NCBI GenBank assembly: GCA_030539115.1
Contig: JAUNSR010000011.1
Location: forward strand, 1 to 64,000
DNA length: 64,000 nucleotides
Direction: 5' to 3'
Source: Bacteroidales bacterium
GTDB lineage: Bacteria; Bacteroidota; Bacteroidia; Bacteroidales; JAUNSR01
Shown here: piece after piece, positions 1-64,000 of the stretch
Layout of the letters: each line of letters starts with the position of its first letter
How positions within the stretch are numbered: the stretch's first letter is position 1
The notes under the pieces: generated by a model
Told to the model about the DNA's origin: nothing
Database searches by the model: none
What the model saw: only the letters and a program-made list of their open reading frames with translations
Program-made: the position numbers and the translations under genes

Positions 1-589
1 ATTTTGACTAATTAAAATTAAAAAAAGAGCAATTAAAAAAATAATAACACCAAAGAGATTAAAAAGTGAGATTTTCAATCGATGAATAAATATTGAATTA
101 AGCAGAGGTTTAGGGTATAAATTGGAGCAGGAAATGATTAGAGTAAATGATTAAATAGATATAAAAATTCAATAATCAACTAAACAATAACTATCAATGA
201 GATATTTAAAGATAGGGTAATACAAGCAAAAATCTTACCATTAATAATACGATAGCAGCCTGACAGAGTCAATAAGAACAATATATTGATTAAAAACAGA
301 CCTTTAAAGCGCAATTGCTTTAATAAAGGAAAAAATAATTAACAATAAAATGTTATAACCAATGGTTTTTTCTATTTTTGCCCGAATTAAAAAATAGTTC
401 GTTATAATTAATTAATGTGTAATGAGCGTTTTTTGAAAGATAATAGTGTTTATTATCAATTTAATACACCGCAGAAAACGGAATATTTTTTAAATATTAA
501 TCTTTTTAGCGTTATTGCAAAGACAAAATGTCTAAATAATAGTATGGTTTTTTCTGTTCAACTTTTTTTAAATTAGTACTCAATAGCAT
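1..589. other. AT-rich non-coding leader upstream of topA
   Basis: No convincing gene is seen in this 589-base stretch. It holds a Bacteroidetes-type -7 element (TATTTTTG, 373-380), listed separately. It also holds a small dyad at 439-457 (GATAATA, five-base loop, TATTATC) and an imperfect hairpin at about 301-329 (CCTTTAAAGC and GCTTTAATAAAGG). The hairpin could be the 3' end signal of a gene outside the window, but it lacks a clear T-run, so I do not call it a terminator. Confidence 0.5.
373..380 (+). promoter_or_regulatory. possible -7 element for topA
   Basis: TATTTTTG followed by CCCG matches the Bacteroidetes -7 consensus TAnnTTTG. It lies 209 bases before the topA start, which would give a long leader. 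No good -33 TTTG is visible at the expected distance, so this is tentative. Confidence 0.3.
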
Positions 590-3052
590 ATGTCCAAGAA
601 TCTGGTTATAGTAGAGTCTCCTGCCAAAGCAAAAACAATAGAGAAGTTCTTAGGAAAGGATTTTAAAGTAAAGTCAAGCTATGGTCATATACGTGATCTA
701 AAGAAAAAAGACTTTAGTATAGATATAGAGCACGATTTTGCTCCAATATATGAAATACCTGCCGATAAGAAGGAATTGGTGGCAGATCTTAAAAATGAGG
801 CTTCAAAAGCTGAAATGGTATGGCTGGCTTCCGATGAGGACCGCGAGGGGGAGGCAATAGCATGGCATCTTTATGAAGTGCTCGGACTTAAGCCTGAAAC
901 GACAAAAAGGATTGTATTTCATGAAATTACAAAGAATGCAATTCTTAAGGCAATAGATAATCCAAGAGACATAAATATCAATCTTGTTGATGCCCAACAG
1001 GCAAGACGTGTTCTTGACAGAATCGTCGGTTTTGAGCTTTCTCCTGTTTTATGGAAGAAGGTTAAGCCTGCTTTGTCTGCCGGAAGAGTGCAGTCGGTGG
1101 CTGTACGTCTTATTGTAGAGAGGGAAAGGGAGATAAACAACTTCAAGTCTGAAGCTGCTTACAGAGTTGTGGCATTGTTTACAACAACTGACGACAAAGG
1201 AAAGAGGGTGGAACTTCGTTCTGAGCTTAACACCAGATTTAAAACAAAAGATGAGGCACTTTCATTTCTTGAGAAATGCAAAGACTCAACTTTCAGTATT
1301 GAGTCGGTCACAAAGCGTCCATTAAAAAAGTCACCTGCGGCTCCATTTACCACCTCAACTCTTCAACAGGAGGCTGCACGAAAATTAGGCTACTCGGTAT
1401 CTCAGACAATGATGATTTCACAAAGATTGTATGAGTCAGGATTAATTACATATATGCGTACCGATTCCGTTAATCTTTCTTCTCTTGCGCTTAATGCTGC
1501 CAAAGAGGAGATTGAAAAGACAATGGGAGAAGAGTATGTAAAGACAAGAAATTATCATACCAAGTCAAAAGGCGCTCAGGAGGCTCATGAGGCTATACGT
1601 CCAACTTATCTTAGCAATCAGCAGATAGAGGGATCGGCTCAGGAGAAGAGGCTTTATGAACTTATTTGGAAAAGAACTATTGCTTCTCAGATGAGCGATG
1701 CAGTTCTTGAAAAGACAACAATAGAGATTGCCGTATCCAATCAGAAAGAAAAATTTGTTACTGTAGGAGAGGTTATTAAGTTTGACGGATTCTTAAAAGT
1801 GTATATCGAATCGACCGATGACGATGAAAAGAGTGAGGGGGATTCAAAACTTTTGCCACCTTTGACAACAGGAACCACTCTTGAACTTAATCAAGCCACA
1901 GCAACAGAAAGATTTACTCAAAGACCGGCAAGATATTCCGAGGCAAGTCTTGTGAGAAAGATGGAGGAACTTGGCATTGGCAGACCTTCAACTTATGCTC
2001 CAACTATATCAACAATTCAAAACAGAGAGTATGTTGAAAAAGGTGATAAAGAGGGACAGGAGAGAACCTATAATGTAATTACATTAAAAGACAATAATAT
2101 TTCACAAACCACACAGACCGAGATAACCGGTGCTGACAAGGGAAAACTTATTCCAACAGATATAGGAACTATAGTCAATGACTTTCTAACTGAGCACTTT
2201 CCAAACATTATGGATTATAATTTTACTGCAAATGTTGAGCAGGAATTCGACCATGTTGCAGAGGGAATGCAAATCTGGACTAAGGCCATAGATTCTTTCT
2301 ATAAAATGTTTCATCCTGATGTGGTTAACACATTGGCGCTAAGAACAGAGACAAGAGTCGGTGAGAGAATTCTTGGAACGGATCCTAAAACAGGACGTCA
2401 GGTATCTGTTAAGATAAGTCGTTTCGGACCTGTTGTTCAGATAGGCAAACAGGATGAAGAGGAAAAACCTCTTTTTGCATCACTCCTTAAAGGACATTCA
2501 ATGAGTACTATAACTCTTGAGGAGGCATTGAAGCTTTTTGAACTTCCTCGTCAGGTGGGTGAATATGAGGGCAAGGTTGTTACAATTGGTGTTGGACGTT
2601 TCGGCCCATACGTAAGACATGATTCAAAATATGTTTCTCTTCCTAAAGAGTTTGAACCGATGACTGTAACTCTTGATGAATCTATAGCTCTTATAGAGGC
2701 AAAAAGAAAGCAGGAGAGTGAAAGACTTATTAAAACTTTTGAACAAAACGAGGCTCTGCAGATTCTTAATGGACGTTTTGGACCTTATATTACTTTGGAT
2801 AAGAATAATTATAAGATTCCAAAAGGCACAGATCCAAAAGCTCTTACTTATGAAGAGTGTATGGAGATAATAAAAACTGCCGATGAAAATCCAAAACCTG
2901 TAAGAGGTAGGAAAACTGCAGCCAAGAGTGCCGCATCCTCAAAAACTAAGGCATCAGCAAAGGCAAAGAGTGAGGAGAAAGAAAAAAAGAGCACTGCCAA
3001 AAAAACAACTACTGCTAAAAAGAGCACAGCAAAAAAGACTAAGCAGGAATAA
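590..3052 (+). CDS. topA: DNA topoisomerase I (type IA)
   Basis: Relaxes negatively supercoiled DNA by transient single-strand cleavage. The N-terminal Toprim domain shows the catalytic Glu9 in VVESPAKAK and the DEDREGE metal-binding motif at residues 82-88. The active-site tyrosine is Tyr288 in YMRTDS. Two clear C-terminal GRFGPY repeats follow (around residues 680-690 and 725-735). The last ~46 residues form a Lys/Ala/Thr-rich tail instead of the zinc fingers of the E. coli enzyme. This kind of basic tail is common in Bacteroidetes topoisomerases and probably binds DNA. The length of 820 residues is normal. The ATG at 590 starts right at the conserved N-terminus. A strong terminator follows, so the gene is probably monocistronic. 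Confidence 0.97.
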   Translation: MSKNLVIVESPAKAKTIEKFLGKDFKVKSSYGHIRDLKKKDFSIDIEHDFAPIYEIPADKKELVADLKNEASKAEMVWLASDEDREGEAIAWHLYEVLGLKPETTKRIVFHEITKNAILKAIDNPRDININLVDAQQARRVLDRIVGFELSPVLWKKVKPALSAGRVQSVAVRLIVEREREINNFKSEAAYRVVALFTTTDDKGKRVELRSELNTRFKTKDEALSFLEKCKDSTFSIESVTKRPLKKSPAAPFTTSTLQQEAARKLGYSVSQTMMISQRLYESGLITYMRTDSVNLSSLALNAAKEEIEKTMGEEYVKTRNYHTKSKGAQEAHEAIRPTYLSNQQIEGSAQEKRLYELIWKRTIASQMSDAVLEKTTIEIAVSNQKEKFVTVGEVIKFDGFLKVYIESTDDDEKSEGDSKLLPPLTTGTTLELNQATATERFTQRPARYSEASLVRKMEELGIGRPSTYAPTISTIQNREYVEKGDKEGQERTYNVITLKDNNISQTTQTEITGADKGKLIPTDIGTIVNDFLTEHFPNIMDYNFTANVEQEFDHVAEGMQIWTKAIDSFYKMFHPDVVNTLALRTETRVGERILGTDPKTGRQVSVKISRFGPVVQIGKQDEEEKPLFASLLKGHSMSTITLEEALKLFELPRQVGEYEGKVVTIGVGRFGPYVRHDSKYVSLPKEFEPMTVTLDESIALIEAKRKQESERLIKTFEQNEALQILNGRFGPYITLDKNNYKIPKGTDPKALTYEECMEIIKTADENPKPVRGRKTAAKSAASSKTKASAKAKSEEKEKKSTAKKTTTAKKSTAKKTKQE

Positions 3053-3091
3053 TCAATTGCTTTTTTTAAAAGAAAAGTAACAAGCATATCA

Positions 3092-3139
3092 AACAGCCCG
3101 GTAGAATGAAAATATTATTTCATTTACCGGGCTGTTTTT
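3092..3139 (+). terminator. rho-independent terminator after topA
   Basis: A long hairpin with arms AACAGCCCGGTA (3092-3103) and TACCGGGCTGTT (3125-3136), extended by an inner AATGAAA/TTTCATT pairing, is followed by a T-run. It sits 40 bases after the topA stop. Confidence 0.9.
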
Positions 3140-3176
3140 GTTGCATTAGATTGTATATTAGAGAAAATTTTGTTCT

Positions 3177-4280
3177 ATGAGAATACTTTTTTTAGGTGAA
3201 TACAGTAATCTTCATAACACTCTTGCCAAAGCATTGAGAATCGTTGGACATGAAGTCTTTGTCATTTCTGATGGTGACGGATGGAAGGGTTATGAAAATG
3301 ATGTCACTCTAAGAAGAGAATCTAATACTCTGCTTGGGTCAATAAAGTATGGAACCAATCTCATAAAGCTGCTCCCTTTTATGAGAGGGTTTGATGTTGT
3401 GCAAATAATTAATCCGGTATTCATAAAGATGCGTACCGATAAGAACAGAATGCTTTTCGATTATCTGAAGAAACACAACAAAAGTGTTTTTTTAGGTGCC
3501 TTTGGCAGTGATTATTATATTGTAAAGGGGTCGGAGGATAATAACATGCTGAATTATTCGGAATATTATTATGATGGCAGAAGAGCAGAAAATGATATGA
3601 TTAATCTGCAGCGATTCTGCTGGAAAGAGACATCGAGAAAAGAACTTACTCAATATATTGCACAAGAGTGTAATGGAATAATAGCTTGTCTTTATGAGTA
3701 TTATAAAATATACAACTCTGTTTTTGACGATAAAGTAGAATATATTCCATTGCCTGTTGAGATAAGTGAAAAAAGAACTTCAAATATGCCGGAGAGTTTG
3801 GATCAAATCAATATACTGATTGGCATTCAAAAAGAGAGGGAACATTTAAAGGGTACTGATATCGTACTTCCCGTTTTAAAACAGATTGCCAATGATTATA
3901 AATATGAAGTCTCTCTTAATGCGGTTTACTCTTTACCTTATCAACTATATATAAGGCAGCTCGAAGCTTGCAATCTGCTTTTTGATCAGCTTTTTTCATA
4001 TACACCGGCAATGAATGCGTTAATAGCAATGTCAAAAGGTATTGTTGTTGCAGGAGGTGGCGAGGAGGAGATGTATGATTTTATAAAAGAACCAATATTA
4101 AGACCTATTATTAACATTACACCTGATAGAAATAGTCTATATACCCAATTTGAGAATATAATTAAGGAGAAGCAAAGACTGCCTTTACTTTCAAGACAGA
4201 GTATTGAGTTTGTTGAAAAGCATCACAACTATATATCTGTTGCCCAAAAATATTTGAAGTTCTGGAAAGAGAGGATGTAA
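3177..4280 (+). CDS. GT-B-type glycosyltransferase
   Basis: Probable glycosyltransferase of surface polysaccharide synthesis. The N-terminus (MRILFLGEYSNLHNTLAKAL) is the typical first beta-strand and helix of GT-B enzymes. The C-terminal half has a GT4-like layout: a KGTD segment near residue 225 and a small-residue/Gly-rich region (AMNALIAMSKGIVVAGGG) where the nucleotide-sugar site normally lies. The usual acidic E-x7-E pair is not evident, so donor and acceptor cannot be predicted. It lies after the topA terminator and converges on the Stealth gene with only five bases between them, at the edge of the first polysaccharide block. Confidence 0.7.
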   Translation: MRILFLGEYSNLHNTLAKALRIVGHEVFVISDGDGWKGYENDVTLRRESNTLLGSIKYGTNLIKLLPFMRGFDVVQIINPVFIKMRTDKNRMLFDYLKKHNKSVFLGAFGSDYYIVKGSEDNNMLNYSEYYYDGRRAENDMINLQRFCWKETSRKELTQYIAQECNGIIACLYEYYKIYNSVFDDKVEYIPLPVEISEKRTSNMPESLDQINILIGIQKEREHLKGTDIVLPVLKQIANDYKYEVSLNAVYSLPYQLYIRQLEACNLLFDQLFSYTPAMNALIAMSKGIVVAGGGEEEMYDFIKEPILRPIINITPDRNSLYTQFENIIKEKQRLPLLSRQSIEFVEKHHNYISVAQKYLKFWKERM

Positions 4281-4285
4281 ACAGC

Positions 4286-5281
4286 CTATTTTTCGAAGCT
4301 GCTTTTAGTGGGCAAAAGTTCTAAAAAGGCATTTCCTAACCGTGTTTTCATTTTTTCGTAATCTTTGCATAGACCTGCATCATTAAGACAAATAAAACAA
4401 TGGTTTGTATTGCCATTTAATACTTTCTCGATTTGCTCAATATTATCTTCATTTATGTTTGTAAGAAAGTTTCTGTTTAAAACATTTTTAGGATAAAACT
4501 CTCCACTGACAAGTTGCCATGAGCGAAAGAGCCAGATGTTTGATGTCAAAAGAGATCTGAATCGGGAATTCATGGTCTTTTCAAGATGCTTATTCTCTTT
4601 CTCCCAAACCTCAAAGAAGATTGATTTTAAAAAGGGTTGCGGTTGATGAGGCTCGATGAATGAAGAAAATTTATTCCAGGGAAGCAGAAAAAGAGTCCTA
4701 AAAAGGTATTTGCCATAACGGATATTTATCCATTTGTCAAAGTTATCAACAATTGTTTGTTTCTTGTTGAAAACTTTATTTATCACACTCATGTTTTCTG
4801 TGATTCTATGGCCTATCTCAGGCTCGGCATTTATGCTAAGTATCGCACTGTCACATGGTTTGCCTTTCTTGAAGAAAGTCTCTTTAGTGACAGGCTTGAT
4901 TATGAACGTGTCATCATTGAAATAAACAAATTCAGGATTAAGGTCCTTTATTTTGTGTATGTTTATTTCAATTGCAGAAGAGTTGAAAAGGGGAAGATAT
5001 TTTTTGTCAATGATGTCACTGTGATTAACGATGTTAATCTTTTCATTTTCAGTGTTTAGCCATTCAGGGATTTGATTGTCTGTAACAAAATGAATCTTTC
5101 TTACCCATGGTGCAAAGTTTTCAACACTTCTGAACCAATATTTAAGCAAATCCCAGTCGCGAAAACGGCAAATGTCATTGCCTTGAATATTTTTATTATC
5201 AAGATAAAGATTTTTTTTACTTATCCATTCCGGTGAATTACCGTCTACCCATAAAATAACAAAGTCAATATCGTGATTCAT
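4286..5281 (-). CDS. Stealth-family polysaccharide phosphotransferase
   Basis: Stealth proteins transfer hexose-1-phosphate units, making phosphodiester-linked capsule polymers. All conserved regions are visible. CR1 is DIDFVILWVDG at residues 5-15. CR2 runs from about 45 to 125 and includes WFRSVENFAPWVRKIHFVTD, FNSSAIE and YFNDDTF. CR3 is around EPHQPQPFLK (near 213). CR4 is CLNDAG near residue 300. At 331 residues it is a normal compact member. It is the last gene of the minus-strand block that begins with the FdtA-like gene, 152 bases after the flippase. Acceptor and donor sugars cannot be predicted. Confidence 0.88.
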   Translation of the reverse strand: MNHDIDFVILWVDGNSPEWISKKNLYLDNKNIQGNDICRFRDWDLLKYWFRSVENFAPWVRKIHFVTDNQIPEWLNTENEKINIVNHSDIIDKKYLPLFNSSAIEINIHKIKDLNPEFVYFNDDTFIIKPVTKETFFKKGKPCDSAILSINAEPEIGHRITENMSVINKVFNKKQTIVDNFDKWINIRYGKYLFRTLFLLPWNKFSSFIEPHQPQPFLKSIFFEVWEKENKHLEKTMNSRFRSLLTSNIWLFRSWQLVSGEFYPKNVLNRNFLTNINEDNIEQIEKVLNGNTNHCFICLNDAGLCKDYEKMKTRLGNAFLELLPTKSSFEK

Positions 5282-5433
5282 ATTCGAGAGCTATTTGTTG
5301 CCAATGCAATATTTATCAAAAAATACGAGAAAAGCAAAATTTAAGATTCTTATCGTGAAATGTATCGTGTGAAGAACTTTTTTTGAGATTCGGTAATTTT
5401 CTTAAAGACTCCTGTTTTGAAATTGTTTCCCTT

Positions 5434-6804
5434 TTAGAAAATAATACTGATTATCTCTTTGTTGAAAAACATCATTGCCAACATTGATGACAATAGAAAA
5501 AGCAGTGAGAAAATAATTCTTTTCAAAGCTTTTAATGATATTCTGAACTGTGAAGTTATTCTTGTTGAAACTGCAACAACAATAAAATAATAGATATAGG
5601 ATAGAATGTAGGCAATTGCTGTTGACGAAAGTCCGAAATGAGGCCATAAAAGATACATCGAAATAAAATAGACAACACCCCATGATATTTCAGTGAACAT
5701 ATATGTTGCTCCCCTTTTTTCAACAAGGAGAATATATGCCATAGGAATAGAAAAGATTCTTAGTAATGCTCCAAAAAGATGCATCTGAAGCAACTGCACA
5801 GAATCTGAAAATTCTATCGAGTAAAGTATCCTTATCACAAATGGCGAGAGGAGCATCATTATTGAAAGCAGCGGCAGAGCCATAACAGCCAGAGAAGATA
5901 ACTGTTTGTTTACATAATAGCTCATCTTTCTATTTGAATATGATACAGATGAGAGTCTTGGAAAATATTCTGTCGATAAGCTCTGAAGAATAAGTGCCGA
6001 ATACATAATGGTAATTGTAAATGATGCCTGAAAAACTCCTATTGCCGAGAGACTGTCTTTTGAGTTGATAAAGCTTCTTGCTATGAAAAGGGCGGCTGAA
6101 TAGCTTATGGATGAAAAAACTGTGAAGAGTCCTAATTTTATCATTTGCCATCCATCTTTTAATGATGGTGATGATGACGGTTTTGAAGAGTTATCAACAC
6201 ATTGTTGATAACTTATTGCGGAAATGATATATGATGCTGCAGAAGAGAGTATTAATGACAGTACGATGCCTTTAAAGCCGAGAAGGAAATAAAGCGATGA
6301 AGATAGTATTAATGATGCCAATGCAGATATTGAATTGTAGAGTGCAACTTTCTTATAAAACCCCAGTCCTTTTATAATTGTAAGGCGTGCCGATGTGAGA
6401 ATTGAGATAAAAATCGGTATTGAAAGCAGCATAATATAAAGATAGTTTTCATCGTTTCCAAAGGCAAAGCGGCTTAGCGTCTTGGAAAAGAATATACATA
6501 TAAAGGCTCCAAAAACAGATGAAAGCAATGTCCATTTTTTTATAATTGCAATTGTTGATAACTTGTTCTTTTGTGAACATCCCATCTCTCTTATTCCGCT
6601 TTGATCTATTCCAAGAGAGGAAAATGATTTTACAAGGTCAATAACTGATGACAGCAATGCTATCATTCCAATACCCTCTGAACCAAGGAGAAATGCGGCG
6701 GTTTTATTTTTTAAAAGATTGAAAAAAATGACAAACAAATGCGCACTCCCTAAAATAAATGTGGAGTGAAATATACGATATGATATTGAATCTTTATTTG
6801 TCAA
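5434..6804 (-). CDS. Wzx-type oligosaccharide flippase
   Basis: Polytopic inner-membrane protein of 456 residues with about 12-14 hydrophobic segments spread evenly along its length, as in the polysaccharide transporter family (Wzx/RfbX). It would move lipid-linked oligosaccharide units across the inner membrane. The only usable start is a TTG at 6804: an in-frame stop lies six codons upstream and the next internal ATG is about 46 codons in. The start overlaps the end of the aminotransferase gene by 11 bases, suggesting translational coupling. The early SAHLFVIFFNLLKNKTAAFLLG-like region matches the first two helices of Wzx proteins. The substrate is probably the glycan carrying the FdtA/FdtB-derived sugar. 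Confidence 0.85.
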   Translation of the reverse strand: MTNKDSISYRIFHSTFILGSAHLFVIFFNLLKNKTAAFLLGSEGIGMIALLSSVIDLVKSFSSLGIDQSGIREMGCSQKNKLSTIAIIKKWTLLSSVFGAFICIFFSKTLSRFAFGNDENYLYIMLLSIPIFISILTSARLTIIKGLGFYKKVALYNSISALASLILSSSLYFLLGFKGIVLSLILSSAASYIISAISYQQCVDNSSKPSSSPSLKDGWQMIKLGLFTVFSSISYSAALFIARSFINSKDSLSAIGVFQASFTITIMYSALILQSLSTEYFPRLSSVSYSNRKMSYYVNKQLSSLAVMALPLLSIMMLLSPFVIRILYSIEFSDSVQLLQMHLFGALLRIFSIPMAYILLVEKRGATYMFTEISWGVVYFISMYLLWPHFGLSSTAIAYILSYIYYFIVVAVSTRITSQFRISLKALKRIIFSLLFLLSSMLAMMFFNKEIISIIF

Positions 6805-7897
6805 AGCTGTTGATAACTTTTATTATTTTGTCTGTCATACTCTCTGTCAAGACCGGATTTAAAGGAATGCTTAAAATCGTTTCATGGATTTTCTCTGTTA
6901 CCGGCAGTGAGATATCGTTCCATTCTTTAAAAGCCTTTTGCTTATGGGGAGGAACGGGATAATGTATAAGGGTATCTATTCCGTTGTCAAAAAGATATTT
7001 TTTAAGTTGGTCCCTCTTTGTGCAAAGAATAGGAAAAATGTGAAAAACAGAATTTTCCCTCTCCATTCTTTGGGGCATTGAAATAGATGGATTGTCTATG
7101 TATGAATAATATTTCTCGGCAATATTTCTTCTTTTCTCAGTTTCCTGATCTAAAAACTTCAGTTTATAATTAAGAACTGCCGATTGAATCTCGTCAAGGC
7201 GAGAGTTGCAGCCTTTAATGCTGCAAATATATTTTTCGGACATTCCATAATTTAACACAGCCCTAAAAATAGAGGTTAGGTTGGAATCATCGGTTGTGAT
7301 ACAGCCGGCGTCGGAAAGAGCGCCGAGATTTTTGCCGGGATAGAAACTGAAAGCGGATGCTTTGCCGAATGTTCCGCATTTTCTGCCATTTAAAGATGCC
7401 CCGTGAGCTTGAGCACAATCTTCTATTATGATTAAATTGTTTGTCTGAGCTATGTGGCAGATTTTATCCATATTGCATATATTGCCGTAAAGATGAACAG
7501 CGACAATAGCTTTTGTCTTTTCGGTGATAAGAGACTGCAGGTGATTGCAGTCGATGTTTAAAGTGTTTATATCGGGTTCGCAAAGCACCGGTGTGAGATT
7601 TGCGTTTATAATAGACAGAATCGTTGCAATAAATGTATTGGCTGGAACAATTATTTCATCTCTTTCTTTGAGATCGCCATTGGCTATAAGAGCTTTGAAA
7701 ATTATCGATAAAGCATCGAGACCATTGGCAGTGCCTATACAATTGGTGACTCCGCAATAAGAGGCGAAGGCAGATTCAAATTTATTAAGTTCATCGCCTA
7801 AAAGATACCTCCCTGAGCTGATGACATCAAGTATTACTTTTGAGAGATACGGTTCATATCTTTCGTTTATCTCCTTTAGGTCAAGATATTTTATCAT
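6794..7897 (-). CDS. DegT/DnrJ/EryC1/StrS sugar aminotransferase (FdtB-like)
   Basis: PLP-dependent aminotransferase that puts an amino group on a nucleotide-linked keto sugar. The PLP-binding Lys189 lies in SFYPGKNLGALSDAG, and Asp160 with the QAHGA segment (EDCAQAHGA, 159-167) contacts the cofactor. The 367-residue length is standard. Its neighbours are an FdtA-like 3,4-ketoisomerase and a GNAT-type acyltransferase. This triad is typical of dTDP-3-amino-3,6-dideoxyhexose synthesis (Fuc3NAc or Qui3NAc), so position C3 is the likely site. The RmlA/RmlB enzymes that make the precursor are not in this window. The start overlaps the end of the acyltransferase gene by 17 bases. Confidence 0.88.
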   Translation of the reverse strand: MIKYLDLKEINERYEPYLSKVILDVISSGRYLLGDELNKFESAFASYCGVTNCIGTANGLDALSIIFKALIANGDLKERDEIIVPANTFIATILSIINANLTPVLCEPDINTLNIDCNHLQSLITEKTKAIVAVHLYGNICNMDKICHIAQTNNLIIIEDCAQAHGASLNGRKCGTFGKASAFSFYPGKNLGALSDAGCITTDDSNLTSIFRAVLNYGMSEKYICSIKGCNSRLDEIQSAVLNYKLKFLDQETEKRRNIAEKYYSYIDNPSISMPQRMERENSVFHIFPILCTKRDQLKKYLFDNGIDTLIHYPVPPHKQKAFKEWNDISLPVTEKIHETILSIPLNPVLTESMTDKIIKVINSFDK

Positions 7898-8843
7898 AAT
7901 CCAAAGATAAGAAATATGTATTGTAAACTACAGAGCTTGCTCCAAACTCTTCCTTGTGGTTTGTCATTCCGGTATTTAGATAAAGTCCATTGTTCTCATT
8001 CGAAATTCCAAAATCAAACCATTCAGCATTTGGAAAAAAGTTGAAAATTGATTCATAATAGATGATATCTGTCGCGTAAAGGCTTTTTCCGAAGTTTGTC
8101 GCAGCGGCATATTGAAGATGAATGACCTCTTCGGTAAAATATATTACTGATCCGGCAATAATCTCATCATCTTTCTTAACAATATGAAAGAAGATATTGT
8201 CAGGGAAGCGGTCTTTCAAAAGTTGTATCTCCTTAAGTGTATGAACAGGAGATACATTGTGCCTTTCTTTGCGGTCGTTGACAATAATGTCCCAAAAAAG
8301 AGATGCATCGTTTGTTTGCTCGATGACGAGATTGTTTTTCTCTTTTCTTTTGGGAGCTCTAAAAAGGCGGGAAGAATCAATGTTTTTGTTTATTCTGACT
8401 GCTGTTGAAATGTTGCAGCTTAATAATGAAAACTTATTTATAAATAATGAATAAATATCCTCTTCAGCTGGAAACTTGTGATATATATGAGGAATGGCTT
8501 TATAATAAAACAAAGCGACATTAATGTTTTTAAGATATTTGATAAGCTCTTCCATTAATAAAAGAGGAAGTTCGGCTCTTGATTTCTTATGTAATATAAA
8601 ACCTCCGTATGTTAGTCCCTGATGAGTGTAAAAAGTGAGGGATTGATCCTCGTTTTTTGATAGATTGCCGGCAAGAACAGCGCACAGCCTGTCGTTTTCA
8701 TAAAAAAGAAAAGAGCAGTCATCAAAACGGTTTGAATGATAGTCCATATAATCACGCATGAATAAAAAAGTGCCGTTTTTGGAACCTTTTATAAACGTAT
8801 CCCATTGATTTTTCATTTGTGATGTGTAGCGGATTATCTTCAT
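7881..8843 (-). CDS. GNAT/FemAB-like acyltransferase in amino-sugar triad
   Basis: A 320-residue protein resembling the BioF2/FemAB-like GNAT acetyltransferases that accompany fdtA and fdtB homologues in Bacteroidetes polysaccharide clusters. It has two halves. The first (about 1-140) has the STFLFMRDYMDYH-like entry helix; the second (about 170-310) has a core strand with EIIAGSVIYF and HLQYAAATNFGK, typical of the acyl-CoA binding GNAT half. By position it would N-acylate the amino sugar made by the neighbouring aminotransferase. It is not the hexapeptide-repeat FdtC type, so the acyl group is uncertain. Confidence 0.7.
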   Translation of the reverse strand: MKIIRYTSQMKNQWDTFIKGSKNGTFLFMRDYMDYHSNRFDDCSFLFYENDRLCAVLAGNLSKNEDQSLTFYTHQGLTYGGFILHKKSRAELPLLLMEELIKYLKNINVALFYYKAIPHIYHKFPAEEDIYSLFINKFSLLSCNISTAVRINKNIDSSRLFRAPKRKEKNNLVIEQTNDASLFWDIIVNDRKERHNVSPVHTLKEIQLLKDRFPDNIFFHIVKKDDEIIAGSVIYFTEEVIHLQYAAATNFGKSLYATDIIYYESIFNFFPNAEWFDFGISNENNGLYLNTGMTNHKEEFGASSVVYNTYFLSLDYDKIS

Positions 8844-8880
8844 AATTAAAATATTGTCGATTTGAGACTTGAAAGAGAGC

Positions 8881-9789
8881 TTAAAATTTTTTGCATGATT
8901 TCTTCAGACAGTAAAAATCGCTCTTGTCTCTAATATATTCATTTTCATTATAGTGATTTGAGGCAAGCACAAGACAAATGGCACCTCCGGAAAAATCCAC
9001 CACTTCACGCCAAATTCCCGGCACGATATTTAAAGCCTTTTGAGGGCGGTTTAATGAAACTGTTTTTATATTATTGCCATCATCAAGAACCACATTAAAA
9101 CTTCCGGCAGCGGCAACAATGTATTGATGAAGCTCGGAATGAGCGTGGCCGCCCCTTTCTGCTCCCGCAGGCACGTCATAAAGATAATATACTCTTTCAA
9201 TGTTGAAAGGTATGTCGATGCCGTTGTTTATAGATGTGAGATTGCCTCGGCTTCGATGAATAAATGGAAGATTAATTTGGTGGCAATCATCTATAGTAGT
9301 TTCTGATGTTGAAAAGATGTTTTGTGATATATTATTTGACATGATATTATTGTCAGTATCCAGGCGAATTTCCTTTAAAGCTTTAAAGTCGTTGAAATCT
9401 CTGATGCAATCATTCTCATCAAAAATAGCGGAGCTTATGACAAGACAAAGAGAATTTGTTGAGAAGTTTTCAATACGTCTCCAAGTCATTGCAGGAACCA
9501 ATAAACCGTAGTAAGATCGGTTAAGGGAATATTTAGTATCACAAATGCCGTCGTTAAGAATAACATCAAAGCTGCCTGAAATTGCAATTATAAACTCCTG
9601 CTGAGTTTTAAAAGCATGGCCGTCACGGTTTTCACCCCCGGGGACATCATATATCCAGTAAACTCTTTGTATATTAAAAGGAATAGTAACCCCGCTTTCG
9701 ATAAAAGACAAATTACCTCTTTTATCGCAAATCTTTGGGATATTGATAATAGAGGGAGAATTTGTTTTTTCAGTATCAGGAGTATTCAT
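8881..9789 (-). CDS. tandem FdtA/QdtA-like cupin sugar 3,4-ketoisomerase
   Basis: FdtA/QdtA enzymes are small (about 135-140 residue) cupins that isomerise dTDP-4-keto-6-deoxyglucose to the 3-keto sugar. This 302-residue protein contains two such domains in a row, at about 13-140 and 168-297. Both start with an R-GNL segment and contain IPFNI-RVY-YDVP and a final IRD-DF/F. The second copy keeps the family RGGHAH motif (His215, His217). In the first copy it reads RDGHAF, so the second histidine is Phe60. One domain may therefore be structural or altered in activity. The gene starts nine bases after the stop of the EnvC-like gene, so it may be transcribed from the dut-TPR-DUF4292-EnvC operon. 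Confidence 0.85.
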   Translation of the reverse strand: MNTPDTEKTNSPSIINIPKICDKRGNLSFIESGVTIPFNIQRVYWIYDVPGGENRDGHAFKTQQEFIIAISGSFDVILNDGICDTKYSLNRSYYGLLVPAMTWRRIENFSTNSLCLVISSAIFDENDCIRDFNDFKALKEIRLDTDNNIMSNNISQNIFSTSETTIDDCHQINLPFIHRSRGNLTSINNGIDIPFNIERVYYLYDVPAGAERGGHAHSELHQYIVAAAGSFNVVLDDGNNIKTVSLNRPQKALNIVPGIWREVVDFSGGAICLVLASNHYNENEYIRDKSDFYCLKKSCKKF

Positions 9790-9798
9790 AACAAAGAA

Positions 9799-11070
9799 TT
9801 ATTTGGCAAGCCAAAGTTCCGGATTCAACTTTGTCGTGCCGTTCCATATTTGAAACTGCATTTTAGTGATATTATTGTTTTGAGAGTCGGAGAATATTTT
9901 ACCAATGCTTTGTTTTGTCTTTACATTGTCGCCAGATTTAACATATACCTCGCTAAGATTTCCATATACAGAGAAATATTTTCCATGACGAACAATTACA
10001 AAAGTGTTGTTGCCCGGAGCAAGAAAAACTTTTGTGACCACACCGTCAAAAACAGCTCTTGCCTGTGCGCCGGGTTTAGTTTGAAGTTCAATCCAGCTGT
10101 AGTTTGTTTCCACAAGTTTAAGTTGAGGATGTTTTTGTGGACCAAAACGACCGGTAATAACATAGGAACCATTGACAGGAAATGGTAGTTTACCTTTATT
10201 TTTCTCAAAACTTCCTGAAAGAGTCGGGTCGACATTTATAGGAGTATCTTTTCTTGCCTCATTTGTGGTATCGCTTTTTTTGTTTGATGATGAGGCGTTG
10301 GCTTTTTCAGATGCTTCTGCCTCAGCCAATGCTTTTCTTGCCTCCTCTTCTATCAGAATTTCAATTTTTCTTTCAATTTTTCTTGACTCAGCCTGCTGCT
10401 GTTTCAATTCAGATTGAAGAGACCGTTGTCTTTTCTGAAGACTGCTTACAAGAAGCTTTTGTTCATTCTCTTTTTCACGAAGCTTTTCAGTCTCGTTTTT
10501 TCTATCCTCAAGAAGAGAGCTTTTCTCCTCTTTCTTTTGTTCGAGGAATGTTATTTTATCAGAAAGCTCCTGCTGCTTGTTAACAATCTCTTTTACCTGA
10601 GTCTTTCTCCATCCTGAATATTCCTGCAGATATCTCATCCTTCTATAAGACTGAGCCAACGATTCAGCAGAGAAAACAAACATTATCTCGTCAATGCCGG
10701 AGCGTTTGCTGTAAATTTTTCTCATGGCTTGACCGTATTTGATTTTTTTCTCTCCTATATTTTTTTCAAGCACGGAGATCTCTTTTGTAGTCTTGTTTTG
10801 TTCTTTTTCAATTTCAATTATTTCTGCATTTAGAGTGTTGATAAGTTGACGACGGTTTGTGACCTCTTTTGAAAGCAGGTTCAACTCGTTGAGAGAACTT
10901 AATGCACTCTGGTTAGTATTGCTCAACATTCGCGATGTTTCTTCAATAATCTCCTGAGTTGCTTGTTTAAGTCGCTCCAATTCACTTCTCTTTTTTGAAT
11001 TCTGAGCATAAAGTGAAGATATCGATATTAAAAAGCAGAATAATATAGCATTGAAAAGTTTCATAAGCAA
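9799..11070 (-). CDS. EnvC-like murein hydrolase activator (degenerate M23 domain)
   Basis: Secreted protein with a signal peptide (residues 1-22, ending SLYAQ), a long coiled coil (about 25-260, rich in E, K, Q) and a C-terminal LytM/M23 domain (about 300-423). This is the architecture of EnvC/NlpD activators of cell-division amidases. The zinc ligands of active M23 peptidases are mostly lost: the GRFGPQKHP histidine remains, but the later positions read NYSWIEL, VYGNL and MQFQIW instead of GIDI, YAHL and LHFEI. It is therefore probably non-catalytic, as expected for an activator. It acts in the periplasm at the septum. Five bases separate it from the DUF4292 gene. Confidence 0.87.
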   Translation of the reverse strand: MLMKLFNAILFCFLISISSLYAQNSKKRSELERLKQATQEIIEETSRMLSNTNQSALSSLNELNLLSKEVTNRRQLINTLNAEIIEIEKEQNKTTKEISVLEKNIGEKKIKYGQAMRKIYSKRSGIDEIMFVFSAESLAQSYRRMRYLQEYSGWRKTQVKEIVNKQQELSDKITFLEQKKEEKSSLLEDRKNETEKLREKENEQKLLVSSLQKRQRSLQSELKQQQAESRKIERKIEILIEEEARKALAEAEASEKANASSSNKKSDTTNEARKDTPINVDPTLSGSFEKNKGKLPFPVNGSYVITGRFGPQKHPQLKLVETNYSWIELQTKPGAQARAVFDGVVTKVFLAPGNNTFVIVRHGKYFSVYGNLSEVYVKSGDNVKTKQSIGKIFSDSQNNNITKMQFQIWNGTTKLNPELWLAK

Positions 11071-11075
11071 TGTGA

Positions 11076-11900
11076 TTATTTTGTCAGACTTTTGAAAATG
11101 TCTGCAAAATCAATTTTTTTATAAGAAGAGGGAATGTTGAAATTAAGATTAATATTATTGTCAAGCTCAATCTTGGAATAACCTATAACGATGTCGCATT
11201 TATTTTTTTTGTCTGAATAATTGATTTCTGATTTATAGGGGAAATATATTCCGTTGAAAGGCTGAAACTGAGAATATTTCCAATCAAGATTATTTTCACC
11301 TTTGTTTGTGCTGACACTGGTGCGTGTCAGTTCATTATCTCTGTTAAGAGCAAAGTCAAGATTAAATAGTTTCTGATTTTTTACTTTGCCAAAAACCTGA
11401 CCGTCAGACTCAGTCCGCCAAGAGAATGATGAAAAATCTTTTTCTGAAAGCTGTTCTTTGCCGGGGATAAAGATGTTGTTTAAAAGAAGCGATTGAATAG
11501 TCTCAAATCGTATATCAACGGGAAGAGCCTCTCTATATTCGCTGATGGATTCAACAAGATATCTTTTGTTTATACGGTCAACAATCTTTATCGAATCATT
11601 TGAAATCTCAATTTTTGCAAGCTCTATCCCGAAAATAGGGGCGATAGATATTTGCAGCTTTTCATTTCTGATGATTTTAATAGTTCCTGAAACGCTCTGA
11701 GAGGTTGAACCGGCATTTAGCTTGATATTAATCTTTGACTGAAGAGTGTTAAAATCAAGCGTATTGGAGATCACAGATGAGAAACGGAGTTTTTCATCGG
11801 CTGAAACTTCACTTTTTACCAACTCAGACTTCTTTTTACAAGAAGAGAAGGTTATAAAACATGATATAATAATAAAAAGATAAATATTTATTTTTTTCAT
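11076..11900 (-). CDS. DUF4292 lipoprotein
   Basis: A 274-residue lipoprotein with a lipobox ending FSSC at about residue 20, followed by KKK. The body reads like the DUF4292 family found across Bacteroidetes: IAPIFGIELAKIEI, then KRYLVESISEY, then a C-terminal beta-rich region ending near FNIPSSYKKIDF. The fold is thought to be LolA/LolB-like, but the function is not established. In many Bacteroidetes this gene sits between a TPR lipoprotein and an EnvC-like gene, exactly as here, which suggests a role in envelope assembly. A 191-base spacer separates it from the TPR gene. Confidence 0.82.
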   Translation of the reverse strand: MKKINIYLFIIISCFITFSSCKKKSELVKSEVSADEKLRFSSVISNTLDFNTLQSKINIKLNAGSTSQSVSGTIKIIRNEKLQISIAPIFGIELAKIEISNDSIKIVDRINKRYLVESISEYREALPVDIRFETIQSLLLNNIFIPGKEQLSEKDFSSFSWRTESDGQVFGKVKNQKLFNLDFALNRDNELTRTSVSTNKGENNLDWKYSQFQPFNGIYFPYKSEINYSDKKNKCDIVIGYSKIELDNNINLNFNIPSSYKKIDFADIFKSLTK

Positions 11901-12091
11901 CTGTAAATTATTTGGTTTGATATTTAGATCGACCGGAAAAAATTAATGAAATGATTTTTATAAGAAAAATCTTATCACATTAATAAGCTGTCAATCAGAA
12001 TATGTTTTAACTTATCGAGATAATTTCAATCAAAATTGAACAGCGGTTTTGAAATATATTCAAAACAAGGAGAGTAGTCCTAACAAATTAG

Positions 12092-13843
12092 CTATTCAAC
12101 ATTGGTATCTTCGATATATTTCTTAGTCTCAATCTTCTTTTTAAGAATAGGAGTGTCTTTTCCAAGCTCAACAGCCTTTTTCCACTGAACAACAGCGCCC
12201 TCTATATCTTCAAGAGCAAAAAGAATGTCGCCATAATGGTCGTAAAGCTCGGCGCTTTTATTTCCGTCCTTGCTTAAAGCTATCTGAATATAGAACTTTG
12301 CAAAAGTATAGTCACCCTGTTGAAAGAAAATCCAGGCGTAAGAATCAAGATAAGTGGGATTGTTCGGTTCAAGTTCGATAACTTTTGCGCACATTCTCTC
12401 GGCTTTTTTCAAATCCTTCTTCTCGACGGAAAGAAAATAGCTGTAGTTGTTAAGAACGACAATATTTTTTTCGTTGTATTTGAGAGCTTCGTCATAAGCC
12501 TGATAGGCTTTTTCCTGCTCTTTCATTTTAAAATATGTATCGCCCTTTTGCCCCCAAAGGTCTGAAATCATAGAAACATTCTTTGCATCCATAACTTTCA
12601 AGCCATTGTCATAGGCTTGAATACCCTCTTTATATTTCCCATCCATAGTGTAGCCAAGACCGGTATATAGATAAAACTCGCCCATTTCAGGGAAATATCT
12701 CAAAGCCCGAGTGCCTGTCTGGACAACGCCATCCCAGTTTTCCTTTTTAAGGTCAATGCCAAGAAGTTGAAGCCAAAGACGTTTGTCATTTGGATTTAAA
12801 TCAACAGCAAAACCGAGCTGTTCATGAGCATCTTCATAGCGGTCTGTTGCAATTAGAAGCTCAGCATAGAGAGAATGTATTTCACTTTCCTGAGGATGCT
12901 GCTCCATAATTACAGTAAAAAGGGAGTCAGCCGAGCTTACGGATTCCTTTTTCTGAAGAAGAGTGGAGAGATATCCTGTAAGGATTTTGATTTTTGTGTC
13001 AACATCAAGCTTAGTGTTGACAAGAGCCTCCTTTACCAATTTGTTTGACTCGGGAATATCGCCGATCTTATTGAAATAGTTTGACTGAGCAACTAAAAGG
13101 TAAACATTGTCAGGCTCATATTCTTTTGCCTTTTCGTATGCAATCTTAGCCTCTGGAAGAAGCCCCTTTTCAAGATAAAGATCCCCTAAGAGAATCTTAT
13201 ACTGCATATTTGTTGGATATGTAAGAATAAGCTTGTTAATCTCATTGAAAGCTTTGTCGGTTTCATTGACAGAATTATAGAGCTTGAATTTTTCCATAAT
13301 AATCTGCTCGAAGACACCCTCGTTTTCTTCCAATTTATCAAAAGCCTTTATTGCATCGAGAGGCTTGCCAAGAGCGGAATAAACCTCTGCAAGAGAGTAG
13401 TTTATTTCAGCTTTGTTGGGATAGATGGTGGAAAGCTTTTCATAAACCTTGGTAGCCTGTTCATTCATATTAAGGTTTGTCAAAAGATGACCCTCCATCA
13501 TGCCATACCAATAGTTGTTAGGATCTAACCGGGTGGCAGCTTGAAGATGTTCAAGGGCAATCATTGGCCGACCAAGCTGTAAGTAATAGTTGGAAAGCTC
13601 ATATCTTGCAGCTGTGTTGGTTGTGTCGATTTCAACAGCCTTTTTCATTAAATCGAAAGCACAGTCATATTCCTGCAGGTTCTTTTTTCTTATTGATTCA
13701 AGGAAAAAATAATTAAATTTCCTCTCTTCTGTTTGTGAAATAGATGGAACAGACCTATTTGCTTTAATGCTTTTGTTGGAAGTTGAACAAGCATTAAAAC
13801 AAACTAAAGGCAATAATATAATACACCAGCGAAAAAGCTTCAT
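12092..13843 (-). CDS. tetratricopeptide-repeat lipoprotein
   Basis: A 583-residue lipoprotein: the signal peptide ends in a lipobox with Cys19 (CFNACS). The rest is TPR repeats from about residue 45 to the C-terminus, seen as recurring A-x-Y-E-x-A and LDPNN/LEPNN segments (for example ATRLDPNNYWYG, AYEKAKEYEPDN, VIELEPNNPTYLDSYAW, AVVQWKKAVELG). TPR arrays mediate protein-protein interaction. It lies between dut and the DUF4292 gene in the conserved Bacteroidetes order and is probably an outer-membrane-anchored scaffold. No enzymatic domain is visible. Confidence 0.85.
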   Translation of the reverse strand: MKLFRWCIILLPLVCFNACSTSNKSIKANRSVPSISQTEERKFNYFFLESIRKKNLQEYDCAFDLMKKAVEIDTTNTAARYELSNYYLQLGRPMIALEHLQAATRLDPNNYWYGMMEGHLLTNLNMNEQATKVYEKLSTIYPNKAEINYSLAEVYSALGKPLDAIKAFDKLEENEGVFEQIIMEKFKLYNSVNETDKAFNEINKLILTYPTNMQYKILLGDLYLEKGLLPEAKIAYEKAKEYEPDNVYLLVAQSNYFNKIGDIPESNKLVKEALVNTKLDVDTKIKILTGYLSTLLQKKESVSSADSLFTVIMEQHPQESEIHSLYAELLIATDRYEDAHEQLGFAVDLNPNDKRLWLQLLGIDLKKENWDGVVQTGTRALRYFPEMGEFYLYTGLGYTMDGKYKEGIQAYDNGLKVMDAKNVSMISDLWGQKGDTYFKMKEQEKAYQAYDEALKYNEKNIVVLNNYSYFLSVEKKDLKKAERMCAKVIELEPNNPTYLDSYAWIFFQQGDYTFAKFYIQIALSKDGNKSAELYDHYGDILFALEDIEGAVVQWKKAVELGKDTPILKKKIETKKYIEDTNVE

Positions 13844-13939
13844 TTGACTTGATAAAAAATGATTGTGTGATATTGATTAAAATCTGCAAGAGAATTTATG
13901 GAGATTAAATAAGGCGTTTTTTCAAACACCTTGTCAAAT

Positions 13940-14371
13940 CTATTTGCCTGTATGACCGAATCCGCCCTCTCCGCGTTGAGAATCTTCAAGAGAATCAGTT
14001 TGCTGCCAACTAACCTGAGTGTAAGGAGCAATAACCATTTGACAAACTCTTTCTCCGTCATTTATTATGAACGGCTCATTTGACAAATTGATAAGAATAA
14101 CCTTTATCTCACCTCTATAATCGGCATCGATTGTTCCAGGAGTGTTCAATACAGTCAAACCGTATTTGAAAGCCAACCCGCTTCTCGGTCTAATTTGAGC
14201 TTCATAGCCCTCAGGCAGTTGAATGAATAATCCTGTCGGTACAAGCACTCTTTCCAATGGATTAAGTATGATAGGTCTGTCAATGTTTGCTCTTAAATCC
14301 ATTCCTGCTGACAATGGAGTTGCATATTCCGGAAGTGTATGTTTTGATTTGTTTATAATCTTTACATTCAT
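13940..14371 (-). CDS. dut: dUTP diphosphatase
   Basis: Hydrolyses dUTP to dUMP and pyrophosphate, which keeps uracil out of DNA and feeds thymidylate synthesis. All five trimeric dUTPase motifs are present: AGMDL (22-26), a motif-2 region around [20 protein letters not shown] (61-68), IDADYRG (81-87, with the catalytic Asp) and the Gly-rich C-terminal arm [10 protein letters not shown] (133-142). The length of 143 residues is normal. It is the first gene of a minus-strand run that continues through the TPR, DUF4292 and EnvC-like genes and possibly into the polysaccharide block. Confidence 0.97.
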
Positions 14372-14834
14372 AGTTTGTATATTGATTAAAAAAGTTTGTC
14401 ATTTGAAATGAAGAAACAATAAAAGCAAATAATAAGCATGATTAAAACCGAAGTTTAATGCTTTACGGCTAATAATATATTATTAAAAACAATAAAAGCC
14501 TGCTTGTTTGCCTTGCGAAAATAACTAAAACCATCGAAAAGGAGCTTATCTTTTAGCTATTTATAATTTTCAATTCCTAATTTCGCTATTTTTACTAAAT
14601 ATATATGAACAGAGGTGGAAACATAACTTTGATTAACATTTAAATGATTGATTATAAAATTATATTCACTCATTAAAACAATTAAATTTTAGTCATTAAA
14701 GTAAATATCATTTAATGAGTTGATATTTAGCTTATTTTGTGATAATTATTTGTTCTTGAAAATAAATGCATGTCATATTAAATTGAAAAGAACTTCGATT
14801 TTTAACCTCTTTATGGCGATAAAAAATTAAATCT
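14372..14834. other. divergent intergenic region between dut and dgt
   Basis: No gene seen. The 463 bases separate two divergently transcribed nucleotide-metabolism genes and must hold both promoters. They contain a 16-bp perfect palindrome TAATAATATATTATTA (14470-14485). They also contain a 10-bp inverted repeat, ACTCATTAAA (14668-14677) and TTTAATGAGT (14711-14720), with an extra CATTAAA copy at 14694 between the arms. These could be regulator sites or chance features of AT-rich DNA. Confidence 0.45.
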
Positions 14835-16211
14835 ATGGATAACGAATCTAAAAAGGATGATAGATCCCTGAATCCCGTTAAAATGGAATGGGATAGGCTG
14901 CTTACAACAAAACGGTTTGGTCAGGAGAAATATCATGACCAAAGGCAACATGCACGTTCTGATTTTCAAAGAGATTACGACAGGCTGATATTTTCTTCAC
15001 CTTTTAGAAGACTTCAAAATAAGACTCAGGTATTTCCTTTGCCTGGCAGTATATTTGTTCATAATCGACTGACACACAGTCTTGAGGTCTCTTGCGTCGG
15101 GCGTTCATTGGGAAACAATGTCTCAAATGCCTTGTCTGAAAAGTATAAAGATTCACCATGTTATAATAAACTTCAGGAGATTGGTGCAGTTGTTGCAGCA
15201 GCCTGCTTAGCTCATGATTTAGGAAATCCTCCTTTCGGACATTCCGGAGAAAAAGCCATAGCAACATATTTTTCTGAAGGGCGTGGGCAGTCTTTACGAG
15301 AGTATATGTCTAAACAGGAATGGGAAGATTTAGTACATTTTGAGGGAAATGCAAATGCTTTTCGGTTATTAACCCATCAATTTAATGGAAGAAGAGAGGG
15401 CGGATTTGCCCTTACCTATTCTACCCTGGCATCTATTGTTAAATATCCATACATTTCTACCGCTGCATCAAAGAAAGGAAAGCTTGGGTTCTTTTCAAAC
15501 GAATGTGAGTCATTCAAAAAGATTGCAGATGACCTTGGAATAATAAAAAAAGATGACAATGGGACGGTTTTTGCCAGACATCCATTGGTTTTCCTTGTCG
15601 AGGCGGCAGATGATATTTGTTATCAGATAATGGATATCGAGGATGCCCACAAGCTTAAGCTTCTTACCACAGAGGAGACCAAGGATCTTTTTCTTCAATA
15701 TTTTGATGACAAAAGAAAGAAGAGCATCTATAAAACACTCGAAATCGTTGATGATGTTAACGAGCAGATTGCTTATCTTCGCTCCTGTGTTATTGGTGGA
15801 TTGGTGGAGGAATGTTCAAAATGCTTTGTAGATAATGAAGAAGATATCCTGCAGGGTACATTTCACACTACTTTGATTTCTCAAATATCTGATATTCCCC
15901 GCAAAGCCTATGAAAATTGTACGGATTTTGCCTATAAAAGACTTTATCGCTCCTCAGATGTTGTAGATATAGAGCTTGCCGGTCATCAAATTATCTCCAT
16001 TCTTTTGGATAAGATGATTTATGCTGTTGAAAATCCTGCTAAATCTTATTCAATGCTTCTTTTGGATAGAATTCCAAAGCAATATGAAACAAAAGCAGAG
16101 ACTAAATACGAGAGAATCATGGCTGTGCTTGATTATATATCGGGTATGACTGATGTTTATGCACTTGATTTGTACCGTAAAATTTACGGCATGAGTTTAC
16201 CATCTTTATAA
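14835..16211 (+). CDS. dgt: deoxyguanosinetriphosphate triphosphohydrolase-like protein
   Basis: HD-domain enzyme that removes triphosphate from dNTPs (dGTP in the E. coli enzyme) and so adjusts the dNTP pool. The signature metal ligands are present: His81 in HNRLTHSLEV and the HD pair His127-Asp128 in CLAHDLGNPPFGHSGE. The N-terminal FQRDYDRLIFSSPFRRLQNKTQV segment is diagnostic of the dGTPase family (written in full it is the stretch near residues 45-66). At 458 residues it is of normal length. It is divergent from dut, an interesting pairing of two enzymes that degrade nucleotides. It is followed 18 bases later by the TPM-domain gene, so the two may be co-transcribed. Confidence 0.93.
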   Translation: MDNESKKDDRSLNPVKMEWDRLLTTKRFGQEKYHDQRQHARSDFQRDYDRLIFSSPFRRLQNKTQVFPLPGSIFVHNRLTHSLEVSCVGRSLGNNVSNALSEKYKDSPCYNKLQEIGAVVAAACLAHDLGNPPFGHSGEKAIATYFSEGRGQSLREYMSKQEWEDLVHFEGNANAFRLLTHQFNGRREGGFALTYSTLASIVKYPYISTAASKKGKLGFFSNECESFKKIADDLGIIKKDDNGTVFARHPLVFLVEAADDICYQIMDIEDAHKLKLLTTEETKDLFLQYFDDKRKKSIYKTLEIVDDVNEQIAYLRSCVIGGLVEECSKCFVDNEEDILQGTFHTTLISQISDIPRKAYENCTDFAYKRLYRSSDVVDIELAGHQIISILLDKMIYAVENPAKSYSMLLLDRIPKQYETKAETKYERIMAVLDYISGMTDVYALDLYRKIYGMSLPSL

Positions 16212-16229
16212 ATTTTTTATTTCTTTGAT

Positions 16230-17483
16230 ATGAATAATAAGCTTAGGCATTACTTTTTTTTATTTTCCCTTTTTACTTTCTCTTTGGTTTTTGGACAATC
16301 ATATTCTGTTGATAATGTCCCAAACGTCCAACTGAAAAATTCAAGGGAGTTCGTTTCTAATCCTGATAATATAATATCATCTCAAGCGGTTGACTCATTA
16401 AATGCAATGCTTTATAATTTAAGGACAGAAAGCAGTGCAGAGTTTGCGGTTGTTTTGCTGAATTCTATAGGAAACGAAAATCCGAAAACGTTTGCTGTTG
16501 AGCTCTTTAAAAAATGGGGCTTGGGGAAAAAGGACAAGGATAATGGACTTCTTCTTCTATTTGTAAACGATCAGCGAAAGGCTGTTACTGAGGTAGGCTA
16601 TGGACTCGAAGGTGTACTTCCTGACGCTATAAATAAAAGATTGATGATGAAATATATGTTTCCTTATTTTAAAGAGGATAATTATAATGAGGGAATGATT
16701 AAAGGGGTTGAGGCTTTTATCAAAGTTATGACCACTCCTGAAGCTCTTGCTGAAATAAAGAGTGAAATTGCAAATGACAATAAAAATGATGAAATCAATT
16801 GGAATATACTTATCTTTTGGTATCTGCTGATTTCCCTCATTGTTGCCTCTTTTATTGTCAGCTCTATACTTTCATCACTTAAACATTCTTTTAATAACCA
16901 GAGTTATACAAAATATAAAGCAATAATTGGGTATAAGGTGCCATTGACTTTCGCAATGATTCTTTTTCCTCTTACAATCATACCTGTCTATTTGTGGCTT
17001 AAACGCAGGCTTTATAAATTAAGAAACGGCAAACAGATTTGTGATGTCTGTCAGCATTCAATGAGAAAATTATCCGAAAGAGAGGAAGATGAATATTTGT
17101 CGGAGGCTGAGCAGACTGAGGAGAGAATTAATTCTGTTGATTATGATGTCTGGCTTTGTGATACTTGTAAGCATACAAGAATAATTCCTTATGAAACACA
17201 ATATACAAAATACAGCGAATGTCCTATCTGTCACAGTAAAGCATACTCTTTAGAGAGTGATAACATTTTGGTTGAGCCTACTCCTTTTAGTAAAGGCACA
17301 GGGCAAAAAAGTTATTACTGTCAGCATTGTCACAATAGAAATAAAATAAAATATATTATTCCTATGATAATTGTTGCGGGAGGCATAGGAAAAGGCGGAG
17401 GCTTTGGAGGCGGAGGCGGATTCTCAGGAGGCGGCTTCGGAGGAGGAAGAAGCGGAGGCGGTGGTGCATCAATCGGATGGTGA
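16230..17483 (+). CDS. TPM-domain membrane protein with Gly-rich tail
   Basis: The N-terminal signal peptide (1-23, ending FGQ) is followed by a TPM domain (about 40-170) recognisable by FAVVLLNSIG, FAVELFKKWGLGKKDKDNG and the GYGLEGVLPDA motif. Two hydrophobic segments follow (about 190-215 and 240-262). Next is a cysteine-rich region with at least four CxxC knuckles (CDVC, CDTC, CPIC, CQHC), probably a zinc ribbon. The protein ends in a GGGFGGGGGFSGGGFGGG-type tail. TPM proteins ending in Gly-rich tails (YgcG type) are widespread; a plant relative acts in photosystem II repair, but the bacterial role is unknown. The protein is probably membrane-anchored. The start 18 bases after dgt suggests an operon. 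Confidence 0.85.
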   Translation: MNNKLRHYFFLFSLFTFSLVFGQSYSVDNVPNVQLKNSREFVSNPDNIISSQAVDSLNAMLYNLRTESSAEFAVVLLNSIGNENPKTFAVELFKKWGLGKKDKDNGLLLLFVNDQRKAVTEVGYGLEGVLPDAINKRLMMKYMFPYFKEDNYNEGMIKGVEAFIKVMTTPEALAEIKSEIANDNKNDEINWNILIFWYLLISLIVASFIVSSILSSLKHSFNNQSYTKYKAIIGYKVPLTFAMILFPLTIIPVYLWLKRRLYKLRNGKQICDVCQHSMRKLSEREEDEYLSEAEQTEERINSVDYDVWLCDTCKHTRIIPYETQYTKYSECPICHSKAYSLESDNILVEPTPFSKGTGQKSYYCQHCHNRNKIKYIIPMIIVAGGIGKGGGFGGGGGFSGGGFGGGRSGGGGASIGW

Positions 17484-17703
17484 TAATGAATGGCTTCTTT
17501 TAATTCCTCTTTGACTGAATGCGCGCTTTCTGCATATTCTTTATCTGAATGTAAGCTCAAGAATAGATAATGAACAAGCAAGTTTAAGATCACATTTGAT
17601 TGTTTATCCGGACGTAAGCTCAAGAAAAGATAAATGACAAGCAAGTTGAAGATTTCATTTGATCGTTTATCGGAATGTAGGCTTGAAAATAAATATTGTA
17701 AAT
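17484..17703. repeat. 63-bp tandem direct repeat, about 2.5 copies
   Basis: After the TPM gene, a unit containing GTAAGCTCAAGAA, AGATAA, ACAAGCAAGTT and CATTTGAT-GTTTATC is repeated with a period of exactly 63 bases. The GTAAGCTC (or GTAGGCTT) mark falls at 17551, 17614 and 17677. The two full copies are about 80-85% identical by eye and the third is partial. The minus strand stays open through the repeat and would read a 21-residue repeated peptide, but this looks incidental. The last copy abuts the terminator at 17704. Confidence 0.8.
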
Positions 17704-17745
17704 AAAAGGGCTGAGGAATGTCTTATTCTTCAGCCCTTTTACTAT
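17704..17745 (+). terminator. terminator after dgt-TPM operon
   Basis: A 16-bp stem (AAAAGGGCTGAGGAAT, 17704-17719, and ATTCTTCAGCCCTTTT, 17725-17740, with one G-U pair) carries a five-base loop. T-rich sequence follows. The 213 bases from here to the hybrid regulator gene hold no recognised feature beyond AT-rich leader. Confidence 0.88.
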
Positions 17746-17958
17746 TTTTATATTTACTATTCAGATGTTAAAAGTGTAATTGGTTGAGAAACTGTTTTTT
17801 ATAACTAAATTTATTTTTAATCAAAAACCATGAAATAATTATTTAATACCATTTTCTCGATTTATTTTTGAAAATTAAAAGAGATAAAGTCATGTTTTCA
17901 TGACAATTACGACTAATTAACAGCCTCTATATCCTTTTATCTGTAACTCTTTTATGAT

Positions 17959-20670
17959 ATGAAAAATAGATACATAATTGCCATAATACTTTTAGTTTCT
18001 CTTTTTGCAGTTTCGTGCAAGAACAATACTAATAAGAAGGAATATATAGTTGGAGTCTCTCAATGTTCGCTTGATGACGCCTGGCGTGAGTCTATGGTTA
18101 AGGAACTTATGGTTGAAGCATCCAATTATGATAATATAAAGCTTATAATAAAAGATGCTCATAATGACAATGAACTTCAAAAAAAGCAATTGAAGGAACT
18201 TGTTGATGAGGGTTCCGACATACTTATTGTTTCTCCTTTCGAATCTAAACCATTGGTTTCAACAATAGAAGAGATTAATGAATCAGGTATTCCGGTTATT
18301 ATTACGGATAGAAAGATAGAAAGCGATAATTATCTGTCTTTTGTTGGTGCAGACAACTTTTCAATCGGAAAGATGGCTGGAGAATATGCCTTTGCCAATG
18401 CTCCTAAGAATGCCAATATCCTTGAAATACAAGGTCTTGCTACCTCTTCTCCCGCCAAGGAAAGGCATGATGGCTTTATGAGTGCCATGATTGATAGACA
18501 GGATGTTTCATTTAAGGAAGTAAAAGGGAATTGGTTATATTCTGATGTTAAAGAGATTGTAAAGAAAGATTCTTTCCCTGATATAAATTTTATTTACTCT
18601 CATAATGATATGATGGCTATTGCCGCCAGAGAAATTTTCGGAGAGAAAAATTCAAAAGGTGAGAATATAAAAATTATTGGTATTGATGCAACTCCCGAAG
18701 CCGGTCTTGAGGCTGTGGCAGATGGAAGAATAGATGCTTCTTTCCTTTATCCAACCGGCGCTCAGGAACTCATAAAAGTTGTAGAGGATATTATCAATGG
18801 CAAAAAGATAGACAAGAATATTATTCTTGAATCAGGCTCTGTAGAAAAAAGAGCAGCCCAGAGTTTAATTCTTCAGTCAAAGAAAATGTTCCATTATCAG
18901 GAACAGATTCAAAAGCAGGCTTCAAAATTGGATGTTCTTTTCAATCAATATAATTTTATGACTACCTCCTTAGTAGTTATATCTTTACTGATGATCGGTT
19001 TTATCCTCCTCTCTGGATATGTTTACGTCGTTAATCACAGGATAAAAAGAGTAAACAATATTTTAAAGATGAAAAGCCTTAAGGAGGAGCAGCAAAATAA
19101 GAAACTTATTAAACTTAATGCCGAGATAGAGCAGGTCACTGCTCAAAAGCTTGCCTTTTTTACCAATGTTTCCCATGAAGTAAGGACTCCGTTGACTCTT
19201 ATTATCGGTCCCTTGGAGAGACTTATGCGTATTATGAATGAGAGTGAATATATATCGGATCTTGAATTGATTCATAAAAATGCATCCAGGCTTCTTCGTG
19301 TTATTAATCAAATACTTGATTTTAGAAAGGTTGAGAACAACAAGCAAACTCTAAAAATAGAAAAAACAGATATCATTGCCTTTACTGCAGAGGTTAAGAC
19401 ATATTTTGAAAAACTTGCCTCGATAAATAAGATTACATATACATTTGACACTGATATTAAAGAATCGAATATTTGGATCGATCAGGACCTGATAGAAAAG
19501 GTTCTTGTCAATCTGCTTTCAAATGCTTTTAAGTTTACAGAGAACAATGGCAATGTTTCAATCAGAATTTGGGACAATCACGACCGAGTGTTCATCTCGG
19601 TTAGAAATTCCGGTAAAGGAATAGAACAGAATAAAATAAATCATCTTTTTGACCGCTTTTATACCGACAGAAAGCAAGGCAGCTCAGGCACCGGCATCGG
19701 TCTTCATCTTGTAAAAGAGTATGTATCTATGCATAAAGGGGAGATTAAAGTTGACAGCAGCGTTAACAATTATGCTGAGTTTACATTTTTTCTTCCTAAG
19801 AATAAAGATATTCTGCTTGGTGAGAATGTTGCTGAGATTGACAACACTCTTAAAGAAAGTGTTGACAATGTCCTTAACGATGAGCTTCATAAAGAGATGC
19901 TTTCCAAAGTATATCCTTACACTGTTCTTGTAGTTGATGACGAAGATGATGTAAGAGAATATCTAAAAAGTGAGCTGTGTGATAATTTTAATGTTATTAC
20001 AGCTTCTAATGGAAAGCAAGGATTGGATATTCTACTAAAAGAAGATGTTTCCATAGTTTTAAGTGACGTAATGATGCCTGAGATGAACGGCTTTGATTTA
20101 TGCAAAAAAATAAAATCAGATATTGCAATTTCTCATATTCCTGTGATATTGCTCACTGCTCTGTCAGATATCAAACAGCAAATATATGGAATCACAGAGG
20201 GAGCCGACGCTTATATTAAAAAGCCATTCCATATTGATTTCTTAAAAGTCAAAATCATAAGCTTGCTTCAGCAAAGAGAAGTTTTAAGAGAAAAAATTAT
20301 CAGTGATTTGAACAATGGTCTAATTCCTGCTTTGTCACATGAAAAGGTTGAGTCGATGGACGATTTGTTTTTAAACAAATTCATGGAACAGTTGGAAAAA
20401 GTTTATTCTGACGCTGACTATAACATAGAAAAACTTAGCGAAGTGATGAATATGTCAAGAGGTCATTTGCATAGAAAAATAAAAAACCTTACAGGCATTA
20501 CTCCTGTTGAACTTCTAAGGAATTACCGACTCTCTAAGGCTGCCCAAATGCTGAAAGAAAAGAGATATAATGTAAATGAGATAACTTATATGACAGGTTT
20601 TTCCTCTCCCGCGTATTTTTCAAAATGCTTTAAATCAGTTTATAACACTACTCCGACCGATTATAAATAG
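17959..20670 (+). CDS. hybrid two-component sensor/AraC regulator, fructose type
   Basis: One 903-residue protein combining sensing and transcription control. In order: a signal sequence ending AVSC (Cys20); a periplasmic type-I sugar-binding fold (about 30-300, with VGVSQCSLDDAWR, IVSPFE, PVIITDRKI and FIYSHNDMMA); a transmembrane helix (about 335-360); a histidine kinase with His406 in SHEVRTP, an N box around Asn522 and G boxes; a receiver with Asp703; and an AraC-type helix-turn-helix (about 800-903). Sugar-binding-domain hybrids of this layout sense monosaccharides. The characterised Bacteroides thetaiotaomicron example BT1754 binds fructose and drives fructan use. Position next to GH32 and fructokinase genes fits the same ligand. 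Likely targets are the genes just downstream. Confidence 0.93.
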   Translation: MKNRYIIAIILLVSLFAVSCKNNTNKKEYIVGVSQCSLDDAWRESMVKELMVEASNYDNIKLIIKDAHNDNELQKKQLKELVDEGSDILIVSPFESKPLVSTIEEINESGIPVIITDRKIESDNYLSFVGADNFSIGKMAGEYAFANAPKNANILEIQGLATSSPAKERHDGFMSAMIDRQDVSFKEVKGNWLYSDVKEIVKKDSFPDINFIYSHNDMMAIAAREIFGEKNSKGENIKIIGIDATPEAGLEAVADGRIDASFLYPTGAQELIKVVEDIINGKKIDKNIILESGSVEKRAAQSLILQSKKMFHYQEQIQKQASKLDVLFNQYNFMTTSLVVISLLMIGFILLSGYVYVVNHRIKRVNNILKMKSLKEEQQNKKLIKLNAEIEQVTAQKLAFFTNVSHEVRTPLTLIIGPLERLMRIMNESEYISDLELIHKNASRLLRVINQILDFRKVENNKQTLKIEKTDIIAFTAEVKTYFEKLASINKITYTFDTDIKESNIWIDQDLIEKVLVNLLSNAFKFTENNGNVSIRIWDNHDRVFISVRNSGKGIEQNKINHLFDRFYTDRKQGSSGTGIGLHLVKEYVSMHKGEIKVDSSVNNYAEFTFFLPKNKDILLGENVAEIDNTLKESVDNVLNDELHKEMLSKVYPYTVLVVDDEDDVREYLKSELCDNFNVITASNGKQGLDILLKEDVSIVLSDVMMPEMNGFDLCKKIKSDIAISHIPVILLTALSDIKQQIYGITEGADAYIKKPFHIDFLKVKIISLLQQREVLREKIISDLNNGLIPALSHEKVESMDDLFLNKFMEQLEKVYSDADYNIEKLSEVMNMSRGHLHRKIKNLTGITPVELLRNYRLSKAAQMLKEKRYNVNEITYMTGFSSPAYFSKCFKSVYNTTPTDYK

Positions 20671-20681
20671 CATTATATATA

Positions 20682-20748
20682 ACAATTGTCGCATTAATGA
20701 TACAAATGTTTTATATGTGACAATTGTTATGTTTTTTATTTCAAATGT
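20682..20748. promoter_or_regulatory. four phased CAAWTGT boxes, candidate operator of the hybrid regulator
   Basis: The motif (A/T)CAA(T/A)TGT occurs at 20682, 20702, 20720 and 20741, so spacings are 20, 18 and 21 bases, about two helical turns each. The first and third copies also lie in a near-perfect 16-bp inverted repeat (20679-20694 and 20715-20730). The array begins 12 bases after the regulator stop codon and ends 25 bases before a -7 element. That is the expected place for an AraC-type activator. The inverted repeat is followed by a short T-run, so it could also serve as a terminator. Confidence 0.55.
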
Positions 20749-20773
20749 TATAATCAAAAAAATTCCGCGAATC

Positions 20774-20781
20774 TATTTTTG
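20774..20781 (+). promoter_or_regulatory. -7 element of the fructan operon
   Basis: TATTTTTG followed by GACC matches TAnnTTTG, 34 bases before the ATG of the outer-membrane gene. There is no -33 TTTG at about 19 bases upstream, which is consistent with an activator-dependent promoter served by the boxes at 20682-20748. Confidence 0.55.
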
Positions 20782-20815
20782 GACCGTTTTCAATCTCTAA
20801 CGATTAACTTAGATT

Positions 20816-23116
20816 ATGCAGAATAAAACAACCATTAAAACCGCAGCAATTTGTCTTTGTGCAACAATGATTACAATAAATGTATCTGCACAGGAGAAAA
20901 ATGATTCTATCGATGTTAACAGCAAAAAGACCAATGAAGAGGGCAACAGAAATGTGATGCTTAATGCTTCTAACGCAAATGGCCCGAGAGAAATCTCTAT
21001 AGGCTTGCCAGGAGGCGATGTCAACGTTTTGGAAAATGGTCTTCCCGTAGTTTTTGCAACTAATCCCCATAGTGTTGAGACTCATTGGCGTTCGGACGGC
21101 AGTTTAAGCCATGTCGGACTTCTTAAGATTACAGAAACAGCCATTACCACCGGTAATATTGGCTATGCTGTCAATTCTTTCTCTGAGTTGGGAAGTGAGG
21201 GTTTTAAAGGTAAAGTCAATTATTCAACAAATCATTTTGGAAAACAGCAATTTGATATCAATATTAATGGTAATATTGGCAAAGACTGGTTTTACAGCGG
21301 AAGTATTTATCAAAACTTTGATCCGGGCAGCACAAAGATGGTATTTACTCCTTTTCAAGACAAGACATCAATCTATAAGGCTGCCATAACAAAAAAATAC
21401 AACAACAATAAAGGCAGTTTGTCTGTCATTTATCATTATAGCAACTCCAATGCTTTATCTACAGCCTCTACAGCTGCTCCTTTTATTTATGTTGGAGACG
21501 GAAGTGTTGAGCAGATTCCGGGTTTCTCTTTAGGAACAAGTTCTTATCTTCCTTCAAACGGAGAACTTGTTTATATGGATATCAAAACAGGAGAGATAAA
21601 AAAGACTACCCTTAATGATGCTTCCAAAAATAGAGGAAATGAAATTTCTCTTATAAATACCTATAAGTGGAATAACGGGTTGGAATGGAAAACAATGTTT
21701 AAATATGACGATGCTTTAGGATCAAGAATCTATCAAACACCGATGTCTCTTGAAATGAAATCAGTGTCAGACGGTTATAAGCTTGTCAACAATGATGGTT
21801 CTCTTTCAGATTATAAGGGATATGTGCAAAGCAGAATGTCTTGTTTCAACAGAGGAGATATTAAAGACATCCTTTTGACAAGCGAGCTTTCACAAAAGAA
21901 CAGTAATAACACTTGGCGAATTGGTATAAACCAGTGGCACTATATAGTAGACTATTCATCAAATACTTCAATGTATGATCAAACTGTTGAAGCGAGTCCT
22001 TCAAGACTTACAAAGGATGGAACGACATTCTATTATGATTTTAACAAGAATGCTTCCGAATACTATAAAGGAAATGAAAATAAATTAGCCATTTATGGCA
22101 ATCATGAATGGAATGTTACAGATAAATTTGATGTTTATTATGGTGCAAGAGTTGAATATCAGAGATTAAAAGGCGAAAATGCCGCTGTTTATGCCAATGA
22201 CGGCACTGCTGTCGGCAGATTCCCGAACTATCATTTAGGAGCAACTTATAATGTTAATGGAATGACCGGTGTAATTGCCGCACAGCCTTTTGAATACAAT
22301 TGGATTAACGGTGCTTTTACAGCTGCATTGACCTATAAGTTTAATAATAACTTTGGTTTGACAGGTGACTTTACTTATAATTCTCAGCATGTAAAGATGG
22401 AGAGTTTTTCACCTGCCGAGCTTCCAAACACAGGCAGGGTAATAATACCTCTTGCTCAGGGCGGCTTTTATTACAACAACGATTGGGTGAGTCTTACCTC
22501 TCTTGTTTCCTATATTTCAAAGAGCAACAACAACTCAACTCTCAATTTAATCAATCCTGACGATGCCTCTGAGATTAAAGCTGCACCTTTATGCTATGAT
22601 ATCCAGACTCTTGGATGGACAACTGACGCTGTTGTCAAGCCATTTAAGAATTTTGATGTTCATATGAGATTTACATATCAAAATCCAACTTATAAGAAAT
22701 ATGAGACCAGTGTAACTTTTGTCAACGGCAAGACTCAAACTATTGACGTTACCGGAAATACGGTGACAGAGATTCCGAAAGTGCTTATTGAAATCGATCC
22801 GAGCTACTATATAACTGAAAAGCTTAAGCTTTGGGCAAGTTTCAGATATTTCAGCAAGACTTATGCTAACATTGAGAATGCTTATTTCTTTAATGGAAGA
22901 TGGGAAACTTTTGGAGGCTTAAACTGGAAAGTAAACAAAAATCTCTCTTTGGGAACTACCGTCATTAATTTCCTTAATCAGACCGGTGCAAGCGGAAGCA
23001 TTGCCGGGGCTGAGCTTACCAAAAAAGAGGATGCCTCTTTACATAATGGAAAATGGATGGCAGGAAGTTATATAAGGCCATTTACTGTTGAATTTTCAGC
23101 AAACATTACTTTCTAA
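20816..23116 (+). CDS. TonB-dependent receptor-like outer-membrane barrel
   Basis: A 766-residue secreted protein: the signal peptide ends near VSAQ (about residue 24). A short plug-like segment follows (ISIGLPGGDVNVLENGLP, then VGLLKITE and SGFAVNSF-like strands). The remainder is long alternating beta-strands ending in SANITF, a typical aromatic outer-membrane C-terminus. It is shorter than SusC proteins (about 1000) and lacks the N-terminal carboxypeptidase-regulatory-like domain. No SusD follows. Being first in the fructan operon, it probably imports fructo-oligosaccharides. Whether it truly depends on TonB is unclear because I could not see a clear TonB box. Confidence 0.7.
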   Translation: MQNKTTIKTAAICLCATMITINVSAQEKNDSIDVNSKKTNEEGNRNVMLNASNANGPREISIGLPGGDVNVLENGLPVVFATNPHSVETHWRSDGSLSHVGLLKITETAITTGNIGYAVNSFSELGSEGFKGKVNYSTNHFGKQQFDININGNIGKDWFYSGSIYQNFDPGSTKMVFTPFQDKTSIYKAAITKKYNNNKGSLSVIYHYSNSNALSTASTAAPFIYVGDGSVEQIPGFSLGTSSYLPSNGELVYMDIKTGEIKKTTLNDASKNRGNEISLINTYKWNNGLEWKTMFKYDDALGSRIYQTPMSLEMKSVSDGYKLVNNDGSLSDYKGYVQSRMSCFNRGDIKDILLTSELSQKNSNNTWRIGINQWHYIVDYSSNTSMYDQTVEASPSRLTKDGTTFYYDFNKNASEYYKGNENKLAIYGNHEWNVTDKFDVYYGARVEYQRLKGENAAVYANDGTAVGRFPNYHLGATYNVNGMTGVIAAQPFEYNWINGAFTAALTYKFNNNFGLTGDFTYNSQHVKMESFSPAELPNTGRVIIPLAQGGFYYNNDWVSLTSLVSYISKSNNNSTLNLINPDDASEIKAAPLCYDIQTLGWTTDAVVKPFKNFDVHMRFTYQNPTYKKYETSVTFVNGKTQTIDVTGNTVTEIPKVLIEIDPSYYITEKLKLWASFRYFSKTYANIENAYFFNGRWETFGGLNWKVNKNLSLGTTVINFLNQTGASGSIAGAELTKKEDASLHNGKWMAGSYIRPFTVEFSANITF

Positions 23117-23180
23117 AATTATTCATACAAAAAAGATATTTATAATAACAATAATATTTATACAAATAATCGACAACATA

Positions 23181-25043
23181 ATGAAACCTATAATTATACC
23201 AATCATTTCTTTATTTGCCTCCTCGATGATGCTCTCCTCATGCAGCAGCTCTGTCAAGGATTTAAACATCTCCAAAATCAATGAATCGATTTCTATTGTT
23301 GAGGTTAATAAGCCTTCAAAATATATTCTTCTTCCTATTCAGGAAGATGCGCAGGAATCAAAGGTAAAGCTTATGACCGGCTCTAAAGCCGATACAGAGA
23401 TGGACGTTCGAATAGCAAATAACAGGATTGATTATTATGTGCCGTTTGCTTTAACTGCAAATAATACAAATAAGGTGGAGATAAAAAATCCTTCGTTAAA
23501 TTCAATTTTATTTGATTCAATTAAGGTTAGTGACAGTTTCGATGCTCAAAACAGAGAAAGATTTCGCCCCCTTTATCATCATACACCTCTTTATGGCTGG
23601 ATGAATGATGCCAATGGACTTGTGTATAAAGATGGTGAATATCACCTTTATTTCCAATACAATCCTTATGGATCTATGTGGGGAAATATGCATTGGGGAC
23701 ACTCAGTGAGCAAAGACTTAGTAAATTGGGAACATCTCCCGGCAGCTATTGAAAGAGATACTCTCGGTCATATTTTTTCAGGGAGCTCAGTTGTGGATTT
23801 CAACAACAGTGCAAATTATGGCGACAACACTATCGTCTCTTTCTATACCTCAGCAAGCGACAAAAACGGTCAAATTCAATGCATGGCTTATTCAAAAGAC
23901 AATGGTAACACATTTACCAAATATGAAAAGAACCCTATTCTAACCTCCGAGCTCAAAGATTTTCGTGATCCTAAAGTTTTTTGGTATGCTCCTCAAAATA
24001 AATGGATAATGATTGTCTCTGCCGATAAGGAGATGAGATTTTATCAGTCTAAGGACTTAAAGCAATGGGATTACATGAGCGCATTTGGAAAAGGCTATGG
24101 CGCCTTGCCAAGTCAGTTTGAATGTCCTGATATGGTTGAACTGCCTGTTGATGGGAATCCTGATAAAAAGAAATGGGCTTTAATAGTAAATATTAATCCC
24201 GGAGGATTGTTTGGCGGAAGTGCCACACAATATTTTGTAGGTGATTTCGATGGTGAAAAATTTATTTGCAACACTGAACCAAATGAAGTAAAATGGCTCG
24301 ATTGGGGTAAAGATCATTATGCAACAGTTACATTCTCTAATACTTCCGATAGAGTGATTGCCGTGCCTTGGATGAGCAATTGGCAATATTGCCAAATTGT
24401 TCCTACAAAACAATTTAGAAGCGCCAATGCTTTGCCAAGAGAATTGACAATGTATTCTCAGGACAACAATGTTTTCCTTGCTGCAAACCCTGTCGCTGAA
24501 ACTCTTAAACTTAGAAAAGAGACTAAGTCTTTTAATAATATTGATCTGTCAAAGGATTACGTTATTGAGTCGATGCTTGATGATAATCAAGGTGCCTATG
24601 AAATTGAGATGAGTATAACATCTTTAAGGCCTGATTATGACTTGACCCTTCAACTGACAAATTCATTGGGTGAGTATGTTGACATTACTCTTGATTCTGA
24701 AAATAATAAGATAATAATGGATAGAAGCAAGAGTGGAATTGTTGATTTCGGCGCTGATTCCAAACCTCATGAAATAGAAAATCATGATAATAGAAAGACA
24801 AATTCAATTAATTATATCAACGATTTTGCTTTAGGTACATGGGCTCCGTTGGCAAATAATGAAAAAAGTCATAAACTTAGAATATTTGTAGATAGATGCT
24901 CTGTTGAAATATTCCTTGACAATGGTAAAGTGGTTATGACAAATCTTGTTTTCCCTAATGAGTGGTATAATACACTTAAACTTATCAATAAAAAAGGAAA
25001 GGTTAATGTTGACGAGCTAAACATTTATAAATTGTCGCTTTAA
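23181..25043 (+). CDS. GH32 fructan hydrolase lipoprotein (levanase/inulinase)
   Basis: Hydrolyses beta-fructosides (levan, inulin, sucrose or fructo-oligosaccharides). The three GH32 catalytic positions are present: nucleophile Asp143 in WMNDANG, Asp263 in FRDP, and acid/base Glu314 in ECPD. The five-bladed propeller is followed by a C-terminal beta-sandwich with FVDRCSVEIFLDNG. An N-terminal region of about 100 residues precedes the catalytic domain, as in many Bacteroidetes GH32 enzymes. I chose the ATG at 23181 because it begins a lipoprotein signal (MMLSSCSSS). An upstream in-frame TTG at 23088 would overlap the barrel gene and add an implausible leader. It lacks a G-rich surface-export signal after the lipid cysteine, so cell-surface or periplasmic location is open. 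Confidence 0.93.
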   Translation: MKPIIIPIISLFASSMMLSSCSSSVKDLNISKINESISIVEVNKPSKYILLPIQEDAQESKVKLMTGSKADTEMDVRIANNRIDYYVPFALTANNTNKVEIKNPSLNSILFDSIKVSDSFDAQNRERFRPLYHHTPLYGWMNDANGLVYKDGEYHLYFQYNPYGSMWGNMHWGHSVSKDLVNWEHLPAAIERDTLGHIFSGSSVVDFNNSANYGDNTIVSFYTSASDKNGQIQCMAYSKDNGNTFTKYEKNPILTSELKDFRDPKVFWYAPQNKWIMIVSADKEMRFYQSKDLKQWDYMSAFGKGYGALPSQFECPDMVELPVDGNPDKKKWALIVNINPGGLFGGSATQYFVGDFDGEKFICNTEPNEVKWLDWGKDHYATVTFSNTSDRVIAVPWMSNWQYCQIVPTKQFRSANALPRELTMYSQDNNVFLAANPVAETLKLRKETKSFNNIDLSKDYVIESMLDDNQGAYEIEMSITSLRPDYDLTLQLTNSLGEYVDITLDSENNKIIMDRSKSGIVDFGADSKPHEIENHDNRKTNSINYINDFALGTWAPLANNEKSHKLRIFVDRCSVEIFLDNGKVVMTNLVFPNEWYNTLKLINKKGKVNVDELNIYKLSL

Positions 25044-25097
25044 GATACTCTCTTTTTAAATATTACGAATTACTTACAAAACAACCATACAACATTT

Positions 25098-26258
25098 ATG
25101 AATCAGGTTAAAAATATATATTTAAAACTTATACCGGTGATGATTGCATTCTTTGCCATGGGGTTTGTCGACCTTGTTGGCATTGCTGCCAATTATGTAA
25201 AAGCCGATTTCAATCTCAGCGATACGACAGCCAATCTATTGCCTTCAATGGTGTTTTTTTGGTTCCTTATTTTTTCTGTTCCAACCGGAATGTTGATGAA
25301 TAAGATAGGGCGAAGAAAAACAGTAATATTAAGTCTTGCCATTACAGTTGTGTCATTGTTGATACCTGTTTTAAACTACAGCTTCACATCAATGCTTATC
25401 TCTTTTTCTCTTTTGGGAATCGGCAATGCAATAATGCAGGTATCTCTTAATCCGCTCCTTTCCAATCTTATCAGTGGCGATAAGTTGGCGAGCTCTCTTA
25501 CATTTGGACAATTTGTAAAGGCAATAGCATCATTTATCGCTCCTATTATTGCGGGATGGGCTGCCTTTAGCTTCGGAAACTGGCGGTTGCTATATCCAAT
25601 CTTTATGTTTATAGCTGTTTTGGCGGTAATTTTATTGGGCATTATAAGGATTAAAGAAAACGACAACTCTCAAGAGAAGTTCTCCACTTTTAAGCAATGC
25701 TTTTCTCTTCTTGGAAACAGCTTTGTGCTTTTATCTTTCCTGGGGATTATGTGCCATGTCGGGGTTGATGTGGGAACAAATGTCACTGCCCCTAAGATAT
25801 TGATGGAGAGATTGGGGCTGACGCTTGCCGAGGCTGGCTATGCAACAAGTATTTATTTTCTTTTCCGTACTTTAGGATGTTTTTCGGGCACCTTTATTCT
25901 TGCCAAGATCTCTTCAAAAAAATTCTTCGCTCTAAGTACATTATTAATGCTTTTTGGAATGTCGGGATTGCTCTTTGCTCAATCGGAAATACTGTTTTAT
26001 ATTTGTATTGCCCTGATTGGTTTTGGAAATTCAAATATTTTCCCTGTAATTTTCTCTCAAGCTCTTTTGCATCTTCCAAATAAGCAGAATGAGGTTTCAG
26101 GTCTTATGATCATGGGACTTTTTGGCGGCACTGTTTTCCCTATTCTCATGGGGATTGCCTCTGATGCCTTGATGTCTCAAATCGGTGCTGTAATTGTTAT
26201 GCTTGTCGGGGTTGTTTATCTTATCAGTTATACTGTAAATATTAAAAAATTTAATTAA
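25098..26258 (+). CDS. MFS sugar transporter
   Basis: Inner-membrane transporter of 386 residues with about 12 hydrophobic helices. It carries a loop motif (MLMNKIGRRKTV) of the major facilitator type between helices 2 and 3. It resembles the FucP-like sugar:proton symporters that accompany fructan operons in Bacteroides (for example next to the fructokinase gene). It would import fructose released by the GH32 enzyme. The 54-base spacing from GH32 and one base to the kinase gene indicate an operon. Confidence 0.85.
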   Translation: MNQVKNIYLKLIPVMIAFFAMGFVDLVGIAANYVKADFNLSDTTANLLPSMVFFWFLIFSVPTGMLMNKIGRRKTVILSLAITVVSLLIPVLNYSFTSMLISFSLLGIGNAIMQVSLNPLLSNLISGDKLASSLTFGQFVKAIASFIAPIIAGWAAFSFGNWRLLYPIFMFIAVLAVILLGIIRIKENDNSQEKFSTFKQCFSLLGNSFVLLSFLGIMCHVGVDVGTNVTAPKILMERLGLTLAEAGYATSIYFLFRTLGCFSGTFILAKISSKKFFALSTLLMLFGMSGLLFAQSEILFYICIALIGFGNSNIFPVIFSQALLHLPNKQNEVSGLMIMGLFGGTVFPILMGIASDALMSQIGAVIVMLVGVVYLISYTVNIKKFN

Positions 26259-26259
26259 A

Positions 26260-27150
26260 ATGAAAAACATAGTTGTTGGGTTGGGGGAAGCTCTTTGGGA
26301 TCTTCTTCCTGAAGGGAAAAAACTTGGTGGCGCCCCTGCTAATTTTGCATACAATGTCTCTCAATTGGGAATCGAGTCTTACGTTGTAAGTGCTGTTGGT
26401 AATGATGTTCTTGGAAAAGAGATACTTGAAGTCTTTGACTCTAAAAATATGAAGTATATCATTAATAGAGTTGACAAAAAAACAGGCTCAGTAAATGTAG
26501 AACTTGACAGCAACGGAATCCCGAGCTATGAGATAATACAAGATGTTGCATGGGATAATATGACTCTTACTGATGAGATAATTGAACTTGCATCTAAGAC
26601 TACTGCCGTTTGTTTCGGCTCTTTGGCTCAAAGAGGAGCTAAAAGCAGAAAGATGATTAACGGCTTCATCGATGCAATGCCAAATAATGACAAGGTTTTG
26701 AAAATTTTTGATATAAATCTCCGTCAGAATTATTTCTCGAAAGATATTGTCGTTGACTCTCTGAAAAGATGCAATGTCTTGAAAATAAATGACGAGGAAC
26801 TTATTGTTGTCTCTCATTTGCTCGGGTATATTACAACTGAGCCGGATCATGTGTGCCGTCAGCTTATCAAGGACTACAATCTTAAAATGCTTATACTTAC
26901 CTGCGGAACAAAAGGCAGCTCAATCTATTATGATAATGAAATCTCATTTATGGATACTCCAAAAGTAAAAGTTGCAGACACCGTAGGTGCAGGCGATTCG
27001 TTTACTGCAGCATTTTGTGTCTCAATACTTAATGGAAAATCGATTAAAGAGGCTCATAAAAATGCTGTTCAAGTATCTGCTTATATCTGCACTTGTGCGG
27101 GAGCCATGCCTTTATTGCCTAAATCTTTTGTAGATGCAGTAAATAATTAG
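26260..27150 (+). CDS. fructokinase, PfkB family
   Basis: Phosphorylates the imported sugar, most likely fructose to fructose-6-phosphate. The ribokinase/PfkB signatures are visible: GEALWDLLPEGKKLGGAPANFA near the N-terminus (residues about 8-29, with the sugar-contacting GGAPAN), and the C-terminal DTVGAGDSFTAAF motif with the catalytic Asp at about residue 247. The length of 296 residues is typical. It starts one base after the transporter stop codon and ends the fructan operon before a bidirectional terminator. Confidence 0.92.
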   Translation: MKNIVVGLGEALWDLLPEGKKLGGAPANFAYNVSQLGIESYVVSAVGNDVLGKEILEVFDSKNMKYIINRVDKKTGSVNVELDSNGIPSYEIIQDVAWDNMTLTDEIIELASKTTAVCFGSLAQRGAKSRKMINGFIDAMPNNDKVLKIFDINLRQNYFSKDIVVDSLKRCNVLKINDEELIVVSHLLGYITTEPDHVCRQLIKDYNLKMLILTCGTKGSSIYYDNEISFMDTPKVKVADTVGAGDSFTAAFCVSILNGKSIKEAHKNAVQVSAYICTCAGAMPLLPKSFVDAVNN

Positions 27151-27211
27151 TAGGCAGTTTGTAAAACCTGAAATATTAAAATAGCATTCTTTGTCTTTAA
27201 TGCAGTAAAAA

Positions 27212-27246
27212 AAATCAGGCAGTAATTAAAACTGCCTGATTTTTTA
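27212..27246. terminator. bidirectional terminator between fructokinase and acyl-CoA ligase genes
   Basis: A perfect 9-bp stem, ATCAGGCAG (27214-27222) and CTGCCTGAT (27232-27240), is flanked by an A-run upstream and a T-run downstream. It can end both the plus-strand fructan operon and the convergent minus-strand ligase gene. Confidence 0.9.
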
Positions 27247-27321
27247 TTTAATATTCTTTTGTACAGCACTCTAAATCTTTTAGAATGCCTTTTAAATGGC
27301 CGTTTTTTATAAGCATACCTA

Positions 27322-28974
27322 CTAAACCGGCTCTATACCCTCTTTAGCAAGCAGGTCAAGTGCAAGGTCTTTAAGTTTGTATTTTTGAATCTTGCCGCTT
27401 GCAGTCAAAGGAAATTGCTCAACAAAGAAAATATATTTAGGAATTTTGTGTCTTGATATTTTCCCTTTGCAGAACTCCTTTACATCGCTCTCGTGAAGGT
27501 CTTCACCCTCTTTTAAGATAATAAATGCGCCAACCTCTTCGCCATATTTCTTTGAAGGCACTGCAGCTACCTGTACATCTTGAATCTGAGGCATTTTATA
27601 AAGAAACTCTTCTATTTCTCTTGGATAAACATTTTCACCGCCGCGGATAATCATATCCTTGATACGGCCTGTAATTCTGAAATTCCCATTCTCATCTTTC
27701 ACACCCAGATCTCCTGAATGAAGATACCCATTCTTATCTATGATCTCGGCCGTGGCTTTAGGATTCTTGTAATATCCTTTCATTAGATTATAGCCTTTGC
27801 AGCACATTTCACCCTGAACGCCAACCGGACACTCTTCCAAAGTGTCGGGATTGATAACTTTGACATCAATTTCAGGAAGCGGACGGCCAACAGTTGAAGT
27901 CTTTACCTCGAAAGAATCATCTGCATGGCTTTGAGTCATACCCGGTGAAGTCTCTGTCAGACCATATACACTGGTTATCTCTTTCATATTCATCTTTTCA
28001 ACAACCTCTTCCATAAGCCATTGAGGACAAAGGGAACCTGCCATGATTCCTGTCCTTAAAGATGACATATCAAACATGTCAAACATAGGATGATGAAGCT
28101 CTGCAATAAACATTGTAGGAACACCGTAAACAGCTGTACATCGTTCTTTATGGATTGAAGCCAAAACTACCAAAGGATCAAATTTTTCCAACATAACAGC
28201 CGCAGCTCCATTTGTTACTATCGCCATCATTCCCAAAACTATGCCAAAACAATGGAAAAGAGGAACGGGAAGACATACTTTGTCGGCAGGAGTATAGTGC
28301 ATGCACTGACCTATTGAATAGCCGTTGTTTGTAATGTTATGATGTGTAAGCATTACCCCTTTAGGAAAGCCTGTAGTTCCTGAGGTGTATTGCATGTTGC
28401 ACACGTCAAAGCAGTCGAACTTTGTTCTTGCCTCTTTCAATATCGAGTCCTTCTTTGTTGAGCCCAGCAAAAGAAGTTCGGCAGTGTTGTACATGCCTCT
28501 TTTCTTCTCCTGCCCGATAAAGACCACGTTCTTAAGATGAGGAAACTTTTTGTTCTGTATAAAACCTCTTGCCTGAGTCTTTAGTTCAGGAATCATTTCA
28601 TAGCACATTTTTACATAATCGCTGTCAAAAGTGCCGTTTGTTATGCAAAGAGTATGCAGATCTGCATTGTCGCACAGATATTCAAGCTCATGCTGCTTGT
28701 AGTTGGTGTTTACAGTGACCAATACAGCTCCAATTTTTGCAGTAGCAAAAAGAAAAGCATTCCAATCGGGAACATTAGTAGCCCAAATACCAACATGTGT
28801 GCCCTTTGTAACACCTATGGCCATTAATCCCTTGGCCAATTCATTAACGCGCTCATTGAACTCTTTGTAAGAAAAGCGCATATTTCGGTCTGAATAGACA
28901 ATAAAGTCATGATCGGGCTGTACCTCAGTCCAATATTCCAACCAATCGCCTAAAGTTTTTTCAAATAATTGCAT
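27322..28974 (-). CDS. AMP-forming acyl-CoA ligase
   Basis: ANL-superfamily enzyme that activates a carboxylic acid with ATP and joins it to CoA. The P-loop-like motif [18 protein letters not shown] (about residue 190), YGLTETSP (about 335), the hinge [20 protein letters not shown] (about 425-450) and the C-terminal catalytic lysine in SGKIQKYKL are all present. The 550-residue length and SGDLGV hinge match medium-chain or short-branched acyl-CoA ligases, but the substrate cannot be read from sequence. It starts 19 bases after an XRE-cupin regulator gene, a pairing often seen in Bacteroides, so the two are probably co-transcribed. Confidence 0.9.
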
Positions 28975-28993
28975 AATGTGAATCCAATGAAAA

Positions 28994-29569
28994 TTATACA
29001 GGAGTATATATTACAGCTAAAATCCTTGCTCCCTGCTCATCGCTTGCACGAACAATGTGAGGTACAATCGAGTCATAATAAATACTGTCGCCTTTTGACA
29101 GAGTATAGGTGTCTTCTCCGTAGTTTATCTCTACCGACCCATCCATTACAAGGATAAATTCTTCTCCTTCGTGTGAGGAAAGAACGAAGTCTGCATCAAT
29201 CTTTGGAGCAAGATTTATCATGAAAGGTTCCATGTGACGTCCTGTCTTGTTGTTTGACAGTGAGTTGTATGTCATATGCTTTCTTGACTGTATGTTGCTG
29301 TTTGAAAAACTCATGCCCGGCTGCTGCTCATTATATCTGCAAACGACAGGACCTAAGTTTTCCTGATCATCCAAGAATGTACCCAAACGCACACCAAGCG
29401 CTCTGGCTATTTTAATTAGAGGTGCCAATGATGGTATCTCTGTGTTTTCTTCTATATTCTGTACTTGTAATACATCAAGACCGCATCTCTGTGCAAGTTC
29501 TTCGCGGGTAAGTTCGTTAGACTCACGCATAGCTCTTACTCTTTCGCCGATAATTTTATTTTTACCCAT
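28994..29569 (-). CDS. XRE-family regulator with C-terminal cupin
   Basis: A 191-residue transcription factor: a helix-turn-helix of the Cro/C1 type at about 8-65 ([20 protein letters not shown]) and a small cupin at about 110-190 ([20 protein letters not shown], then [12 protein letters not shown]). The cupin presumably binds a small effector. It is transcribed upstream of, and probably together with, the acyl-CoA ligase gene, so the regulated pathway is likely the ligase substrate. A perfect palindrome in its leader (29610-29624) is a candidate autoregulatory operator. Confidence 0.9.
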
Positions 29570-29609
29570 CAGTCGTATATAATTTTATTTATTATTTATT
29601 TGCCTTGTA

Positions 29610-29641
29610 GTAATAAATTATTACAAATTGGGGCAAAAATA
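29610..29641 (-). promoter_or_regulatory. promoter -7 element and palindromic operator of the XRE-ligase operon
   Basis: On the minus strand TATTTTTG followed by CCCC (29634-29641 on the plus strand as CAAAAATA) matches TAnnTTTG. Just downstream, between it and the start codon, lies GTAATAAATTATTAC (29610-29624), two 7-bp arms around one base. A dyad placed over the transcription start is typical of repressor or autoregulator sites. Confidence 0.5.
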
Positions 29642-30220
29642 ATTAAATTATTAAGTGTTGTACTTAAAATACAAATATTTTATTCATTACATTATAAAAT
29701 TAACAATATAATTGAAGGCGGATTTTGAGTATTTCTTAAATCATTATATGTCTGATACCCGTTTTTATCTTCAATATTTAAACAGTTTTTATTGCTGTTT
29801 TTATAGGTGGCATGCCATTTCATTAATTATTTTAAAAAATTGCTTGTTGATAAATTATTTTGGAGACTCAAAGTAATATTGTGTTTAGTCTTTTATTTAT
29901 TTTGATTGTTATTTTTTGTATCTGACTAAAGTATGTTATTCATATAACTTAAATTAAACAGCAATTATACTTAAGATATTAATTAATGTTACTTAAGTAA
30001 TAATGATAGTATATTTAAGTAATTAAAAAAAATGACTGATTAAAAATTTTTAATCATCAATAAGAAAAAAAATCAGAGGCTGGTTTTTAAGGAATGATGG
30101 CTTTTAGGCAGTTTAAGACTTGTAAATGATATGAGGAGGATTGAAGAAATGATGTGTTTGCTAAGGAAAAATTTAAGAGTCGCAGTGATTGACAGAGCGC
30201 AAAAGATATAGAATAGGCAT
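29642..30220. other. AT-rich intergenic region with 22-bp-phased CTTAAG boxes
   Basis: No gene is convincing here. The region lies between the XRE gene and the end of rpsO. It contains WACTTAAG-type boxes at 29946, 29968, 29990 and 30012 (the first and last each with one or two changes), spaced exactly 22 bases. A further dyad TTAAGT-GTTGT-ACTTAA lies at 29651-29667. The short open frame near 30073-30324 on the minus strand has no RBS or recognisable content and overlaps the rpsO terminator. Confidence 0.5.
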
Positions 30221-30258
30221 AAAAAATAAAAGCCTCCGGAAATGACGGAGACTTTTAA
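30221..30258 (-). terminator. terminator after rpsO
   Basis: Read on the minus strand, AAAAGTCTCCG and CGGAGGCTTTT form a stem around a seven-base loop. A T-rich run (TTATTTTTTATG) follows. It lies 32 bases after the rpsO stop codon. Confidence 0.8.
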
Positions 30259-30289
30259 AAAAGCTTGTTTGTGAAAGCTTAATTTTTTC

Positions 30290-30559
30290 TTACTTACGGA
30301 TGCCCAATTCTTTGATGATAGCACGGTATCTTTCGATGTCTTTAGTTCTTAAGTGATCTAAAAGACGACGACGTTTACCAACCAACATGCCTAAGGCTCT
30401 TTCAGTGTTATAATCTTTGTGATTTGACTTCAAGTGGTCAGTCAAATGAGATATACGGTATGAAAACAATGCAATCTGAGCTTCAGGTGAGCCAGTATCA
30501 GTGTTAGACTTTCCGTATTTCTCGAAGATTTCTGCTTTTTTCTCTGATGTTAAATACAT
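30290..30559 (-). CDS. rpsO: 30S ribosomal protein S15
   Basis: Primary 16S rRNA-binding protein of the small subunit platform. The 89-residue reading from the ATG at 30559 is the standard S15 length and shows its hallmark segments: TGSPEAQIALFSYRISHLTDHL and GMLVGKRRRLLDHLRTKD (the latter with the conserved basic rRNA-contacting residues). A longer in-frame reading to 30703 would only add an unrelated hydrophobic leader, so I reject it. The gene has its own strong promoter (30603-30633) and terminator. Confidence 0.97.
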   Translation of the reverse strand: MYLTSEKKAEIFEKYGKSNTDTGSPEAQIALFSYRISHLTDHLKSNHKDYNTERALGMLVGKRRRLLDHLRTKDIERYRAIIKELGIRK

Positions 30560-30602
30560 TCTCTTCAGAAATTTATTATTAATAAATATTGTTTTGAGTG
30601 TG

Positions 30603-30633
30603 CAAAGATAGATATTAGTTAGACAAGAACAAA
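30603..30633 (-). promoter_or_regulatory. strong promoter of rpsO
   Basis: On the minus strand the -7 element TATCTTTG (30603-30610) and the -33 element TTTG (30630-30633) are separated by 19 bases, a near-perfect match to the Bacteroidetes housekeeping consensus. It lies 44 bases before the start codon. Confidence 0.75.
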
Positions 30634-30985
30634 TCTTTTGAATGTTTTTTTTATTTAATAAAGTTCTGGAAATGACAGTGCAAGTAGGGGATAATAATAA
30701 CAAGAGAAAAAAAATGATCGTGGAATTGATGTAATGGAGATTTGATGTTAAACATAAAAATGTTTTGAGGAGGGAATTTTGCAGCTGCCTATGTTAAACT
30801 TTGTTTAAAAATATTGCTGATATTGTCAAAATCAAGTCTGAATAAATCCTGATGAATGGGAAAAAATCTCGTTGGAAGCCACTCAGATAAATAGAATTGT
30901 TAACAATAGGTATAAAAACCATTATAATTTATAACGATAGGGTTAAAACACATAGCTTTATGGCATAACCTAATAAAAAATGTAG
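30634..30985. other. divergent intergenic region rpsO-typA
   Basis: No gene seen. Besides the two flanking promoters it contains a 12-bp perfect palindrome ATTGTTAACAAT (30896-30907), 79 bases upstream of the typA -7 element, which could be a regulator site. Nothing else stands out. Confidence 0.4.
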
Positions 30986-30993
30986 TACTTTTG
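30986..30993 (+). promoter_or_regulatory. -7 element of typA
   Basis: TACTTTTG followed by CGCC matches TAnnTTTG and the common context of Bacteroidetes promoters. It lies 20 bases before the typA ATG, implying a very short leader. A clear -33 TTTG is not visible. Confidence 0.6.
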
Positions 30994-31013
30994 CGCCATT
31001 CAAAAAATAGAAT

Positions 31014-32813
31014 ATGCAAAAAATAAGAAACATTGCTATTATAGCACACGTTGACCACGGAAAAACAACTTTGGTTGATAAAATGCTTTTAGCCGGACAT
31101 CTATTTCGCGAGAACCAGGAAGCCGGCGAACTAATCCTTGACAATAATGACCTTGAGCGCGAAAGAGGGATTACGATTCTTTCTAAAAACGTTTCAATCC
31201 GTTACAATGATTATAAGATCAATATAATCGATACTCCCGGACACGCCGACTTTGGTGGAGAAGTAGAGCGAGTATTGAATATGGCTGACGGATGTATATT
31301 GTTGGTTGATGCTTTTGAAGGCCCTATGCCTCAAACTCGTTTCGTTTTGCAAAAGGCTATCCAGTTGGGATTGAAGCCTATTGTAGTAATAAACAAAGTA
31401 GATAAACCTAACTGTCGTCCTGAAGAGGTTCAGGAAATGGTTTTTGATTTGATGTTCAGCCTTGATGCAACAGAAGATCAGTTGGACTTCCATACTATGT
31501 ATGGTTCTGCCAAAAATGGTTGGATGGGTGAAGATTGGCGCACACCGACAGGAACTATTACTCCACTTTTGGATGCAATTATAAAATATATCCCCGGTCC
31601 TGAATTTATTGAAGGAACACCTCAGATGCTTATTACTTCTCTTGATTATTCCTCTTATGTAGGCCGTATTGCTATCGGTCGTGTTCACAGAGGCATTCTT
31701 AAAGAGGGCATGGATGTTATGCTTTGTAAGAAAGACGATACAATGCAGAAATGCCGCATCAAGGAACTTCATGTTTTTGAGGGAATGGGCAAAGCAAGAG
31801 CCGCTCAGGTTGGCTCGGGCGATATCTGTGCCGTTGTCGGTGTTGACGGATTTGAGATTGGTGATTCAATTACCGATGCTGAGAATCCGGAACCTATGAA
31901 ACGTATTGCCATAGATGAGCCTACGATGTCTATGACATTTACTATCAATGATTCTCCTTTCTTTGGTAAAGAGGGCAAATTCGTTACTTCCCGTCACATC
32001 AACGATCGTCTGATGAAGGAACTTGACCGCAATCTTGCTCTTAGAGTTAAGAGGTCTGAGACTTCTGATATCTGGACTGTGTTCGGACGTGGTGTGCTTC
32101 ACCTGTCTGTACTTATTGAAACTATGCGCCGTGAGGGTTATGAACTTCAAGTTGGACAACCTCAGGTTATCGTTAAAGAGATTGATGGTGAAAAATGCGA
32201 ACCGGTTGAGGCTATGACAATCAATTGTCCTGAAGAATTTTCAAGCAAGATGATTGATATGGTAACAAGAAGAAAGGGTGATCTTTTAATGATGGAAAGT
32301 CAAGGCGATAGAATTCACATGGAATTCCAAATTCCTTCTCGTGGTATCATTGGATTACGTAACAATATTCTTACTGCTTCAGCAGGAGAAGCTATTATGG
32401 CTCACCGTTTCCTTGAATATCAACCTTGGAAAGGCGTAATTGAAAAACGTCTTAACGGTTCAATTATAGCAATGGAAACAGGTACTTCATATGCTTACGC
32501 TATTGATAAACTTCAAGACAGAGGCCGTTTCTTTATCTATCCTCAGGAGGAAGTTTATGCAGGTCAGGTTGTTGGAGAGCATTCAAAAGAGGGAGACCTT
32601 GTAGTGAATGTTACAAAATCAAAGAAATTGACAAATATGCGTGCTTCAGGTGCTGATGACAAGGCAAGATTGATTCCGCCGGTTATCTTCTCTTTGGAAG
32701 AGGCTCTTGAGTATATTAAAGAGGATGAATATCTTGAAGTAACTCCAAAAAGCCTTCGTATGAGAAAGATTATTCTTGATGAAACTGAAAGAAAACGTCT
32801 GGCAAAGAAATAA
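31014..32813 (+). CDS. typA: translational GTPase TypA/BipA
   Basis: Ribosome-associated GTPase of the EF-G family that assists ribosome assembly and stress adaptation. The GTP-binding motifs are complete: G1 AHVDHGKTT (11-19), G2 in RERGITI, G3 [14 protein letters not shown] and G4 NKVDKP. EF-G-like domains III and V and the TypA-specific C-terminal domain (residues about 485-599, including [15 protein letters not shown]) follow. The 599-residue length is standard. It is monocistronic, with its own -7 element and a strong terminator. Confidence 0.97.
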
Positions 32814-32833
32814 TCTGTTTACTGTTTATATAT

Positions 32834-32880
32834 AAAATACTCCCGAAAGTTGAATAATCACTTTCGGGAGTATTTTTTTT
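32834..32880 (+). terminator. terminator after typA
   Basis: A 17-base stem, AAAATACTCCCGAAAGT and ACTTTCGGGAGTATTTT, with a nine-base loop and eight Ts. It may work weakly in the other direction for the convergent histidine kinase gene. Confidence 0.92.
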
Positions 32881-33062
32881 ATCGGCGTTTTGGAATATGT
32901 GGCTTTTGGGACATTTATGGCATTTCAAAAAGGACAATTGTAAAATCTGAAAATATGAGGCTGTCTTACTAAAAAACAATTGCTGAATTTTGATAAAGGC
33001 GTCTTATTTCATCTTAAAATAATTGTAGGAAATATTTCACGGAATGGGTTTGTATCCAAACA

Positions 33063-35198
33063 CTATATTTCCTCGGAAGATACAATCTTACAAGGAATCC
33101 AAGCCCAAAATTGTGAGCCTTCATTCACTTTCGATGTAAACCCTATCTTTCCATTGTATTTCTCCGTGATGGCTTTGCAAATGGAAAGGCCAAGACCTGA
33201 ACCTTGAGCAAACGTGTCGACCTTTTCAAATCGCTCGAATATTTTATTCTGCATGTCGTCTGGAATGCCGATGCCGGTGTCGTTGCAGAATATCTTCAAG
33301 CCGTTGTCTTCGATCGATATGCCTGTCTTAATTTCACCCTCTTTTGTATATTTCAAGGCATTTGAGCAGAAATTGATGATGATTTGAGTGATGCTCTCCT
33401 TGTCTGCCTCGATAATGCAGGACTTTAATGTCTTAATATTGAAGCTTGCAATATTCTTGTTGGTATTTCTTTCTATAGTCTGCATAAATACCTGGTCGAA
33501 TGTGGCTTGAACATCAAACGGCTGAATCTTCGATATTTCAAAACCTGCCTCTATCTTTGAAAGATTAAGGATGTCGTTGATAAGCTTAAGCAGTAGTTCA
33601 TTGTTGTTCATGATGATGTTGATGAACTGTTGTTTGTCCTCATGTTCGTCAGATTCGGCAAGAATCGTCGAAAATCCGACTATTGCGTTCAAAGGCGTTC
33701 TGATCTCATGGCTTACGTTGGCGAGGAAGTTAGACTTGAGCTTCTCGCTCCTCTCAGCCTTTTCCTTGGCAATTATAAGTTCCGACTGTGTCTTGATAAG
33801 GCTGTCCCTCTCATCTTTCAATGTTTTAGAGACCCTCTTCTTGTTAATATATAGGTAAGTCAACACAAAAGAGATCAAAAATAACAGTAAGATTAAGGCT
33901 GCAGAGAAGAATAGAGTCTTGTTTTTTGCCTTAATTACTAAGTTCATGTTATCGATTTTGAGCTTGTTGTTATTGTCTTTGAGTTGGTTCACATTATAGA
34001 TGATGTTGAGTTCCTGCGCTTTCCCTTTGTCCAAAAGATTGTAATGATCCTTTAAGGCTGTGACGTAGTTGTTGTAATACATCATAATGCTGTCGGGTGT
34101 GGCTGTGATATTGTTAAGAATCTGAATTTTGAATTCACATAGCTTGTAAAGCGGTCTTTTTTGTTTTTTGAGAGGCAGTATTGCATTTATATAATCATTA
34201 GCCTTTTTATAATCATTATTTGCAAGGCTGTGATAAAGATACAGCATGTTGTGGGAGAGCTTGTGTGTTTCCGTTGGTATAGTCTCGCTTGTTTTGTGGA
34301 GGTATTCAAGTCCATTTTGAAAGATATTCTCCACAGCCTCTTTTGAAAGGCACTCATAATTGCCCAATTGTCTTATATATATGTTTAGAAAATTGAGGTC
34401 ATAGTTTCTAAAAAAACTTTTCTTGACAATATATTGATTTTTCAGACTCTCTATATGTTCTATCAGAAGCGAGTCCATCTTGAATGACTCAGCATACATT
34501 TCCTTGTTCTGGTAGAGAAGTGCTCCTCTTTGGTATATCAGTGACTTGATGAACCCATCCTCTTTAGGAAGATTTTTGATAAGCCTAATCAGTTCCTCAA
34601 TGCTTTGTGTATAGATTGAGCCATTGCTGTTTATGAAATTTAGATACAGGCATATGTTGTTGTTTATTAATATCCTGTCGTAAACGTCAAGCTGTCTGTT
34701 GTTGTTTATGATGTTCAGAGAACTCAGCAGTTTGTCGGTAATGTATTTGTGCCTTGTTTCGCCATTATCATAATTGTTTATTGTCAAGGATTCCATTCTC
34801 GTTTGCAGAAAGATTAAGGTACTCTTGGCATCCGGTCTTTTATCAGTGATGACTTTAGCCTTATTGATGAGAGAGTCTTCAAGAGCAATGTCGTTTGTGT
34901 TGCCGAGTTCCCTGATAGTTTCAATCTGGCAGTCGATGTCATTTTCTTTCTCTGCATTCGTTAGAAGTTCCCTTAAGACATTGAATTTATCATTAACAAT
35001 CAGAGTGATGTCGGCGAGATTCTCCAAAATGTATTTTTTGTCTTTCCAATTATCCGCGTTTTTTAATTCGGACGACAGGCTGTCTATTATAAACTTTGCT
35101 CTATCATCTTGTAATTGACCGGCAGTAGATGTTTGAATGATAAATGAAAAGAATATAATAAATGCATATAGCGATTTAGAACATACTTTATTAAACAT
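33063..35198 (-). CDS. orphan sensor histidine kinase with periplasmic helical-repeat domain
   Basis: A 711-residue membrane kinase: signal peptide (1-26), a long alpha-helical periplasmic region (about 30-410) that looks like degenerate TPR repeats, one transmembrane helix (about 415-437), a short coiled coil, HisKA with His497 in NVSHEIRTPLNAI, and a HATPase with N, G1 (DTGIGIP) and G2 (GSGLGLSI) boxes ending at the C-terminus. No receiver or DNA-binding domain is attached, and no response-regulator gene is adjacent. The ligand is unknown. It resembles the kinase at 61081-63132 in layout and in the HisKA core. A -7 element lies upstream at 35327-35334. Confidence 0.9.
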   Translation of the reverse strand: MFNKVCSKSLYAFIIFFSFIIQTSTAGQLQDDRAKFIIDSLSSELKNADNWKDKKYILENLADITLIVNDKFNVLRELLTNAEKENDIDCQIETIRELGNTNDIALEDSLINKAKVITDKRPDAKSTLIFLQTRMESLTINNYDNGETRHKYITDKLLSSLNIINNNRQLDVYDRILINNNICLYLNFINSNGSIYTQSIEELIRLIKNLPKEDGFIKSLIYQRGALLYQNKEMYAESFKMDSLLIEHIESLKNQYIVKKSFFRNYDLNFLNIYIRQLGNYECLSKEAVENIFQNGLEYLHKTSETIPTETHKLSHNMLYLYHSLANNDYKKANDYINAILPLKKQKRPLYKLCEFKIQILNNITATPDSIMMYYNNYVTALKDHYNLLDKGKAQELNIIYNVNQLKDNNNKLKIDNMNLVIKAKNKTLFFSAALILLLFLISFVLTYLYINKKRVSKTLKDERDSLIKTQSELIIAKEKAERSEKLKSNFLANVSHEIRTPLNAIVGFSTILAESDEHEDKQQFINIIMNNNELLLKLINDILNLSKIEAGFEISKIQPFDVQATFDQVFMQTIERNTNKNIASFNIKTLKSCIIEADKESITQIIINFCSNALKYTKEGEIKTGISIEDNGLKIFCNDTGIGIPDDMQNKIFERFEKVDTFAQGSGLGLSICKAITEKYNGKIGFTSKVNEGSQFWAWIPCKIVSSEEI

Positions 35199-35553
35199 AT
35201 GCTTTTGACTGGATTTGTTTAGTATTAAAAAAAATAATGAAAAAAATTATATGCTGAATTTAGGTATAAAATCTGATGATATTTTTTTAATAGATAAATT
35301 TAAATTAACTAAATACATAAATTGTGCAAATTTACATTATGTTGAATGTATTTAAAATGTATTTTTATTGAAAAACTGTTAAAAAAGGTGATTTTAATAT
35401 AAGCGGAAAATAATTTATAATCTCTACGGAATAGTAGAAAATATTATAAGTAATTTTACTATGGTTTTTATTCTGAGCCTAAAATAGTTGTTGTCATTAA
35501 TTAAATGATATGAAAATGTTTTTCACCTTAATGATGTGGTTTTGAAATAGTTT
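35199..35553. other. divergent intergenic region upstream of the histidine kinase
   Basis: No gene seen in these 355 AT-rich bases. On the minus strand TAAATTTG at 35327-35334 (CAAATTTA on the plus strand) is a fitting -7 element for the kinase gene, 129 bases before its start. I see no convincing promoter for the plus-strand gene that begins at 35554. Confidence 0.4.
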
Positions 35554-36288
35554 ATGAACGCAAAGAAAAGAATAAAAAAAATATTGACAAAAGGTGCCAG
35601 AAAAGTTAAATACAGAAAAGGTTTTGGAATACATTCTCCTTTTGTGTTTTCATTGATAACTCAGGTTATAGATGAAAAATTACCCTATTATGATTACAGA
35701 AAACTAAAGGATATAAGAGAAAGGCTAACACCTCCTCGTTCTATTAAAAATGGCAGGCTGCTTAAGAACAGTGTGCCTTTAAAATTGGTGTATCTATATT
35801 ATAGGTTGGTAAATAGGTTTTTGCCAAATGAAATATTGGAACTGAACAATGATGGAGGCATTATAACGATGGCTCTTGCCATGCCTTTCAGCAAAGCCCA
35901 TGTAACGACTTTGGGAGTTGATGATATAAAACTTGAAAGAGTGCACGGCATCGTTGAACAGGAGAAACAAATTAATGTTACAATCCTCGATGATGATCAA
36001 AATAAATGGCTCTCCTCTTTGCCGGACAACTATAAAGCTGATATGGTTGTTATCCATAAGTCGGATAATGAAGAGAATTACAGTGTCATACTTTCTAAAA
36101 TATCTTCGATTGTTAATCCAAATGGCATAATAGTTGTTGCAGGGATTAACTCAAATGCTTATATAAGAAAGTTTTGGACTCAGCTTACTCTTCATGAAGA
36201 GGTAAAAATCAGCCTTGATTTGTATGAATTGGGAATTGCCATCTATCATGAAATGTTGTATAAACAGCATTTTATTGTCTCTTTCTAA
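35554..36288 (+). CDS. SAM-methyltransferase-like protein with degenerate cofactor motif
   Basis: A 244-residue protein with the Bacteroidetes signature KGFGIHSPFVFSL (about residues 23-35), found at the N-terminus of a family of predicted O-methyltransferases. The Rossmann core is recognisable but altered. The SAM motif normally EIGTxxGxST reads ELNNDGGIIT (about 94-103). The metal/SAM acidic positions read VIHKS and VVAGIN rather than FIDG and VVDDI. It may be an inactive relative or an enzyme with another substrate. It is followed 69 bases later by the cobalamin adenosyltransferase gene. Confidence 0.65.
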   Translation: MNAKKRIKKILTKGARKVKYRKGFGIHSPFVFSLITQVIDEKLPYYDYRKLKDIRERLTPPRSIKNGRLLKNSVPLKLVYLYYRLVNRFLPNEILELNNDGGIITMALAMPFSKAHVTTLGVDDIKLERVHGIVEQEKQINVTILDDDQNKWLSSLPDNYKADMVVIHKSDNEENYSVILSKISSIVNPNGIIVVAGINSNAYIRKFWTQLTLHEEVKISLDLYELGIAIYHEMLYKQHFIVSF

Positions 36289-36357
36289 AAGCCGATATTA
36301 GAAGACGGATTATAATGGAGGAAAATAAATATTTTTTTTGAGCAAAAAATTATCAGT

Positions 36358-36921
36358 ATGAAGAAAAGTAACATTTACACCGGGAAAGGTGATAAAGGTC
36401 AGACATCTCTTGTTGGGGGTGTAAGAGTTAAAAAGACAGATTTACGTCTGGAGGCTTATGGTACTGTCGATGAATTAAATTCTTTTTTAGGACTGCTTAT
36501 TGCAGAGGTTGTCCCTCCAAAAGATTCCGACTTATTGACTTATGTTCAAAATAAACTGTTTTGTATCGGCTCCTATCTTGCCACAGATCCGACAAATACT
36601 GAATATAGGGCTCATTCAAGTTTAAATGACGAATCAATAAAAAAATTGGAGAAAAGAATTGATGAAATTGATGATGAACTGCCGACATTGAACAATTTTG
36701 TCCTTCCCGGAGGTGCTGTATCTGCGTCGTTTTGTCATGTATGCCGCACTGTTTGCCGAAGAGCCGAACGGGCTGTATTAAGAGTTTCTGAGACTGACCC
36801 AGTAGATGAAAAAATACTTCGTTTTATGAACAGACTTTCAGATTATTTATTCATTCTTTCAAGATATTGTAATCTAACTCAAGGAACAGAGGAAGTTTTA
36901 TGGGATAAAAGTTGTGATTGA
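36358..36921 (+). CDS. cob(I)alamin adenosyltransferase, PduO type
   Basis: Transfers adenosyl from ATP to cob(I)alamin or a precursor corrinoid to make the B12 coenzyme. The N-terminal IYTGKGDKGQTSLVGG (ATP site, residues 5-20), YGTVDELNSFLGL (about 37-49) and the C-terminal CRRAERAVLR motif (about 137-146) are diagnostic. The 187-residue length is normal. Adenosylcobalamin would feed enzymes such as methylmalonyl-CoA mutase; no such gene is in the window. Confidence 0.95.
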   Translation: MKKSNIYTGKGDKGQTSLVGGVRVKKTDLRLEAYGTVDELNSFLGLLIAEVVPPKDSDLLTYVQNKLFCIGSYLATDPTNTEYRAHSSLNDESIKKLEKRIDEIDDELPTLNNFVLPGGAVSASFCHVCRTVCRRAERAVLRVSETDPVDEKILRFMNRLSDYLFILSRYCNLTQGTEEVLWDKSCD

Positions 36922-36941
36922 TATATTTATTTATATTTTTG
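36912..36941 (+). promoter_or_regulatory. promoter of the DUF2795 gene
   Basis: A -7 element TATTTTTG (36934-36941), followed by CGCA, lies 19 bases after a TTG (36912-36914) at the -33 position. It overlaps the end of the adenosyltransferase gene, so the small downstream gene has its own promoter. Confidence 0.55.
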
Positions 36942-36976
36942 CGCAAATTTGAAAATTAATTAAAAACAAAATAATT

Positions 36977-37198
36977 ATGTATTGGACTCTAGAATTGGCA
37001 TCAAAGCTTGAAGATGCACCTTGGCCGGCTACAAAAGATGAACTTATTGATTATGCAATGCGTTCAGGTGCCCCATTGGAAGTTATTGAAAATCTTCAGG
37101 AAATGGAGGACGAAGGTGAAGTATATGAAAGTATTGAAGATATTTGGCCTGACTATCCAAGCAAGGAGGACTTCTTTTTCAATGAGGAGGAATACTAA
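36977..37198 (+). CDS. small DUF2795 protein
   Basis: A 73-residue acidic protein starting MYWTLELASKLEDAPWPATK. DUF2795 proteins are small, widespread in Bacteroidetes and actinobacteria, and of unknown function. The conserved core is the helical segment DELIDYAMRSGAPLEVIENL. The C-terminus is very acidic (ending FFFNEEEY). It has its own promoter and a strong terminator, suggesting good expression as a single gene. Confidence 0.9.
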   Translation: MYWTLELASKLEDAPWPATKDELIDYAMRSGAPLEVIENLQEMEDEGEVYESIEDIWPDYPSKEDFFFNEEEY

Positions 37199-37217
37199 GC
37201 TGTAAGGACATTGTTTG

Positions 37218-37261
37218 AAGTCTCTTTGGAATTTTTTTTTATTCCAAAGAGACTTTTTTTT
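37218..37261 (+). terminator. terminator after the DUF2795 gene
   Basis: A perfect 15-bp stem, AAGTCTCTTTGGAAT (37218-37232) and ATTCCAAAGAGACTT (37241-37255), with an eight-base T loop and a T-run. Confidence 0.93.
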
Positions 37262-37347
37262 ATGCCATCATATGCCATAATTCAGTTATTTGATATTCGA
37301 AAAAGTTATTAAACTTTTATTTCCGGCTCTCTGTGTCAAATAAAAAT

Positions 37348-37355
37348 TATATTTG
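37348..37355 (+). promoter_or_regulatory. -7 element of the GH78 gene
   Basis: TATATTTG matches TAnnTTTG and lies 36 bases before the ATG. No -33 TTTG is seen at the usual distance. Confidence 0.5.
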
Positions 37356-37391
37356 TATAACCCTTAGATACTTAAATAAAGAAAATATACC

Positions 37392-39497
37392 ATGAAAAAA
37401 CTGTTTTTTTATATTGTACTCCTTTTAGTGTCTTTTCAGTCGGAGGCTCAGAAAGCAAGTTGGATAGCATATCCGGGAGAGTTTGAAATTTGGACTCATA
37501 GAAAGCAAATGATGGGCAGAACAGAAAGAGGAGAGAATTATCCATCTCTTTGGAGGGTTGATTCGCCATATTCCATTGTCGAATTTGTAAAGCCTGTCTC
37601 CCTTTCAAAACCAGAAAGGGCATCGATGAAAGTTGATGGAGTTTATTTTATTTCGGGGAAGAACGGTATAATGAACAGTTTTAACCCAAATGGTTTTATA
37701 TTGCCGGCAGGGGATTATAATATAACAGTCAAGGTGGAAAATTTTAAGGAACTTCCTTCGCTTTTCTTTCAAGCAGAGAGCTTTTGTTCTGATTCAACAT
37801 GGATAGTAAACAGCTTAAATGGCGATTATGTAGGTGCTGAGCAGTTGAACTTTAATGACCCTGATGTTATGCCATCTGAATTTAAGTTGGCAGTTAAGGA
37901 TATAAAGGCAATATCCAATGAAAATGTTAATGGCGGTGTTTTATATGATTTTGGCAGAGAAACCTATGCTTATCCTGTTTTGGAGAATAAGGATATAAAA
38001 GACAGCCTTTTTGTTTGCTATGGCGAAAGCAGAGAGGAGGCTCTTGCTATGAGAGAAGCAGAAACCTTTGATGTGATTTACGCAGGAGATTTTAAAGAAC
38101 AGACACTTCCTGCCAAGGCGTTCAGATATATATTTGTCAAAGCAAAAGATGGAAATCTGCTATCTGATGTAAGAGCTCTTTATGAGTATCTGCCTTTGCA
38201 GAGAAAAGGTAAGTTTGAATGTTCCGATACTTTGATTAATCATATTTACGATGTGTCATATTATACATTGGAACTAAATACAAGATATTGTCATCTTGAT
38301 GGTATAAAAAGAGACAGGTGGGTATGGAGTGGCGATGCTTATCAGAGCTATTTGATGAACTTTTATACTTTTTTTGATGAGGATGTCAATAAAAGGACCC
38401 TTTGGGGTCTTAGAGGTCATGCACCTATAACAAAACATATAAATACGATACTTGATTATTCATTCTATTGGATGCTTGGTGTTTATGAGCATTATTTTTA
38501 TACAGGTGATGCCACTTTCTTGAAGAATATATATCCTCGCTTGGTTGAGACAATGGATTTTTGCATCTCAAGGCTTAATAAAAACAATATTGCAGAGGGA
38601 ATGCCCGGTGATTGGGTTTTTGTTGATTGGGCTCCTATTGAGAAGGATGGTGAGCTGTCTTTTGAACAGCTTTTATTCCTTCATAGTTTGAAAAATATTT
38701 ATAAAAGTGCTCTTGCAACTGGTGATAAACAAGGAGTTGAGAAATATAAAGCCATGCTTGATAAGCTAACTCCTGAGTTTGAAAATATTTTTTGGTCGGA
38801 TGAGAAGAATGCTTATCTGCATAGAAGAAAAAATGGCGTTGTCTCTCCTGAGGTTACACGTTATACAAATATGTTCTCTATACTCTTTAATTATGCCGAT
38901 GAGAATAAAAAAGAGATTATTAAGAACTCTGTTATTTTAAACGATTCAATTCTCAAGATCACAACTCCTTATATGAAATTTTATGAGCTGGCAGCCTTAT
39001 GTGAGATTGGCGAGCAGAAAGAGGTTGTAGAGTTTGTTAAAAATTATTGGGGAGGAATGTTAAAGCTTGGAGCAACTTCCATGTGGGAGGCTTTTGACCC
39101 TACTTTGCCTGATGATAAACATTATGAAATGTATGGACGTCCTTTTGGAAAGAGTCTTTGCCATGCGTGGGGGGCAAACCCGGTCTATCTTTTTGGCAAG
39201 TACTATCTTGGAGTTAAACCCACCAATGTGGCTTATTCTGAATATGAAATCAGACCGAATCTTGGAGGACTTAAATGGATAAAGGGCGAGGTGCCAACAA
39301 AGAATGGAAATATTGGTGTCGAGGTAAATAAAAATAAAATCGTTGTTTCAACTCCAGATTTGAATAATGGAACTCTTTATTTTAATTCCAAAACCACTCC
39401 AAAATGTAAAAATGCCAAGATTGAGAAGGTTTCAAACAATGAATATATGATAAAACTTGCCTCTCCAAATACAATTTATGAGGTTAGGTATAATTAA
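37392..39497 (+). CDS. GH78 alpha-L-rhamnosidase-like protein
   Basis: Secreted glycoside hydrolase predicted to release terminal alpha-L-rhamnose. The signal peptide (1-19, ending SEAQ) is followed by N-terminal beta-sandwich domains (about 25-265), an (alpha/alpha)6 catalytic barrel (about 275-610) and a C-terminal beta-sandwich. GH78 motifs are visible: CHLDGIKRDRWVWSGDAYQS (about 297-316, with the acid cluster) and SMWEAFDPTLPDD (about 562), where the Glu is the predicted base. Length 701 residues. No type IX sorting domain or lipobox is seen, so it is probably periplasmic. It stands alone, without SusC/SusD genes. Confidence 0.88.
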   Translation: MKKLFFYIVLLLVSFQSEAQKASWIAYPGEFEIWTHRKQMMGRTERGENYPSLWRVDSPYSIVEFVKPVSLSKPERASMKVDGVYFISGKNGIMNSFNPNGFILPAGDYNITVKVENFKELPSLFFQAESFCSDSTWIVNSLNGDYVGAEQLNFNDPDVMPSEFKLAVKDIKAISNENVNGGVLYDFGRETYAYPVLENKDIKDSLFVCYGESREEALAMREAETFDVIYAGDFKEQTLPAKAFRYIFVKAKDGNLLSDVRALYEYLPLQRKGKFECSDTLINHIYDVSYYTLELNTRYCHLDGIKRDRWVWSGDAYQSYLMNFYTFFDEDVNKRTLWGLRGHAPITKHINTILDYSFYWMLGVYEHYFYTGDATFLKNIYPRLVETMDFCISRLNKNNIAEGMPGDWVFVDWAPIEKDGELSFEQLLFLHSLKNIYKSALATGDKQGVEKYKAMLDKLTPEFENIFWSDEKNAYLHRRKNGVVSPEVTRYTNMFSILFNYADENKKEIIKNSVILNDSILKITTPYMKFYELAALCEIGEQKEVVEFVKNYWGGMLKLGATSMWEAFDPTLPDDKHYEMYGRPFGKSLCHAWGANPVYLFGKYYLGVKPTNVAYSEYEIRPNLGGLKWIKGEVPTKNGNIGVEVNKNKIVVSTPDLNNGTLYFNSKTTPKCKNAKIEKVSNNEYMIKLASPNTIYEVRYN

Positions 39498-39545
39498 AAA
39501 CACTGCTTTTATTTATAAAAGAGCCGTGTTTAAGGACTTTTTTTG
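39497..39545 (+). terminator. possible terminator after the GH78 gene
   Basis: An interrupted hairpin with AAACAC and GTGTTT outer arms and CTTTTAT/ATAAAAG inner arms is followed, after a few bases, by seven Ts. Confidence 0.4.
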
Positions 39546-39588
39546 ATTCTAAATAAAATGATTTTAGGATTAAACACAATTAATAATA

Positions 39589-39596
39589 TAATTTTG
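39589..39596 (+). promoter_or_regulatory. -7 element of the type IX secretion operon
   Basis: TAATTTTG matches TAnnTTTG, 37 bases before the ATG of the porP/sprF gene. The -33 side is weak. The operon may also use further signals in the 180-base gap before gldK. Confidence 0.45.
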
Positions 39597-39633
39597 AGTT
39601 TAAATAAGTGCCGGAATAAAGAAACTTAAAATT

Positions 39634-40578
39634 ATGCGCCAATATATATTTTTATTATTTGTGTTTATTATGCTTTTTGCCAAAGTAAAAGGTCAAAATG
39701 ATGCACAGATAACACAATATTGGGCTATACCTTCATATTTTAATCCCTCAGTGGTTGGAAATGAAGATAAGATTAAGGTTTCAGCAATGGACAGAATGCA
39801 ATGGGTAGGAATTGATGGTGCTCCCAAAACATTTTTTGCCATAGCTGAAACCCCTTTTCGTTTTATTGGACTTAACAATGGAGTTGGCGCTTTGGTGATT
39901 TCTGATGAGGCCGGACTTTTCAAAACTAATTCTTTCTTAACTCAATATGCATTACATCTAAAACTGGGAAAGGGCGTATTGTCTATGGGTTTGAGAGCCG
40001 GGGTGATTGATTATTCTTTTGACGGCACAAAAATTGATATTCCGGAAAGCGGAGCACATAATCCATCTGATGAATCAATACCGAAAACAAGTATAGGTAC
40101 AATGGCATTTGATGCAGGGGTAGGTGTTGATTATAATTATAAAGGTTATTATTTGTCTTTTTCGGCAGTTCATTTACCGGCTCCCGAACTTGAATTGGAT
40201 GAAAATAGTATGCTCTCGATAAATCAGTTATATTATTTGAGTGGAGGATGCAATATTTTATTTTCTAATCCGTTATTTGAATTACAGCCCTCTTTTTTAG
40301 TGAAAAGCGATTTTACCGTATGGCAAAAAGACTTTACATGCCGACTGACATACAATAAACTTTTTTACGGAGGATTGTCTTTTAGACCCAAGGACTCATT
40401 CTCAATTCTTGCCGGAGTTAATATAAAGGGGATAAGAGTTGGCTATTCTTATGATATATCAACATCTTCGATAGCAAAAGCAAGCAGTGGTTCACATGAG
40501 CTTTATGCTTCCTATAGTTTTAAATTGAATTTTGATAAAGGGACAAAGAATAAGCATAAAAGCATAAGGATATTATAG
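39634..40578 (+). CDS. porP: type IX secretion system membrane protein PorP/SprF
   Basis: Outer-membrane beta-barrel (314 residues) of the PorP/SprF family, which partners with the type IX secretion machinery. The signal peptide (about 1-20) is followed by the family hallmark QITQYWAIPSYFNPSVVGNE, then regular beta-strands ending LYASYSFKLNF. It is the first of five genes in the order known for Porphyromonas gingivalis (porP, porK, porL, porM, porN). SprF paralogues elsewhere serve individual cargo proteins, but linkage to gldKLMN here marks it as the core one. Confidence 0.92.
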   Translation: MRQYIFLLFVFIMLFAKVKGQNDAQITQYWAIPSYFNPSVVGNEDKIKVSAMDRMQWVGIDGAPKTFFAIAETPFRFIGLNNGVGALVISDEAGLFKTNSFLTQYALHLKLGKGVLSMGLRAGVIDYSFDGTKIDIPESGAHNPSDESIPKTSIGTMAFDAGVGVDYNYKGYYLSFSAVHLPAPELELDENSMLSINQLYYLSGGCNILFSNPLFELQPSFLVKSDFTVWQKDFTCRLTYNKLFYGGLSFRPKDSFSILAGVNIKGIRVGYSYDISTSSIAKASSGSHELYASYSFKLNFDKGTKNKHKSIRIL

Positions 40579-40758
40579 CTCAAGATTAATAAGCGTCTGT
40601 ACTTAAGATGAGAAAAGCTTAAAAGCATAATGATTTTTGATTTGAATAAATCTTAAATAGATGTCTTGTTGATATATTGCTCATTTTAATTGATAAGAAT
40701 AAAAATAAAGTTAAATAGGATTTATTCCCTTAAAAAGGGATTAGACATTACAATAATT

Positions 40759-42210
40759 ATGAAGAATATCTTTTTAACATTAATATCATTAAGTGTTTTC
40801 TTTTCTTGCGCAGGACCAATAGGAGGTGGAGCAGGAGGGGAACTTACCGGAAATAAGGGCAGAGTTTGGAACGAACCTGCCCCTTATGGAATGGTTTTGG
40901 TAAAGAGAGGGTCAATAAATATGGGCGCTTCCTCGCCTGATTCCCTTTGGGACGACCAACAGACCGCCAAAGGCGTCTCTGTTGACGCTTTTTGGATGGA
41001 TGAGAAGGAGGTTTCCAATGCTCAGTATCGACAGTTTGTCTATTGGGTTAGAGATTCTATTATTCGTGAGCGTTTGGCAGACCCTGCTTACGGTGGAAAC
41101 GAGATTTATAAAATAGAGGAAGACAAATATGGAGATCCGATTAAACCTTATCTTAATTGGTCAAAAGCTATTCCTTGGAAAAGAGCAACAGAAGATGAGG
41201 CAAGAGCAATTGAGAGCCTATATATTACAAATCCTATCACAGGAGAGAGAATGCTTGATGCCTCTCAACTTAATTATCGCTATGAAGTTTTTGATTATAC
41301 GGGCTATGCATTGAGAAAAAACAGGCTCGATGCTTCAAGAAGAGTGTATGATACGGATGTTGTGGTTGACCCCAACGAACAAATACTGATCTCTAAAGAT
41401 ACCGCTTTTATTGATGAGGATGGCAAAATAGTAAATGCAACGATTGTACGTCCTTTAAGTGGAATATATGACTTTCTTCACACAAGAATAGTAAACATTT
41501 ATCCTGATACTACGGTTTGGGTAAATGACTTTGCTAATGCTTACAATGATACTTATTCAAGATTGTATTTCTCCCATCCCGGCTATAATGATTATCCTGT
41601 TGTGGGAGTTTCCTGGGAGCAGGCTAATGCTTTTTGTGATTGGAGAACAGAATATCTAAAGAAATCTTACGGAATGCGTTCGGGAACTCATTTTGAGGCT
41701 TTTCGTTTGCCTACAGAGGCTGAATGGGAATATGCTGCAAGAGCAGGAAAATCAGAAAACAGCTTCCCCTGGGACGGAGAACTTCCAAGAAGTGAAAAAG
41801 GCTGTTTTAATGGAAACTTTAAACCTGAACAAGGCAACTTTACCAAAGACGGATTCTTGATTACCGCTCCGGTTGGATCATACAAGGCTAATGATTTCGG
41901 ACTTTATGATATGGCAGGCAACGTTACTGAATGGACATCTACAGCTTGGTCAGAGGCAGGCAACAGAATTACGTCTGATGTTAATCCGGAATATAAATAT
42001 GATGCGGCAAAAGAGGATCCTTATCGAATGAAAAGAAAGGTGACAAGGGGTGGTTCTTGGAAAGATGTGGGACATTATGTGCGTTCCGATGTAAGAAGCT
42101 GGGATTATCAAAATGAACAACGCTCTTTTATTGGTTTCAGATGTGTGAGAACATATATGGGATTTGGAAAAAGCGCAACTAATATGAGAACTGGACAAAG
42201 TAAAAAATAA
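40759..42210 (+). CDS. gldK: type IX secretion ring lipoprotein GldK/PorK
   Basis: Outer-membrane lipoprotein of about 483 residues that with GldN/PorN builds the periplasmic ring of the type IX secretion system. The start at 40759 gives MKNIFLTLISLSVFFSC with the lipid cysteine at 17; an in-frame TTG at 40690 would place a non-signal leader in front and is rejected. The body is a formylglycine-generating-enzyme-like domain (GMVLVKRGSINMGASS, FWMDEKEVSNAQYRQF, FRLPTEAEWEYAARAG and the final TRGGSWKD plus RSFIGFRCVR), used structurally. It is four bases from gldL. Confidence 0.95.
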   Translation: MKNIFLTLISLSVFFSCAGPIGGGAGGELTGNKGRVWNEPAPYGMVLVKRGSINMGASSPDSLWDDQQTAKGVSVDAFWMDEKEVSNAQYRQFVYWVRDSIIRERLADPAYGGNEIYKIEEDKYGDPIKPYLNWSKAIPWKRATEDEARAIESLYITNPITGERMLDASQLNYRYEVFDYTGYALRKNRLDASRRVYDTDVVVDPNEQILISKDTAFIDEDGKIVNATIVRPLSGIYDFLHTRIVNIYPDTTVWVNDFANAYNDTYSRLYFSHPGYNDYPVVGVSWEQANAFCDWRTEYLKKSYGMRSGTHFEAFRLPTEAEWEYAARAGKSENSFPWDGELPRSEKGCFNGNFKPEQGNFTKDGFLITAPVGSYKANDFGLYDMAGNVTEWTSTAWSEAGNRITSDVNPEYKYDAAKEDPYRMKRKVTRGGSWKDVGHYVRSDVRSWDYQNEQRSFIGFRCVRTYMGFGKSATNMRTGQSKK

Positions 42211-42214
42211 TGTT

Positions 42215-43186
42215 ATGGGAAAATATAAAGGATTTAAAAATAGAATAGAAAAATTCTTCTCCGGTGAAGATGGACAAAGATTTTTAAATGTTGCTTATTG
42301 CATTGGTGCTTCTGTTGTTATAATAGGAACCCTTTTTGAAATACTTCATCTTAGGTATGGCGATATTATTCTTTGTATAGGTATGGGAACTGAAGCATTT
42401 ATTTTTGCTTTATCCGCTTTTGACAAGCCTGCTGAGAATTATAAATGGGAAGATGTTTTCCCTGTTTTAAAATCTGATGATAAGACTCAGCGTCCCGATT
42501 TTTCTTCTGTTGGAAAAGGAGTCAAAAATCAGATTGTTGTAAATCAGCATCCGGTTGTAAATGGCAGCAATAATTATAACAGCGACTATAATGCAGCTCA
42601 GACTAATCAACAACCTCAAATCAACAATCAAGGTAGTTATTCTACCAATCAGACAGATGATAATTACAGCTCTAAAAATGTAAATGCGGGAGCTTCACAA
42701 TTTTCAGGAGTCCCATTTACAGGTTCTGTCAATGATTTGTCTCAGGCTACAGACAGATATCTTCAACAGCTTAATGATATGGCTGAACAGATGGAAAGGC
42801 TTAAGCAAATCACCGAACAATTAAATAATGTGCAGGGCACTTTGCTTAATTCATATAGTGTAATTGCCGACAATTCCGAGAATATCAATAGTTTTTCTGA
42901 GGGATATGTTTCACAGATGGAGTCTTTAAACAAAAATATTAATGGACTTAACACCATTTATGAGATACAATTAAAGAGTGTTAGTTCTCAGCTTGATACC
43001 ATAGATAAAGTTAACTCAGGTCTTTCAAGTATTAGAAGTATGTATGATAATTCCACTCTCGATAGTGTGAAAATCAGACAGGAAACAGAAAAGATGACAG
43101 ATAATTTAGCGCAACTTAATAAAGTTTATGAGCGAATGCTCAGTGCTATGACGGTAAATATGCAAAATCCTCTTTCAGGACATTAA
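42215..43186 (+). CDS. gldL: type IX secretion motor protein GldL/PorL
   Basis: Inner-membrane motor component that, with GldM, uses the proton gradient to energise secretion (and gliding in motile species). The two transmembrane helices lie at about 23-45 and 50-68 (VAYCIGASVVIIGTLFEIL and DIILCIGMGTEAFIFALSAF), with a conserved Glu in each. After these comes a cytoplasmic tail of Asn/Gln-rich low complexity (about 110-160) and a coiled coil (about 175-310). The 323-residue length is usual. Tight spacing places it in one operon with gldK and gldM. Confidence 0.95.
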   Translation: MGKYKGFKNRIEKFFSGEDGQRFLNVAYCIGASVVIIGTLFEILHLRYGDIILCIGMGTEAFIFALSAFDKPAENYKWEDVFPVLKSDDKTQRPDFSSVGKGVKNQIVVNQHPVVNGSNNYNSDYNAAQTNQQPQINNQGSYSTNQTDDNYSSKNVNAGASQFSGVPFTGSVNDLSQATDRYLQQLNDMAEQMERLKQITEQLNNVQGTLLNSYSVIADNSENINSFSEGYVSQMESLNKNINGLNTIYEIQLKSVSSQLDTIDKVNSGLSSIRSMYDNSTLDSVKIRQETEKMTDNLAQLNKVYERMLSAMTVNMQNPLSGH

Positions 43187-43196
43187 TTAATAAGCT

Positions 43197-44759
43197 ATGG
43201 CTACAGGAAACAAAATTTCTCCAAGACAGAAGATGATCAATCTTATGTATCTGGTCTTTTTAGCAATGCTTGCGATGAATGTTTCGTCGGATGTGCTTAA
43301 TGGATTCAGACAAGTAGATGACAGTCTTAACAAATCCAACGCCGGAGCTTCGTGGAGAAATGATATAGTATTTGAAGAATTAAAGGCTTTGAAGGAAAGC
43401 AATCCCGAAAAGGCTGAATATTGGTATAATAAAGCTTTTGATGTAAGAGCAAATGCGGATTCAATTTTTAATTATATACAATCTCTAAAATGCGAAATTG
43501 TCGCCTTTGCCGATGGTGATGATTATGATATTAACAATATAAATCATCGTGAGAGTTTGGAGGCTACCAATGTAGTTATGCTCTCTCCTACAAGTGGAAA
43601 AGGAAAACTCCTAAAAGGAAAACTTGACAGTTATAGAGAAATTCTACTAAAAGATGTGGTTTCTCCAACAGATAAAAAAGTTATTTCAGAATATCTTTCA
43701 ACAGCTGTGCCTGAGAATGCAGCAAATGACTCAAAGAATTGGCAGACTGCAATTTTTGAAAATGTTCCCGTTGCAGCATCGGTAACTCTCTTGACAAAGA
43801 TGCAGGGAGATGTTAGAAATGCTGAGGGAATTGCTTTAAATGCTCTTAAATCCGGCATAGATGAAGGTGATTTAAGGGTAAATCGAATAAATGCTTTTGT
43901 AATTCCATCATCGAATAATGTAATGAGAGGCTCGAAATACAGCGCAAGAATAGTCTTGGCTGCAATAGACTCAACCAAAGAGCCTGAAATATTCATCAAT
44001 GATAAACTTTTGGAGGGCTCTGAAAATGGATATTTTGAGACTTATGCCTCTTCCATTGGTTCGCAGACATTAGAGGGGTATATAAAGGTTTCTTTGCCTG
44101 ATGGTTCTATGGAAAAATATCCTTTTAAATCATATTATGTTGTCTCTGAGCCTACTGCAACGGTATCAAACACGATGATGAATGTTATGTATGCAGGAAT
44201 AGAGAATCCAATTAGTATTTCCGTTCCCGGAATTCCTAATTCTCAGATGAATGCTTCTATGTCTAACGGTGTTTTAAGCAGAAAGGGAAATGAATGGACA
44301 GCTAAGCCAACAACTGTTGGACAAGAGGCTGTAATAACAGTAAATGCTCAAAGTGAAGGAAGGTCTGTTACGGTGGCAAAAACATCTTTCAGGGTCAGAC
44401 AGTTGCCGGATCCCATGCCTTTTATTGAATATAAAGATGAAAAAGGAGTTATGAAAAGGTTTAAAGGCAAAACTCCTATTTCAAAATCATTATTAATGAC
44501 TGCACCTGGGATTATGGCAGCCATAGACGACGACTTATTAAATGTTGATTTTAAAGTTATAGGGTTTGAGACAATATTCTTTGATTCGATGGGAAATGCA
44601 TTGCCAGAGATATCGGATGGCTCATCTTTTTCTCAGCGTCAGAAAGATGCAATAAGACGTCTTAGCAGAGGGAAGCGCTTTTTCATTTCAAGAGTTAAGG
44701 CTGTTGGTCCCGATGGCGTTGAAAGGACCATTTCTCCTTTGGAGGTTATTGTTAACTAA
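43197..44759 (+). CDS. gldM: type IX secretion motor protein GldM/PorM
   Basis: Partner of GldL that spans the periplasm to touch the GldK/GldN ring. One N-terminal transmembrane helix (about 12-32, MINLMYLVFLAMLAMNVSSD) is followed by four periplasmic domains, ending with the GldM C-terminal domain around residues 400-520. The 520-residue length is standard. It lies ten bases after gldL and 44 before gldN. Confidence 0.95.
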   Translation: MATGNKISPRQKMINLMYLVFLAMLAMNVSSDVLNGFRQVDDSLNKSNAGASWRNDIVFEELKALKESNPEKAEYWYNKAFDVRANADSIFNYIQSLKCEIVAFADGDDYDINNINHRESLEATNVVMLSPTSGKGKLLKGKLDSYREILLKDVVSPTDKKVISEYLSTAVPENAANDSKNWQTAIFENVPVAASVTLLTKMQGDVRNAEGIALNALKSGIDEGDLRVNRINAFVIPSSNNVMRGSKYSARIVLAAIDSTKEPEIFINDKLLEGSENGYFETYASSIGSQTLEGYIKVSLPDGSMEKYPFKSYYVVSEPTATVSNTMMNVMYAGIENPISISVPGIPNSQMNASMSNGVLSRKGNEWTAKPTTVGQEAVITVNAQSEGRSVTVAKTSFRVRQLPDPMPFIEYKDEKGVMKRFKGKTPISKSLLMTAPGIMAAIDDDLLNVDFKVIGFETIFFDSMGNALPEISDGSSFSQRQKDAIRRLSRGKRFFISRVKAVGPDGVERTISPLEVIVN

Positions 44760-44803
44760 CAGGTTTTTTACCCTATTTTATTTTCTCTTAGAAATATAAT
44801 GAT

Positions 44804-45847
44804 ATGAATTCACTAAGAAATATACTTTTGGTTTGTCTTGTGCCACTTTTTGCTAATGTTTCGGCACAAGTAAAACGAGTTGCCACACAAAATAATCAGG
44901 CTGCTTCTGCATCTGAGGAATTAACTGTCAGAGCTCAATCGTTCTATTCTGTTTCTGCCTTGGATGTTCCAAATGCTCAATGGTCGAGAGTTGTATATAG
45001 AGAGCTCTCTTTAACAGATGGCTCCAATGCTTCGCTTTATTACCCTGAGGATGCTGTGGAAGGTCAGCCAAATCTTTTTAGATTAATAATCAATCTTCTT
45101 GCAGACAACAAAATAAAAGGATATGAATATATAGGTGACAGAGAACAGTTTTCTCCAAAATATGAATTAAAGGTTAAAGATATGTTTGACAAGTTTCATA
45201 TCGTTTACAAGGAGAATGCTTCACGATCTTCAAACGCTCCATCTTCATTTGTTGTTGATGAAAACGATATTCCTGCAAACGAAGTATTAAGCTATTACAT
45301 TAAAGAAAGATGGGTGTTTGACCAACAAGGCTCAAAATTCTTCTCAAAAGTAGATGCCATTTGTCCAATTCTTCACAGAAACGGCGATTTTGGTGGCGAG
45401 GAGGTTAAATATCCTATGATGTGGATTAAATATGATGATATCAAGCCATATCTTAATCAATATCATATCATGTCTGATGGCACTAACAATGTGATGAGAT
45501 ATACATTTAACGATTTCTTTGTGCTTCGTCAATATAAAGGTGAAATATACAAGACTCTTAACCTTCAAAACAAAACTTTACGTCAGTTGTACCCCGACGA
45601 TGATTCTTTAAAGATTGCAAGAGAAAAGATAGAGAATGAACTTAAAATGTTTGAAAAAGGACTTTGGGTTCCAAAACCGGCTGTCGATTCAACTTTAGTT
45701 GATTCCAAAAAAGAAAAGCAGGATAAATCTATTACACGCTCTTCAAAACGATCAAATCCAAGAGATACAAGCTCTCAAGTCAAATCATCTTCATCTTCTT
45801 CAGATTCTAAATCGGCTCCTGTTCGTTCTGTTAGACGTTCAAGATAA
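44804..45847 (+). CDS. gldN: type IX secretion ring protein GldN/PorN
   Basis: Periplasmic ring protein that assembles with GldK. The signal peptide (about 1-21, ending NVSAQ) is followed by the conserved globular region with WSRVVYRELSL (about 60-70), a DRWVFDQQ-like ERWVFDQQGSKFF segment (about 167-179), and VKYPMMWIKYDDI. The C-terminal ~65 residues are Ser/Lys/Arg-rich low complexity (ending VRRSR), which varies between species. It is the last gene of the operon, followed by a strong terminator. Confidence 0.93.
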   Translation: MNSLRNILLVCLVPLFANVSAQVKRVATQNNQAASASEELTVRAQSFYSVSALDVPNAQWSRVVYRELSLTDGSNASLYYPEDAVEGQPNLFRLIINLLADNKIKGYEYIGDREQFSPKYELKVKDMFDKFHIVYKENASRSSNAPSSFVVDENDIPANEVLSYYIKERWVFDQQGSKFFSKVDAICPILHRNGDFGGEEVKYPMMWIKYDDIKPYLNQYHIMSDGTNNVMRYTFNDFFVLRQYKGEIYKTLNLQNKTLRQLYPDDDSLKIAREKIENELKMFEKGLWVPKPAVDSTLVDSKKEKQDKSITRSSKRSNPRDTSSQVKSSSSSSDSKSAPVRSVRRSR

Positions 45848-45869
45848 TAATCTAAAAGATAACAATACA

Positions 45870-45920
45870 AAAATGATTCTTCCTCTCGATGATAAAATCG
45901 AAAGGAGGAATCATTTTCTT
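45870..45920. terminator. terminator between gldN and the convergent M20 gene
   Basis: A 20-bp stem, AAATGATTCTTCCTCTCGAT (45871-45890) and ATCGAAAGGAGGAATCATTT (45897-45916), with two G-U pairs, is followed by T-rich sequence. The A-rich upstream flank could let it serve the minus strand too. Confidence 0.88.
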
Positions 45921-45938
45921 TTTCCTATTAATGTGTTT

Positions 45939-47000
45939 TTAAATCTTCAGACCATCAAGAAGTTTTACATAAAGCTCAATTGCCTCTCTTATCTCGGAAC
46001 CTAAAATATATTCGTCGGCAGTATGGGATCTTGCAGAATCTCCCGGACCTATCTTTATAGAAATAAATGGCATCAAAGCCTGATCTGAAAGAGTTGGTGA
46101 ACCAAACAATTCTCTTCCCAATATTTCCAGCCTTTTTACAAATGGATGGCATGGAGATATAGATGAAGAGTTTAATCTTGTAGAGCGCGGTGTCAATTCA
46201 CAATCGATATTTGCTTTTAACAGTTCTAACACTTCAAGATTTGAATAACACTCATTTGTTCTTATATCTACAACAAAAGAACAACTATCGGGCACTACAT
46301 TATGTTGAGTGCCGCTTTGTATCTGAGTAACAGTAAATTTTGTTTTTCCAAGTAAAGGAGATTCCTTTTCCAAATCAAAGTTCTTAAGTTTTTCAATAAT
46401 AGGGAGTGTTTTGTAGATTGCATTTATTCCCTCATTCCTTGCAGCGTGACCGGCTTTGCCCTTAACAATGCCATCGACAACCATTAATCCTTTTTCAGCT
46501 ATTGCACCATTCATCTTTGTCGGCTCTCCGACAATTGCAAAAGATATATTTGGTAGTTGTGTAATAACCGACTCTATTCCATTCTTGCCCGATACCTCCT
46601 CTTCACAAGAAGCAAGAAATATAAGGTTGTAGCTTTGAAGTTTAGAGGTTATAATATAAAATGCATGAATGAGAGACACCACAGAGGCGCCGGCATCGTT
46701 GCTTCCAAGTCCATAAATATAATCGCCCTCTTGTATTGGTGAAAAAGGGTCCTTATTCCATCCTGCAACAGGCTTAACAGTATCAATATGCGAATTTAAA
46801 AGTATTGTTGGCTTTTCATCGTCGAAATCATCCTGAACAACCCATACATTGTTGCCGCTTCTATAAACATTCTTGAAATCGTGTCTTAAATAATTCTCTA
46901 TGATATTGGCAGCATCGGTTTCATCCCTGCTTATTGATGGCTTGGAAATTAGTTTTTTTAGCAGGTCGATGGCTTTATAATAATAGTCGTCTGAGGTCAT
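45939..47000 (-). CDS. M20 family metallo-deacylase (ArgE/DapE type)
   Basis: Zinc-dependent amidohydrolase. The metal ligands are visible: His and the following Asp in LNSHIDTVKP, the bridging Asp in GLGSNDAGAS, the catalytic Glu pair in ASCEEEVSG, the Glu in VGEPTKM and a C-terminal His in SARSHTADEY. About 353 residues from the ATG at 47000; a longer in-frame TTG reading to 47120 is unlikely. Related enzymes remove acyl groups from N-acyl-ornithine, -citrulline or -lysine. With argB 5 kb away, a role in the acylated arginine pathway of Bacteroidetes is a reasonable guess, but not proven. Confidence 0.85.
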   Translation of the reverse strand: MTSDDYYYKAIDLLKKLISKPSISRDETDAANIIENYLRHDFKNVYRSGNNVWVVQDDFDDEKPTILLNSHIDTVKPVAGWNKDPFSPIQEGDYIYGLGSNDAGASVVSLIHAFYIITSKLQSYNLIFLASCEEEVSGKNGIESVITQLPNISFAIVGEPTKMNGAIAEKGLMVVDGIVKGKAGHAARNEGINAIYKTLPIIEKLKNFDLEKESPLLGKTKFTVTQIQSGTQHNVVPDSCSFVVDIRTNECYSNLEVLELLKANIDCELTPRSTRLNSSSISPCHPFVKRLEILGRELFGSPTLSDQALMPFISIKIGPGDSARSHTADEYILGSEIREAIELYVKLLDGLKI

Positions 47001-47078
47001 AGTTTTAAACATTTGAAAAAGTGTCTGAAATGTAATTTTTTGTAGGCTAAAAAGAACCAAAACAATGAATTTATCAGT

Positions 47079-47114
47079 AAAGTTGCTATAATTTCGGAAA
47101 AATAGAGCAACTTT
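47079..47114. promoter_or_regulatory. 36-bp dyad in the divergent M20/acyl-CoA ligase promoter region
   Basis: AAAGTTGCT (47079-47087) and AGCAACTTT (47106-47114) form a perfect 9-bp inverted repeat with an 18-base spacer. It lies 79 bases upstream of the M20 start and 109 upstream of the ligase start, a position for a shared regulator. Confidence 0.35.
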
Positions 47115-47222
47115 GTACAACTTTTATAAAATCTGCTGTAATAAAGTAGTTTATTTTCAGTATTTTGTAGAGAATAGATTATAAGGCTTCTAAAAAATGA
47201 AGTGCTAAATATTTAATATGTT

Positions 47223-49025
47223 ATGATAATAACTCATTTTTCCAAACTTGTGCATGCTCAGGCTCAGCAAGTAGGAGATCAAATTGCATTCCGCCACCGC
47301 GATTATGCAACTGAAAGCTGGATACCGACAACATGGAAAAGTTTTTCTGAAAAGGTGATGAAAGCTGCCAAGGCTCTTGTCTCTTTTGGCGTTAAAGAGC
47401 AGGACCGTATTGCAACTTTTACACAAAATATGCCTCAAGGGCTTATTACAGATTTTGCTGCATATGCAAACCGCCTTATTGTAGTTCCTCTTTATGCAAC
47501 AAGTTCAACAAATCAGGTAGAATATATCCTCAATGATTCTCAGGCAAAGTTGATTTTTGTTGGTGAGCAGTATCAATATGACCATGCCTATGAGGCTGTA
47601 AAGAATGCATCCTCTGTAAAAAAAATTGTTGTTTTTGATAAAGATGTGCAAATTCATCCCGAGGATAAAGAAACCATCACATTTGAACAATTCCTTGAAC
47701 TTGGTCAGACTCAGGATAACGAAAATTTAGTTCGTCAGCGCATGGATCAGGCTACAGAGGAGGATTTGGCCAATCTTATATATACTTCAGGAACTACAGG
47801 CGAACCAAAGGGTGTTATGATAGCGCACAGCAACCTTATGAATGCTGTTAGAATACACAAGGAGAGGCTTATTCTTGGAGAGAACGAATCATCTGTTTGT
47901 TTCCTCCCTATGGCTCATATTTTTGAAAGAGCATGGACATATTTCTGCCTTTCAATGAACATCAGAGTTGAGATCAATTTAAGACCTGTCGATGTCCAGA
48001 AATCTTTGAGGGAGACTCAGCCTACACTTATGTGTGCTGTTCCTCGTTTCTGGGAAAAGGTTTATGCTGCAATCCTTGATAAAAGAGGGCGTTCGAGTGC
48101 AATCATTCAGAAGCTTATGGACAGAGCCTTTGCCGTTGGAAGAAAACGTAATATAAACTACAAGGATAAAGGTAAAAAAGCTCCCTTTCTTCTTGAAATG
48201 GAATATAAGCTTATGGATAAGCTTGTGCTTTCAAAAATACGATATGTTGCAGGACTTACAAACGGCAATTTTTTCCCTTGTGCAGGAGCTGCATTATCTC
48301 AGAACATTTTGGAGTTCCTTCATGCTGTAGGGATAAACGTTATCTTCGGTTATGGACTGACAGAGACAACAGCAACTGTCTGTTGTTTCCCTAATGTTGA
48401 CCCGGACTTTGCTACAATGGGCACTACCCTTCCAGGTATTCAAGTAAAGATTGGAGAAAACAATGAGATACTTGTAAAAGGAGCCGGTGTAATGAAAGGC
48501 TATTTCAATAAGCCTAAAGAAACTGCAGAGGCTTTCACCGAAGATGGATGGTTCAAGACCGGAGATGCAGGAAGAATCACTCCTCAGGGCGGTATTATAC
48601 TTACTGAGAGAATAAAAGATTTATATAAAACAGCAAACGGCAAGTATATTGCCCCACAAGCTCTTGAAACTTGTTTGGCTGTTGATATGTTTATTGAACA
48701 GATAGCTGTAATTGGCGATAAAAGAAAGTTCGTTTCTGCTTTGATTGTGCCTGATTACAATCTTGTTAAAGAATATGCTCAAAAGAATGGTATTCAATTC
48801 GATTCTATAGAGCAATTGTTGAAAAATGAACAGATTATTGCCATGTTTAATGATAGAATTCAAGCTCTTCAAAAAGATTTTGCTTCCTATGAACAGGTAA
48901 AACATTTCGTTCTTCTTAGCAAACCTTTTTCTATGGAAAGAAATGAGCTTACTAATACTCTCAAACTTAAACGTCAGGTAATTAATGCCAACTATAGTGA
49001 AGAGATTGAATCCATGTATAAGTAA
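47223..49025 (+). CDS. long-chain acyl-CoA ligase
   Basis: AMP-forming enzyme of 600 residues in the long-chain fatty-acid-CoA ligase group. Motifs: IYTSGTTGEPKGVMIAHSN (about 187-205), YGLTETTATVC (about 378-388), WFKTGDAG (about 440) and the hinge LTERIKDLYKTANGKYIAPQ (about 459-478). The KTANGKYIAPQ form is typical of long-chain ligases used to activate exogenous or recycled fatty acids. It lacks the SGK lysine motif of the shorter ligase at 27322-28974, as expected for this group. It ends 28 bases before prfB, so co-transcription is possible. Confidence 0.92.
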   Translation: MIITHFSKLVHAQAQQVGDQIAFRHRDYATESWIPTTWKSFSEKVMKAAKALVSFGVKEQDRIATFTQNMPQGLITDFAAYANRLIVVPLYATSSTNQVEYILNDSQAKLIFVGEQYQYDHAYEAVKNASSVKKIVVFDKDVQIHPEDKETITFEQFLELGQTQDNENLVRQRMDQATEEDLANLIYTSGTTGEPKGVMIAHSNLMNAVRIHKERLILGENESSVCFLPMAHIFERAWTYFCLSMNIRVEINLRPVDVQKSLRETQPTLMCAVPRFWEKVYAAILDKRGRSSAIIQKLMDRAFAVGRKRNINYKDKGKKAPFLLEMEYKLMDKLVLSKIRYVAGLTNGNFFPCAGAALSQNILEFLHAVGINVIFGYGLTETTATVCCFPNVDPDFATMGTTLPGIQVKIGENNEILVKGAGVMKGYFNKPKETAEAFTEDGWFKTGDAGRITPQGGIILTERIKDLYKTANGKYIAPQALETCLAVDMFIEQIAVIGDKRKFVSALIVPDYNLVKEYAQKNGIQFDSIEQLLKNEQIIAMFNDRIQALQKDFASYEQVKHFVLLSKPFSMERNELTNTLKLKRQVINANYSEEIESMYK

Positions 49026-49053
49026 AAATGCAAATCCGATTTATATTTAATTT

Positions 49054-50149
49054 ATGATTACAACTGAACAATTAAAAGAGGTTCAAGAACGCGAGGATGC
49101 GTTGAGGAGGTATCTTTGACATCGATACCAAATTAATACAGGTTGAGGAGGAGGAGCTTAGAACTCATGCTCCGGGATTTTGGGACGACAACAAAGCTGC
49201 CGAGGTGCAGATGAGAAAGATTAAAGAGCTCAAAACCTGGATAGAGTCTTTTAATGAATTGAAAGGTGTAGTCGAGGAACTTGCCATCGCTTTTGATTTT
49301 GTTAAAGAAGAACTTGTTACAGAACAGGAGGTAGACCAAGCTTATCAAAAAGCTGTTGATATGCTTGAGAATCTTGAACTCAAAAACATGCTCCGTCAGG
49401 AAGAGGATAAACTTGGATGCGTTCTAAAAATAAATGCAGGCGCCGGAGGTACTGAAAGCAACGATTGGGCTGCTATGCTTATGCGTATGTATTTGAGATA
49501 TGCAGAAGCTCACAAGTATAAAACCACTATTACTAACCTTCAGGATGGTGATGAGGCAGGTGTTAAAACTGTTACAATCCAAGTTGAGGGTGAATTTGCC
49601 TACGGATATTTAAAAAGTGAAAATGGCGTGCATCGTCTTGTCAGAGTTTCCCCTTTTAATGCACAGGGAAAGAGAATGACATCTTTTGCATCCGTCTTTG
49701 TTATCCCTTTGGTTGACGATAGTATTGAAATTGAAATTAGTCCTGCTGATATTACATGGGAAACATTCCGTTCTTCGGGTGCGGGTGGCCAGAATGTCAA
49801 CAAAGTTGAGACCGGTGTCAGACTTAGACATGCTCCAACCGGCATTATTATTGAAAATACCGAAAGTAGGTCTCAGTTTGGCAATAAAGAAAATGCTATG
49901 CGCCTGCTTAAATCACAACTCTATGAGATGGAGCTCGAAAGAAGAAGAGCCGCTCAAAAAGAGGTGGAAGCAGGGAAAAAGAAAATTGAATGGGGCTCGC
50001 AGATAAGAAGTTATGTCTTTGATGACCGCCGTGTAAAAGATCATAGAACCAACTATCAGACATCAAATGTCAATGCTGTGATGGATGGTGATATTGATAA
50101 TTTTATTAAGGCTTATCTGATGGAGTTCGCTGAAAAGAAAGCAGAATAG
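49054..50149 (+). CDS. prfB: peptide chain release factor 2, with programmed +1 frameshift
   Basis: Releases finished chains at UGA and UAA stop codons. Translation starts at the ATG at 49054, reads 21 codons to CTT and meets an in-frame TGA at 49117-49119. The ribosome must shift +1 to continue at GAC (49118) into the main frame. The classic signal is complete: an internal Shine-Dalgarno-like AGGAGG (49105-49110), then TAT CTT TGA C. The product has 364 residues, with the SPF anticodon-like motif at 199-201 and the GGQ catalytic motif at 244-246. The shift lets RF2 level control its own synthesis. The main frame alone lacks a proper N-terminus. Confidence 0.96.
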
Positions 50150-50183
50150 AAAGAATATTTCTTTCTTTTATTAAACTATAATT

Positions 50184-50228
50184 AAAGGAGCATGGATAAT
50201 ATGATAAATATTTCCATGCTCCTTTTTT
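50184..50228 (+). terminator. terminator after prfB
   Basis: A stem AAAGGAGCATGGA (50184-50196) and TCCATGCTCCTTT (50213-50225) is followed by a T-run, 34 bases after the stop codon. Confidence 0.9.
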
Positions 50229-50979
50229 GTATAATTGCTTACCATGAAAGATCATTCATTTTATTGACAAATATTATAATAATAGGATAAATTGTGATTT
50301 TCGTGTAATTTTCATCTTTTATCATCATTACATATACTTTTAGTTGTATATATTGCCAATTCAAAAGTAATTCATAAGATGTGTAAACTATAATTAGCCA
50401 GATAATTAAGATGAAAAGAGTTTTAAAAACCTCAATTTTCAACCCATAAATCAATTGCTGAGTAATTCAAATATATTTACTCTGATTTATCAATAAATTG
50501 CATTTTTACTATACTGTAATATATAGTGTCACCCTAATTATTTAAAAAACAATCATACTTTTTTTAATATCAAATATCAAAACAAATGATTTTCATCAGT
50601 CTTTCGCCATATTATCTTTAGTTTTTTTGAAAAATGACTGATGATAATTGAAAAATGACTGATGAAAAATCAATTGTAATAAATGAAAATCGAAAAATGT
50701 CCGAAGAAAAATTTTTTTCAATGAAATATTATTCGAATTGTGTTTTTAATTGCCTAAAAATCAATGCAATGGGCTTAAACGTGCATAACTTTAATTTTGA
50801 CAGTGTCAAATTTTTGAAATTTTGAACTTTTTAATCTATAAAAAAGGCTGTAATATATTAATCTACATTTGAATAAACTTGTCTTTTTTTATCGAATATA
50901 GTTTCAATAAATGTGCATTTTTTTAATAAGATTTTCTATTTATAGAAAACTACAGTCATTAAAAAACAAACATGTTTTC
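50229..50979. other. AT-rich intergenic region with 21-bp-phased repeats
   Basis: No gene is convincing in these ~750 bases downstream of prfB and of the convergent muramidase gene. An 18-bp direct repeat TTGAAAAATGACTGATGA occurs at 50627 and 50648 (21 bases apart), with a degenerate copy at 50690 (42 bases further). An inverted copy of the TTTTCATCAGTC core lies at about 50590-50601, so the RNA could fold into alternative hairpins. A 15-bp dyad TTTGAC-AGT-GTCAAA lies at 50796-50810. A small non-coding RNA here is possible but unproven. Confidence 0.45.
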
Positions 50980-51801
50980 TTATAATGTTTCCAGATTTAA
51001 TCCTCTTATTCTATAATACGCCTTTTTTAGCTTATTGGCATAATCATTCAGCATATAATTGGACCCATTATATAAACTGGCAAATTTATCCCATTGTTGT
51101 TTTTTTAATGTATCGTTGAGTTTGTTGGAAATGAGAAAATTTACAAGCAGATTGAGCTGATTACGCTCATGAGTGCACATTTGCTTGAAAAAATCCATTA
51201 AAGATTCCATTCCGCAGAGTGGGTAATTGAAGCCCATTATTTGATATCTGCCCCAACTTGTAGATTTAATGGCAGCGTTAAGAGATATCTTGGAAGCTTT
51301 TTCAAAACGCTCATACTCTTTTATTCCATTTCTATAGAATCTTTTATTCCATCTTTTGTAAAGGATGTCTTCATTGCCCTCTAAATAATCTAAAGGGTTA
51401 ATGCCATCATTTTCGAGCTCTTTCCAAAAAATATGACCTTCAAAAAGTATAATAGGTTTGCCGGGAGAAAAAAAACCGGAGTTCTTTGTAGATTCAACTT
51501 CGCTAAGAGCTTGAAGTATAGCGGGCTCAATGTCTAATTTTTGGGCAGCTTTATCAATATCGCTTTTTGTTATTCTATATTTATAAAGAGCCATTGCGTT
51601 TTTATCTGCCAGCTTATCCCAAGTATGCTTACCAACAATTCCATCAACTTTCAAAGCTTGGTCTTGTTGGAATCTTTTCACAGTTAATAAAAGTGATTTG
51701 TCAAATATGCCGTTTGCAACTACGGAGTATCCCCATTCCTTTAACCTTTTCTGTAGGAAAAGGACTTCGTTCCCAATTGATTTGTAGCTCAGAGTTTCCA
51801 T
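50980..51801 (-). CDS. N-acetylmuramidase with peptidoglycan-binding domain
   Basis: A 273-residue cell-wall enzyme. An N-terminal peptidoglycan-binding type-1 domain (about 5-65, with VLFLQKRLKEWGYSV, FDKSLLLTVKRFQQ and KVDGIVGKHTWDKL) is joined to an N-acetylmuramidase domain (about 80-265). The latter shows ILQALSEVEST (predicted catalytic Glu), ILFEGHIFWKEL and SWGRYQIMGFN. No signal peptide is visible, which resembles phage endolysins and spike-associated lysozymes, but no other phage gene is nearby. It may be a domesticated lysin. Upstream lie 84-bp tandem repeats. Confidence 0.85.
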   Translation of the reverse strand: METLSYKSIGNEVLFLQKRLKEWGYSVVANGIFDKSLLLTVKRFQQDQALKVDGIVGKHTWDKLADKNAMALYKYRITKSDIDKAAQKLDIEPAILQALSEVESTKNSGFFSPGKPIILFEGHIFWKELENDGINPLDYLEGNEDILYKRWNKRFYRNGIKEYERFEKASKISLNAAIKSTSWGRYQIMGFNYPLCGMESLMDFFKQMCTHERNQLNLLVNFLISNKLNDTLKKQQWDKFASLYNGSNYMLNDYANKLKKAYYRIRGLNLETL

Positions 51802-51904
51802 AAGTGATAAGATTAAGTTGTTTAAATAAAAAAAGTGTATGCCTAAGATTGTAAAGTGTTTAAAAATATGTTTTAATTAGGGGGAAATATTTAGTTATCT
51901 TTAC
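51802..51904. other. leader between the muramidase gene and the 84-bp repeats
   Basis: About 100 AT-rich bases upstream of the minus-strand muramidase gene. A partial repeat-like segment (TTATCTTTACATAAGATAAGC, trimmed) near 51893-51912 resembles the junction of the tandem units that follow. No clear promoter was recognised. Confidence 0.35.
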
Positions 51905-52160
51905 ATAAGATAAGCTACGCCTCATCAAACGCATCTTGAAAGCTTACGCTTTTAGATGCTTATTGAGTTCGGCTTGCATTATCTTTGAATAAGCTAAGCT
52001 TCGCCTCATCAAACGCATCTTGAAAGCTTACGCTTTCAGATGCTTATTGAGTTCGGCTTGCATTATCTTTGAATAAGCTAAGCTACGCTTCATCAAACGC
52101 ATCTTGAAAGCTTACGCTTTCAGATGCTTATTGAATTTTGCTTGCATTATCTTTGAATAA
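51905..52160. repeat. 84-bp tandem repeat, three copies, each with hairpins
   Basis: Three nearly identical units with a period of exactly 84 bases: the shared CATCAAACGCATCTTGAAAG begins at 51923, 52007 and 52091. Each unit holds a strong hairpin (GCATCT-T-GAAAGC, loop TTAC, GCTTTC-AGATGC; 51931-51959, 52015-52043, 52099-52127). A second, longer-loop pairing GCTTATT...AATAAGC spans the unit junction. The single change in the first hairpin (C to T) keeps a G-U pair. Each unit also contains TATCTTTG, an exact -7-type element, so transcripts might start here towards argB. It lies between divergent genes. Confidence 0.88.
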
Positions 52161-52300
52161 AATATTACCAGATAAGAAAGATTAGTGTTTTAGTTTAAGT
52201 AACAGTTTATTAATTGATTAAGACGGTTGATTATATTATAAAATTACACAAGACTTTTTTATATGCAAAATTGTTAGTGCTATATTTTAAATGTTTTTTT
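52161..52300. other. leader upstream of argB
   Basis: About 140 AT-rich bases between the last 84-bp repeat and the argB start. An in-frame TTG at 52214 exists but would add 29 unconserved residues. The nearest -7-type element is TATCTTTG at about 52148-52155 in the third repeat. Confidence 0.35.
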
Positions 52301-53071
52301 ATGGAAAAGCTTACTATTATAAAGGTCGGCGGCAAAATAGTTGAGGAGAAGAAATCTCTGTTAAGGCTGCTTGAAGATTTTTCTAAGATTGAAGGAAAGA
52401 AGATTCTTGTTCATGGAGGAGGACGCTCTGCAACTCATTATGCAACTCTTTTAGGTATAGAATCTAAAATGGTTAATGGAAGAAGAATTACTGATGAGGA
52501 GACTTTGAAGGTCGTTACAATGGTCTATGCAGGTCTTGTAAATAAAAATATTGTGGCATCTCTTCAAGCAAAAGGTATAAATGCTTTAGGCTTAACAGGA
52601 GCCGATATGAATATAATGCTTTCTGAAAAGAGAAAGGTTGAGGAGGTGGATTATGGCTTTGTCGGTGATGTTAAGAAAGTCGATGCTTCAATATTGGCAA
52701 AACTTATTTCAGAGGGCGTAGTTCCTGTTTTAGCTCCCCTTACTCATGATGGCATGGGCTCAATGCTCAATACAAATGCCGATACTATTGCTTCTGAAAC
52801 TGCAAAGGCATTATCAAAATATTTTGATGTGAACCTCATTTATTGCTTTGAGAAAAAAGGCGTGCTAAATGATGAAAATGATGATGAGAGCGTTATAGCT
52901 GTCATCAATAAACCAAAGTTTGTAGAGCTTGTTGAGAACGGTGTTGTTCAGGGTGGCATGATCCCAAAACTGGAGAATGCTTTTAAATCAATTGAGTCAG
53001 GTGTTAAAAAGGTGGTTATAACAAATGCTTTTTCAATAGCTGATGAAACTGCAGGCACAACAATTGAATAA
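52301..53071 (+). CDS. argB: acetylglutamate kinase (possibly N-succinylglutamate kinase)
   Basis: Second step of arginine synthesis: phosphorylates N-acyl-glutamate. From the ATG at 52301 it has 256 residues, the normal length, beginning with the amino-acid-kinase core KVGGKIVEE and HGGGRSATHY. Further motifs are GLTGADMNIM, GFVGDVKKVD, TLNTNAD-like MLNTNADTIASETA and QGGMIPKLENA. In Bacteroides the arginine pathway uses succinylated intermediates, so the true substrate may be N-succinylglutamate; this cannot be decided here. It stands alone, apart from other arg genes, and is followed by a bidirectional terminator. Confidence 0.94.
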   Translation: MEKLTIIKVGGKIVEEKKSLLRLLEDFSKIEGKKILVHGGGRSATHYATLLGIESKMVNGRRITDEETLKVVTMVYAGLVNKNIVASLQAKGINALGLTGADMNIMLSEKRKVEEVDYGFVGDVKKVDASILAKLISEGVVPVLAPLTHDGMGSMLNTNADTIASETAKALSKYFDVNLIYCFEKKGVLNDENDDESVIAVINKPKFVELVENGVVQGGMIPKLENAFKSIESGVKKVVITNAFSIADETAGTTIE

Positions 53072-53149
53072 ATATTCTAAGAAAAAAGATAGGCTATTGC
53101 TTTTATCTCTTAAATTAATGTCAATGCCAATTATTTTTTTTGTAAAAAG

Positions 53150-53208
53150 AAAGGTGTTATTATAGATAAATCAAACCAATTGATTCTCTATTATAACACC
53201 TTTATTTA
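53150..53208. terminator. bidirectional terminator between argB and the CapD-like gene
   Basis: AAAGGTGTTATTATAGA and TCTATTATAACACCTTT form a 17-bp stem with one mismatch. A-rich and T-rich flanks on both sides suit two convergent genes. Confidence 0.88.
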
Positions 53209-53221
53209 TTTGACAATATTC

Positions 53222-55156
53222 TTATTTGGCATTTAAAAGGCTGTCAACCTTCTCAAATCTTGAGTTTTTGCTTTTAAATTCCGGAACAATGATTTTCATT
53301 TGCTCTACAGCTTCAAAAACTTCACCTTGCTTTGCTATAGAAATAAGATTCTTGATTTTTTCATCTACCTCTTTGTAATCGTATCTTCTCACATCGGCAA
53401 TTCTTATCTTTTCGTTTGGAGTAGGCAGATCTTTTTCTTTGTCGCTAAGAAGCTCTTCATAAAGTTTTTCTCCTGGGCGCAATCCTATCTCAACAATCTT
53501 TATATCGACATCCGGGATAAGTCCTGAGAGTTTTATCATCTTCTTTGCCAAATCGTATATCTTGACAGGCTCACCCATATCAAAAACAAATATTTCTCCT
53601 CCGTTGCCCAACACACTTGCTTCAAGCACAAGATTGCAGGCTTCAGGAATAGTCATAAAATATCTGATGATATCACGATGGGTGATTGTGATAGGACCGC
53701 CTTTTTCAATTTGACTTTTGAAAAGAGGAACTACACTGCCGTTTGAACCCAAAACATTTCCAAAGCGAGTGGTTATAAATTTTGTTTTTGTATCTGAACT
53801 GTTATAATGGAAGAAACTCTGTACATATATTTCGGCAATTCTTTTGGAAGCCCCCATAATGTTTGTTGGATTTACTGCCTTATCAGTTGAAATCATAATA
53901 AATCTGTCAACATTATAGTTCTGAGATAGATTAGCTAAAAGCCTTGTGCCTCCTACATTAACTCTGATGGCTTCAATGGGATTGTTTTCCATCATAGGAA
54001 CGTGCTTATATGCTGCAGCATGGTATACAATTTTTGGAGAATAGGTCTCAAAGACCTCTTTCATGCGCTTTTCGTTAGTAACACCGGCGATAATTGAAAT
54101 GAAGTTAAGATTAGGGTAATCGTTCTTTAACTCGAGTTCGATATTGTACATCGGAGTTTCTGCCTGATCAACCAAAACAAGAAATTTTGGAGATAAAGAA
54201 GCAACCTGACGGCATATTTCACTGCCTATCGAGCCTGCGGCTCCGGTTACTAATATTACATTTCCATTAATTGATAATTGAAGTTTCTTGTCCTCAATCT
54301 TTATTGGCGGACGACCCAGCAAATCCTCAATTCTTACCTGACGGACATGTGTTGAGACTTTGTCTTTTGAATTTATGTCATGGAATCTGTTAACAACCAA
54401 TACCCTTATTCCGGCTTCTACCAATTCATTCATGATTGTCTCTTTTAAAGATGGCAGATGTTTTGGTAAAACCACAACAGTCTTAACCTTATATGAATCC
54501 AAAAGAGAAAGAAGATCTCTTGAGAATCCATATATTGGAATATTCATAATGGTCTTTATGGTGTTTTTGTTTTTTAAGTCAACAATACCTACAGGTAAAT
54601 ATGGGGCGGAAGATTCCTCTTTTAAAGCAGACACCAAAAGAAGCGAATCTGCATCGCCACCAAGAACAAAAACCTTCTCTGCTTTATTCGGTTTCTCCAT
54701 ATTCCCCCAAATTGAGAACATCATCTTTACAGAGAGTCTTAGAGTAATCATAAAACAGAAAGTGAGAACCACCATCATGCTTACCATAAAATAGTTGAAT
54801 GGCTGAGGCTTGTCGATTATGTCAAAGAAAAGATTTATTATTATTAGAGTTGACAGCAAACATAAGTTGTAAAGACCAACTCTAAGCATGTCCCATGTTC
54901 CAGAATACCTGACAACTCCAGTGTAGGTGCCAAAAAGAACAGAATAAAAGGAGCCGCATCCAATCACTGTTATCAAACGGAAAAAGAACATGTCTTCAAA
55001 TCCTAAATCCCTAAATATTGCTTCTCTAAGGAATGCCATTAAAAGGAATGCAACAAATAAAGCGCTTAGATCTAAAGCGAAAATCAACCATCTCGGAGTG
55101 TAGCCGCTGTCCATCCTATTTCTAATCTTTAGAAAAATGTTCTGTGGTGAATACAT
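53222..55156 (-). CDS. CapD/WbpM-type nucleotide-sugar 4,6-dehydratase, membrane-anchored
   Basis: Polysaccharide biosynthesis protein of about 644 residues from the ATG at 55156 (MYSPQNIFLKIRNRMDSGYT); the longer reading from a TTG at 55225 is less likely. Four N-terminal transmembrane helices (about 25-160) are followed by a regulatory Rossmann-like domain (about 165-280) and an SDR catalytic domain (about 305-600) with GAAGSIGSEI for NAD(P). The catalytic site contains the Met-Tyr-type variation of this family (STDKAVNPTNIMGASKR), consistent with a UDP-GlcNAc 4,6-dehydratase such as WbpM/FlaA1-like long forms. It would supply a keto-deoxy sugar for the second block. Confidence 0.9.
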   Translation of the reverse strand: MYSPQNIFLKIRNRMDSGYTPRWLIFALDLSALFVAFLLMAFLREAIFRDLGFEDMFFFRLITVIGCGSFYSVLFGTYTGVVRYSGTWDMLRVGLYNLCLLSTLIIINLFFDIIDKPQPFNYFMVSMMVVLTFCFMITLRLSVKMMFSIWGNMEKPNKAEKVFVLGGDADSLLLVSALKEESSAPYLPVGIVDLKNKNTIKTIMNIPIYGFSRDLLSLLDSYKVKTVVVLPKHLPSLKETIMNELVEAGIRVLVVNRFHDINSKDKVSTHVRQVRIEDLLGRPPIKIEDKKLQLSINGNVILVTGAAGSIGSEICRQVASLSPKFLVLVDQAETPMYNIELELKNDYPNLNFISIIAGVTNEKRMKEVFETYSPKIVYHAAAYKHVPMMENNPIEAIRVNVGGTRLLANLSQNYNVDRFIMISTDKAVNPTNIMGASKRIAEIYVQSFFHYNSSDTKTKFITTRFGNVLGSNGSVVPLFKSQIEKGGPITITHRDIIRYFMTIPEACNLVLEASVLGNGGEIFVFDMGEPVKIYDLAKKMIKLSGLIPDVDIKIVEIGLRPGEKLYEELLSDKEKDLPTPNEKIRIADVRRYDYKEVDEKIKNLISIAKQGEVFEAVEQMKIIVPEFKSKNSRFEKVDSLLNAK

Positions 55157-55264
55157 AGTAAATATATGTTTAAACAAAAAATAGTTTTTAATGAGTCTGT
55201 TAGAGAAATCTAAATATTTTTTCAAGCTAAGAGGAAAATATGCAAACCTTAAACTATAAATATA

Positions 55265-55969
55265 CTAATCCTTGCTGTTGCTGAAAAGTCTATGTTGTCT
55301 GAAGAAAGCCTTTGCTCTTTCTCCCGGAAAGAAAAATCTTATAGCATAGAGGTATTTTGCCATTTTACTCAAGGAACTGTTATAGTAAATCATTGTATTG
55401 CAATATGCCTTTCTGAACTTAAACTTGTCAATAAGAAATTTTTGTATGTCGGAGCGTTCTCTCATTGTTCTAAAGCCGTCGCATACAAATTTGTAATCCT
55501 TTTTTGAGAGATAGTATTCATTCATTGAATATATCAGGGCATAATATGGGTAATTACCCTTTAAATATTTTTTTGAAATCCGAAAAGTTTCATAAAAAAC
55601 CTCATTCTCAGCTATCCGGTTAATTGAATAGCCGATCTTTTCTTCATTTTCTTTAAGAAAAACCTCCCAAATATCGGTCTGTTTTTCATCTTTCGTGTAA
55701 GTGTTGGTGAGTTTAACGATGCACTTTTTAAGCCCTCGCCGAGTCTTTGATTTGGTTGAAGCGCTTAACTCATCAATTCCACCAAAACTCTCTTTAATAA
55801 TAAACCATCCCTCTTTAGGCTCCTTAATGTCAAAGTTATAGATGCTTCTGACCAATATGGCATTCTTCATAGCCATAAGCTCTGAAGCTTTTTCCTGAGA
55901 AATTTTCTCTGCACTTGAGAAAGGAACGTCAGGAATAAGGCAATGATTTTGAAGCACCCATTTATTCAT
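55265..55969 (-). CDS. FemAB/GNAT-like protein of the polysaccharide cluster, function unknown
   Basis: A 234-residue protein. The central SASTKSKTRRGLKKCIVKL (about 91-109) resembles the STRRGIRKALK helix found in FemAB-like aminoacyl or acyl transferases, and the following LKENEEKIGY and FETFRISKKYL fit a GNAT-type fold. The C-terminal KMAKYLYAIRFFF segment is amphipathic. Function is uncertain: it might attach an acyl or amino-acid group to the polysaccharide or its precursor. It is five bases from the fusion gene upstream, so the two are probably co-transcribed. Confidence 0.5.
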   Translation of the reverse strand: MNKWVLQNHCLIPDVPFSSAEKISQEKASELMAMKNAILVRSIYNFDIKEPKEGWFIIKESFGGIDELSASTKSKTRRGLKKCIVKLTNTYTKDEKQTDIWEVFLKENEEKIGYSINRIAENEVFYETFRISKKYLKGNYPYYALIYSMNEYYLSKKDYKFVCDGFRTMRERSDIQKFLIDKFKFRKAYCNTMIYYNSSLSKMAKYLYAIRFFFPGERAKAFFRQHRLFSNSKD

Positions 55970-55974
55970 ATTTC

Positions 55975-57111
55975 TTATCCTCTACGAATTCTAATTTGAA
56001 TTGCATTTTTAACCTCTTTATCACTGATAAAGATTAAATAACCGCCACCGCCGGCTCCGGAAAGCTTCCAACCTAAGACATCATTCTTATAATTGTCAAT
56101 CTGCTCCAAAATATCCTCGTTTACCATGTTTGGAAACAATTTTATTTGAGCATTGAAACTCTCAGTAACAGCTTTTCCGAAAAGATTGATGTCTTTTTTC
56201 ATTAAAGCAGCCCAACAATTGTCTGCCGCAATACTTAAAGATTCAACTTTATCCTTGGTAATACTCTTATTGTCAAGAGGAGAGTAGCCATCTTTTCTTG
56301 GATATAAAGGCACAAGCCATAAATGCTTTTCTATCCACTCGAGAATGTCGCTTTGAGGAATAGTTGTTATGTTCTCGGGCCAATAATGACCATTATAATC
56401 ATACTTATTCAATCCGGGCATTGTTATACCAAGAGAATCTTGGGAGCCGCTGACATATTCTGTGCCGGGAGGATTCTCGAAACAGAACAAAGTCTTTGCA
56501 AGCATTATCTTATCTCCCTCAGGAATGTCTGTATGCCATAATTCGATAGCTCTTTTTCTTGAAGAGGTCGACATTCCGCTGCGATCATTGAATTCATAGT
56601 CAGGTTCGATGCAGATAGTAATAACAGAGCCCGGGAAGAATTTACTTACATAGGGTTGATCAAGCCATCCTCCTGCTAAATCAATCCTATATGGTATCAT
56701 ACATTCCTGTCTTAATGCTGTTGTTGAGCGAACCGGCAATCCTTCGTGAGGAAGTCTTTTGGAAACAATGTATTCTATACCTAAATCTTTGCAAAGCGCT
56801 TCTTTGGCAGGGGTGTGTCCATCACTGTTTACAAAAAATATATCAGGGCTAAGCTCTTTCAGATCATCAAGAAAGTCAAGAATGCCGCTTCCTCTGTTGA
56901 TCCACGCTTTTTTAACCACTTTTAAAGCACTTACCATGTAAAGCCTTTCAGCATCAGTGTTTATTGTATTTCTGTTTTTCAGCTCATGAATAGTTTTATC
57001 AGAACCTATTCCCACATATAAATCACCATACTTGGCAGCTTCTGTAAAAAACGCAACATGTCCGCTATGAAGCATATCATAACACCCGCTGACAAAAACC
57101 TTTTTAGCCAT
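55975..57111 (-). CDS. cytidylyltransferase-like / GHMP kinase fusion
   Basis: One 378-residue protein with two sugar-activation modules. Residues 1-135 are a nucleotidyltransferase of the RfaE/TagD type: the HxGH site is in DMLHSGHVAFF, and the C-terminal catalytic-loop equivalent is RSTTALR. Residues about 140-378 are a GHMP kinase: RIDLAGGWLDQP (substrate contact) and LSGAGGGGYLIF (about 358-369, the third motif). The second, normally GLGSS, phosphate-binding motif reads VSGSQDSLGITMPG instead, typical of an uncharacterised subgroup. The pair could phosphorylate a sugar at C1 and transfer a nucleotide to it, making an NDP-sugar. It lies with gmd and fcl homologues. Confidence 0.82.
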   Translation of the reverse strand: MAKKVFVSGCYDMLHSGHVAFFTEAAKYGDLYVGIGSDKTIHELKNRNTINTDAERLYMVSALKVVKKAWINRGSGILDFLDDLKELSPDIFFVNSDGHTPAKEALCKDLGIEYIVSKRLPHEGLPVRSTTALRQECMIPYRIDLAGGWLDQPYVSKFFPGSVITICIEPDYEFNDRSGMSTSSRKRAIELWHTDIPEGDKIMLAKTLFCFENPPGTEYVSGSQDSLGITMPGLNKYDYNGHYWPENITTIPQSDILEWIEKHLWLVPLYPRKDGYSPLDNKSITKDKVESLSIAADNCWAALMKKDINLFGKAVTESFNAQIKLFPNMVNEDILEQIDNYKNDVLGWKLSGAGGGGYLIFISDKEVKNAIQIRIRRG

Positions 57112-57138
57112 AATTAAATGTTTGATTACAAGAAAATG

Positions 57139-57723
57139 CTATTTAAAGAAAATAACATATACTGTTTTTGCAATTATCTTAATATCTTCTTTAAAAGACT
57201 GTTTGTTAATGAATTCAAGATTGATTTTTACTTTGTCAGGCCAAATAACATTGTCGTTATACCAAAGAGGATCGCTTTGCTTTTCTAAAAGCTGCTCTTC
57301 ATTGCGATACTTAAGCGTCGCTTCACAAGTTAAACCCGGATACTGACTAAGTATTTTTCTGTTTTCTCCTTCAAGTTTGTCGGCATATCCCGGAATATCG
57401 GGCCTCGGTCCAACCCAAACCATTTCACCTTTTAAGACATTTATAAGCATAGGAATCTCGTCAATTTTCCATTTTCTTAAAAAACGGCCTATCCGGGTGA
57501 CCTCTTTAGGTTCATAGGATGTCATTGTCCTAAACTTATATACTTTGAAGAGTGCGCCATTCCTGCCGACCCTTATTTGAGAGAAAATAATATTTTCTTT
57601 GGGTGAACTTGAAAAAATAATGATTGAAACAAGAATAAGAAATGGGGAAAGCAAAAGAAGTATCAGAAAAGCTGCGGCTTTCCCAATAATAAGTCTTATT
57701 ATATTTACTTTTTCATTTTTCAA
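57139..57723 (-). CDS. PglC-type undecaprenyl-phosphate sugar phosphotransferase
   Basis: Initiating transferase (194 residues) that puts the first sugar-phosphate on the lipid carrier. The bacterial sugar transferase signature is complete: one N-terminal transmembrane helix (about 12-35), FSQIRVGRNGALFKVYKFRTM (about 51-71), RFLRKWKIDEIPMLINVLKGEM, and GPRPDIPGYAD (with the conserved PRP). Small single-helix members are of the PglC type. The only in-frame start without an upstream stop is a TTG at 57723; a TTG start is unusual but also used by the flippase gene here. It is followed by the fusion gene 27 bases later. Confidence 0.9.
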   Translation of the reverse strand: MKNEKVNIIRLIIGKAAAFLILLLLSPFLILVSIIIFSSSPKENIIFSQIRVGRNGALFKVYKFRTMTSYEPKEVTRIGRFLRKWKIDEIPMLINVLKGEMVWVGPRPDIPGYADKLEGENRKILSQYPGLTCEATLKYRNEEQLLEKQSDPLWYNDNVIWPDKVKINLEFINKQSFKEDIKIIAKTVYVIFFK

Positions 57724-57918
57724 ATTCCTGCAGTTTAGATCTCAAATGTTTAGTTTTTCTATTTGTATACTGTTATATTAATACTTTTTCAAGAATATAG
57801 AAATATACTTTGATTTATTGTGAAAGAATAAGTTAATCTTATGATTATTTATAAACCTAAAATTGATTACAATAAGATAACTATAAATCAAAAGAATCTT
57901 ATCCTTTAAATAACTGTT

Positions 57919-59010
57919 CTATTTCAAAGAATTTATATACCAATCAAAAAGCATTTTAACTCCTTGCTCAATTTCTATTTTATGATGCCATCCAAGCGAA
58001 TGGAGTTTGCTGACATCTGTAAGCTTTCTTATTGTTCCATCAGGCTTTTGGTCATTAAAATAAATATCACCTTTATAACCAATTGTGTCTTTAATCAAAC
58101 AGGCTACATCTTTAATTGAAATCTCCTTGCCGGTACCAATGTTTATATGACAGTTCCTTATATCCGTCATATTTTTATCATAAGTATCCTTGAAGTCGAT
58201 TTTCTCCATTATATATATGCAGGCATCAGCCATCTCTTCACTCCAAAGAAACTCTCTAAGAGGTTTTCCAGTTCCCCAAATCTCGACTTGAGTGTCGGAT
58301 TCGCTTTTTCTTATTCCATATTTATCCAAAATGAAAAGAATATCCTCACATGAAGCCTCCCCGTCTGTTTTCTCAATAGGCCTTTTGCTAAGATCCTTTC
58401 TAATTGTAACCCAGTCATCTTTGTAAAGTGCGTCAGCAAGAATTATCTTTCGCATAATGGCAGGAAGAACATGACTTTTTTCAAGATCAAAATTATCATT
58501 GGGACCGTAAAGATTGGTCGGCATAACGGCAATATAATTTGTGCCGTATTCTAAATTAAAGCTTTCACACATTTTCAAGCCGGCAATCTTTGCAATTGCA
58601 TAAGGCTCGTTGGTATATTCTAATGGTGAGGTTAAAAGCTCATCTTCACTCATCGGTTGCCTGCAGTCCCTTGGATATATGCACGTACTTCCCAAAAAAA
58701 GAAGCTTTTTGACGTCATGTCTGAACGAAGCGCCAATAACATTGTTTTGAATGGCAAGATTATTGAATATAAAATCGGCACGATATTTCAAATTGGCGGC
58801 TATTCCTCCAACAAAGGCGGCTGCAAGTATGACAACGTCCGGCTTTTCTTTTGAAAAAAAGTCTTCTGTGGCGGCTGCATCCCTTAAATCAAGCTCTTTA
58901 TGGCTTCTGACTACAATATTTGAATACCCCTTTAGTTTAAGATTGTTATAAATCGCTGACCCTACAAGTCCTTTATGGCCGGCAACAAATACCTTATTGT
59001 TTTTATCCAT
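57919..59010 (-). CDS. fcl: GDP-L-fucose synthase
   Basis: Epimerase/reductase that converts GDP-4-keto-6-deoxy-mannose to GDP-L-fucose. The NADP-binding AGHKGLVGSAI (10-20), the Ser in GSTCIYP, and the YxxxK pair in EPYAIAKIAG are all present. Residues GFAG-like WGTGKPLREFLW (near 250-261) are typical. The 363-residue length with an insertion around 205-240 fits Bacteroidetes enzymes. It is paired with gmd upstream, though a 298-base gap containing a decayed repeat array separates them. Confidence 0.94.
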   Translation of the reverse strand: MDKNNKVFVAGHKGLVGSAIYNNLKLKGYSNIVVRSHKELDLRDAAATEDFFSKEKPDVVILAAAFVGGIAANLKYRADFIFNNLAIQNNVIGASFRHDVKKLLFLGSTCIYPRDCRQPMSEDELLTSPLEYTNEPYAIAKIAGLKMCESFNLEYGTNYIAVMPTNLYGPNDNFDLEKSHVLPAIMRKIILADALYKDDWVTIRKDLSKRPIEKTDGEASCEDILFILDKYGIRKSESDTQVEIWGTGKPLREFLWSEEMADACIYIMEKIDFKDTYDKNMTDIRNCHINIGTGKEISIKDVACLIKDTIGYKGDIYFNDQKPDGTIRKLTDVSKLHSLGWHHKIEIEQGVKMLFDWYINSLK

Positions 59011-59042
59011 CTAATTCTTTATTTGTAAAATTATTATGGCTT

Positions 59043-59231
59043 TATGCGGAATGAAAAACTGCATTTGCTTAATAAGAACCCGTCTTTGCTTAATAATAAG
59101 CAGTCTTTACTCAATAAAAACTCAATTTTTATTAATCAAAAACTACTTTTCGATAATGGAAAGCTTCGTATTCATTGTCGAAAACTTGAATCTTATCAAT
59201 AAGACTTCCACTTTCATCAGTAAGAATGGAT
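59043..59231. repeat. decayed 21-bp tandem repeat array between gmd and fcl
   Basis: Between fcl and gmd about nine units of 21 bases follow in register, starting near 59043, 59064, 59085, 59106, 59127, 59148, 59169, 59191 and 59212. Consensus is roughly TTTGCTTAATAARAACT plus four variable bases. The best pair (59064 and 59085) shares TTTGCTTAATAA; conservation falls off toward the gmd side. T at 1 and 3, AAT at 8-10 and AA at 14-15 recur in most units. The second unit can form GCTTA-ATAA-TAAGC. The minus strand also contains a 47-codon open stretch (59132-59275) without a start codon that may be a gene remnant. Confidence 0.6.
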
Positions 59232-59308
59232 TTCCAATTTTTGAAATACCTATAATATTCTTTCTGAAGATAAAATCAAAAATACCTTTATCTGAAGTTT
59301 TAGCTCTT

Positions 59309-60460
59309 TTACTCGTTGTTCCTAAGAGTCTTGTAGCCTCCCTTATTCAAATAGGCATCTTTCTTCATCAGATGAATATCACTTTCCATCATATCTTTAC
59401 ATAGAGCATCGAGGTCATATTTAGGCTCCCAGTTAAGTATTTTCTTTGCCTTGCCAGGGTCACCTATCAAAAGATCAACCTCGGTTGGCCTAAAGTACCT
59501 TTTATCTACTTCAACGAAAACCTCATTTAATCTACTCTTTATTGCATCAAGATATTCAATACCCACATTCTTTATAAAGACTTCCTCGTTGATGGAATCA
59601 AATATGCCCTTTTCATCCATTCCTTCGCCGACAAACTTTATATTAATTCCGGCATAGCTGAAGCTAAGTTTAATAAAATCCCTGACAGTGGTCGTTATCC
59701 CCGTTGCAATAACATAATCATCTCCCTTTGGCTGTTGAAGAATAGCGTGCATTGCCCTTACATAATCTTTTGCGTGTCCCCAATCGCGTTTTGCACTCAA
59801 ATTGCCTAAAAACAGTTTGTCCTGTTGGGAAAGAGATATTTTTGAAACGCCTCTTGTAATCTTTCTCGTTACGAAAGTCTCACCTCTAAGCGGCGATTCG
59901 TGATTGAACAGAATCCCATTTGAAGCATGCATTGAATATGCCTCCCTATAATTCACCATTATCCAATATGCGTAAAGCTTTGCCACGGCATAAGGAGAGC
60001 GAGGATAAAAAGGCGTAGTCTCTCTTTGAGGAACCTCTTGCACCAATCCATAAAGCTCTGATGTTGATGCCTGATATATTCTCGTTTTCTGAGAAAGCCC
60101 AAGCAACCTTACAGCCTCAAGTATCCTTAAAGTGCCAAGTCCGTCGGTATTTGCAGTGTATTCTGGAGAATCGAAGCTTACCTTTACATGGCTCATAGCT
60201 CCAAGGTTGTAAATCTCATCTGGCTTGACCTCTTGAATGATTCTTGTCAGGTTCATTGAATCTGTCAAATCTCCATAATGAAGAATTAACTTCCTTTCCT
60301 TTATTTCCGGACCTTCATAAAGATGATCTATTCTTTCTGTATTGAAAGATGAGGAGCGTCTTTTTATTCCATGAACGATGTAACCCAAAGAAATCAAGTA
60401 TTCTGCAAGATATGACCCGTCTTGACCGGTTATACCTGTTATTAAAGCTGTTTTTTTCAT
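59309..60460 (-). CDS. gmd: GDP-mannose 4,6-dehydratase
   Basis: First step of GDP-L-fucose (and GDP-rhamnose/perosamine) synthesis from GDP-mannose. The NADP motif [14 protein letters not shown] (residues 8-21), the Thr/Ser catalytic region QASTSELYG, and [12 protein letters not shown] (YxxxK) are textbook. Residue spacing and the 383-residue length are normal. It is the first gene of the minus-strand second block, so its promoter lies in the long AT-rich region 60461-61080. Confidence 0.96.
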
Positions 60461-61080
60461 AAATTAACAATAATGCAAATCTGAAAAATTCAGATTATAG
60501 ATTATAATAAATGCGTTTATTTCAATAAATGCCTTAAATATTCAAACTGTTGAATATTTTTTTCTTAAAAAATAATCTCACTGAATTGCTTCGTGATTTT
60601 GTTTTAGGATTTAAACACTAAAAGCATGAATAATGACACTTCAATAAATGCAATCCTGTCAACCAATTCCATTTTTATACAAATATACTTAAAATAGATA
60701 TACTTTAAGTTATTTAACATATTTATCTCCATCCCAAATCCAAGTTAAACAGTGGCTTTTCTTGTTTCATAGTTTAAAGCTGCTTTCTTGAAAATACATT
60801 TATAAAATTGTGAATGATAAGATATAAATTTCCCAATCAATAATAATCTATTAATAGTTATTGATGAATATTGTGTGAAATATTTTAAAAAGAGAATCCC
60901 GGACATGCTTAAATAAATATTTAAGCGGATTTATTTGATTTTATGATGATTTTTTTGTAAAATATGTTTATTAATTTGATTAGTAAGTTAATTAATTTTA
61001 CATTTATAATGTTTTTCGATAAACAATATCTCTTTAATACTTTTTTGATAAAAGGTTGATTGGATTTAGCACATTGTCTT
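60461..61080. other. divergent AT-rich intergenic region upstream of gmd
   Basis: No gene seen. The 620 bases hold several dyads: CTGAA-AAA-TTCAG (60481-60493), a perfect 10-bp hairpin AAATATTCAA-ACTG-TTGAATATTT (60536-60559) followed by Ts, and GCTTAAATA-AA-TATTTAAGC (60907-60926). The first two lie in the gmd leader and could shape its mRNA or act as operators. No promoter stands out strongly. Confidence 0.45.
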
Positions 61081-63132
61081 ATGAAAATTATTAGGATAAT
61101 ATTTTTTTTAATCTATAGCTGTGTTTGTATTTCTGTTTTTGGCAATGAGTCAAATAAAATAAAGAATGACTTAATTGATAAATTATCACATACTGAGAAT
61201 TCATCGGAAAAGATAAACTTATTGATTAATTTAAAGGATATTACAGAATCTACAAAAGAAGAGATGCCCTTTGCATTTCAATTGTTCGACTTGTCATTAA
61301 AGAACAAAGACAAGTTCGGAATCATGGTCGCCTTAGGCTCGGTTACATCCTATTTCATGGAGCAGGAAGCAGGAAAAGACTCATTATTTATATTTTTAAA
61401 AAAAGCTGATAATTTATTAAAAGGAAGTCCTTATGACGGTATGGTTACATATTACAATATGTGCTATTATATGCGTTTAATTCAACTCACCAAAAGAGAA
61501 AACATTCCTGTCGTGTGCGACAGCATACTAAACGAATTGAATAAGAATGCCCATAAAGAGAGCAAATTTGAAGAGGTGGAACGTTTATTTATCAATGGAG
61601 TTATCTCTCACCAATTGGCCTCTTTAAGTGGAAACAACTCATGGAAGAGTTCACAAGCATACTTTGAGGAGGGATGGAAAAAGATTGATGCTTTTCCTTT
61701 AACGGCTAAAAAATACTTTTCTGCAAATTTTGCGATAACACTTCTGACTACCTACAGCATAACCAAGGATGATGTATTGTTTAGAAAGACAGCCGATACA
61801 TACTTGGAGATTCAGGATAGATTTTTTGAACAGCCTGAAATAATCAACAGACGTCCATATTTCCACAAGAATCTTTCATATTTACTTTGTTATGAACGAT
61901 TGATTTTCAACAGCCGTTTAATTGGTAAAGACAAAGCCCATGAGTATTACCTTAAGTATCGTGATTTTATAAATTCTGGAAGCGGTGATGAGCTTTATAA
62001 GGATAAATCCTTTTTCTACAATTTGAGTACGACATATTTCAAGGATATTGAAGATTACAATCAGGCTATACTTTTTGAAGACTCTTTAATTTATCTTATT
62101 GAAAACAATAAGACAAATATTGCCAACATCTCCAACCATTATCTTATTAGAGCACTTTTACTTTCAAAAGCCGCCCGTTATAAAGAGAGTTGTGAGGCAT
62201 ACGAAGTGGCTGTCGCAAAAAGCGATTCCCTTATGGAGAATGAATATATGGAGAAAGTCGGAGAGATGAGGGTTAAATATGATGTTGAAAAACTCGAACA
62301 TGAAAAGGTGGCATTATTAGCTGCAAAGAGAACAAACGAACTTCGTTTTGCCGGTGTAATTATTGTCATTACATTGATAATAAGTTTATATCTATTCTTC
62401 AACCTAAGAAGAGTAAGAGGTCTGCAGGTAAATCTGGAGCACCAACAGAAGATTGCTCAGGACAGCGAAAAAATTAAAACATCGTTTATCAACAGCATGT
62501 GCCATGAAATTAGAACTCCGTTGAACGCCATTAACGGTTTCTCCGAACTTATAACTGAAGATAGCGTGAGTGATGAGGAGAAGAATGAATTCTCAACTAT
62601 AATAAAGGAGAATGTCTTTACCCTTACACGCCTTATCAATGATATGCTGGAAGTTGCCAATCTCGACAGCACATCAACTGAGCTTCCAATGGAAATTGTT
62701 GATATTCCGGCTATTTGTGAGAGGGAAGTAAAAAGACTTACAGAAAATAGTGCAAAACGTGGCATTACCTACAATCTTGAAATGCCGAAAGATGAATGTA
62801 AGATTTACACGCATCCTCATTATTTCTCTTTAATGCTCAGGGCTTTGCTTGACAATGCAAACAAGTTTACTGACAAAGGCTCGATAACAGTTTCTTGTAG
62901 GAGAGATTCTGAAGAATTTATTGTTAGTATTAAAGATACAGGCTGCGGTATTCCTGATGGAAAAAGGGACTATGTTTTCGAGAAGTTTGCCAAAGTAAAT
63001 GCCTTTACTCAAGGCAATGGCTTAGGCCTTTATCTATGTAGATTGGTTGCCGAAAGATTAAAAGGAAGAATAGAATTTGACCCTGATTATCATAAGGGAT
63101 TGAAAGTGAATTTTATAATTAAAGATATTTAA
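61081..63132 (+). CDS. orphan sensor histidine kinase, second paralogue
   Basis: A membrane kinase of 683 residues from the ATG at 61081 (a TTG at 61060 is in frame but precedes the signal peptide). Layout: signal peptide (1-22), a periplasmic helical-repeat region (about 25-415) with TPR-like spacing, one transmembrane helix (about 418-440), HisKA with His475 in CHEIRTPLNAI, and a HATPase with DNANKFTDKG, DTGCGIPDG and GNGLGLYL. No receiver domain is attached. The layout and HisKA core match the kinase at 33063-35198, so the two are probably paralogues. The next gene, 37 bases on, encodes an outer-membrane barrel that may be functionally linked. Confidence 0.9.
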   Translation: MKIIRIIFFLIYSCVCISVFGNESNKIKNDLIDKLSHTENSSEKINLLINLKDITESTKEEMPFAFQLFDLSLKNKDKFGIMVALGSVTSYFMEQEAGKDSLFIFLKKADNLLKGSPYDGMVTYYNMCYYMRLIQLTKRENIPVVCDSILNELNKNAHKESKFEEVERLFINGVISHQLASLSGNNSWKSSQAYFEEGWKKIDAFPLTAKKYFSANFAITLLTTYSITKDDVLFRKTADTYLEIQDRFFEQPEIINRRPYFHKNLSYLLCYERLIFNSRLIGKDKAHEYYLKYRDFINSGSGDELYKDKSFFYNLSTTYFKDIEDYNQAILFEDSLIYLIENNKTNIANISNHYLIRALLLSKAARYKESCEAYEVAVAKSDSLMENEYMEKVGEMRVKYDVEKLEHEKVALLAAKRTNELRFAGVIIVITLIISLYLFFNLRRVRGLQVNLEHQQKIAQDSEKIKTSFINSMCHEIRTPLNAINGFSELITEDSVSDEEKNEFSTIIKENVFTLTRLINDMLEVANLDSTSTELPMEIVDIPAICEREVKRLTENSAKRGITYNLEMPKDECKIYTHPHYFSLMLRALLDNANKFTDKGSITVSCRRDSEEFIVSIKDTGCGIPDGKRDYVFEKFAKVNAFTQGNGLGLYLCRLVAERLKGRIEFDPDYHKGLKVNFIIKDI

Positions 63133-63169
63133 TATTGCAGTTATTATTAACCCGATTATTTAATAAGTT

Positions 63170-63874
63170 ATGTTAAAAAAGAAGTGTTTATTTTTTATCT
63201 GTCTTTTTGCCCTTTTGGGGTCAGGTACGATATTCGGACAGATTAAAAAGCCAAAGACAATTTCAAAAAATGACAATAAAATTGCTTTGCATTTTGGCTT
63301 TAGAGAATTTGAAGGAGAGGCAGATGCAAAGTATAAGAACTTTGGACAAAGACTTACCCCATGGTATTCTTTTAGTTATTCAAAACAGCTGCTTCGTGCT
63401 GCAGGTGTAAGAGTTTCTCTTGGCGGTTTCTTTATGAAAGGATATGTAAGAGAAGATGCAGCAAAGCTTTTTTACGCTTCCGATGGCGTAGGGTTTGTTA
63501 CGGGTATCCCTTACGATGCAGACTGCAATCTCGGCAATGGCTGGTATAAGCAAGATATTGCATATATAGATGCAGGATTGTTTTGGTGGGTTAGTTTAAG
63601 AGATTTCTTTTCTCCCGGATCCACCTCTAAATTCAATGTTCGTCCCGAATTCGGTTTTGCCTATACTCATGTTATTGAATATAAAGGAATGATTTCCGGT
63701 AATTTTCTTGTCCCTACTTTCAATGCTATTTTTGCCTATGAACTTAATAAAAAATTTGAGCTTCAGTTAGGACTTAATGCAGCCTTAACACCAAATGGTT
63801 TTAATGGAGAGGTCAGCGAATTAAGATATAATGGTTATTGGGGTTTTAATTTAGGAATTGCCCATACTTTTTAA
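63170..63874 (+). CDS. small outer-membrane beta-barrel, function unknown
   Basis: A 234-residue secreted protein: signal peptide (about 1-23, ending IFGQ) and then regular amphipathic beta-strands (for example KIALHFGFREFEG, WYSFSYSKQLL, NGYWGFNLGIAHTF) with an aromatic C-terminus, so probably an 8- or 10-strand barrel. I do not recognise the family. It follows the second histidine kinase gene by 37 bases and is followed by a terminator, so the two probably form an operon. Confidence 0.7.
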   Translation: MLKKKCLFFICLFALLGSGTIFGQIKKPKTISKNDNKIALHFGFREFEGEADAKYKNFGQRLTPWYSFSYSKQLLRAAGVRVSLGGFFMKGYVREDAAKLFYASDGVGFVTGIPYDADCNLGNGWYKQDIAYIDAGLFWWVSLRDFFSPGSTSKFNVRPEFGFAYTHVIEYKGMISGNFLVPTFNAIFAYELNKKFELQLGLNAALTPNGFNGEVSELRYNGYWGFNLGIAHTF

Positions 63875-63888
63875 AAAAATCATAAAAG

Positions 63889-63942
63889 GCAAAAGCATTT
63901 CAAACTATTTAATAATTTGATGCTTTTGTCTTTATTTTTTTT
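63889..63942 (+). terminator. terminator after the outer-membrane barrel gene
   Basis: CAAAAGCAT (63890-63898) and ATGCTTTTG (63920-63928), extended by an inner CAAA/TTTG pair, form a stem followed by a T-rich run. The last ~60 bases of the window show nothing further. Confidence 0.75.
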
Positions 63943-64000
63943 GTTTTTAGATACCTCCTATTTCAATACTGTTCTAAAACTAACATCTTCCACTTTTACA

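Follow-up and report, generated by a model that had tools for sequence, protein, structure and literature searches.

Five open reading frames, all on the forward strand, occupy positions 17959–27150 of the window, i.e. of the whole 64,000-nt stretch of DNA analyzed here, which corresponds to contig 77 of a Bacteroidales genome assembly (3.37 Mb in 89 contigs; ~90% complete). An ORF check placed the genes where the original prediction had them, and its chain of regulator, outer-membrane barrel, GH32 enzyme, MFS porter and fructokinase was borne out by the ORF coordinates together with Pfam matches. The first gene (17959–20670) encodes a hybrid two-component regulator of the BT1754/HTCS_Fru type, whose domain set is complete: a periplasmic sugar-binding sensor (Peripla_BP_4, PF13407, 1e-38), a histidine kinase (HisKA and HATPase, PF02518), a receiver (Response_reg, PF00072) and an AraC-type HTH (HTH_18, PF12833). 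It is followed by an outer-membrane barrel of 766 aa (20816–23116), assigned from AlphaFold, Foldseek and conservation. The third gene (23181–25043) specifies a GH32 beta-fructosidase of 620 aa with the lipoprotein signal LSSC; its start codon is ATG (23181) rather than TTG (23088). Both the N and the C domain (PF00251, 2e-88; PF08244, 6e-29) are present in this enzyme alongside DUF4980 (PF16352, 2e-28), and the motifs WMNDANG, RDP and ECP, with the catalytic Asp, the RDP Asp and the Glu, are intact. The last two genes encode an MFS porter (25098–26258; PF07690, MFS_1, 2e-41), predicted to import fructose across the inner membrane, and a PfkB-type fructokinase (26260–27150; PF00294, 8e-35) with the kinase motifs GGAPANFA and DTVGAGD. 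The top NCBIfam model for the latter was fructokinase NF006957, at a score under that model's cut-off.

As only 64, 54 and 1 bp separate the barrel, GH32, MFS and kinase genes, these four likely form one operon; the gap between regulator and barrel gene measures 145 bp. The same gene order recurs in dozens of genomes and is thus not due to chance. Directly upstream of the fructan locus, positions 16230–17483 encode a predicted membrane protein with a Gly-rich tail (GGGFGGGGGFSGGG...).

The region between regulator and barrel gene carries two kinds of conserved motif on the forward strand. Ahead of the barrel gene lies TATTTTTG (20774–20781), a Bacteroidetes-type –7 element (TAnnTTTG). Matches to TAnnTTTG were present in 53 of 58 regions upstream of related barrels, compared to 17 expected and a maximum of 26 in 100 shuffles; the 58 sequences are mutually related, so that neither this nor the following motif count consists of independent observations. 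Further upstream, CAAWTGTTWT occurs in three direct copies starting at 20703, 20721 and 20742 (20703–20752 overall), and ACAAATGTT was found upstream of 16 of the 58 related barrels vs. 0.6 expected in shuffles. The CAAWTGTTWT copies are candidate binding sites to which the regulator might attach.

Homology of the barrel, which is single-copy in the source genome, was detectable only with a family alignment: single-sequence searches of Pfam, the PDB and the genome contigs returned no Pfam model, no solved structure and no contig match. When profiles were searched with the family, 5 of 15 members weakly matched the TonB barrel PF00593 (best E 8e-6), the family alignment weakly matched 5fok in the PDB (E 2e-4), and no similarity to SusC emerged. 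An initial AlphaFold run with 15 sequences did not resolve the plug region, and the alignment was consequently enlarged to 80 sequences. In the resulting model (pLDDT 86.7, pTM 0.84), 22 barrel strands, counted by hand, span residues 131–766, and Foldseek retrieved Fiu, FhuA and PiuA at E about 1e-25. The barrel is preceded by a signal peptide (about residues 1–25), an unstructured linker, the sequence NRNVMLNA (44–51) and an ordered stretch of ~68 residues (about 58–125), and the protein ends in a terminal Phe. This ordered stretch amounts to roughly half a plug; a complete plug domain was not seen in the model, and a PF07715 search of the genome recovered 38 plugs, none of them in the barrel. 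FepA aligned weakly to the half plug (z 2.2), over the second half of its own plug, while alignment of FhuA and BtuB failed. As modeled, the 20816–23116 product combines the barrel of a TonB receptor with about half of a plug.

Neither SusC nor SusD was found in the 17959–27150 cluster, and the 20 SusD hits of the genome all lie on other contigs; here and below, statements on SusD are based on a genome SusD search plus locus inspection, as tblastn at E 1e-10 missed SusD. Together with AlphaFold and Foldseek, this search bears out the receptor-like barrel of 766 residues with a short plug and no SusD that had been proposed from the sequence. Classification of the barrel as a SusC itself was rejected: it has no SusD partner, no SusC profile similarity and no carboxypeptidase-like N-domain, with no Pfam or relevant NCBIfam match to an N-terminal carboxypeptidase-D-like or Plug domain, and comparison by hhalign with eight TonB-receptor/SusC proteins from its own genome gave a probability of 0.3%. 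The NRNVMLNA sequence is near-invariant across the 80 sequences and lies within the unstructured N-terminal part, at the place expected of a Ton box. On visual inspection it could pass for one, but scoring gave no support, with RNVMLNAS ranking only 11th to 24th of 732 8-mers against the E. coli Ton boxes of FepA, FhuA and BtuB.

When the family alignment was run against 84,980 genomes, 390 relatives emerged, of which the best 80 were kept. Among these 80 are members from B. fragilis, P. vulgatus, P. massiliensis, Prevotella, Segatella and Parabacteroides. Across the combined set, annotated by tblastn and biased to close relatives by its 80 loci chosen for similarity to the barrel family, the gene after the barrel encoded GH32 in 70 of the 85 loci with enough downstream sequence, and GH36 in four more. 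Exceptions include remote members as well as two Paraprevotella loci (L082, L097), which fall inside the GH32-linked barrel clade yet are devoid of an adjacent GH32. Within this clade, the barrel is conserved along with the GH32–MFS–fructokinase–regulator unit across Bacteroides, Phocaeicola, Prevotella and Parabacteroides. A set of 393 genomes from across the order, drawn irrespective of the barrel, contained 15 full-length members in 14 genomes. GH32 was the next gene for all five barrels of at least 59% identity and for none of the ten at 33–40%. Most of these ten have a gene for GH3, a carboxylesterase or an alkaline phosphatase as a neighbor, and a NUDIX/NrtR-type regulator is often present as well. 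Barrel members of other orders in the class are likewise paired with GH3 and a NUDIX/NrtR-type regulator.

GH32-linked barrels form a single clade (support 1.0), to which the GH36-linked barrels are the sister clade (0.99), and this split into separate clades argues that the barrel evolves with the sugar. The family is tied to glycosidases and did not prove unrelated to glycan uptake. In the sister clade (L128 8148–14518, L130, L132, L133), a gene for a DUF6377 regulator is divergent from a barrel–GH36 alpha-galactosidase pair, an arrangement that may represent a minimal locus for melibiose/raffinose and does without SusCD. GH36 alpha-galactosidase genes are also found within many GH32 operons, and downstream in L025, a member of the window's own genus; their frequency there points to sucrose/raffinose-type sugars. 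Remote barrels with a distinctive GH3, usually accompanied by a NUDIX/NrtR-type regulator, were noted at L026 (8096–12684), L035, L034, L036, L150, L151 and L153–L155. These barrel–GH3 loci of Bacteroidales and other Bacteroidia orders make up a second conserved hydrolase–barrel unit. In L037 (5114–9089), an alkaline phosphatase gene follows the barrel relative, which suggests a non-sugar or phosphorylated substrate for this branch. Yet another relative (L152, 8445–10787) is broken by one in-frame TGA stop and apparently decayed; an uninterrupted paralog (L154) exists in the same genome.

Published data on P. vulgatus bear on the GH32-linked unit. In strain ATCC 8482, the sole full GH32 of the genome (2148816–2149733; locus L061) adjoins the barrel. 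P. vulgatus no longer grew on levan, inulin or FOS after deletion of the putative exofructosidase BVU_1663 (PMC11405475), and as ATCC 8482 has no other full GH32, we infer that BVU_1663 is the barrel-linked enzyme. Loss of growth upon deletion implies that the parent grows on inulin, which conflicts with a report that describes a fructan locus without SusCD in P. vulgatus and states that this species does not use inulin (PMC6977353). The existence of a SusCD-free fructan locus was hence already known and, with the unit being widespread, the arrangement is not peculiar to the present locus. The family of half-plug barrels and the matching of its clades to hydrolases, on the other hand, appear to be new, since no description was found within the searchable literature.

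We consider a SusD-independent route for short fructosides the best reading of the locus, and a probable one. In B. thetaiotaomicron, BT1754 is a fructose sensor, and no other HTCS of this species has such a sensor type (PMC3878776). In the proposed mechanism, the operon would be induced by fructose and would serve short fructose-containing oligosaccharides, presumably sucrose, kestose-size FOS and possibly raffinose-type sugars. These would cross the outer membrane via the TonB-receptor-derived barrel, with its half-size plug and without a SusD lid, whereby the proposal allows for powering by TonB as well as for diffusion. A periplasm-facing GH32 would then cut the imported sugar, and the released fructose would be moved by the MFS porter to the cytoplasm side and phosphorylated by the fructokinase, while periplasmic fructose would activate the upstream hybrid regulator. 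Of the distinct route for fructo-oligosaccharides originally envisaged, what stands is a plug-poor barrel in the place of SusC/SusD, with uptake as its predicted role; specificity to this locus and a simple replacement of SusCD do not.

The place where GH32 acts bears on what the barrel would carry. Were the enzyme exposed at the cell surface, the barrel would import only released fructose (and glucose), and the window GH32 is indeed a lipoprotein, as are some Bacteroidetes surface enzymes. However, the residues after its Cys do not follow the acidic pattern of SusD: 26 of 32 lipoprotein GH32 proteins are devoid of acidic residues between +2 and +6, whereas 13 of 14 SusDs have one to three. 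Moreover, half of 64 GH32 orthologs have no lipobox by the pattern used; most Prevotella orthologs bear a plain signal peptide, and the orthologs found elsewhere are lipoproteins. From these signatures, the GH32 orthologs look periplasmic; missing acidic residues and plain signal peptides fit a periplasmic enzyme and the import of intact oligosaccharides. As general porins are also wide enough for fructose, we regard a surface GH32 with a barrel for its products as unlikely. A non-transporting barrel that anchors, exposes or secretes the neighboring hydrolase would account for the constant feature of the family, namely an adjacent secreted hydrolase (GH32, GH36, GH3, carboxylesterase or alkaline phosphatase), and the order-wide barrel–enzyme linkage could stem from an enzyme–barrel complex instead of transport. 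Such a role is nonetheless quite improbable given the TonB-receptor barrel fold with its plug remnant, hydrolases that are mutually unrelated and variably placed before or after the barrel, and the matching inner-membrane porter and kinase retained in the GH32 clade.

Alternatively, import might be achieved by a fructan SusC/SusD pair encoded at another site or in a portion absent from the ~90% complete assembly, with the barrel as an accessory. A barrel unit does adjoin a complete SusCD–GH32 fructan locus in several Phocaeicola and Bacteroides genomes (P. plebeius, P. coprocola, P. barnesiae and B. mediterraneensis), which implies that the unit complements rather than simply replaces SusCD. 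In the source genome, however, the protein most similar to a fructan-locus SusC shares only 33% identity with it, and neither of the two real GH32 genes is near SusC or any of the SusD hits; the second one (L054 17458–19098, contig 59) stands alone, without porter, kinase or SusCD and far from any SusD. In addition, six of ten named genomes checked possess just a single full GH32, which adjoins the barrel, with no SusCD within 10 kb. Import by a separate SusC/SusD pair is therefore very unlikely, and the fructan SusC/SusD pair that would have spoken against the original prediction was not found in this genome.

Beyond the SusD-independent route at this locus, it is conceivable, though we advance it only tentatively, that the barrels constitute an undescribed family of TonB-receptor descendants that have lost half the plug and now serve short glycosides as channels without a lid and possibly without need for TonB. 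Every clade would have a matching hydrolase (GH32, GH36, GH3, esterase or phosphatase), and the channels would operate across Bacteroidia alongside SusCD as the unexplained route for small oligosaccharides. How sucrose, FOS and raffinose enter through the outer membrane of gut Bacteroidales is unsettled, with the transporter for raffinose-type sugars being called unknown (PMC11501099) and passive diffusion being assumed for small FOS in levan-grown SusCD mutants of B. thetaiotaomicron (PMC7782687). A conserved, hydrolase-matched half-plug barrel offers a specific target for gene deletion in tractable strains, and bears on the need for a full plug and a SusD lid in sugar import. The prediction of prebiotic FOS users would also improve, as PUL finders that require SusCD miss barrel–GH32 loci.

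The window barrel shares 22 strands and a terminal aromatic residue with TonB-dependent receptors of the FhuA/Fiu/PiuA type, but is only 10–13% identical to these, has about half of the plug and no Ton box recognizable by scoring, and is encoded among sugar rather than iron genes. SusC proteins are also outer-membrane barrels of the same superfamily in sugar operons, yet comprise about 1,000 residues vs. 766. With the levan/fructan PUL BT1754–BT1765 of B. thetaiotaomicron, the locus has the regulator type, GH32, MFS porter and fructokinase in common (PMC7782687, PMC3878776), the position of the porter matching that of BT1758 (PMC7782687). That PUL, in contrast, features SusC/SusD (BT1763/BT1762), a surface endo-levanase and a surface glycan-binding protein, and has been described without a half-plug barrel. 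Another counterpart is L061 of P. vulgatus ATCC 8482, where barrel, GH32, MFS porter, fructokinase and HTCS occur as in the window, with about 65% barrel identity and no SusCD, but with the regulator downstream instead of upstream. The inulin PUL of S. copri DSM 18205 is likewise minimal, with one GH32, an MFS porter and a fructokinase (PMC11784079), and differs from the window locus in its canonical SusC/SusD pair.
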